Notes: generated by a model not told the origin, from the letters alone. A stretch of 36,901 nt of DNA from Chitinophagales bacterium (GCA_020629205.1 JAHDDV010000013.1:1-36901); one strand, 5' to 3'. Counted from the stretch's first letter, positions 1 through 36,901 are shown. Numbers and translations: made by a program.

Positions 1-105
1 GACGATAGGAGAGACGCAAGGGCTGAAGCTGTAGCAGGCAGCAGTGACGCCCATAGTAGCGGAGAGCGGGTAGATAATTGCCACGACCGTATGCTGTTCT
101 GCTCC
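1..105 (-). repeat. Dispersed gene-3'-end repeat, copy 1 (cut by window edge)
   Basis: Read on the minus strand it starts with GGAGC right after a T tract and continues with GGTCGTGGCA, then TACCCGCTCTCCGCTA. The copy at 3680-3884 carries closely matching blocks (GGCCGTGGCA, TACCCGTGCTCCGCTA) in the same order. It lies just beyond the terminator of the minus-strand gene at 159-1658, so its orientation relative to the preceding gene is the same as in the other three copies. The far end is outside the window. It is the most diverged copy along with the one at 24173. Confidence 0.6.
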
Positions 106-138
106 AAAAAAAAAGAGGGACCATTTGGCCCCTCTTTT
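106..138 (-). terminator. Intrinsic terminator of the secreted T9SS protein gene
   Basis: A 12-bp stem pairs 111-122 with 127-138 around the loop ATTT, with one A/C mismatch at 120/129. On the minus strand it is followed by an uninterrupted run of U (A106-A114 on the plus strand). It sits 20 bases past the stop codon of the 159-1658 gene and points the same way. Confidence 0.85.
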
Positions 139-158
139 ACTTTACTATTGAACAGAGA

Positions 159-1658
159 TTATCGAATCACAAAACTGGCACTTGAGCTCTGCCCTGATTT
201 GTAATGGATATTTAGCAGGTAATTGCCTGCTGGAGCATGATCGATACTTATACTACTTAAATCATGCGCAATTTCCACTGGTATCTGTCGACCTTGCATG
301 TCGAGGATTTGTATGATGTCCACATTGGATAGGTCGCCTTCAAGGTACAATTTCCCCTCGGTCGATGGATTCGGATACAGGCTAATGCCGGTAAGACTGA
401 TGTCTTCGTTGGCAACTCCGCAGTTTCCATCCAGCAAGGTGATGCTTACCCAATTGCTGGACAGGGAGAAGCATTCGTCGGAGCTTAAACTAGAAATGTC
501 AGCTCCGGTATTGAAGTCCAGACTTCCTGTGTAGGAGACACCATATACTCGGAATTCATTGGCTGTCAAATCGGTGAAATCGCTTTCTCCCATAGCAATC
601 TGACTTACGATAGCGCCTGAAGCAGTGGTAAGGATGTAGGCATAGTCTGTCTCTGAGTTGCCAGTATTTCCGTAACTAACGATCGTCTCGCTTGGTGGAC
701 CGGAAGTGCAAATCACCAATTCCTCCGCACCATCTATTCCAAATACGCTTGCACCGTCGACAATTTCAGCGCAATCGGCACCCTCTACCACTGTGATACA
801 ATAGGCAGAGGTTCCGCTAGCTAGTTCGGCTGCAATCTCCTCAATTTGCTCTTCTTCGCTTGGTTCACCAGGCATGGCGCCCATTAATGAGGAAACACTC
901 AATACAGGATTCGGCCAGGCCGAGGAAGAATAGCATGGTGTCAGGTCGCTAAAGCCGTTCATGTTCAGCAAACGCTCGACGGACCAGATAGAAAAGAGCG
1001 CATCTTCCAGACGATTGGCGGTGTAGCCAAACAGAGCCGTCAAGCCAAACAATTCGTTTAGGTCGCTAATGTTTTCATCTGCCAAGGCAGAGATGAAGTT
1101 GCAGTCGTAGCCCGATGGTAACTCCTCTTCAATCAGGTCGCAGACAAAGTCATTCGCTACAAAATCAAGAATCGCATTGATCTCTCCCAGACTGTAAGCA
1201 AAGCCGCTAACACAAATCTCTGATCCTACTGGAAGTGGAGGAAGACTACCATCTCCCGCGAGATCGGCAGGATTGACCGTGCCATTTGTACTTGACCACA
1301 CAAAGCAGGTGTCCTGACTAGCCGGGCAAATCTCGAATATATAGGCGTAATCTGAAGAGCTCATGCTGCCATCCGGAAGCGGAACGGATTCAGTTAGGTT
1401 TGCATCTGCAGGATATGGTGCTCCATTATCCGCCAGCTCTCCCTCGGCAGCATAATTCATATAATCTGAGCCATCCACGAGCATAGTATAATTCCCGTTT
1501 TCATCTTGTACAGCGTCGGCGGGAATGGCAATATTGCCGGCACTTACAGATAGATTGTTGCCGCCATTAAAGCCACACATGCTTTGTGCCTGTACACTGA
1601 TGCAGGAAAAGCAAACTAGTAGGATTAGACTTAGCAAAGAGATAGAGGTTCTTTTCAT
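159..1658 (-). CDS. Secreted protein with T9SS type A sorting domain
   Basis: This 499-residue protein is probably exported by Sec and then carried across the outer membrane by the type IX secretion system. It opens with MKRTSISLLSLILLVCFSC and a cleavage region VQAQS, a normal signal peptide. Residues from about 425 onward form a type A sorting domain: LYPNPSTEGKLYLEG, an IQILDMQGR strand and a terminal SFVIR. The middle is acidic and cysteine-containing. It holds two copies of a module with the pattern (S/T)DYAYI...V.G..Y(S/T).. (residues about 100-160 and 335-395). That module also resembles part of the giant protein at 25102-36831. No catalytic motif was recognised. The gene stands alone, divergent from the acyl-CoA dehydrogenase gene, with its own terminator. 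The start is ATG at 1658, directly before the signal peptide. Export by T9SS is well supported; the function is unknown. Confidence 0.88.
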   Translation of the reverse strand: MKRTSISLLSLILLVCFSCISVQAQSMCGFNGGNNLSVSAGNIAIPADAVQDENGNYTMLVDGSDYMNYAAEGELADNGAPYPADANLTESVPLPDGSMSSSDYAYIFEICPASQDTCFVWSSTNGTVNPADLAGDGSLPPLPVGSEICVSGFAYSLGEINAILDFVANDFVCDLIEEELPSGYDCNFISALADENISDLNELFGLTALFGYTANRLEDALFSIWSVERLLNMNGFSDLTPCYSSSAWPNPVLSVSSLMGAMPGEPSEEEQIEEIAAELASGTSAYCITVVEGADCAEIVDGASVFGIDGAEELVICTSGPPSETIVSYGNTGNSETDYAYILTTASGAIVSQIAMGESDFTDLTANEFRVYGVSYTGSLDFNTGADISSLSSDECFSLSSNWVSITLLDGNCGVANEDISLTGISLYPNPSTEGKLYLEGDLSNVDIIQILDMQGRQIPVEIAHDLSSISIDHAPAGNYLLNIHYKSGQSSSASFVIR

Positions 1659-1862
1659 TTTGTCAGAATTTTAGAGATGAACATAATTCTAGATCACAAT
1701 TGCAAGCACAAGTGACCTGATTCCGCAAACTTCACACTTTTTCAGCCGCAGAATCGTAATTTCTAGGACAGATTTTGCAAACGTCCTCAATACAATCACT
1801 CTCAAGCCCTTAGGACGAAGCAATGCGACGCAAATTTCCTATTTTCACGCAAAAAGAGCAAT

Positions 1863-3671
1863 ATGGCAAAGTACATGGACATGGACACCCTGCGGTTTTT
1901 ACTTTTTGAATGCCACGAGGTACAAAAGCTGTTAGAAGCCCCCAGGTATGCTGATTTTGATCAGGATGCCCTGAATATTTTGCTAGACTCCTTCAAAGAC
2001 TTTGCCGATAAAGAGCTATACCCTTATTTCCGGGAGATGGATGAGCAGGCGGCATACTATAAAGATGGTAAGGTCATTGTGCATCCGCAGCTGGAGGTGG
2101 TGCTCAAAAAGATGGCCGAACTGGGCCTGATTGGGGCCAACTATGACCACGAAGACGGGGGCATGCAGATTCCTGAATCGATCTTCTACAGTCTTTCGCA
2201 TATCATGGATTCGGCCAACAATAACGTGACTGGTTATCCAAGCCTCACGACGGGTTCCGGCCGTTTGATTGTGACCTTCGGTTCGCAGGAACTCAAAGAT
2301 ACCTATGTGCCCAAGATGATTGCCGGAGAATGGGGCGGAACCATGTGTTTGACAGAACCGCAGGCGGGTAGCTCGCTTTCTGATATCACTTCGAGCGCAA
2401 TTCCAACGGAGGATGGTTATTACAAAATCAGCGGTCAAAAGATTTTTATCTCTGGTGGTGATCATGAATACTGCAGCAATTTTGTTCATTTGTTCCTCGC
2501 AAGGATCGATGGCGCCCCAGCCGGTACCAGAGGGATTTCCCTCTTTGTTGTTCCCAAGTTTCGCCCGACCGCTGATGGTGGTTTGGAAGACAATGATGTA
2601 TTCACGGCAGCTGATTTTCCGAAGCTGGGCCAGAAGGGATATGTAACCACTCACCTGGTCTTTGGTGAAAAGGAGAACTGCCGGGGATGGCTGGTTGGTG
2701 AGCCCAATCGTGGGCTCAAGTACATGTTCCAGATGATGAACGAAGCCAGAATCTCTGTAGGTGTAGGGGCGCTTTCTATTGCCACCGCGGCCTATTATGC
2801 CTCGCTTCAATATGCAAAAGAGCGGCCTCAGGGCAGAAGGCTCAGCGATACAGGGACCAAAAACGTGGAAGCCGATCAAACACTGATTATCAACCATCCG
2901 GATGTTCGTCGAATGTTGCTTTTGCAAAAGGCGGTTATAGAAGGCTCTTTGAGCCTGGCAGTAGAATCTGCGAAATATAGCGATCTGGTCCATGTCACCG
3001 AAGGGGAGGAGCATGATGAGCATCTGCTGATGCTCGAAATCCTCACGCCGATTTGCAAGACTTACCCTTCTGAGATGGGTCGCGTCTCGATTAGCAATGG
3101 TCTCCAGGTGCTGGGCGGATATGGATTCACAAGCGACTTTGTTTTGCAGCAATATTACCGCGACATCCGCATTACGTCGCTTTACGAAGGTACCACGGGT
3201 ATCCAATCTCTAGATCTTCTGGGACGCAAAGTTACCATGAAGAATGGCGCAGCACTTAAGTTGCTGGCGGCTAAAATGCAAGAGTCAATCATGGCAGCAA
3301 TGGCATACAAAGAACTCAAGCCTTATGCGATGGATCTCGGCGAGAAGTTGAAACTAGCGCAGAAAGTGATTGGTCATCTACTGCAGTTTGCGGCACAAGG
3401 AAAGTTCGAGCGATTCACAGCTGATGCCACTGTGTTTATGGATTTCTTTAGCAACATCACTATTGCCTGGCAATGGCTGAAAATGGCTACTTCGGCGAGC
3501 AAAGCACTTAGCGACAACACTGGTACACAAAAGGCGGAGTTTTATCAGGCCAAGATTCATACGATGAAATTCTACTATAAGTATGAACTGCCAAAGACAT
3601 TGAGCGCGGCTTACACTTTGGTTGCTGAAGATGAACTGACGATTCAGAAAGAGGAAGAGATTTTGTTTTAA
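1863..3671 (+). CDS. Acyl-CoA dehydrogenase family protein
   Basis: This 602-residue flavoprotein should oxidise an acyl-CoA to the 2,3-enoyl-CoA, using FAD and passing electrons to electron-transfer flavoprotein. Its length and its extra C-terminal helical domain (from about residue 470) match the long DmdC-like subfamily rather than the usual roughly 380-residue enzymes. Visible motifs are the flavin/substrate loop MCLTEPQAGSS (about 161-171), GQKIFISGGDHE (about 196-207), and LQVLGGYGFTSDF followed by SLYEGTTGIQSLDLLGRK. Glu442 in YEGT sits at the position of the family's catalytic base. The real substrate cannot be told from sequence; related enzymes range from fatty acyl-CoA to 3-methylmercaptopropionyl-CoA. 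It is monocistronic, with a dispersed repeat beginning only eight T residues after the stop. The start is ATG at 1863; no other in-frame start is as close to the conserved N-terminus. Confidence 0.95.
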   Translation: MAKYMDMDTLRFLLFECHEVQKLLEAPRYADFDQDALNILLDSFKDFADKELYPYFREMDEQAAYYKDGKVIVHPQLEVVLKKMAELGLIGANYDHEDGGMQIPESIFYSLSHIMDSANNNVTGYPSLTTGSGRLIVTFGSQELKDTYVPKMIAGEWGGTMCLTEPQAGSSLSDITSSAIPTEDGYYKISGQKIFISGGDHEYCSNFVHLFLARIDGAPAGTRGISLFVVPKFRPTADGGLEDNDVFTAADFPKLGQKGYVTTHLVFGEKENCRGWLVGEPNRGLKYMFQMMNEARISVGVGALSIATAAYYASLQYAKERPQGRRLSDTGTKNVEADQTLIINHPDVRRMLLLQKAVIEGSLSLAVESAKYSDLVHVTEGEEHDEHLLMLEILTPICKTYPSEMGRVSISNGLQVLGGYGFTSDFVLQQYYRDIRITSLYEGTTGIQSLDLLGRKVTMKNGAALKLLAAKMQESIMAAMAYKELKPYAMDLGEKLKLAQKVIGHLLQFAAQGKFERFTADATVFMDFFSNITIAWQWLKMATSASKALSDNTGTQKAEFYQAKIHTMKFYYKYELPKTLSAAYTLVAEDELTIQKEEEILF

Positions 3672-3679
3672 TTTTTTTT

Positions 3680-3884
3680 GGAGCGGAGCAGTATCAGGCC
3701 GTGGCAGCATGGTACCCGTGCTCCGCTAATACTCAGCACCCAGCTAGCTACTACAGCTCAGCCACTATCGTCTCCTCCTTCGTCGGAGCCGCTATTGGCT
3801 GGCTTCCGTCACGCTATCTGGGCACTTCGTTCCGCTGCGCCCGGGGCTATTGGGCACCGACATTCGAGCGCGCTCAGCAGAAGC
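3680..3884 (+). repeat. Dispersed gene-3'-end repeat, copy 2
   Basis: It begins with GGAGC immediately after the T8 tract that follows the acyl-CoA dehydrogenase stop codon. The first part folds into a hairpin with a perfect 9-bp stem, AGCGGAGCA (3682-3690) with TGCTCCGCT (3719-3727). It shares GTGCTCCGCTAATACTCAGC and CACGCTATCTGGGCACTTCG-type blocks with the copy at 9778-9982. It is much richer in GC than the AT-rich leader that follows. Short open frames run through it, but they are repeat-derived and probably not genes. The far boundary is approximate. Confidence 0.75.
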
Positions 3885-3957
3885 TTATTGTCAAATTTTG
3901 AACAATCATTGCAAGTTTAACATTCCCTAAACGTTCTTGAGCGGCTATACGTTATCT

Positions 3958-3982
3958 TTAGGGATTGAGACGCTATCCCTTA
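3958..3982. repeat. Short dyad with the same tips as the MITE-like element at 8753
   Basis: TTAGGGATTG (3958-3967) and CTATCCCTTA (3973-3982) flank five bases. Both 10-mers are identical to the two ends of the inverted repeat at 8751-8912. It may be a deletion relic of that element. It may also be an operator-like dyad (AGGGAT-N9-ATCCCT) in front of the metal receptor operon. Confidence 0.4.
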
Positions 3983-4045
3983 GGAAGATTGAAGCCCGCA
4001 AATGCATCTCAGCAGACTGTCTTGAGTGACTGCTAAACTGCGATG

Positions 4046-4080
4046 TTGCTGCAATACAAGCAATCTTGAAATTGCAGCAA
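4046..4080 (+). promoter_or_regulatory. Leader hairpin directly upstream of the TonB receptor gene
   Basis: A perfect 10-bp inverted repeat pairs TTGCTGCAAT (4046-4055) with ATTGCAGCAA (4071-4080). Within the loop a second stem forms, CAAG-CAAT-CTTG (4057-4068), so the whole reads as one extended hairpin. It ends 21 bases before the proposed TTG start. No U tract follows, so it is not an ordinary terminator. A role in translation or transcript stability of the operon is inference. Confidence 0.5.
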
Positions 4081-4101
4081 TTGCTGGCTTAGGAACAATA
4101 C

Positions 4102-6741
4102 TTGAAAGAAAAGAAACAAACGGGGCCAATCTTGAAAATCAACCTTACATATCATTTCGGCAAAGGACTATGCTTTTTGTCGATTCTAATTGTCTTCACC
4201 TGCACTTCCTTTGTCTTGTCCCAGGAAGAGCTCAAGACTGTGGAAACTACCGTTTCCAGCCATTGCGGAATGTGTCAGGATCGAATTCTTCAATCTGCCA
4301 TAGAGGTAGATGGAGTGATGGAAGCGACTTACAATCTCGATACCAAGTTGCTGAGCGTGCAGGTCCTGGCGGATTTTGAGGAGCAGGACCTACACCGTCA
4401 ATTGGCTGATGTAGGGCACGATACGGAGCAATTGACTGCAAATCAGGATGCCTACGATGCACTTCCGGCTTGTTGTAAGTACAGGGATCCCAACTTGAAA
4501 CCCTGCGGCCCAGAGCCTTCCGTCTTAGACGTAGAGGATTTACCAGAGCTCATTTCTCCCGGTCTCTCCGCTTCAGTCAAGGGGACAATCGTCGAAGAAT
4601 CCGCTAAAGGAAAACTGCTTGGCTTGCCCGGTGTAAATGTATATTGGGAAGGAAGTACTGAGGGCACAAGTACGGATGAAAACGGCGTCTTTGTTTTGGA
4701 TCGTGTCGAAGGTAGCGATCAATTGATTGTCAGCTATGTTGGCTTTGACAATGACACGATTTCTATGGAGGAGCAGTCAGAGTTTCAATTGGTACTCTCC
4801 AATGCCGTAGAACTCAACGAAGTGCAAGTGACACATAAAAAGCGAAGCACATCGATATCCTACATTAACCCGCTGAAAGTACAATCACTCAATGAACAAG
4901 AGCTCTGCAAGGCGGCTTGCTGTAATCTATCTGAGAGTTTTGAAACCAACGCCTCCGTCAATGCATCTGTTACTGATGCAGTCACAGGAACGAGGCAAAT
5001 CGAGATGCTGGGACTGGCGGGACCTTATGTGCAATTGACACAAGAGAACATGCCTGGAGTACGTGGATTGGCGGCCTTGTATGGCATGTCTTTTACCCCA
5101 GGTCCTTTCATTGAAAGTATCCAGATCAATCAGGGAACCGGCTCAGTCGTCAATGGCTTTGAAAGCATGGTCGGCCAAATAAATGTTGAATTGAAGAAGC
5201 CGAGTCATAAGGATAAGTTTTACCTCAACCTTTTTGCAAGTCAAGGAGGTAGGATGGAAGCTAATGTGATTTTTGCCGAGCAATTGACAGACAAATGGTC
5301 AAGCAGCTTATTGCTACACGGTCGAGAACAACCATTCAAGCAGGACAACAATGGCGATGGGTTTCTGGACAGTACCCTTGGCGGGGAATATGTGGCGATA
5401 AACAGACATCGATACAAGTTCAAAAAGGGCTGGGAGGGACAGCTAGGTGTGAAGGCCGTCCAAACTGATCAGGTGAGTGGGCAAGAAGAATTTGATCGAG
5501 ACAAACCTTTTGATGGTGATCACCCCTGGGGAGCCATGATAGACAATAGAAGATTGGAAGTATGGTCCAAAGTGGGAAAGCTGTTCGCTGGGGAGAAGAA
5601 GAGTATAGGGTTTCAAGTGTCCGGCTCTATCCATGATCTAGATTCAAATTTTGGTACCAGATCCTATACCGGAACGCAGAAGACATTGTATGGGAATTTT
5701 CTTTTTCAAAAAGTCTTAGACAATCCAGCTCATCAGTTTACAACGGGCCTTAGCCTTCAGGTAGATGACTATGAAGAGCAATTGGTGGATCAGAATTTCG
5801 ATCGAAGAGAAGTGGTTCCGGGAGCCTATGCGGAGTACTCTTTCTCCGATGTAGATCGATTCTCTGCAGTATTGGGAATGCGTTTGGATCATCACAACAA
5901 TTATGGGCTGTTCTATACACCACGGGTGCATCTGCGTTTTGTACTGGGTAAAGAATCCGTGCTAAGATTTGTGGCTGGACGTGGACAAAGAACGGCTAGT
6001 ATCATTTCAGAGAATATTGGTGTACTGGCTTCCTCTCGACAAGTAATTATTCACAGTGAGCGGGACGATACACCTTATGGTTTGGATCCCGAGGTATCCT
6101 GGAATGTTGGTTTGAATCTATCGCAGGAGATTCTGCTAGGGAAGAAGAGTCTGACTCTTTCTGCTGATGCTTATCGCACCTTCTTTGAAAATCAAGTTGT
6201 TGTGGATTATGATCATCATCCTCAGGAGTTGAACTTTTACAATTTGGATGGCAAATCCTATTCAAACAGTGGGCAAATTCAAGTAGACATGGAGTTGATT
6301 CCAAAACTGGATATGCGCCTGGCCTATCGACTCAATGATGTGAAGACAAACTTTGGCGAAGAATTGCGGGAAAAGCCTTTATTGGCCAGGCACCGCGCGT
6401 TTTTCAATCTGGCTTATGAAACAGAAAACGATTGGCAGTTTGATTTTACTACAAGCTGGCAGGGGCAAAAAAGGATTCCGGATCTGGAGGGAAATCCTGA
6501 GGCCTATCAAATGGATTCACGCTCTCCGGATTTCTTTGACCTACATGCACAAATAACCAAGGTTTGGAATGACAAGTTTGATTGGTATCTTGGAGCCGAA
6601 AACTTGCTGAACTACAGGCAGCCATCGCCGATCCTTTCAGCTGACTTACCTTACAGCCCGTATTTTGATGCTTCTATGATTTGGGGGCCAGTATTCGGAA
6701 GGATGTTCTACACGGGAATTCGTTATCGAATCGAAAAGTAA
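4102..6741 (+). CDS. TonB-dependent receptor with N-terminal HMA-like metal-binding domain
   Basis: This 879-residue outer-membrane protein probably imports a metal or metal complex, most likely copper. Order of domains: signal segment (about 14-40, ending FVLSQ), an HMA-like domain (about 47-105) with the metal motif HCGMC at 54-58, a CCKYRDPNLKPC cysteine cluster, a carboxypeptidase-regulatory-like beta domain (about 159-235; VKGTIVEES to VSYVGFDND), a TonB plug (about 245-370) and a beta barrel to the C-terminus. The plug carries LCKAACCNLSESFETN and the conserved QIEMLGLAGPYVQLTQEN. The start is uncertain: no ATG lies upstream of the signal segment. TTG at 4102 has a weak AGGA ahead of it, and TTG at 4132 is the alternative. 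The next gene begins 11 bases after the stop, so this is the first gene of an operon with 6753 and 7475. Copper as substrate is inferred from the HMA motif and the neighbouring FGE; other soft metals remain possible. Confidence 0.92.
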   Translation: MKEKKQTGPILKINLTYHFGKGLCFLSILIVFTCTSFVLSQEELKTVETTVSSHCGMCQDRILQSAIEVDGVMEATYNLDTKLLSVQVLADFEEQDLHRQLADVGHDTEQLTANQDAYDALPACCKYRDPNLKPCGPEPSVLDVEDLPELISPGLSASVKGTIVEESAKGKLLGLPGVNVYWEGSTEGTSTDENGVFVLDRVEGSDQLIVSYVGFDNDTISMEEQSEFQLVLSNAVELNEVQVTHKKRSTSISYINPLKVQSLNEQELCKAACCNLSESFETNASVNASVTDAVTGTRQIEMLGLAGPYVQLTQENMPGVRGLAALYGMSFTPGPFIESIQINQGTGSVVNGFESMVGQINVELKKPSHKDKFYLNLFASQGGRMEANVIFAEQLTDKWSSSLLLHGREQPFKQDNNGDGFLDSTLGGEYVAINRHRYKFKKGWEGQLGVKAVQTDQVSGQEEFDRDKPFDGDHPWGAMIDNRRLEVWSKVGKLFAGEKKSIGFQVSGSIHDLDSNFGTRSYTGTQKTLYGNFLFQKVLDNPAHQFTTGLSLQVDDYEEQLVDQNFDRREVVPGAYAEYSFSDVDRFSAVLGMRLDHHNNYGLFYTPRVHLRFVLGKESVLRFVAGRGQRTASIISENIGVLASSRQVIIHSERDDTPYGLDPEVSWNVGLNLSQEILLGKKSLTLSADAYRTFFENQVVVDYDHHPQELNFYNLDGKSYSNSGQIQVDMELIPKLDMRLAYRLNDVKTNFGEELREKPLLARHRAFFNLAYETENDWQFDFTTSWQGQKRIPDLEGNPEAYQMDSRSPDFFDLHAQITKVWNDKFDWYLGAENLLNYRQPSPILSADLPYSPYFDASMIWGPVFGRMFYTGIRYRIEK

Positions 6742-6752
6742 ATTAAGAAATT

Positions 6753-7478
6753 ATGTCTAGTTATATCAAAGCCCTTATCTTTTTAGTGATATTGGGTCTG
6801 TTTTCCAGTGCAGTCGATGCACAAAGTGTGCACCATGTTAAGAAAGACCTCAGTAATCATGTAAGTGAAGAGGAGGAGGAAGAGAGGCTAATGCAATTAG
6901 TTGATCAGTATGTGAGCAAGATGTCAAGCAATCTGACTGATCTGGACTTACCTGCCCTGACAGGAGAGCAAGAACCCAAGATCAGGGAACTATATAAGAA
7001 CTATAAACAAGCAATCGACCGAATCGACGCGACTGAAGGAATGCGAGGCAAGGAACGAACGGCCTCAAAAGCTCGATTGACAAAGAGCCTTAATAATGAT
7101 GTAATGGAAACCCTTAGCAGCGAGCAGGCTCAGTATTTCGATCGGGATTTTCGAGAAGAATTTGCTGCAAAGAAACGAGCAGAAGCCGCTCCTAAACCAG
7201 CTGCTCCAAAACCACCTACTTCAGGTGAATTAGCCGATTCAGAGCTATTGACGATAGAAGCTGCAGTGGATGGAGCTGGTTTGGCTCCTATGGAAAAGGG
7301 ACAAAAAAATCAACTGCGAAACAGTTTGCTGCAACGACAAATGGAAATGGGAAAGCAGGAGAGTAGCCAACTAACCGAGAGTGTTCTTTATACCATTAAT
7401 GCCAAGCTTCGTGATAGTTTGAAGGCTTTTCTTCCGGCAGAGTACATTACGGTTGTTGAGCAGGCATTGGAGCTGTGA
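6753..7478 (+). CDS. Small secreted helical protein of the metal operon
   Basis: This 241-residue protein has a clear signal peptide (MSSYIKALIFLVILGLFSS, cleavage near VDA/Q), so the mature form starts QSVHHVKK in the periplasm. An acidic run SEEEEEER is followed by two predicted helical blocks (about 45-135 and 165-241), joined by an Ala/Pro/Lys linker (AAPKPAAPKPP). The first block has LTGEQEPKIRELYKNY and LSSEQAQYFDRDF. These recall the LTxxQ motif of Spy/CpxP-type periplasmic proteins, but the resemblance is weak and I do not assign the family. There are no cysteines in the mature chain. The paired histidines near the new N-terminus could bind metal. It sits between the metal receptor and the FGE, 11 bases after the first and overlapping the second by four bases (GTGA), so translational coupling is likely. 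Confidence 0.8.
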   Translation: MSSYIKALIFLVILGLFSSAVDAQSVHHVKKDLSNHVSEEEEEERLMQLVDQYVSKMSSNLTDLDLPALTGEQEPKIRELYKNYKQAIDRIDATEGMRGKERTASKARLTKSLNNDVMETLSSEQAQYFDRDFREEFAAKKRAEAAPKPAAPKPPTSGELADSELLTIEAAVDGAGLAPMEKGQKNQLRNSLLQRQMEMGKQESSQLTESVLYTINAKLRDSLKAFLPAEYITVVEQALEL

Positions 7479-8605
7479 TTGGACGCACACGCACAGCGAT
7501 GTTTTTTCATCTGGGGCTAATCATACTTGTGCTGGGGCTATGTTCCTGTAGCTCAAAGGAGGTCAAGCAAAGCGCCTGTCACGATAGTGAACAGCAAGCA
7601 GGAGCCACTGCTTTTACCAACAAAGCTGCTTCGCAGGTTATTGCCAGTATTGAGGTGAATGAAGACAAGCTGACAGACACTTCAGGTATGGTGTTTATCA
7701 CAGGAGGTATCTTCGAAATGGGAGCTGAAGGTAAGCTGGCAAGGCCAGATGAATTTCCAAAACATCAGGTGCGTGTATCTGACTTTTGGATGGATACACA
7801 TGAAGTTAGCAATGCACAATTTGCTGCCTTTGTAAGAGCGACTGGCTATGTTACCACTGCTGAACAAGACATTTCTGTAGAGGAAATTCGTAAACAGTTG
7901 CCGCCGGGTGCGGCAATGCCACCTGCTGAAATGTTAAAGGCTTCTTCCGCTGTGTTTAGATCTCCCGAAAAGAGAGCGAATGCCAGCTATGATTTTCACG
8001 ATTGGTGGGAGATGCTGCCCGGAGCCAACTGGAGGCATCCAACAGGCCCGGAGAGCGATTTGACAGGGCAGGAGGATCATCCAGTAGTGCATGTGTCCTG
8101 GTTTGATGCAATGGCTTATGCACGATGGGCAGGGAAGCGACTGCCAACAGAAGCCGAATGGGAATATGCTGCAAGAGGCGGGAAGGACAACGCTCGTTAT
8201 CCCTGGGGAAATGAACACATAGCGGATGGGGAAGTGAAAGCCAACTATTGGCAAGGAAATTTTCCACTTAGCAATTTGGGCTCAGATGGTTATGAGCGAC
8301 TAGCACCGGTAAAGCAGTTCAGGGCAAATGCTTATGGGCTATATGATATGGCTGGAAATGTATGGGAATGGACAGCAGATTGGTATAAGGGGAACTACTA
8401 TCAAGAGCTTGGAGGGCAGCTGGTGGAGGACCCCAAAGGGCCTTCAGAAAGATCAGCCAATAGTGGCCAGCGGGTAATGCGAGGAGGTTCTTTCTTGTGC
8501 AATGATAGTTATTGCGCAGGCTATCGTGTTTCAGCCAGAATGAAATCTAGTCCTGATACCTCCCTTGAGCACACAGGCTTTAGATGTGTGCGTTCGAAAA
8601 ACTAA
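7475..8605 (+). CDS. Lipoprotein formylglycine-generating enzyme (copper-type FGE/SUMF1)
   Basis: FGE converts a cysteine in sulfatases to formylglycine using oxygen and Cu(I). This 376-residue protein has an FGE-sulfatase domain from about residue 68 to the end: SGMVFITGGIFEMGAEG, MDTHEVSNAQFAAFV, HPVVHVSWFDAMAYARWAGK, RLPTEAEWEYAARGG, YGLYDMAGNVWEWTADW and TGFRCV. The decisive stretch RGGSFLCNDSYCAGYR holds Cys342 and Cys347 in the CX4C spacing of the two copper-binding active-site cysteines of human FGE (Cys336, Cys341). Many SUMF1-like relatives lack this pair. The N-terminus is a lipoprotein signal with LCSC (probable lipid at Cys25). The GTG start at 7475 overlaps the previous stop and supplies Arg4 and Arg6; ATG at 7499 would leave no basic residues. 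An extracytoplasmic location is unusual, since studied bacterial FGEs are mostly cytoplasmic. No sulfatase lies in the window, so the substrate is unknown. GldK also has this fold, but the gldLMN neighbours are absent. Confidence 0.93.
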   Translation: MIGRTRTAMFFHLGLIILVLGLCSCSSKEVKQSACHDSEQQAGATAFTNKAASQVIASIEVNEDKLTDTSGMVFITGGIFEMGAEGKLARPDEFPKHQVRVSDFWMDTHEVSNAQFAAFVRATGYVTTAEQDISVEEIRKQLPPGAAMPPAEMLKASSAVFRSPEKRANASYDFHDWWEMLPGANWRHPTGPESDLTGQEDHPVVHVSWFDAMAYARWAGKRLPTEAEWEYAARGGKDNARYPWGNEHIADGEVKANYWQGNFPLSNLGSDGYERLAPVKQFRANAYGLYDMAGNVWEWTADWYKGNYYQELGGQLVEDPKGPSERSANSGQRVMRGGSFLCNDSYCAGYRVSARMKSSPDTSLEHTGFRCVRSKN

Positions 8606-8623
8606 CTAGAATGCTTAAAAAAG

Positions 8624-8652
8624 AAAAGCCTCCCTATATAAGGGAGGCTTTT
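8624..8652 (+). terminator. Intrinsic terminator of the metal receptor-FGE operon
   Basis: A perfect 12-bp stem pairs AAAAGCCTCCCT (8624-8635) with AGGGAGGCTTTT (8641-8652) around ATATA. The stem ends in a short U run. It lies 19 bases after the FGE stop codon. The A4/T4 symmetry means it could work weakly in the other direction as well. Confidence 0.92.
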
Positions 8653-9055
8653 CCTCTCTAAATAAACCAAAACTTAAAGCAAAGAAAACCCGATGTCATG
8701 GTTTGCAGACCTAACATCAGACTGTCTACGTATTATACTGGAAAAATCGCTTAGGGATTGGGAATCAATAACTGTCTGATTTTGACGCCGCTAGAAATGA
8801 TTTGGACAAGGCATTTTTTGACAGCATCCTTGTTGGATGGTGGAGAAAAATAACGATGGATAAATCATTTCTAGCAAGTCAAAATGGACAGTTATTGATT
8901 CTCTATCCCTTAATGGTTGCTTGTCAATGGCCTAAATTACACCCCGTGATTCAGACCACAACAGTATTACGTTTGCTATAGTAAGTTAAGTATTTCAAAC
9001 TTCAGAAATACATACCAATTTGACAATAGGTCTTTGTTAAGACAGAATAAACAGC
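8653..9055. other. Gene-free interval between the FGE operon and truC
   Basis: About 400 bases hold no convincing reading frame. The main content is the inverted repeat at 8753-8910. From 8911 the sequence becomes AT-rich and should contain the truC promoter. I could not place a confident -33/-7 pair there. Confidence 0.6.
8753..8910. mobile_element. MITE-like inverted-repeat element (about 158 bp)
   Basis: The arms 8753-8803 and 8862-8910 are imperfect inverted repeats. Shared blocks on either side, as reverse complements, are AGGGAT, GAATCAATAACTGTC, ATTTTGAC and GCTAGAAATGATTT. The 58-base centre contains a smaller hairpin, CATCC-TTGTT-GGATG. TA dinucleotides sit at both outer edges (TTAGGGAT and ATCCCTTA), as expected for a TA target-site duplication of the IS630/mariner kind. 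There is no transposase. A long structured RNA is the alternative. The same 10-base tips recur at 3958-3982. Confidence 0.6.
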
Positions 9056-9751
9056 TTGGAACTAGAAATACTCTTTAGAGATGAACACTTGGTGGCGATT
9101 AATAAGCCGCCGGGTTTACTGGTACATCGGACCCGTATAGCAGAGGAAAAAAAATACTTTGCGTTGCAACTGCTACGCAATCAGTTAAAGCAAAGGGTGT
9201 ATCCGGTGCATCGGCTCGACCGGAAGACATCAGGCGTCTTAATTTTTGCTTTGAGCAAGGAGGTCAGTGCTGCCATGTCTGTGCAGTTTCGAGAGCAGCA
9301 AATGCAGAAGATGTATCGGGCAATTGTGCGTGGCTACATTGAGGCAGAAGCGCTTATCGACTATGCCTTGAAAAAAGAAAAGGTAGGGGAACTACAAGAG
9401 GCGCAGACCCGATACCGCTGCCTTGCTCAGATTGAGATTGATCAAGCTGTTGGTCCTTATCCCCGGTCGAGGTATTCTCTAGCTGAGATCCATCCACTGA
9501 CAGGTCGCATGCACCAAATACGAAGGCACTTTGCACATATCAGACATCCCATTGTGGGAGACCGCCCGCATGGAGATTGGCGACACAATAAGATGTTTAA
9601 GGAGGTGCTTGGTATTCCGCATATGCTGCTTCATGCGAGGCAGCTCAATTTTGCGCATCCAGTGCATTTTGGTGCCGTTCAAATCATAGCGCCATATTTT
9701 GAGTCCTTTACAAAAGCATTACAGCTTTTTGACTGGGGGGATTTGAAATAA
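9056..9751 (+). CDS. truC: tRNA pseudouridine synthase C (TruC-like, RluA family)
   Basis: This 231-residue enzyme should isomerise a uridine in tRNA; position 65 is the known target of TruC. The RluA-family core is plain: LVAINKPPGLLVHR at the N-terminus, VHRLDRKTSGVLIFA with catalytic Asp55, and IHPLTGRMHQIRRHFAHI. The stretch HPIVGDRPHGDWRHNK followed by HMLLHARQLNF is typical of TruC rather than of RluA, RluC or RluD. It lacks an S4 domain and its length fits TruC. The start is TTG at 9056; a stop codon lies 18 bases upstream in frame and no ATG occurs before the conserved region. It stands alone and converges on the minus-strand T9SS gene at 9994, with a dispersed repeat between them. 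Confidence 0.93.
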   Translation: MELEILFRDEHLVAINKPPGLLVHRTRIAEEKKYFALQLLRNQLKQRVYPVHRLDRKTSGVLIFALSKEVSAAMSVQFREQQMQKMYRAIVRGYIEAEALIDYALKKEKVGELQEAQTRYRCLAQIEIDQAVGPYPRSRYSLAEIHPLTGRMHQIRRHFAHIRHPIVGDRPHGDWRHNKMFKEVLGIPHMLLHARQLNFAHPVHFGAVQIIAPYFESFTKALQLFDWGDLK

Positions 9752-9777
9752 AGAGCATGCTGTTTTTCTGAGCAATG

Positions 9778-9982
9778 ATGCAGGTAGCCACGGCTGAAGG
9801 GCGGTGCCATATAGCCCTGGGCGCAGCGGAACGAAGTGCTCAGATAGCGTGGTGAATGCCAGAGTCGGGCTGGCTCGAAGCAACGCGGAGAGACAGACTG
9901 GCTCCGGCATGAACAGCTAGCTGAGTGCTGAGTATTAGCGGAGCACAGGCAGCAGCTAGCGCGCGCGAAACTGCTGGGCTCC
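9778..9982 (-). repeat. Dispersed gene-3'-end repeat, copy 3
   Basis: Read on the minus strand it begins GGAGCCCAGCAG directly after TTTTCTTTT, 12 bases past the stop of the 9994-10386 gene. GGAGC and CAGCAG pair with the downstream CTGCTG and GCTCC to form a hairpin. It shares TGCTCCGCTAATACTCAGCA and the block around GCACTTCGTTCCGCTGCGCC with the copy at 3680-3884. It fills most of the gap between the convergent genes. The end near 9778 is approximate. Confidence 0.75.
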
Positions 9983-9993
9983 AAAAGAAAAGA

Positions 9994-10386
9994 CTATTCT
10001 TTGATAAGGCGCAGCGTTTCTATAGGACCATCTGTGTTACTAATTCGGCAGACATATATGCCAGGTGGGGCTATGCCCATATCGATGGAAATTTCTTCGT
10101 CGCCATTGCTTTCCAGGCTTAGTAGATGTTCTCCGGAAATGTGAAAAATTTCCACTATTTCAACCTTATGAATGGGATCGCTCGACAGCTTGATGACCCG
10201 GTTGCTCGGATTGGGGAAAGCCACTATTGCTTCTTCGTATTCAGTCTTAGCAGACTGATTTTGAATTTCTGAGGATTCTTGTCTTGTCTCTGTAATGGAA
10301 GTTTCAGTGCCAAAGTTGGTGGTCGTAGCTGAAAGTCCTGCAGGTAAAGTGAGAAGAAGACAAAGTGTGAGGTAGAACAATTTCAT
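9994..10386 (-). CDS. Small secreted protein with T9SS type A sorting domain
   Basis: This 130-residue protein is little more than a signal peptide (MKLFYLTLCLLLTLPAG), a Thr/Ser/Glu-rich spacer of about 35 residues, and a type A sorting domain: VAFPNPSNRVIKL, VEIFHISGEHLLSLE, and APPGIYVCRISN ending in LRLIKE. There is no recognisable cargo domain, so it may be a truncated T9SS substrate or a small surface protein. The start is ATG at 10386, because it opens directly on the hydrophobic signal. An upstream in-frame ATG at 10440 would add 18 residues of poor signal-peptide character. It follows serS on the same strand with a 95-base gap, so co-transcription is possible. A repeat copy begins 12 bases past its stop. 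Confidence 0.8.
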   Translation of the reverse strand: MKLFYLTLCLLLTLPAGLSATTTNFGTETSITETRQESSEIQNQSAKTEYEEAIVAFPNPSNRVIKLSSDPIHKVEIVEIFHISGEHLLSLESNGDEEISIDMGIAPPGIYVCRISNTDGPIETLRLIKE

Positions 10387-10481
10387 GAAACCTGTTTTTT
10401 TGTATAAAGGGGTACAGGCAAGATGGCTCAATTTCCTCACATCTTTGTCATCTAAAAGTCATGTATGTGGCCGTTCTTTGC

Positions 10482-11753
10482 TTAGGAGATTTTGTCAAAA
10501 CCTACATGTGGTACAATGGCTTTGGGAATGTCGATAGAGCCATCTGGATTTTGATGATTTTCCAGCAGGGCGGCTACAATTCTTGGCAGGGCCAGAGCAC
10601 TTCCATTTAGCGTATGGCATAGTTGAGTTTTTCCATTTTCGTCTTTGTAGCGCAACTTCAATCGATTTGCCTGGAAGGTTTCAAAATTGGATACTGAACT
10701 GACTTCCAGCCATCTCTGCTGTGCTCGGGACCAAACTTCGAAGTCGTAAGTCAAAGCGGAAGCGAAAGTGGTATCTCCGCCACAGAGTCTAAGAATTCGA
10801 TAAGGCAGTTCCAGCTTTTCCATTAATCCTTTTACATGTTCGACCATCTCGCCATGTGTATCGTAGGAAGCATCGGGATGAGTGATTTGAACAATCTCCA
10901 CTTTTTCAAATTGGTGCAGGCGATTGAGGCCACGAACATGAGCTCCATAGGAACCAGCTTCACGTCGGAAGCATGGTGTGTACGCCGTACACTTGATTGG
11001 GAAAGTAGCCGCATCGACAATATCGTCGCGGAAGATATTGGTCACAGGTACTTCTGCCGTGGGGATGGCGTAGAGATCGTCGAGCTGCATGTGGTACATT
11101 TGGCCTTCCTTATCTGGAAGATTTCCTGTGCCAATTCCGCTTGCTTCATTGACGAAAAAGGGCGGAAGATATTCTTTGTAGCCTGCTTCGGTATTGTAAT
11201 CCAGAAAGAAGTTGATCAAGCCTCTTTGCAGCCGGGCTCCTTTGTCGATATACAGCGGAAATCCGGCACCGGCAATTTTGACACCCAGCTCAAAGTCGAT
11301 CAGGTTGTGTTTTTTGGCCAATTCCCAGTGGGGCAACAGTCCTTCCTCTTTTGCTGGCGTGTCGCCACTTTCAAAGACGACCTCATTGTCGCTCTCATCT
11401 ACTCCCGCAGCCACGCTGGTATGTGGAACATTTGGGATCTTGTAGAGTAATTGTTGCATCGAATCCTCGATTGCTCTCAGCTGCTCTTGCAGGCCCTTGC
11501 TTTGCTCTTTAAGTTCTGAGGACTTGGCCTTCAGTTCATTCGCAGCCTCGATTTCTTTCTTCTTGAAGAGCTCACCGACTTGCTTGCTGATTATATTGGC
11601 TTGCTGCAGGCAGTTATCAAGCTCTTGTTGGGTTTTTTTTCTCGACTCGTCATTCGAACGTATTTGACTAACGATCTCTGAAAAGTCTTTTTTTCGCTTG
11701 TCGTTCAATTGCTGAATGGCTTCCTCGTCCCATACTTGCTTGAGTGTGAGCAT
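10482..11753 (-). CDS. serS: Seryl-tRNA synthetase
   Basis: This 423-residue class II synthetase charges tRNA-Ser (and tRNA-Sec where present) with serine in the cytoplasm. It begins MLTLKQVWDEEAIQQL, then a long charged coiled-coil arm (about 15-105) that contacts the tRNA, ending at LLYKIPNVPH. The catalytic domain shows TAEVPVTNIFRDD, class II motif 2 as CFRREAGSYGAHVRGLNRLH with QFEKVEI, and motif 3 as HTLNGSALALPRIVAALLEN. Length is typical of the family and no key residue appears lost. The start is ATG at 11753. It is transcribed away from the large gap at 11754-12934, where its promoter should lie. Confidence 0.98.
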   Translation of the reverse strand: MLTLKQVWDEEAIQQLNDKRKKDFSEIVSQIRSNDESRKKTQQELDNCLQQANIISKQVGELFKKKEIEAANELKAKSSELKEQSKGLQEQLRAIEDSMQQLLYKIPNVPHTSVAAGVDESDNEVVFESGDTPAKEEGLLPHWELAKKHNLIDFELGVKIAGAGFPLYIDKGARLQRGLINFFLDYNTEAGYKEYLPPFFVNEASGIGTGNLPDKEGQMYHMQLDDLYAIPTAEVPVTNIFRDDIVDAATFPIKCTAYTPCFRREAGSYGAHVRGLNRLHQFEKVEIVQITHPDASYDTHGEMVEHVKGLMEKLELPYRILRLCGGDTTFASALTYDFEVWSRAQQRWLEVSSVSNFETFQANRLKLRYKDENGKTQLCHTLNGSALALPRIVAALLENHQNPDGSIDIPKAIVPHVGFDKIS

Positions 11754-12189
11754 TGTAATCAGTTTTTTGTTTCAAAAGGAGCACGAAGATAAGTGATCTG
11801 TTAGAACTTTCTATGGTAAACAGATACTGGACTTTTTTGGAAAGGGCCAACTCTTGGCTATGGCATTACGTTTCTAGAAATTGTATGCGGGGAATTGCTG
11901 GTGATGTAGGCTCAAAATTCTGGAAAATAATGGTGTTTGACTTTCTGTAGAATTGCTAGTGATTTTCTGTAATGGCCTTGTAATTAATTGATTTAAATAG
12001 TTTGAATCATTGTTATACGGAAGCTTGGTCATTTGGAGGAAGTAGTCTTTTAGACTCGGAACTTGACCATATTTGTATTTGGGTGAGCGTCATTATTGAT
12101 CGATCTTTGAGCCATAGACGTTAATTGGAAAAATTGCGGAGAGTTGCGTTGGTGAGGGAAGGTATAAGGTAGCTGAACTAAACCAAAAC

Positions 12190-12395
12190 TGCTTTCCGCT
12201 ATTCCAGAATTCCTTGAAAGACAAGGATTTCAGCCCTATACTGTACAATATTGGAGGATGCGTCCGGAGAAGAGGTTTTGGACTGCGTGAGGATGCTCCT
12301 TCTTATGTACCAATTAATTTGATTTGCATTTAGGTGATTTTTAGTCTCTTTAGTAATGGGTCAGGGTTTAGTCATTTATCCTGGCCCTTTTTTTT
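12190..12395 (+). ncRNA. Possible small RNA ending at a strong terminator
   Basis: A terminator at 12358-12395 has no upstream gene on its strand. The preceding 170 bases contain a hairpin TCCTTG-AAAGA-CAAGGA (12211-12227) and a second stem, GCGTCC with GGACTGC, near 12260-12286. No known RNA family was recognised; tmRNA, RNase P and SRP RNA motifs were looked for and not found. The 5' end is a guess. Confidence 0.3.
12358..12395 (+). terminator. Intrinsic terminator without an obvious gene
   Basis: GGGTCAGG (12358-12365) pairs with CCTGGCCC (12380-12387), eight pairs including one T-G, and is followed by T8 (12388-12395). It faces the plus strand. Confidence 0.8.
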
Positions 12396-12532
12396 CAAGA
12401 GCTTGATTCTTAAGATATTAACCTAAAGCAGGGGCATCTATAACACCTACCTCAATTATTCTGAACTATCTATCAGGTCATTCAATCATTGAATTGTCTT
12501 TGCTAAAACTTTCAATAGCAGTTACATAGGAT

Positions 12533-12540
12533 TACCTTTG
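12533..12540 (+). promoter_or_regulatory. Candidate -7 box for the first giant gene
   Basis: TACCTTTG matches the Bacteroidota -7 consensus TAnnTTTG exactly. No clear TTTG -33 element lies at the expected spacing. If used, it would give a leader of nearly 400 bases containing the 12877 palindrome. Confidence 0.3.
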
Positions 12541-12876
12541 CCTATTGAGGCTGGTTTCGCTTTTTGAATTAATTCATATATTGCGTCAATTGTCGGCAAT
12601 TACGACATGTATCGGCCCATAATACCTAAATATTCCACCATAAGCCAGGTATAATCAAGATGGAAATTCTTGCTTGGATCGCCCCCATCCGAACCAGCAG
12701 AATCCATATTACAAAGATTATCAGTTTGCAACATAGCGTAATTTAGTTCAATGGTACCAACTAAGCTTGGTTTACCAGTTAAATTGCTGTGTTACAAAGT
12801 GGTATAAAATTTGGAAGACAAGATCGGAATGGTCGGTCTTGACTACCCTCAAATGGTTGATAACCAACTCTTTTTG

Positions 12877-12892
12877 TGATAGGCGCCTATCA
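12877..12892. promoter_or_regulatory. Perfect 16-bp palindrome upstream of the first giant gene
   Basis: TGATAGGCGCCTATCA is its own reverse complement. It lies 42 bases before the ATG at 12935. A second dyad, TGGTT-GAT-AACCA, precedes it at 12854-12866. It could be an operator or form a leader hairpin. Confidence 0.5.
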
Positions 12893-12934
12893 AACAGAAA
12901 GGGTTTGAATACCCACAAAATCAAGCACGTGCTT

Positions 12935-15900
12935 ATGAGAATATTGTATTTTCTCCTGTTGCTATCGCTATGTTTCTTTCAATCGCTCGAGTTGAGAGGG
13001 CAAGAACCCTTCGGCACCTATCAATTGGAATGTTTGGCGAATCCCAATTTCAATCTGGTTACTGCCGACTTGTCAGGACAGGAGCCCTCCGAATTTTCGA
13101 TGCTTGATCTTGGTGCCAGCGATGGACTTTATATCGTGCTCGTTTCGCAGGACCTGCATCCAACAAGTATCGCACTTCAGATAGATATGGCCATGCCAGT
13201 CAATCTGGAAATGCATGCTGTAGAACAAAACACCATCTATTGGGTCGGGGAAGTGGCCTCAGGAGCCAGTAATTTTAGCCTACAAGCAGATGGGGCTAAC
13301 ATCGAAGCCCTTTCATTTCCAATAGGTTTCTACGCATTTGGTGAAGAAGACGGAAATTCTGGCAATGCAGCGACCTATTTCTTTGGTGAGTATCTGGATT
13401 ATAACATGGGACCGCCCTTTATCCAGCCTATGCAGGACTGCTTCGAATTTGCACTGCCATTTCCAGCCGGGGGCTCTAGTAGCAGCTACAATCTGCGATT
13501 TGTATTCCGGGAGATGTTTGACGCCTTGCGTCCAGCTGCGATTAGCTTAAGCTATGAAGAAAATGCCATTGATCTATTGGCATTTGGAACGGATGATCCT
13601 ACTGGCATTCTGGTATTCGAACAAAGCCTGAACAATATAACACCTAGTGGTGCGCCTATCATGATCTCTGTATGTTCTAATCAGTTTAACGACAATGGAG
13701 AATTGGGGCCAGCGTTCTTTCTAGAGAGTATTTCCCTAACAGATGATGAGGATTGCTGTTTTGAAGTTCTTGATATACAGACTGTTGAGCCATCTTGCGA
13801 TTCTGCAGACGGTATGATTAATTTTCAATTGTCTCTTGATTCAGGACCTTATACCGTTGATTATGCACCTTTAGGAGAACAGAGTCAGCAGATCATACTG
13901 GAATATGCTATGGGTGGGATTAGTATTGGTGATCTTGCTGCGGGTACTTACAATGTGGCTATTGCTGACAGTGAGGGTTGCGAGATCACGATTTCACCTT
14001 CGGTGATACTTAATGCTCCTGATGCTTGCTGTGACGATTTGAGTTTTACTTATGAGTCATTTAATCCCAGTGAATGTGGTGTCAATGACGGATATATAGA
14101 ATTTTCAGCAAGCGGAAGTACTGGATTGTATGAATATTCTCTTGATGGAGGAGAAATTTGGTTTACATCAGCAGTGTTTAACGACCTCATGCCCGGCGTT
14201 TATGATCTGGCAGTTAGAACACCGGATAACGATTGTGTCTTAGTAGATCCTGTGAGCCTTACTTTGGCAGCCCCGGACGGAATCAGCATAGAGGCCGTGA
14301 ATACAATTGCGGAAACCTGTAATGAATCAGCCGATGGGCAAATTATTATCCTTGCTGTGAGTGAAGAGGCTACTTTACAATACAGCATTGATGGAGGAAA
14401 TACTTATCAGGACTCCAATATATTTGAAGGATTGAATGCAGGAATCTATGAGGTTTTTGTCACCATTGGTACTGCTTGTACCATTGAACACGGCGAAGTG
14501 ATGGTTGATGCCGGAACTGCTTTGGAGTTGATTGAGATTGCTTCTGAGAATATTGTGTGCCTCGGTGATGGCAGTGGTGAGATATCCATTTTTGCCTCTG
14601 CCGGAGAAGGAGTTCCTTTGGAATATTCTATTGATGGTGGTCAAAGCTTCAGTACAGAGAATGTTTTTACAGGCTTGGATCCCGGCACCTATGATATTGT
14701 GGTCCAGACAGCCGAGGGATGCAGTGAGAGTGGTCAGGCCGGGATCGAATTCAATGGAGCAGATGAACTGGAATTTTCGATAGATTTTTCTGAAAACACT
14801 GGCTGCGGGGAAGAAGATGGCTTCATCCAGTTTAGTGCTTCCGGTGGGCTGCCGCCGTATCAGTATTCGATTGATGCTGGTGAAGTATACCAAACACAAC
14901 CACTGTTTGAAAATCTTGGAGGAGGCTTCTATGAACTCTATGTGAAAGACGAAAATAATTGCATTGGCGTATATGAAGCAGGTATATTGAGCTTTGCTTC
15001 TTCAGAATCCCCGACGGTCAGTGATGTATTGTATTCGAATCCTTCTTGCTTTGGAGAATCAGATGGAACGATTACGATTGTGGCAGGCGGCGGGAGCGGT
15101 GTGCTGGAATATTCAGTTGATGGCGGAAGCACCTACAGCTCAGCTAATACTGTCTCCGATCTTAGTTCAGGACTGTATGTGATAATGGTGAGAGATGATC
15201 AAGGATGTGAAGTCACCTATGAAAATGAAATTCTACTGCTCGATCCGGATCAACTGTCAAACATCACGATTGAGATTGACCAATTGGTTGATTGTGAAAG
15301 CGGTTCAGCTAGCATAGAAATTTTTACCGTCGGTGGCACTGGTTTTCTCCAGTATTCGATTGATGGCGGGGAAACATACAGCTTGGACAATGCTTTCCTG
15401 GACTTGTCCGCCGGCATTTATAACGTTAAAGTAAAAGATGAAAACAACTGTGGTCTTGAATACAGTGAAAATCCAGTAGTTATAGAAGAGCCGGGTTCCT
15501 TTCTTGATATTGAGGTCTTGGCTTTAGATCTTAGCTCATGCCTCGAACCAGACGGTCAAATAATCATAACTGCGACAGGCGGGATGGACCCCATTCAATA
15601 TTCTATCGATAATGGGGCAACCTACACTGAGGATAATGTTTTCAGTGGTCTCTCTGGAGGTTCCTATGAAATTCTGGTACAAGATGGTGCAGGTTGCGAG
15701 GCTGCCTATCTATCAACAGTCAATCTCCTGCAGCCGGATGATATCGAAATTGTCAGTGTTGAAACTTCAGACCTTGCTTGTGCAGGAGATGCTTCCGGAG
15801 CAATGACGATTCTTGCATCCGGGGGTGTCGAGCCGCTAGAATACTCCCTGAATGGTGAGGACTGGCAAAGCAGTAATCAGTTCAGCGATCTGGACGCTGG

Positions 15901-18900
15901 ATCTTATACGGTTTGGGTGAGGGACGACCTGGCTTGTGAGGTGTTTTCTAGTGATTTTATCTTGCTTGAAGAGCCGACAGCTGTCCTTGTGGCAAATGTG
16001 AGCACGGTTGACCTTAGTTGCCCTGGAGCAAATGACGGGGCGCTTACAATCTTTGCAGCAGGAGGTTCAGGAGCCCTGACTTACTCCATTGATGCCGGAC
16101 AGAATTTTGGATCTTCAACTGTGTTCACAGACCTGGGGCCAGGGGCATATAGTATCCTTGTACAAGATGAGTCAGAATGTACCATCGATGTGGCCATTCC
16201 AGTGGAGATATTTGAAGCCGCAACTCCCGAAATTAGCGTTTCGATAATAAACACAAGTGATTGTGCAACAGACAATGGATCGATTGAGATATCTGTTGAA
16301 GACGCTGTTGAGCCCTTAAACTACTCAATAGACAATGGACAGAATTTTTCGGTAGATCCGTTCTTTGGAGATCTGGGCGGAGGGATTTATCAACTAATTG
16401 TTAGAGATGGTAATTTCTGTGATTACACTTATGGTGATGTTGAATTATTGCAAGGATCCGATATAGTCTTTTCAAGTATTCCACAAGTCACTCAGCCCGA
16501 TTGTGCAGGCTTGGGAGGAGCCATTGAAATCGTAGTCGCGGGCGGTTCAGAGCCTTACACATACTCAGTAGATGGAGGACAGACTTTTCAAGATACTGGC
16601 TTGTTTGACAATCTGCCTGCAGGTCAATACGAGATTCAGGTCATCGATAGTGCCGATTGTTTGGTTAATTTCGAAGGCCCAATTGTACTGCAAAGTCCAG
16701 AGAGTTTTGAGATCACAAATGTCCTTGCTCAACCAATTTCTTGTGAAGGAGATCCAGGCACTATTCAGATATCCGCGACTGTAGCTGGTCTTAGTTACTC
16801 CATTGATGGAGGCGAAAACTTTCAAACGGAAGGTACTTTTGCAGGTCTGTCAGCAGGCTCCTATTCTATTGTTGTACAAGATGCGGATGCTTGTCAACAA
16901 TCGTACGCTGGCAACCCAGTCTTGCTTGGTAATGAAGAAGGATGTGGAGTGATTTCGGGAATTGTCTTCATTGATGCAGATGGTGATACAGAGTATGACG
17001 CTGGGGAAGCAACAGTTTCCGGTGCCATAATAACGATTAGCAATCAAGATGGGATTGTCTCGATACTAAACACTGAAGCAGATGGTAGCTATGTTTCTGG
17101 AACTGCGGTAGAAGGTAACTATATGGTTTCTATCGATGTGAATTCAGTGCCGGCCAATTTAAGTCTTGTCACACCGAACTTTGTCAACGTAACCGTGGGT
17201 GGAATTAATCCAGCCGTGGCCGACTTTGCATTCAATACAGATCCAATAACAGGAGAAATTGAATTGCAGGATGATATTGCGACAACAGACTACGGCACCA
17301 CCGTAGAAGTAGATGTGCTCGAAAATGATGGCATCGAGGGGCTAGCGATTATTGATTTTGCGGAGACACCAAACGGTGAAATAAGTTTGACAGAGGATGG
17401 GAACATTAGCTTTACACCGAGTGATGGATTTACTGGTGTTGTTAGCATTGAGTATACAGCTCAAGATCCTGATGGAAATGTTGGAACTGCTACATTAACA
17501 ATCACTGTAGGTCCATTGGCTGTTGATGACTATGTCATCACCTTACCGGGAACCCCAGTGACATTTAATCCACTATCCAATGACTTGGGCACAGGTCTTA
17601 CCGTTATTGATTTCACCATTCCAGATGGTGGTGAACTCATTGTTGACGAAGATGGTGAATTTACTTTCATCCCTGCAGATGGCTTCGAAGGCTCTGTAAC
17701 TTTCATTTATACCATACAAGACGAAAACGGAAATACCAGTACCGCGATAGGGACTGTCGAGATCACTTTCGATATTCCCGCTGCACCAATGGCGGTGGAT
17801 GACAGCTATACAACCACAGCAGGAGAGAGCATTACGCTGAATGTCATGGACAATGACAATGGAGTAGCGATTAGCATTGAATCCCTTGTCCCACCTGCAA
17901 ATGCTGTAACCATCATTGAAGGCGATGTCATTGACTTTACTCCTGAAGCTGGTTTTACAGGAACGATTACCTTTACGTATACGATCGTTGACGCTGCAGG
18001 ACAAACTGACAGCGCCATAGTGACCGTGCTCGTCGAAGCAGATCCCACTGCAATTGATGCGGTGGATGACAGTGCAGAGACCGATAGTGAAACCGTGGTC
18101 GAAGTACTGGTGCTGGATAATGATACTGGCGAAGGAATTTATATCTCAAGCTTCACCCAACCTGCATTTGGCGGTGAAGTATTGGTAGGGCAGGAAGGAC
18201 TAATATTTGTTCCCGACCCTAATTTTGTTGGTACCGCAGTATTCCAGTACAGCATCAGTGATGTTCAAGGAAATTTCGATACGGCGCTGGTGACAATAAC
18301 CGTATTTTCCAGTGAAGGGCCAGATGCAATTGATGACCTTTATACCACTGTGATTGATACACCGATTACTGTGGACCTCATGGAAAACGACTCTGGGCTG
18401 GGAATCTTTGTTTCAGACTTAAGCCCAGTGATTCCAGGTGGAGGAGCCATCCTGAATGAGGATGGAACAATCACCTTCGTTCCTGAGCAAGGCTTCACAG
18501 GCTTAGCCGTATTCACTTATACACTAGAGGATCAAAATGGTCTGATGGACATGGCAACAGTTACCGTCAATGTCTTGCTTGAAGCTAATGAGCCTCCCTG
18601 TATCGATACGCTCTACTTCTGTACCGGACCACTTCAAACCGTACCAGTGTGCTTTGAACAATGTGATCCGAATGGAGACCCTAGCTCAATTGTGGACGTA
18701 CAAACCACATTCAACTGTAGCATCTTTGTAACAGAGGATCTTTGTTTTAATTATACCCCACTTCCTGAATACTTTGGATTGGATTCCGTCTCAGTAACGA
18801 TCTGCGATAATCAAAATCCACAAGCATGTTCGGTGTCCACAGTTTTTGTACTGACCCAACAAGCAGGGGTGCCGAGTGCACAACCAGTAGATGACTTTTA

Positions 18901-21900
18901 CAGTACTCCAAACAATCAAAATATTGTCATTGATCCTTTGAGCAATGACGAAGGCGAATTACTTAGCATCGCAGGCCTTACACAACCCTCCGAGGGAGCA
19001 GTGGTGAGCCTTGATGGCGAAGAAGTGACCCTTACTCCAATTCCTGACTATGAAGGAACAATACAATTTGAATATGAAATACAGGATTTCTGTGGCGATA
19101 CGGCTGCTGCTACCATTACGGTAGAAATTACTTCTCCAATCGATGATCCGGTAAACGCTGTAGAAGACGTTTTCAACACACTAGTCGATACACCCCTCAC
19201 ACTTGACGTATTGTCAAATGATACCGGAAATGGGATTACTATCACTGAGGTAACACAACCTGCCTTTGGTGGTACAGTGCAGATCCTAGATGGAGCCCTG
19301 CTCTTTACGCCTGAAGAGGGCTTTACTGGATTGGTGGTTTTTGAATATACCATTACAGATGAAAATGGAGCGACTGATACGGCAGCTGTATCCATTACAG
19401 TCGAAGAACTACCTGATCCAGAATGTGATACCACAGCCTACTTTACAACGCTTTGTACACAGCCTGTAACCCCCGAAGAAATTTGCTTCGATTTCTGTAC
19501 CCTGGAAGGAGATAGCATTGAAGTAGTTGGAGTTACTGCCCTCTATAGCTGCAGTATTGATCTGGAAGATAATCCGCCAGAGTGCTTTGGTTATACTGCA
19601 TTACCTGGCTCCGCTGGCCTGACAAACGAGCTGACCGTAGTAGCCTGCAATGAATTTGGTGTTTGCGATACAGCCTATGTGGAGGTCTATGTCGGTTGCT
19701 TCCCGCCTTTGGCTACGAACGATACAGCAACAGCAGAAGATGAAAGCATCTTTATCGATGTTTTGGCTAACGACAGCGACCCTTGCTACTCGATCGACAC
19801 ATTGAGCACAGTGGCTCTGACGCAACCTTTGAACGGAACTCTGGAACCAGCAGAAGATGGTGGTTTCAACTATCTTCCGAATGAAGGGTTCGTCGGAACC
19901 GATTCTTATACCTATCAAGTCTGCAATCCTTGTATAGACCTCAGCTGCGATACAGCGACGGTCACCATCACTGTACTGGACATTACACCTCCTGCTGATA
20001 TTTTGGCAGTTTTAGACGTCACCAGCACACCATTTGAAACCCCCGTTGAAGTCGATGTGCTTGCCAACGATTCTGGTGAAGATTTAAGCATTGAATCTTT
20101 CACACAGCCAGTCAATGGAAGTGTTAGCCTCGGGGAAGATGGAACCACCTTGGTCTATACTCCAAACGAAGGCTTCTCTGGTGGCGACTTCTTCTTCTAC
20201 ACCATTATTGACGCGGAAGGCAATACTGATACAACAGTAGTCAACATTGAAGTCCTGGAAGAGAACGCCGAAAATCAACCACCCTCAATCATCGGAGATG
20301 TATTTGAGATCGACCCTAACGAAGTGATTGAACTACCGGTTCTTGACAATGACTCTGACCCTGAAGGAGGTGAACTAATCATCACTGGTGTGATAGGTCC
20401 GGAAGATGGTGGCACTATTAGCTTTAACGAAGACAGCACGGCACTTATCTTCACCCCGGATCCTGATTATATCGGAGAAGTGGAGTTTGAATACATCGCC
20501 TGCGACGACGCTGTTCCACCAATCTGCGACACAGCTACAGTAGTCGTATCCGTTGGCACCGAATTGAGCAACAATCCACCACAAGCCAATAATGACGAGG
20601 TGACTATTAGCAATCTCGATGAGTTCTTGGTGATTGGAGTTTGCGGAAATGATCTCGATATTGATGGCAATGCTCTGTCAGTAACTGTCCTCGTGCCACC
20701 AGCCTTTGGCACCGTAGAGCAGGAGCAAGATGATGAATCAGGCTGCAGCCTCATCTATACACCAAACGAATTTATAGATGGTCTGGAGGATATCTTCAGC
20801 TACTTGCTTTGTGATGATGGCAATCCGGAACTGTGCGACACAGCCTTTGTTAGCATAGATTATGTTCTGATTCCTGCTGAGATCAGTGCGGAGCCTGATG
20901 TACAAACCACTAATTTTGAAGAAGCAATCACAATCGACGTATTGGCTAATGATGAAGGTGACAATCTTAGTATTATTTCCTTTACGCAACCAGCCAATGG
21001 TACAGTCACTTTCAATGAAGACAGTACCCAGCTGATTTACACACCAAATGAAGGCTACGAAGGAGACGACTTCTTCTTCTATACCATACAAGATGGAGAA
21101 GGCAATGTGGATTCCACAGTTGTTAATATAACAGTCTTGCCTGATGAGCAGGAAAACCTTCCTCCTGTTGCCAATAATGACACCTTTGAGCAAGAAGAGT
21201 ACGAAATAATGATTCTGGATGTATTGGAAAATGACAGTGACCCTGAAGGTGGTCTACTGACGATCACAACCGTCATTGGACCGGATGAAGGTGGCACAGT
21301 CACCATCAGCGAGGATGGTCAATCCCTTGTCTTTGAACCCGATTCCGGCTTTGTAGGAAATATCAATTTTGATTATGTCGTCTGCGATGAAGAAGGACTC
21401 TGCGATACCGCTTCCGTTGCCATTGCATTGGGCGGAGAAGAAGTTTCAAACAATCCGCCAATTGGGGTAGAAGACAATTTTGATATGCTCGCAACAGAGG
21501 ACTTCATTATCATTGATGTTTGCGGAAATGATAGCGACCCTGATGGCGATAACATCTTCGTATCAATCATTGGAATGCCAATGTTTGGTGAGCTCTCAAT
21601 TGATGAAGCTGACACAACAGGTTGTTCCATGATCTATACCCTGCTGGATTCTGATGCAGAACTGGATGCCTTTACCTACCTGCTCTGCGATGACGGAGAT
21701 CCAGTGCTTTGCGATACCGTAGCAGTAACGATTACAATCTTTCAAGGAAGTGGCGAAGTTGAACTAAACCCAGATGTGGTACAGACTCCATTTGAAACTA
21801 GTGTGAGCATCGATGTCCTGCTAAACGACAACAGCGACTTCCCTTTGACCATCACCAGTTTTACCCTTCCTGAAAATGGAACAGTCGAATTTGATGAGAC

Positions 21901-24103
21901 TGGAACCATGTTGATATACACGCCTAATGATGGCTTTAGCGGTTCTGACTTCTTCTTTTACGAGGCTTGTGATGAAGAAGGAAACTGCGAATCAACTTTG
22001 GTTTCGATCACCGTGCTTCCGGAAGATGCAGTCAATCTACCGCCGACTGCCAATACCGATCTGGCCATCACGGAGGCTGGGCTAGAAGTGATCATCCCGG
22101 TCTTGGATAATGATAGCGATCCCGAAAATCAGCTGCTTACCATCACCTTCGTAGGAGAACCCCTTTATGGTACAATCTCTTACAATGAAGACAGTACCGA
22201 ATTGATCTATCTGCCAAACGACGGAGTGGATATGGTGGAAGACTCGTTTATATATGTGATTTGCGACCCTGGGGAACTCTGCGATACAGCGGTAGTCTGG
22301 GTGGCAATTGGTATGGAGCCAAGCAATAGCTATCCTATTGCCGAGAATGATGAGGTAGTGACGCCTTTCGAGACTCCAATCTTGATCAACATCTGCGATA
22401 ATGATTCAGATCCCGATATCGGTCAGCTTCTTACAGTAACTATTGTGGCAGAGCCAGCTTTTGGTACCATAGAGCTTCTAAACGATACCTGGGAAGAAGG
22501 GGAGTGCTGGGTTGAGTATACACCAAACGAAGGCTACTCCGGGCAGGATGTTTTTGTCTACATCCTCTGCGATGATGGTTCTCCAGCTTTGTGTGACACA
22601 GCCTTTGTGTCGATTACCGTTGAAGAGGAAATCGTTGAACCGGAAACTATTAATGCTCAACCAGACATTGCCATTACATCCATAAATGAACCAATCCTAA
22701 TTGATGTACTTGCAAATGACGAAGGGGAAAATCTCACCATTACAGGTTTCTCTAATCCAGGAAATGGTACCGTCATTTTCACAGTAGATGGACAAGGCTT
22801 GATCTATACACCGGTGCCGGGATTTGTCGGTACAGATTATTTTGAATATTACATTTGTGATGATATTGGGCAATGCGACACCGCCTTGGTCGCCGTCATC
22901 GTACAGCCAGAATCAATCACCAATGTGCCACCATCAGGTATTAGCGACGCCTATTGCTTTGAAGATGATCAACCGAATGTTATTGACGTGCTCGAAAATG
23001 ATGAAGACGCTTTCGGAGGCGATGCCCTGATCCTCGAATCATTTACGCAGGGAGCTTTTGGTACCATCACTCAGGAAGGGCAACAGCTACTCTACACTCC
23101 TGTCCCCGGAAGTACTGAATGTGATCTCTTCGAGTACGTAGTTTGCGATAACGGTGAACCGCAAATGTGTGATACCGTTCAAGTCGAGTACTGTATAGAA
23201 AATTGTGATGATCAAAATGATCCACCTTTTGCAAACAGCGACGAAGCAATGGTACAAAATTGTGATACGGTTCAAATTAATATCCTCAGCAATGATGAAG
23301 ATCCTAATGGGGACAATTTGATTGTAGACTTCGTCACCAATCCTGCCATCGGTTCGATTGAACTCTTGGACGGGGTCGTGACCTATATTCCAGATTCTAC
23401 ATATGTGGGAGTAGATTACCTGATCTATACCCTTTGCGATGATGGTGTGCCTCCCTATTGCGTTAATGGTGCCGTTACCATAATGGTCTCGGCTTGTCCG
23501 GAAGACAGTACCGAAGTGGATACAACAGTCGTTGCAGTGGATGATATGATATCAGCCATCACTGGTGAAGTAATCGCAATCCCAATTCTCAACAATGACA
23601 CGCTAAGCCATGACTATACCTTGATCGAGATTATCACTGATCCTATTGATGGAAACACTGCAACAGTCGTAAATGGTGAAGTGCAGTACGTGGCTGCTCT
23701 AGGATTCGAAGGCGAAGATAGTCTACAATATGTCGTCTGTATTGAAGAATACTGTGACACTGCCTGGGTATACATTACTGTAGGGCCGCAAAATCCTCCA
23801 GAGGTCAATTGCGACTCACTACTGATTGCCAGCGGTATCTCGCCGAATGGCGACGGAATACAAGATGTGCTAGTCATACAAGACCTCTATGAATGCTACC
23901 CAGCTAATGAGTTGCGCATCTACAATAGATGGGGTACAGAAGTGTACAAGGCCATTGGTTACGGGGATGCCTTAGTATGGGACGGTACCTGGCAAGAATC
24001 AGGTGATCCCTTGCCGGATGGCACATACTTCTATGTATTGGTGCTTGACCCTGAAGATAGTAGTCTCGAACCCCGAGACGGATTTATCGAGTTAAGAAGA
24101 TAA
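12935..24103 (+). CDS. Giant T9SS type B surface protein with SprB and Ig/cadherin-like repeats
   Basis: This protein of about 3722 residues is probably a cell-surface adhesin or filament exported by T9SS. Domains in order: signal peptide (MRILYFLLLLSLCFFQS); an unrecognised N-terminal domain (about 25-272); 13 SprB-type repeats (about 272-1335), 12 of them with Y(S)(I/V/L)DGG-like cores; one SdrD-B-like domain (about 1336-1440; SGIVFIDADGDTEYDAGE); 21 Ig/cadherin-like repeats with the VLxND core (about 1445-3618); and a type B sorting domain (about 3624-3722) with ISPNGDGIQD, LRIYNRWGTEVY, WDGTW and PLPDGTYFYVL. Two Cys-rich modules (about 1888-1976 and 2161-2255) interrupt the Ig-like array. 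The start is ATG at 12935, because the signal peptide begins there; a TTG extension to 12767 was set aside. A strong terminator follows the stop. Adhesion or gliding is inferred from the SprB family. Type B proteins often have an SprF/PorP-like partner next door, and none is seen here. Confidence 0.93.
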   Translation: MRILYFLLLLSLCFFQSLELRGQEPFGTYQLECLANPNFNLVTADLSGQEPSEFSMLDLGASDGLYIVLVSQDLHPTSIALQIDMAMPVNLEMHAVEQNTIYWVGEVASGASNFSLQADGANIEALSFPIGFYAFGEEDGNSGNAATYFFGEYLDYNMGPPFIQPMQDCFEFALPFPAGGSSSSYNLRFVFREMFDALRPAAISLSYEENAIDLLAFGTDDPTGILVFEQSLNNITPSGAPIMISVCSNQFNDNGELGPAFFLESISLTDDEDCCFEVLDIQTVEPSCDSADGMINFQLSLDSGPYTVDYAPLGEQSQQIILEYAMGGISIGDLAAGTYNVAIADSEGCEITISPSVILNAPDACCDDLSFTYESFNPSECGVNDGYIEFSASGSTGLYEYSLDGGEIWFTSAVFNDLMPGVYDLAVRTPDNDCVLVDPVSLTLAAPDGISIEAVNTIAETCNESADGQIIILAVSEEATLQYSIDGGNTYQDSNIFEGLNAGIYEVFVTIGTACTIEHGEVMVDAGTALELIEIASENIVCLGDGSGEISIFASAGEGVPLEYSIDGGQSFSTENVFTGLDPGTYDIVVQTAEGCSESGQAGIEFNGADELEFSIDFSENTGCGEEDGFIQFSASGGLPPYQYSIDAGEVYQTQPLFENLGGGFYELYVKDENNCIGVYEAGILSFASSESPTVSDVLYSNPSCFGESDGTITIVAGGGSGVLEYSVDGGSTYSSANTVSDLSSGLYVIMVRDDQGCEVTYENEILLLDPDQLSNITIEIDQLVDCESGSASIEIFTVGGTGFLQYSIDGGETYSLDNAFLDLSAGIYNVKVKDENNCGLEYSENPVVIEEPGSFLDIEVLALDLSSCLEPDGQIIITATGGMDPIQYSIDNGATYTEDNVFSGLSGGSYEILVQDGAGCEAAYLSTVNLLQPDDIEIVSVETSDLACAGDASGAMTILASGGVEPLEYSLNGEDWQSSNQFSDLDAGSYTVWVRDDLACEVFSSDFILLEEPTAVLVANVSTVDLSCPGANDGALTIFAAGGSGALTYSIDAGQNFGSSTVFTDLGPGAYSILVQDESECTIDVAIPVEIFEAATPEISVSIINTSDCATDNGSIEISVEDAVEPLNYSIDNGQNFSVDPFFGDLGGGIYQLIVRDGNFCDYTYGDVELLQGSDIVFSSIPQVTQPDCAGLGGAIEIVVAGGSEPYTYSVDGGQTFQDTGLFDNLPAGQYEIQVIDSADCLVNFEGPIVLQSPESFEITNVLAQPISCEGDPGTIQISATVAGLSYSIDGGENFQTEGTFAGLSAGSYSIVVQDADACQQSYAGNPVLLGNEEGCGVISGIVFIDADGDTEYDAGEATVSGAIITISNQDGIVSILNTEADGSYVSGTAVEGNYMVSIDVNSVPANLSLVTPNFVNVTVGGINPAVADFAFNTDPITGEIELQDDIATTDYGTTVEVDVLENDGIEGLAIIDFAETPNGEISLTEDGNISFTPSDGFTGVVSIEYTAQDPDGNVGTATLTITVGPLAVDDYVITLPGTPVTFNPLSNDLGTGLTVIDFTIPDGGELIVDEDGEFTFIPADGFEGSVTFIYTIQDENGNTSTAIGTVEITFDIPAAPMAVDDSYTTTAGESITLNVMDNDNGVAISIESLVPPANAVTIIEGDVIDFTPEAGFTGTITFTYTIVDAAGQTDSAIVTVLVEADPTAIDAVDDSAETDSETVVEVLVLDNDTGEGIYISSFTQPAFGGEVLVGQEGLIFVPDPNFVGTAVFQYSISDVQGNFDTALVTITVFSSEGPDAIDDLYTTVIDTPITVDLMENDSGLGIFVSDLSPVIPGGGAILNEDGTITFVPEQGFTGLAVFTYTLEDQNGLMDMATVTVNVLLEANEPPCIDTLYFCTGPLQTVPVCFEQCDPNGDPSSIVDVQTTFNCSIFVTEDLCFNYTPLPEYFGLDSVSVTICDNQNPQACSVSTVFVLTQQAGVPSAQPVDDFYSTPNNQNIVIDPLSNDEGELLSIAGLTQPSEGAVVSLDGEEVTLTPIPDYEGTIQFEYEIQDFCGDTAAATITVEITSPIDDPVNAVEDVFNTLVDTPLTLDVLSNDTGNGITITEVTQPAFGGTVQILDGALLFTPEEGFTGLVVFEYTITDENGATDTAAVSITVEELPDPECDTTAYFTTLCTQPVTPEEICFDFCTLEGDSIEVVGVTALYSCSIDLEDNPPECFGYTALPGSAGLTNELTVVACNEFGVCDTAYVEVYVGCFPPLATNDTATAEDESIFIDVLANDSDPCYSIDTLSTVALTQPLNGTLEPAEDGGFNYLPNEGFVGTDSYTYQVCNPCIDLSCDTATVTITVLDITPPADILAVLDVTSTPFETPVEVDVLANDSGEDLSIESFTQPVNGSVSLGEDGTTLVYTPNEGFSGGDFFFYTIIDAEGNTDTTVVNIEVLEENAENQPPSIIGDVFEIDPNEVIELPVLDNDSDPEGGELIITGVIGPEDGGTISFNEDSTALIFTPDPDYIGEVEFEYIACDDAVPPICDTATVVVSVGTELSNNPPQANNDEVTISNLDEFLVIGVCGNDLDIDGNALSVTVLVPPAFGTVEQEQDDESGCSLIYTPNEFIDGLEDIFSYLLCDDGNPELCDTAFVSIDYVLIPAEISAEPDVQTTNFEEAITIDVLANDEGDNLSIISFTQPANGTVTFNEDSTQLIYTPNEGYEGDDFFFYTIQDGEGNVDSTVVNITVLPDEQENLPPVANNDTFEQEEYEIMILDVLENDSDPEGGLLTITTVIGPDEGGTVTISEDGQSLVFEPDSGFVGNINFDYVVCDEEGLCDTASVAIALGGEEVSNNPPIGVEDNFDMLATEDFIIIDVCGNDSDPDGDNIFVSIIGMPMFGELSIDEADTTGCSMIYTLLDSDAELDAFTYLLCDDGDPVLCDTVAVTITIFQGSGEVELNPDVVQTPFETSVSIDVLLNDNSDFPLTITSFTLPENGTVEFDETGTMLIYTPNDGFSGSDFFFYEACDEEGNCESTLVSITVLPEDAVNLPPTANTDLAITEAGLEVIIPVLDNDSDPENQLLTITFVGEPLYGTISYNEDSTELIYLPNDGVDMVEDSFIYVICDPGELCDTAVVWVAIGMEPSNSYPIAENDEVVTPFETPILINICDNDSDPDIGQLLTVTIVAEPAFGTIELLNDTWEEGECWVEYTPNEGYSGQDVFVYILCDDGSPALCDTAFVSITVEEEIVEPETINAQPDIAITSINEPILIDVLANDEGENLTITGFSNPGNGTVIFTVDGQGLIYTPVPGFVGTDYFEYYICDDIGQCDTALVAVIVQPESITNVPPSGISDAYCFEDDQPNVIDVLENDEDAFGGDALILESFTQGAFGTITQEGQQLLYTPVPGSTECDLFEYVVCDNGEPQMCDTVQVEYCIENCDDQNDPPFANSDEAMVQNCDTVQINILSNDEDPNGDNLIVDFVTNPAIGSIELLDGVVTYIPDSTYVGVDYLIYTLCDDGVPPYCVNGAVTIMVSACPEDSTEVDTTVVAVDDMISAITGEVIAIPILNNDTLSHDYTLIEIITDPIDGNTATVVNGEVQYVAALGFEGEDSLQYVVCIEEYCDTAWVYITVGPQNPPEVNCDSLLIASGISPNGDGIQDVLVIQDLYECYPANELRIYNRWGTEVYKAIGYGDALVWDGTWQESGDPLPDGTYFYVLVLDPEDSSLEPRDGFIELRR
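13750..16940 (+). repeat. SprB repeat array, first giant gene
   Basis: It encodes 13 units of about 80 residues. Each has a C..G.(D/N)G.I.I.A.GG start, a YSIDGG.(T/S)(Y/F) core, a (F)..L..G.Y.(V/I).V.D...C close and a linking strand. The first unit (near 13800-13930) is degenerate, and the last lacks the early GG turn. Recurring DNA words such as TATTCTATTGATGGTGG occur, but synonymous drift between units is high. Confidence 0.85.
17271..23790 (+). repeat. Ig/cadherin-like 'VLxND' repeat array, first giant gene
   Basis: It encodes 21 tandem units of roughly 80-95 residues in the style of bacterial Ig-like (Big_9/cadherin-like) domains. The unit is DD..T...TP..IDVL.ND...(G/L)..I...TQP..GTV.....(L).YTP..GF.G.D.F.Y...D..G..DTA.V.ITV. 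From about 20300 onward the form with ND.DP.G dominates, suggesting Ca-binding loops and a later round of expansion. Two Cys-rich modules sit within it. Confidence 0.85.
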
Positions 24104-24106
24104 AGC

Positions 24107-24142
24107 AAAAGCCCTGCAACATTACTTGCAGGGCTTTTTTTT
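24107..24142 (+). terminator. Intrinsic terminator of the first giant gene
   Basis: A perfect 13-bp stem pairs AAAAGCCCTGCAA (24107-24119) with TTGCAGGGCTTTT (24126-24138) around CATTAC, followed by further T to 24142. It begins three bases after the stop codon. It separates this gene from the second giant gene, so the two are probably transcribed independently. Confidence 0.93.
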
Positions 24143-24172
24143 GTCCCCCTTTCAGACCTTTTCTTTTTTTTA

Positions 24173-24385
24173 GGAGCACAGCAGATTGACTCACTCCACC
24201 TGCTGCTCGCTCTACGCTACAATGCTGGCAGCATCCAGGAGCTTCGTGTATCCGCTAGCCCCGTCTCGTCCTTTTGGGCCGAGCCAGTGCTACCGGCACA
24301 CTCAGTCTCCTGCCTGCTACCAGCATTTCCACTGCGATCGAGGCTATTCTTCACCGTCATTTTCATGTGGCGAAGCAGTCCTTGC
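24173..24385 (+). repeat. Dispersed gene-3'-end repeat, copy 4
   Basis: It begins GGAGCACAGCAG one base after a T8 tract (24164-24171) downstream of the giant gene's terminator. GAGC and AGCAG pair with CTGCT and GCTC about 20 bases on. It is clearly diverged, but its 3' part (TGCGATCGAGGCTATTCTTCACCG) matches TGCGCCCGGGGCTATTGGGCACCG-like sequence of copy 2 at the same place in the element. The end is approximate. Confidence 0.6.
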
Positions 24386-24674
24386 TATCGAAAATCCTCT
24401 TTCCCCTTTCTCATTGATCTAAATATAATTCTGTTTGCCATATGTCGTTTGATGCCCACCAAACCGAGCTTTTACGCCACTTGTCCCGAGGGAAACAGCT
24501 TTGCAGAAGATGGGCTAAAATCGCCGCTCTGTAACAATCTGATTTTATGCAATTTGGCACGCGAAAAAAAAAGAAAAAACGCATGCAGATTGACTACTGG
24601 AGGTGACTATTTTTCGACTTTTTTGTCTTAGTATTGTATGGTTTTGTGTGCAATTTATGTGCATTAAACTAGGC

Positions 24675-24692
24675 AGTGAAACGAATTTCACT
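24675..24692. promoter_or_regulatory. Dyad upstream of the second giant gene promoter
   Basis: AGTGAAA (24675-24681) and TTTCACT (24686-24692) form a perfect 7-bp inverted repeat around CGAA. Its position about 100 bases upstream of the candidate -7 box would suit a regulator site, but no known operator was recognised. Confidence 0.3.
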
Positions 24693-24791
24693 ATTTACAC
24701 TATGATTCTATGAAGATACAGTAGGTCCAATAGTGGCTTACAGGAGTGGTTTGGGCAATTTATGAGTGGCTTTTTTTAATTAAAAAATTGG

Positions 24792-24799
24792 TAAATTTG
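24792..24799 (+). promoter_or_regulatory. Candidate -7 box for the second giant gene
   Basis: TAAATTTG matches TAnnTTTG exactly and lies in the most AT-rich part of the gap. No good TTTG -33 element is present at the usual spacing. The implied leader is about 300 bases. Confidence 0.4.
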
Positions 24800-24952
24800 T
24801 CTAAAGAATTGTGTCTTGAGTTATAGGGAGACGAAGGGTAAAAACCCTCGCTGCCTGAAGATTTACGATCCAAATTTGTAACCCAGTGATTCTCAGGAAT
24901 CGAACCGGTTACTCGTTGACCATCACCATTAAGCAACAAACAATAACCTGTT

Positions 24953-24983
24953 TGCCCGGTATCCGTATTGGATTACACGGGCA
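24953..24983 (+). promoter_or_regulatory. Leader hairpin of the second giant gene
   Basis: TGCCCG (24953-24958) pairs with CGGGCA (24978-24983). Inside, GTATCC pairs with GGATTAC with a one-base bulge, around the loop GTATT. No U tract follows. It lies about 120 bases before the ATG, within the probable untranslated leader. Confidence 0.45.
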
Positions 24984-25101
24984 CGCTGTATTTTCGCCCT
25001 GAGCGGAAGAAATGAATGGATACCCCCGTTGATCGCCATTTGTTTCCAAACTCATCTTCTGATTGTCGGAAAGGGCTTTTGTGATGGAAAACAACTTTAA
25101 T

Positions 25102-28100
25102 ATGAAAAGATTCTTACCCCGGATCTGCATGCTGATATTCTGCTTTGTCAGCACTACCCCAATGCTTTTTGCTCAAATCTCCGGAACAGTTTTCGCAGAT
25201 CTAGATGCCAGTGGTTCCCAAACTTCAAACGAACCCGGACAATCTGGTGTTTCTGTGCTTGCATATGATGCCGCCAATCAGGAAGTAGCCTCGACTAGTT
25301 CAGCAGCAGATGGAACCTACTCGCTGGATTTGCCTTCAGGAGCCTATCGACTGGTCTTTTCCAATCTACAAGGTGCCTATCCCGGGCCTGCTGGCAATGA
25401 CTCTGGCTCCTCAGTCAGATTCATAAACAGCCCTGCATCGAATATCGATTTTGGAGTAATGCGTCCCGAGCAGTTTTGCGAGGCCAACCCAACAATTGTA
25501 ATTCCATGCTATGTCAATGGTGATCCCCTTCTCACAGAAGGAGTCGAGCCCGGCGATCAATCTGCTTTGGCCGACGTATTGGTATCTACCACTTTCAATG
25601 CTACCGGAGAGTCGCCCCTTCCTGGGCATATCGCTGTCGGAGAACAAATGGGCGCAGTTTGGGGACTTGCTTATCAGAGACAATCACAACAGCTCTTTTC
25701 AGCTGCCGTTGTTAAGCGTCACACAGGACTAGGTCCGCTAGGAACAGGAGGAATCTATATGACAGATTTTTCAGCCACCAATCCAGGTACACAATCCTTC
25801 GTAGACTTAAACACGCTGGGGATCAATACTGGGGTAGATCCGCATCAGGGCTTGACAGGGAACAAGACTGAGGCAAGTGCAGATGCGCAAACATTTGGTG
25901 AAGTCGCTAAAACCGGTTTGGGAGATATGGATATTTCCACAGATGGAAATACCTTGTACGTGCTCAATTTGAATCAACGGGAAATTGTAGCCCTTGAAAT
26001 CGGGAATCCGCCTGCAACACCAAGCTTGGCTCAGGTAAGCACTTTCGCAATCCCAAATCCTGGTTGCTCAAATGGCGATTACAGACCGTGGGCACTCAAG
26101 TACTATGCAGGCTCCTTGTACCTGGGTATGGTATGTTCCGCAGAAACATCACAATCTGCAGCAGACCTAACGGGAATTATCTATCAAATGGATCCGGCTT
26201 CTGGTGCCTTTTCTGAAGTACTTTCTTTCCCGCTGGATTACGACAAAGGTTGTACAGATCTCAACTTTGGCTGTACCTGGAATCCATGGACCGACAATAT
26301 TGCCGACCTTGTAATCGAAGGGACCAATCGACTTGTTCTTCCACAGCCGATGATCAGCGACATTGAATTTGATATCAACGGAAACATGCTGATCGGAATG
26401 ATGGACCGTACTGGTCATCAAACTGGTCGAGCCAATCTGGTACCGGGTGTGTTTGGTCTGTATAACGGATTTGCAGCTGGTGATTTGCTGAAAGCATACA
26501 ATGATAATGGAACCTACATCCTGGAAAGCAATGCCCAGGTAGGTCCCGACACAGGATGTGGTGTCGATGGAGGTCACGGTCCTGGTGGTGGTGAGTTCTT
26601 CTGCGAAGACAATTGGAATGAAGATCTTCACGAGGAAGTAGTAGTCGGAGGATTGGCCTATCTGGCTGGAACAAATGAAGTGGTTTCATCTGTTTTCGAT
26701 CCCCTGGACCAATTCCTCTTCTCTGGTGGTCTGCACTGGTACGATAATGCAACCGGTACTCAAACCGATGGCTACATGCTATATCAAAACAACGACCCAG
26801 GCACACAAGGTAAAGCCACTGGAATTGGGGATGTCGAGCTTCTCTGCGGTATCCCAGACATTCAAATAGGTAACCGTGTATGGGCTGACAGTAATGCGAA
26901 CGGAATTCAAGATGCAGGTGAGCTTGGCCTGGCCGCCGTCGAAGTCATGCTATTGGATCAGAATGGTGCAATGATTACCAGTACTACCACGAACGCTCAA
27001 GGAGAATATATATTTGATGGATTACAGCCCTTCACAACCTACATTGTAAAGGTAGAAACAGGAAGCAACGTAAACAACTTACCACCGTCTATGGCCAACA
27101 ATGCTGCCGGCCCACAGGCTGACTTGATCGACTCCGATGGAGTGACAGGAGAAATACTCAATGCTGTTTCGGCCACGATTACAACAGGTGAAGATGGAGC
27201 TAATGATCACTCCGTGGACTTCGGATTTGTTTACAATGAATGTGCAAATCTCTCCATCATGGTGGCTGTCACCTGTGAGCAAACGGTAGAAGGAGGGGAT
27301 GGAATGGCCGTGGTCACAATCACAGGTGCAGTCGAGCCGGTCATGATTCAATGGAGTAATGGTCAAACTACTGAAACAGCAACAGGCCTAAGCGCTCCAC
27401 TTGAATATTCTGTAATGGTGACTGATGCCGCGAACTGTTCTGCAACTTACGATTTCAACATGTGCGCCGCGGATTGTGATCTTGAACTTGAAATTCAAAG
27501 TGTGACTGACGTCTCTTGCAATGGAGAAAATGATGCCTCAGCTGCGCTTAATGCATCAGGCTCTGGAAGTGATATGCTAGGCTATGTCTGGTTGCGCGAC
27601 GGAACCAACATAGGCGAAATTGGTCCCAATGCTTCGGGACTTGCTGCAGGAGAATATGTAGTGACGGCTACCAATATTGCTGGATGCGAAGCTCAGGTGA
27701 GTTTCACCATTGACAATCCAAATGAATTGACAGCAGTCACTTGTGATGCAGAAGCATCAACAAGCGCTACTTCCGCAGACGGAAGCTTGACAGTATTCGT
27801 AACCGGAGGAACAGCACCATACACATACAATCTAGACGGAGAGATCTCCACAACTGGAACTTTCACAGGCCTCGCTCCCGGTAATTACACAATCAATGTA
27901 AGTGATACCAATGACTGTGTCCTGCAAACTTCCTGTACCGTCCCCGGACCTGATTGCAATCTAAGCATAGCTGTCTTTCCTATGGACACCGAAGGCTGCC
28001 AGGAAGACAATGGTTCACTTCAAATTAACTTCCAGGGTGCAGATGGTCCAGTGGATATCTACTATACAATCAACTCAGGGGCGGAACAACTTGTAGAAAG

Positions 28101-31100
28101 TGCTGTAAGCAACAACCCCTATACCATCTCCAATTTAGGTGCCGCAAACTATAGTGTTCGCGTAGCTACCGCATCCTGTGAAGCAAGCACCGAAAGCCCG
28201 GTTTCAATCTCAGGAGCAGAACCATCAGTTAGCTACGTTTCTGTCGAAGCAATGGGCGGTTCTTGTGAAGATGAAAATGGATCTATCACCATCATAGCAA
28301 ACGGCAACGCCCCCCTCTCATATTCGGTAAACGGTGGATCGACTTTCCAAACATCAAATGTCTTTGATAATCTGCCTGCAGGTGACTATCAAGTAGTAGT
28401 TGCGGATGTAAATGGCTGCGAATTGCCATACGGTGAAACCGTTTCTGTTTCAGGTGAGGCAGCAGGACTATCAGTAAGCAATGTGCAAGTACAGCATGTT
28501 TTCTGTGCTGGTGATGCAGACGGTAAGATCACGTTGTCAATATCTGGTGGCACACCACCCTATGAACTCTCCAGCGACGGAGGCCAGACCTTCCAGCTGT
28601 CAGATAACTTTAACAACCTTGAGGCGGGTTACTACGAGCTAGTGGTAATGGACGCTACTGGTTGCCAGATATCGGCAGGCTTCGCTGAAGTGGAAGGCCC
28701 TGCTGTGCCACTCGAAGTACTTGATGTAACGGTTACAGACGTCGATTGCTTTGGCGGAGGAAATGGAACACTGACAGTGATCGCTACAGGTGGAACCGAG
28801 CCTTATGAATACTCTCTTGATGCGGGAGATCACTTCCTTGATGTTAGCTTCGTAGAAAATCTGGGTATGGGGACCTACGATATCCTCGTTAGAGATGCCA
28901 ACTATTGTACCGCTACCTGGCCAGTGACAGTACAGATCGGAGGAGATCCGATGATGATTTCAGATGTCATCTTTGAAGACGTTCCCTGTGGTGGATCTGC
29001 AACCACTACCATGACCATTGAGGCCTCTGGCGGATTCGGGGATTTGCTATATTCAATTGATGAAGGAAATACGTATCAAACCTCGAATGTTTTCGATGAT
29101 GTTTCCGCAGGTTCCTACTTGGTATATATAAAAGATCAGAATGATTGCCCCTTGGCTTTTGGACCACCTGTGATTGTAGGTGGAGGTGACGAGAATTTTC
29201 GAATTGCAAATGTGTCCTACACGCAAGTACTTTGCACTGGCGCCAATGATGCATCAATTACCATCACCGGAGATGGAGGGGTTCCGCCATACATGTTCTC
29301 AATTGACAACGGAGAAACATATCAGGAAAGCAACCTTTTCGAAAATCTGGAGCCTGGTATCTACATGGCAGTATTGGAAGACGCTAACGGTTGTATGACG
29401 GGCTATGATGAACTAATCGAAATAACAGAGCCTCCAATTCCGCTTCAAGTAATGACCCTTGATAAAGACAACGTATCTTGCCCCGGAGAACAGGATGGTC
29501 TGATCCATGTTTCAGCCATCGGGGGGATTGAGCCCTATTCTTTTAGTATTAATGGGGGAAATACATTTGAAGACTCAGGGATTTTTGAAAACCTGGCAGG
29601 AGGTGACTACATCGTAATCATCAATGACGCAAACGGCTGTAGCATCACCTTTGAAGATGCGGTGGTGATAGAAGAAGCCCCTGAACTTATGATTGGAGAA
29701 GTCCAATCGGAGGATGCACGATGCCAGGGAGAATTCAATGGCTCGATTGTAATCTTTGCAGCAGGTGGAACAGGGCAGCTATTGTACTCTATTGACGGTG
29801 GTGCCATCTACCAGACTTCTGGAACTTTCCAAAACTTGCCTGCCGGCGATTACGAAATAATTGTAAAGGATGAAAATGACTGTATCGCTAATTACAACAG
29901 TACAGTATCCATAGCCGAAGCGCCTGAACTCTTAATGACATATGTGAGCACAGATGTCACCAACTGTGACGGCAACAACGGTACAATCAGCGTCGAAGCA
30001 AGTGGAGGATTGCCTCCATATCAATACACAATCGACAATCGAGAGACTTTCCAGGACACTGGGGAGTATACCGGTCTTGAGGCTGGTGTCTATATCGTCG
30101 ATATTGTTGATGCCAATGGTTGCTCGGTGGAGGATGAAGCAGTTGTTATTAATGATCCTGCTGATTTTGAAATAGTCTTTGTTGACTACGAAGACCTATC
30201 GCTGTGTGGAGCAGATGATGGTTGGTTAACCATCTACACCTCTGGAGGAGAACTACCCTTGGAATTTTCGATTGACGGTGGTCAGACATATTCTCTTGGG
30301 AATGAATTTACCAACTTGCCAATTGGCGATTACGAGATTCATGTCAAAGATGCTTTGGGCTGTTCCAAAATGGGTGGACTAATAACTATCACTGGGCCTA
30401 CCGATATCAATATAATCGATATAGATACAAGTGATCCTACCTGCTTTGATGCGGACAATGGATCTATCATCATCACAGCTGAAGGAGGAGATTTTCCATT
30501 AGAATATTCTATCGATGGAGGTCAAAGTCATCAGTACAGTAATGTATTTGAAAACGTAGCTCCCGGAGACTACCAAATCATAGTGCGTTCTGGATTCTCA
30601 TGTTCCACCGATGGACCAGCTTTGACGCTCACAGCGCCTCCTGCAATTGAAGTTATGTCTACTATCGGTAGAAACATCAGCTGCAACGGAGATAGCGATG
30701 GACAAATTACTATCCTTGCAGGAGGTGGTGCAACACAACTCTACTACTCCATAGATAACGGCGAAATCTTCTCCACAGGTAACACCTTCTCCAATCTGCA
30801 ACCTGGCATCTACCAGCTGCTTGTTCGGGACGAGAATGGCTGCTTTGCAGATTATTCAGAAGTTATCGAGATTTCTGAACCTGCGCAGTTAGAAGTCATT
30901 GTAGAAGAAACAAATCCAACGACCTGTGGTGGCTCGGATGGACAAATAGAAATCAACGTAGTCGGCGGCACTCCCGGTTACAGCTACTCGATTGATGGAG
31001 GAGCCCACTTTGCTCAGGAGAGCATTATCAGCGGCCTGATTGCTGGGACCTACTCAGTAGTGGTTCGTGACCAAAACGGTTGCCATTTCTTTGATACTGA

Positions 31101-34100
31101 TCTTACCATCCTGGAAGAGCCGGAAGAAATTCACATCGTAGCAGTCCTTGCTGAGGATGTTGATTGCCAGGGTGGAGACAATGGCTCTATCTCGATTTAC
31201 GCTGCTGGTGGAACAGGAGTCCTCCTGTACTCTGTAGATGGAGGCTTAAATTATAGCACTGACAATGTATTTGAAGGATTGGCAATTGGGCAATACGATG
31301 TAGTAGTTTCTGATCAAGCGCAATGTGCCGTGGAATACCCTACTCCAATTGTGATTGGAGACCCTACTTCCTCCATAGTAATCGCATCCGTAACATCTAC
31401 CAATGTAAACTGTTATGGCGAAAACTCAGGAACAATCACAATAGAAGCCTCAGGTGGTACTGGTTCTCTAGGCTATTCAATTGACGGTGGAATAACCTTC
31501 CATATAGTACAAAACGAATTTACAAACTTAGAGGCAGGCCTATACTCAGTAGTTGTAAGGGATGCCAATGCGTGTACAACCACCTGGAATCAAATTATCA
31601 ACCTTGCGCAACCAGAAGATCTTCTACTTACTGTTGCTTCACAAACAGATATTCCTTGTCATGACATGGATACCGGTGAGATTGTGCTAAACGTAATTGG
31701 CGGTGTGCCTCCATATCAGTACTCCATTGATGATGGATTGACTTATCAGGACTCACCAGTCTTTACCGGCCTTGCAGAGGGAATCTATTATGCAGAGACC
31801 TTGGATGCCAATGCTTGTAACTTCGGAGAACCCACGCCTGTCTCGATTGTCGCACCGCTGCAACTTCAAGTTTTGGATGTTATGACTGCCAATCAACAAT
31901 GCGCAGGCGGCGACTCTGGGACTATAGAAATAATTGCTGGTGGCGGTTTCGGCGATATATCCTATTCAATTGACGGTGGGGCAACATTCACAACAAGTCC
32001 CGTCTTCAACAACCTTGCTGCTGGAACATACAACGTGATTGTTCGCGATGAAAATAACTGCACCGATCAGGAGGATAACATAAATCTACAAGCCGCTGAG
32101 ACACTGGAAATTGCCAGTCTATTTGTGGAAGATATCACCGATTGCGATCAGGCGAATGGCGCAATCAGTTTTGTCGCCACAGGCGGTACTGGTGCCATTC
32201 AATATTCAATTGATGGTGGATCCTCTCTGTCCTTTGAGCCAACTTTTACTGGCCTTGCAGCAGGTACTTACCAACCACTGATTGTAGATGAAAACGGATG
32301 CACAAGTCAAGCAAGCCTGACAACGATTGAAGGAATCAATCCAGTTGAATTCGTCGATGTACTTTCTACAGCAACCTCAGTTTGTGGAGGCAATGACGGA
32401 CAAATTACCATTCTTGCGCAAGCAGGAAGCTCCAATCTGGAGTATTCTATTGATGGTGGTCAAACCTATTCTACTTCGAGTGCTTTCAGCAATCTTGCAG
32501 AAGGCGCATACAATATTATGGTGCGAGATGATAACAATTGCACAACAGCATACGGTAATCCTATTGTAGTAACCTCTCCTCCAACAATCTTTGTGTCAAA
32601 TGTAACCACGACTGATGCATCTTGTGCAAACGCAAATAATGGTCAGTTGGAGATCTCAGCAGCTGGTGGAACAACAACACTCGAATACTCCATAGATGGA
32701 GGAATATCATGGCAATTGTCAAATATCTTTGATGATTTGGCAGTTGGAGCCTATTCCATCATGGTGAGAAGCGGAAACGATTGCATGATCGTCCATGACG
32801 AAGAAGCCACAATTCAAGAGCCATCAGAAATATTAGTACCACAAGTAGATATTACTGAAGCCACTTGTAGCAGCTCGGCTGATGGGGCTATTGCAATCTT
32901 CGCAATCGGAGGAACTGGATCTCTCTCTTACTCAATAGATGATGGAGCTAACTTCTCCCTGAGCTCCTCATTTACTGGATTACCTGCTGGTGCTTATCAA
33001 GTGGTAGTCCAGGACGAAACGGGTTGCCAGTCAACTCAAACAGCTGTTAGCCTTACTGGTGAAGCAGCACCAAACATTACGGCACTGGTTGCGCAACCGG
33101 CTTGCGGTCAAACCAAAGGACAAATTCAAATGAGTGTAGATGGAGACAATGGACCATACTATTACTCGATCGACTTTGGAAACAACTATCAGCTTGATCC
33201 AAATATTCTCGTAGATCCAGGCTCATACACCGTCTGGGTAAGAGATCAAAATGGATGCGTACATCAGCTGGAAATAGGTGCTATAGATATCGAATTGGCC
33301 GACAACTGCGCTTCGATTGGTGATACCGTTTTCGAAGACCTAAACGGAAATGGAGTTCAAGATCCAGGAGAACCAGGTATTCCAGGCGTCGTTGTTGTTT
33401 TGTACGATCAAGACAACAACCTGATCGGAACACAAACAACAGACGAAAATGGAAACTACCTCTTCGACAATCTTGCACCAAATACCTACACCGTAGATCT
33501 TAACGATGCCACCCTTCCAAATGGTTTTGAGCTTTCCACTCCTGGACAGTTTGTGGTAGATCTATCTGAAGGAGAACAGTATCTGGATGCAGACTTTGGG
33601 ATCTATGATCCATCCTGCATCGAAGGATTCGTATTCTTCGACCTCAATGGAAACGGGATACAGGATCCAGAAGATGTGGCATACATAGGCGAACTTGTGG
33701 CTCAGCCAGGTGGAGGGGCAACAGTCAATCTACTAGACGCCGATGGAAATCTGATTTCAACAACAATTACTTCCGACGGAACCTACGAATTCTGTGGCCT
33801 GGCTCCAGGCCAATACACAGTCGAACTCATAGCTCCTGATGGGACAGAAATTACGACAGGAGGCTCTAGCACGGTGACCGTACAATCAGGAGAAAACACT
33901 ACGGTAGATTTTGGGCTTGCTCCAATCAATACCCTTATTGCTAATGACGACTCCGCATCAACCGATTTCGAAACACCAATCACTATTGTGGTGACAGGCA
34001 ATGACCTGGATCCTAATGGAGATGACTTCACAATTACCGATTATACACAACCGCAAAATGGAACGGTCTCTGAAAACGAAGATGGAACTTTGACCTATAC

Positions 34101-36831
34101 GCCCAACGATGACTTCTGCGGAACAGATACCTTTACCTATACCATCACCGACGAATTTGGAAACACAGATACAGCAACAGTGACAGTCGACGTTGCCTGT
34201 GACACAAACCAGGGACCAGACGCTGTAGACGATATGGTATCAACCACAGTAGATACCCCAGTGACGATTACGCCACTGGACAATGATACTGATCCAGATG
34301 GAGATGACTTCAGCATTTGCGGCTTTACGCAACCACAAAATGGTACCGTCGTGCAGCTAGGAGAAGAGTTTATCTATGAACCAAATCCTGGATTCGAAGG
34401 TACAGATAGCTTTACCTATACCATCTGCGATGAAGACGGAAATGAAGACACAGCAACTGTATATATCGATGTGGAAGGCCCCGGCTGTTTGCCAGAGATG
34501 ATTACAATCTGTACAGAGCCACTGCAAGCCACCTACATATGTCCTGAGTTCTGCCTACTGGGTGATGACTTCGAAATCACCAGTGTTAGCACCTCCTACA
34601 ACTGTGGTGTCGAAATCGAAGATGGTTGTCTGATTTTTACCTCTGTGCCCGGAATTATACCTGGCTTTGTTTATGAGGTGGATCTCATCGCTTGTAACGA
34701 TACGCAGTGTGAAGCTGTAGAAATCTTTATTCAAGTTGGAAACTGCAACGGTAATACATCCCCTGTAGCAGTCAGCGATCAATACGAAACCAATTGGTCG
34801 ACGCCGATAGTGGTGGATGTCTTAAACAATGATTACGATCCCGATGGGGGTGACATCACCGTATGTGATTATTTCCAGCCAACTCACGGATCTTTGACGA
34901 TGGTCAATGGTCAGCTGATCTACACTCCTTTGGAAGGTTATACCGGAGTTGATCACTTCTCCTATCAGATATGTGATGAAGACGGTGGTATCGATCTCGC
35001 GATCGTCACGGTCACCATCGGAGAACCTGGTGCCTGTGAAGCCGTTACCAGCGTCATGGTCCCGGATATCTACAAAGTCTGTGCTGGCGGTTTTATCAAA
35101 GCCCTGCAAACACAGCCTGCTACGATTCCTTCAGGATACCAGATTATATACCTTTTGACCACTACGAACAATCTCGAAATTCAGCAGATTTCCAATACCC
35201 CGACCTTCGGACCAATGCAAACAGCTGAGTACTATACAATTCATAGCCTTGTTTACAATCCGGCTACAGTGGATATCACTCAGATTACCTTCGGTTCTAC
35301 CACCGTTTACGAAATCAACAGCTTGCTTGTACAGGGTGGGGGAGAGGTTTGTGCTTCCCTATCTATGGCTGGTGCAGAATTTAAAGTTGTAAACTGCAAC
35401 GAAGCTCCAGTAGCGGTCAATGACTTATTTAGTACCGTTGCCAACTCAAGTATTTCCTTCTCACCGCTTGAAAATGATTTGGATTCAGAAGGCGAAGAGC
35501 TGACCATCTGTTACAATTCTGACCCAGTCAACGGTTCTCTACAAGTGGTCAATAATGAAATGACTTATACACCAAACCCGGGCTTCTTTGGAGTCGAGAC
35601 TATCTTATACAATGCATGTGATGAGTTTGGGAATTACGGCCAGGCAACCATTACCATTATGGTGCAAGAGGGAGACTGTGCCAATCCGGTGCTGTCCGAT
35701 TGCACAGAGCCACTTCAAACGATTTTGATCTGCCCACAATTCTGTCAGCTTACTGGCGACTACACAGTTACCGATATCCAACATAGTTACAATGGCAATA
35801 TCGAGCTCGAAGGTGGCTGCATTCTTTACACATCATTGCCTGGTTACAGTGGCTTCGAACAGTTGATCATCACAGCTTGCGACGATCAGCAATGCGATGC
35901 CACTACTGTTTACCTCACCGTGTCCGCAGATTGTGGTTCTGTTCCCAATAGCGCCCCCGTCGTAGCAAGTGAATATTACACCACTACATCAGGACAACCA
36001 ATATTCATAGATGTGCTGGAAAATGTGAATGATCCTGAAGGAGCTGAGCTTCTCCTGCAATCTGTAGGGAATTCAACCAATGGGACTGTCACAATTAACG
36101 AAGGTGGTGTCAACTATACACCTGGCGCCAGCTTTACAGGTATCGATCAGTTTAGCTATACAGTCTGCGATGCGATAGGGGCATGCACTACTGGAATTAT
36201 AATTGTGGAAGTCTTAGGCGAAAATCAAAACGCATCCGAAGATGCCAGCGATTGTGCGCCGCTTCCAATCTGCACCTCTGTGATGACACCAACACTCATT
36301 TGTGTCGACTTCTGCAATGTTTCAGACGCAGAGATCATTTCAGTACAGACCCTTTTCACCTGCAGTATTCAAAACATCTCTGACAATTGCTTTACTTATA
36401 CCGGCTTGCCAGCATTCTCTGGAGAGGAGCTCCTAACCATTGAAGGTTGCAACGATCTAGGAGCTTGCGAGACTGTAGAGATTTCACTCACCGTGGGAGA
36501 TTGCGATGCTGATGGATTCATCGTTGATGAAGATCATGAAACTCGAAAAAGTCAAAAGGGAAACTGTGAGGTCAAAGCATTGGTTCAACAAAATTCAGGC
36601 TTTGGAAGAGCAAGTCTGCTAAGCTTCCAAGACTATGAAGACTGCTTTGAACTGCCAAACCTACGGCTGGAAATCTACTCTATGGAGGGAATCTTAGTGC
36701 ATACTGCCAATCAGGAAGATGCCGTCCATTGGAACGGTATGATTCAGGGCAAAATGGCCCATAATGGTCTATATGTTTTCAGATTGTTGAATAATGGTGA
36801 AGCAATTTCAAGTGGCCAGCTAATCAAGTAG
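25102..36831 (+). CDS. Giant SprB/SdrD-B/Ig-like repeat surface protein with diverged sorting domain
   Basis: This protein of about 3909 residues is probably surface exposed. Order: signal peptide (MKRFLPRICMLIFCFVSTT...FAQ); SdrD-B-like domain (about 26-120); a propeller-like region (about 126-586) with TGLGDMDISTDGNTLYVLNL and WALKYYAGSLYLGMVC; a second SdrD-B domain with ADSNANGIQDAGE (about 587-711); SprB repeats (about 713-2733; four divergent, then 21 canonical); two more SdrD-B domains with DLNGNGVQDPGE and DLNGNGIQDPED (about 2735-2943); five Ig-like repeats alternating with three Cys-rich modules (about 3128-3217, 3526-3612, 3716-3803) and one YLLT-type module (about 3310-3431); and a C-terminal domain (about 3833-3909). 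That last domain has LRLEIYSMEG, WNGMIQGKM and NGLYVFRLL but no SPNGDG. Possible starts are 25063 (TTG), 25084 (ATG) and 25102 (ATG); the last is chosen because it opens directly on the signal peptide. Adhesion or a filament role is inference. Confidence 0.92.
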   Translation: MKRFLPRICMLIFCFVSTTPMLFAQISGTVFADLDASGSQTSNEPGQSGVSVLAYDAANQEVASTSSAADGTYSLDLPSGAYRLVFSNLQGAYPGPAGNDSGSSVRFINSPASNIDFGVMRPEQFCEANPTIVIPCYVNGDPLLTEGVEPGDQSALADVLVSTTFNATGESPLPGHIAVGEQMGAVWGLAYQRQSQQLFSAAVVKRHTGLGPLGTGGIYMTDFSATNPGTQSFVDLNTLGINTGVDPHQGLTGNKTEASADAQTFGEVAKTGLGDMDISTDGNTLYVLNLNQREIVALEIGNPPATPSLAQVSTFAIPNPGCSNGDYRPWALKYYAGSLYLGMVCSAETSQSAADLTGIIYQMDPASGAFSEVLSFPLDYDKGCTDLNFGCTWNPWTDNIADLVIEGTNRLVLPQPMISDIEFDINGNMLIGMMDRTGHQTGRANLVPGVFGLYNGFAAGDLLKAYNDNGTYILESNAQVGPDTGCGVDGGHGPGGGEFFCEDNWNEDLHEEVVVGGLAYLAGTNEVVSSVFDPLDQFLFSGGLHWYDNATGTQTDGYMLYQNNDPGTQGKATGIGDVELLCGIPDIQIGNRVWADSNANGIQDAGELGLAAVEVMLLDQNGAMITSTTTNAQGEYIFDGLQPFTTYIVKVETGSNVNNLPPSMANNAAGPQADLIDSDGVTGEILNAVSATITTGEDGANDHSVDFGFVYNECANLSIMVAVTCEQTVEGGDGMAVVTITGAVEPVMIQWSNGQTTETATGLSAPLEYSVMVTDAANCSATYDFNMCAADCDLELEIQSVTDVSCNGENDASAALNASGSGSDMLGYVWLRDGTNIGEIGPNASGLAAGEYVVTATNIAGCEAQVSFTIDNPNELTAVTCDAEASTSATSADGSLTVFVTGGTAPYTYNLDGEISTTGTFTGLAPGNYTINVSDTNDCVLQTSCTVPGPDCNLSIAVFPMDTEGCQEDNGSLQINFQGADGPVDIYYTINSGAEQLVESAVSNNPYTISNLGAANYSVRVATASCEASTESPVSISGAEPSVSYVSVEAMGGSCEDENGSITIIANGNAPLSYSVNGGSTFQTSNVFDNLPAGDYQVVVADVNGCELPYGETVSVSGEAAGLSVSNVQVQHVFCAGDADGKITLSISGGTPPYELSSDGGQTFQLSDNFNNLEAGYYELVVMDATGCQISAGFAEVEGPAVPLEVLDVTVTDVDCFGGGNGTLTVIATGGTEPYEYSLDAGDHFLDVSFVENLGMGTYDILVRDANYCTATWPVTVQIGGDPMMISDVIFEDVPCGGSATTTMTIEASGGFGDLLYSIDEGNTYQTSNVFDDVSAGSYLVYIKDQNDCPLAFGPPVIVGGGDENFRIANVSYTQVLCTGANDASITITGDGGVPPYMFSIDNGETYQESNLFENLEPGIYMAVLEDANGCMTGYDELIEITEPPIPLQVMTLDKDNVSCPGEQDGLIHVSAIGGIEPYSFSINGGNTFEDSGIFENLAGGDYIVIINDANGCSITFEDAVVIEEAPELMIGEVQSEDARCQGEFNGSIVIFAAGGTGQLLYSIDGGAIYQTSGTFQNLPAGDYEIIVKDENDCIANYNSTVSIAEAPELLMTYVSTDVTNCDGNNGTISVEASGGLPPYQYTIDNRETFQDTGEYTGLEAGVYIVDIVDANGCSVEDEAVVINDPADFEIVFVDYEDLSLCGADDGWLTIYTSGGELPLEFSIDGGQTYSLGNEFTNLPIGDYEIHVKDALGCSKMGGLITITGPTDINIIDIDTSDPTCFDADNGSIIITAEGGDFPLEYSIDGGQSHQYSNVFENVAPGDYQIIVRSGFSCSTDGPALTLTAPPAIEVMSTIGRNISCNGDSDGQITILAGGGATQLYYSIDNGEIFSTGNTFSNLQPGIYQLLVRDENGCFADYSEVIEISEPAQLEVIVEETNPTTCGGSDGQIEINVVGGTPGYSYSIDGGAHFAQESIISGLIAGTYSVVVRDQNGCHFFDTDLTILEEPEEIHIVAVLAEDVDCQGGDNGSISIYAAGGTGVLLYSVDGGLNYSTDNVFEGLAIGQYDVVVSDQAQCAVEYPTPIVIGDPTSSIVIASVTSTNVNCYGENSGTITIEASGGTGSLGYSIDGGITFHIVQNEFTNLEAGLYSVVVRDANACTTTWNQIINLAQPEDLLLTVASQTDIPCHDMDTGEIVLNVIGGVPPYQYSIDDGLTYQDSPVFTGLAEGIYYAETLDANACNFGEPTPVSIVAPLQLQVLDVMTANQQCAGGDSGTIEIIAGGGFGDISYSIDGGATFTTSPVFNNLAAGTYNVIVRDENNCTDQEDNINLQAAETLEIASLFVEDITDCDQANGAISFVATGGTGAIQYSIDGGSSLSFEPTFTGLAAGTYQPLIVDENGCTSQASLTTIEGINPVEFVDVLSTATSVCGGNDGQITILAQAGSSNLEYSIDGGQTYSTSSAFSNLAEGAYNIMVRDDNNCTTAYGNPIVVTSPPTIFVSNVTTTDASCANANNGQLEISAAGGTTTLEYSIDGGISWQLSNIFDDLAVGAYSIMVRSGNDCMIVHDEEATIQEPSEILVPQVDITEATCSSSADGAIAIFAIGGTGSLSYSIDDGANFSLSSSFTGLPAGAYQVVVQDETGCQSTQTAVSLTGEAAPNITALVAQPACGQTKGQIQMSVDGDNGPYYYSIDFGNNYQLDPNILVDPGSYTVWVRDQNGCVHQLEIGAIDIELADNCASIGDTVFEDLNGNGVQDPGEPGIPGVVVVLYDQDNNLIGTQTTDENGNYLFDNLAPNTYTVDLNDATLPNGFELSTPGQFVVDLSEGEQYLDADFGIYDPSCIEGFVFFDLNGNGIQDPEDVAYIGELVAQPGGGATVNLLDADGNLISTTITSDGTYEFCGLAPGQYTVELIAPDGTEITTGGSSTVTVQSGENTTVDFGLAPINTLIANDDSASTDFETPITIVVTGNDLDPNGDDFTITDYTQPQNGTVSENEDGTLTYTPNDDFCGTDTFTYTITDEFGNTDTATVTVDVACDTNQGPDAVDDMVSTTVDTPVTITPLDNDTDPDGDDFSICGFTQPQNGTVVQLGEEFIYEPNPGFEGTDSFTYTICDEDGNEDTATVYIDVEGPGCLPEMITICTEPLQATYICPEFCLLGDDFEITSVSTSYNCGVEIEDGCLIFTSVPGIIPGFVYEVDLIACNDTQCEAVEIFIQVGNCNGNTSPVAVSDQYETNWSTPIVVDVLNNDYDPDGGDITVCDYFQPTHGSLTMVNGQLIYTPLEGYTGVDHFSYQICDEDGGIDLAIVTVTIGEPGACEAVTSVMVPDIYKVCAGGFIKALQTQPATIPSGYQIIYLLTTTNNLEIQQISNTPTFGPMQTAEYYTIHSLVYNPATVDITQITFGSTTVYEINSLLVQGGGEVCASLSMAGAEFKVVNCNEAPVAVNDLFSTVANSSISFSPLENDLDSEGEELTICYNSDPVNGSLQVVNNEMTYTPNPGFFGVETILYNACDEFGNYGQATITIMVQEGDCANPVLSDCTEPLQTILICPQFCQLTGDYTVTDIQHSYNGNIELEGGCILYTSLPGYSGFEQLIITACDDQQCDATTVYLTVSADCGSVPNSAPVVASEYYTTTSGQPIFIDVLENVNDPEGAELLLQSVGNSTNGTVTINEGGVNYTPGASFTGIDQFSYTVCDAIGACTTGIIIVEVLGENQNASEDASDCAPLPICTSVMTPTLICVDFCNVSDAEIISVQTLFTCSIQNISDNCFTYTGLPAFSGEELLTIEGCNDLGACETVEISLTVGDCDADGFIVDEDHETRKSQKGNCEVKALVQQNSGFGRASLLSFQDYEDCFELPNLRLEIYSMEGILVHTANQEDAVHWNGMIQGKMAHNGLYVFRLLNNGEAISSGQLIK
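27240..33300 (+). repeat. SprB repeat array, second giant gene
   Basis: Four diverged units (27240 to about 28210; cores such as IQWSNGQTTE and YNLDGEIS) are followed by 21 canonical units with YSIDGG-like cores and C-x-G-x-(N/D/S)-G...I...A.GG starts. The unit is about 80 residues. The last unit ends at the IGDTVFEDLNGNG SdrD-B domain. Unit-to-unit drift is considerable, so this is not a recent perfect amplification. Confidence 0.85.
33940..36510 (+). repeat. Ig-like repeats alternating with Cys-rich modules, second giant gene
   Basis: Five VLxND-type Ig-like units alternate with Cys-rich modules beginning near 34485, 35678 and 36249, each having CT..(L/M)...(I)C..FC. One different module (about 35032-35395; GYQIIYLLTTTNN...YTIHSLVYNPATVDI) comes between. 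The regular alternation differs from the first giant protein, where the Ig-like units run in longer blocks. Confidence 0.8.
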
Positions 36832-36901
36832 ATTCTACAACATACCAGTGCTGCGTAAACAAAGTTCGTAACACCTTTGAGGAGCTTATCTTTTTGTCAG
36901 A

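Follow-up and report, generated by a model that had tools for sequence, protein, structure and literature searches.

A predicted exported, copper-type formylglycine-generating enzyme encoded beside an HMA-bearing TonB receptor in a Chitinophagales bacterium

We found that the last of three consecutive genes in a 36,901-nucleotide stretch of DNA from a Chitinophagales bacterium (the window) encodes, judged by its sequence and its predicted structure, a formylglycine-generating enzyme (FGE) of the FGE/SUMF1 family that is also a predicted lipoprotein (gene 3, 7475-8605, + strand, GTG start). In the reading that we consider probable, gene 3 is a copper FGE that would be exported by Sec, anchored to lipid, and responsible for the maturation of exported Cys-type sulfatases outside the cytoplasm. 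Predicted exported FGEs of the copper type are widespread in Bacteroidota and are not peculiar to the three-gene operon of the window, in which gene 3 lies downstream of an HMA-bearing TonB receptor. The window is one contig (C296) of an assembly of 5.8 Mb in 579 contigs, estimated as 90.8% complete.

Gene 3 matches the FGE-sulfatase profile PF03781 over its full length (E 7.5e-86, profile positions 3-255 of 255), and among solved structures its sequence is closest to the FGEs of bacteria and of humans, several of these structures being copper-bound, with the copper-FGE entries 6s07, 5nxl, 2q17 and 6muj among the best. A predicted model built from 46 aligned sequences (pLDDT 88.6) returned 2q17, 6xtp, 6muj and 6s07 as its top fold matches (E ~1e-35, identity 46-47%), the match to 2q17 having an E-value of 5.3e-36 and a TM of 0.89 by target. 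The FGEs of Streptomyces coelicolor (2q17) and Thermomonospora curvata (5nxl, 5nyy), together with the copper-bound 6muj and 6s07, resemble gene 3 in fold, with 46-48% identity in the core, and these aerobic FGEs share with it both copper cysteines in the motif LC-xxxx-C. The first-pass annotation of this DNA had named and numbered this pair correctly: Cys342 (8498-8500, +) and Cys347 (8513-8515, +) align with the copper cysteines of 6s07 and 2q17, and each position is Cys in 91/91 sequences of an FGE set in which L016 and L026, whose FGEs duplicate those of G007 and G008, were counted once. Tyr346 and Arg351, beside the two cysteines, are also invariant in this set. FGE requires copper (PMC4505483), and we infer that gene 3 is a catalytic, copper-dependent member of the family. 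All 80 listed FGE relatives carried Bacteroidota titles, with Saprospiraceae among the nearest.

The N terminus of gene 3, MIGRTRTAMFFHLGLIILVLGLCSC, qualifies by rule as a lipoprotein-type signal, and the earlier prediction of a lipoprotein is borne out by the lipobox LCSC, which places the lipid anchor at Cys25 (7547-7549, +). This column is Cys in 78/91 sequences; a lipobox was found by rule in 75/91 and a type I-like signal peptide in nearly all the others, one sequence (L081) being cut short by the end of its contig. The median hydrophobicity of the FGE N termini was 2.42, compared with 1.33 where the catalytic core begins, a difference that is supportive of export but not decisive, since the two ranges overlap. 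By these motif rules, gene 3 is very probably exported out of the cytoplasm. A key biochemical study of FGE places the prokaryotic enzyme in the cytosol, in contrast to the eukaryotic ER (PMC4505483), and the predicted export of gene 3, which adds a lipoprotein signal to the known enzyme, therefore represents a departure from it. Gene 3 further differs from the aerobic bacterial FGEs by its linker, in which a Cys is conserved, and by an insertion that follows ~residue 131. Based on its sequence, we regard gene 3 as a member of a known enzyme family in a predicted exported form. We found no published exported FGE lipoproteins in a literature search that covered subscription journals poorly, so that their absence is unproven.

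The possible substrates of such an enzyme are present in the same genome, where looking for CxPxR sulfatases with signal peptides yielded four Cys-type enzymes, with CTPSR or CTPTR motifs and hydrophobic export signals throughout. One of them is a likely lipoprotein and two are adjacent to each other on another contig (C506); they do not adjoin the FGE gene. No match to anSME was obtained in this genome at E <= 0.001, an absence that is not certain given an assembly 90.8% complete. Across the 81 FGE loci, sulfatases occupied 33/314 positions up to two genes from the FGE and 9/752 positions at a distance of three to eight genes (odds ratio 9.7, p = 2.5e-11, shared ancestry ignored), and 19 were directly adjacent to the FGE on the same strand, with gaps of -1 to 116 bases. 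The genes in these loci are simple longest-ORF calls, and many of the genomes are incomplete assemblies. The sulfatase cluster of the FGE loci has 42 members, in 37 of which the motif could be read in the expected region; all 37 were Cys-type, with hydrophobic N termini, and the other five had no motif in that region. Furthermore, S1 sulfatases were found in 13/13 FGE-positive and 21/48 FGE-negative relatives (p = 2.3e-4, shared ancestry ignored), FGE presence being defined by a score threshold of ~170 bits that was picked after viewing the scores; the weakest positives, G027 and G058, both have the Cys pair. Exported CxPxR sulfatases are encoded in some of the FGE-negative relatives as well, which implies either that this FGE is not the sole possible route or that those genomes are incomplete, and an exclusive correspondence between FGE presence and the Cys-type motif is consequently rejected. 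Considering these results, exported Cys-type sulfatases are the likely targets of gene 3.

We propose that gene 3 would leave the cytoplasm via Sec, gain its lipid anchor, and work in the periplasm or at the outer membrane, where it would turn the Cys of CxPxR into formylglycine in exported Cys-type sulfatases. This conversion may take place as the sulfatases emerge unfolded from Sec and before they fold, and the loading of the FGE with copper would also occur outside the cytoplasm. An exported copper-type FGE together with exported Cys-type sulfatases would constitute an ER-like arrangement, and the resemblance to the eukaryotic ER suggested in the first-pass annotation thus finds support in the lipobox, the copper cysteines and the exported Cys-type sulfatases. 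Human FGE (SUMF1), an ER resident, has the catalytic core and the copper cysteines in common with gene 3 and acts on proteins that are already outside the cytosol, as we propose for gene 3. Its N-terminal extension contains functional cysteines, Cys50 and Cys52, which work with ERp44 (PMC4505483), and the extension of gene 3 contains cysteines as well. The two proteins differ in that gene 3 has a lipid anchor where human FGE relies on ER retention, and in the Cys-(Cys/His/Met) of the gene 3 linker, which differs from the human sequence. If our reading is true, polysaccharide-degrading Bacteroidota would activate sulfatases outside the cytoplasm, which raises the questions of how the substrate is kept unfolded, from where Cu(I) and reducing thiols are obtained in an extracytoplasmic compartment, and whether metal loading is a task of the linker with its conserved Cys-(Cys/His/Met). 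Protein labelling would in that case also gain natural, export-compatible FGEs.

With regard to the locus itself, the three genes and their spacing were re-found as previously described: three ORFs on the + strand (4102-6741, 6753-7478 and 7475-8605), with 11 bases between the first two and an overlap of 4 bases, GTGA, between the second and the third. The shared terminator claimed for them stands in part. A terminator-like hairpin does follow the FGE gene (8623-8653, +; -22.9 kcal/mol, z = -5.0) and is likely a transcription terminator, but it is absent from the list returned by a simple terminator scan. We detected no Bacteroidota-type promoter pattern in the window.

Gene 1 (4102-6741, +, TTG start) encodes, by its Pfam matches and by a 65% identical ortholog in the same genus, a predicted TonB-dependent outer-membrane receptor with an N-terminal HMA-like domain. 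Its Pfam matches comprise the TonB barrel (2.2e-17) and CarbopepD_reg_2 (1.9e-13), with a plug domain at 0.0022, under its own cut-off, and we assign it to the TonB-dependent receptors by this combination of barrel and plug. The HMA-like domain (4219-4485, +), recognised by HMM alignment with fused and stand-alone HMA proteins of relatives, contains the HCGMC motif noted earlier, a CxxC formed by Cys55 and Cys58, together with a C-terminal CC (Cys124/125). Since its score is under the Pfam cut-off (E=0.0014, 19.4 bits vs 24.8), "HMA-like", the term already used for it, is the right wording; homologous stand-alone HMA ORFs of relatives reach 26 bits, pass the cut-off and have the same CxxC. In many relatives this HMA family, with its CxxC and C-terminal CC, is encoded by a separate small gene beside a like receptor, so that such Bacteroidota pairs combine the same HMA family and the same receptor family as gene 1. 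Unlike these pairs, gene 1 is a single fused protein, a fusion found in the genus of the window and in two other relatives (G007 and G041), and it is followed by an FGE downstream. A small Cys-rich exported protein is often encoded upstream of the HMA/receptor pair.

At the start of the plug, gene 1 also carries Cys273-Cys274 (4918-4923, +), invariant in the receptor family (30/30). OprC is likewise a TonB-dependent receptor with metal-type residues, its metal motif being CxxxM and HxM (PMC11213822); gene 1 has neither and carries instead the fused HMA-like domain and the invariant plug CC. The HMA and receptor together read as a metal-type cassette, and copper as the ligand of the receptor is a guess. 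A literature search returned nothing specific to Bacteroidota TonB receptors that bear an HMA domain.

Gene 2 (6753-7478, +) encodes a protein of 241 aa, predicted to be exported and all-helical, that belongs to no known family. Its homologs are confined to the genus (2/61 genomes), the only one being that of the sister species, at 37% identity. The protein contains no Cys and no conserved His, and one internal Met is conserved in the two-sequence alignment. A search of solved structures with Foldseek gave no fold match at E <= 0.001. In view of the missing family, Cys and fold match, the suggestion that the middle gene encodes a metal carrier is rejected, and the lack of Cys and conserved His speaks equally against it. 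The protein has LTxEQ-like motifs that we take to resemble CpxP/Spy; neither Pfam nor Foldseek supported a CpxP/Spy-like protein, and this candidate was discarded as well.

The first-pass annotation had linked these genes by a path in which the HMA-receptor imports copper and passes it to the exported FGE, perhaps via the middle protein, as a dedicated supply line. The genes are indeed tightly spaced ahead of a single hairpin terminator, their order is kept in the sister species even though the proteins are just 37-65% identical, the HMA CxxC, the extra CC and the invariant plug CC are metal-type residues, and copper is needed by FGE (PMC4505483). When 61 genomes and 80 FGE loci were searched, however, the three-gene order was found elsewhere only in G001:C3, of the same genus (identities of 65% for the receptor, 37% for the middle protein and 63% for the FGE), and was absent in the remaining 59 relatives; its conservation is thus limited to one genus and two species. 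In addition, conservation at the same locus extends to a 496-aa gene upstream and, downstream, to genes for an RluA-like protein, SerS and a giant surface protein (RluA-like and SerS were named by eye), an extra acyl-CoA dehydrogenase gene intervening in the window. Because these neighbours are conserved too, the order may represent background synteny, and within such a longer conserved block it is by itself no proof of selection for the receptor/FGE pairing.

Further points against a supply line come from the other genomes and from the proteins themselves. HMA domains of the gene 1 family were found in 0/80 other FGE loci (flanks up to 10 kb), and many genomes lacking a gene 3-type FGE encode the HMA/receptor pair, G028, G030 and G052 being examples with strong receptor matches. 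The middle protein offers neither Cys nor conserved His, and the receptor lacks the OprC copper motif. We therefore consider a dedicated copper supply line unlikely, and the link between the copper receptor and the FGE weak. The HMA-receptor would rather be an independent metal-receptor unit, originating from the fusion of a common HMA and receptor pair, that in the genus of the window came into one transcription unit with the FGE. Their joint unit may be incidental or may reflect shared metal regulation.

NirV, whose gene shares an operon with that of NirK in Rhodobacter, is a member of the domain family that includes FGE (PMC1262709), so that the FGE-fold lipoprotein might conceivably serve a copper nitrite reductase or another copper enzyme rather than sulfatases. 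We consider this very improbable, since the relatives of gene 3 adjoin sulfatases and its best matches are true FGEs, while the genome (90.8% complete) yielded a single PF07732 protein, which is encoded on another contig and resembles, by eye, a CueO-type multicopper oxidase lipoprotein. That gene 3 is a non-catalytic, structural FGE fold, as are the exported Bacteroidota FGE-fold lipoproteins PorK/GldK of the type IX secretion ring, is the most improbable of all: the GldK model does match gene 3 (1.2e-41), but at 143 bits against a curated cut-off of 350, same-fold families (PorK/GldK, EgtB, PvdO and others) score far lower than the true FGEs, both copper cysteines are invariant, and the remaining FGE-domain proteins of the genome, including separate lipoproteins of the FGE fold, all lack the Cys pair.

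Returning to gene 3 as an exported FGE, we observed a motif in the linker that joins the lipid anchor to the catalytic core; it was spotted post hoc on inspecting the N termini and had not been predicted in advance. Here it consists of Cys35-His36 (7577-7582, +), a Cys beside a Cu(I)-type ligand, and this second Cys aligns in 80/91 sequences. The first linker Cys is followed by Cys, His or Met in 66/81 sequences, whereas His and Met each make up ~2% elsewhere in the linker. After three rows had been corrected by hand (L052, L065 and L086), 68 sequences have Cys/His/Met following the Cys, 6 more have Met preceding it, 7 are of other types and 10 have no linker Cys. A quick tree built from the catalytic core shows at least 8 exchanges among Cys, His and Met at this position, and the replacement of one Cu(I) ligand by another points to a metal site more than to a disulfide. 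A Cu(I) site formed by the linker Cys-(Cys/His/Met) is thus plausible, in a region (residues 31-45) where AlphaFold confidence is low. The broadest extension of these ideas, that many Bacteroidota mature sulfatases after export by an outer-membrane or periplasmic copper FGE in which the linker, with its Cys next to Cys/His/Met, would act as a Cu(I) relay, and that in the genus of the window this enzyme is co-transcribed with a copper-importing receptor, seems to us quite doubtful as a whole. The linker of the window itself has Cys-His without PxR; a C..PxR-like tail is present in the linker of 62/81 sequences and could mimic the sulfatase substrate.

Exported sulfatases carrying the CxPxR motif are present in eight relatives (G005, G010, G014, G015, G016, G018, G038 and G046; loci L185-L202) in which our search for a formylglycine-generating enzyme (FGE) with the Cys pair detected none, and a search of the same genomes for anSME, another sulfatase-maturing enzyme, returned no good match. 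Both copper cysteines were found in the FGEs of two loci (L018 and L029) belonging to Draconibacterium and Mariniphaga anaerophila, lineages that either bear the name of an anaerobe or are presumed kin of anaerobes. The chemistry of FGE, by contrast, requires oxygen.

Comparison of the receptor family revealed two neighbouring cysteines where the plug starts (KAACCNLSESFE; window 4918-4923, + strand), both kept in 30 of 30 receptors, that is, the window receptor and its homologs from loci L097-L125. In relatives where the HMA domain is encoded by a stand-alone gene next to a receptor of this family, we observed that the pair is often preceded by a small exported Cys-rich protein (L159-L165) of about 115-160 aa, one of which weakly resembles DUF6660/DUF2946.

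Upstream of the receptor, the window carries an acyl-CoA dehydrogenase gene (1863-3671). The order of the flanking genes is otherwise shared with the sister species, which has no such gene at the corresponding site. The window also contains a repeat-rich ORF of 3778 aa (12767-24103), whose C terminus resembles a gliding/T9SS sorting domain of the kind seen in large adhesins of the cell surface.
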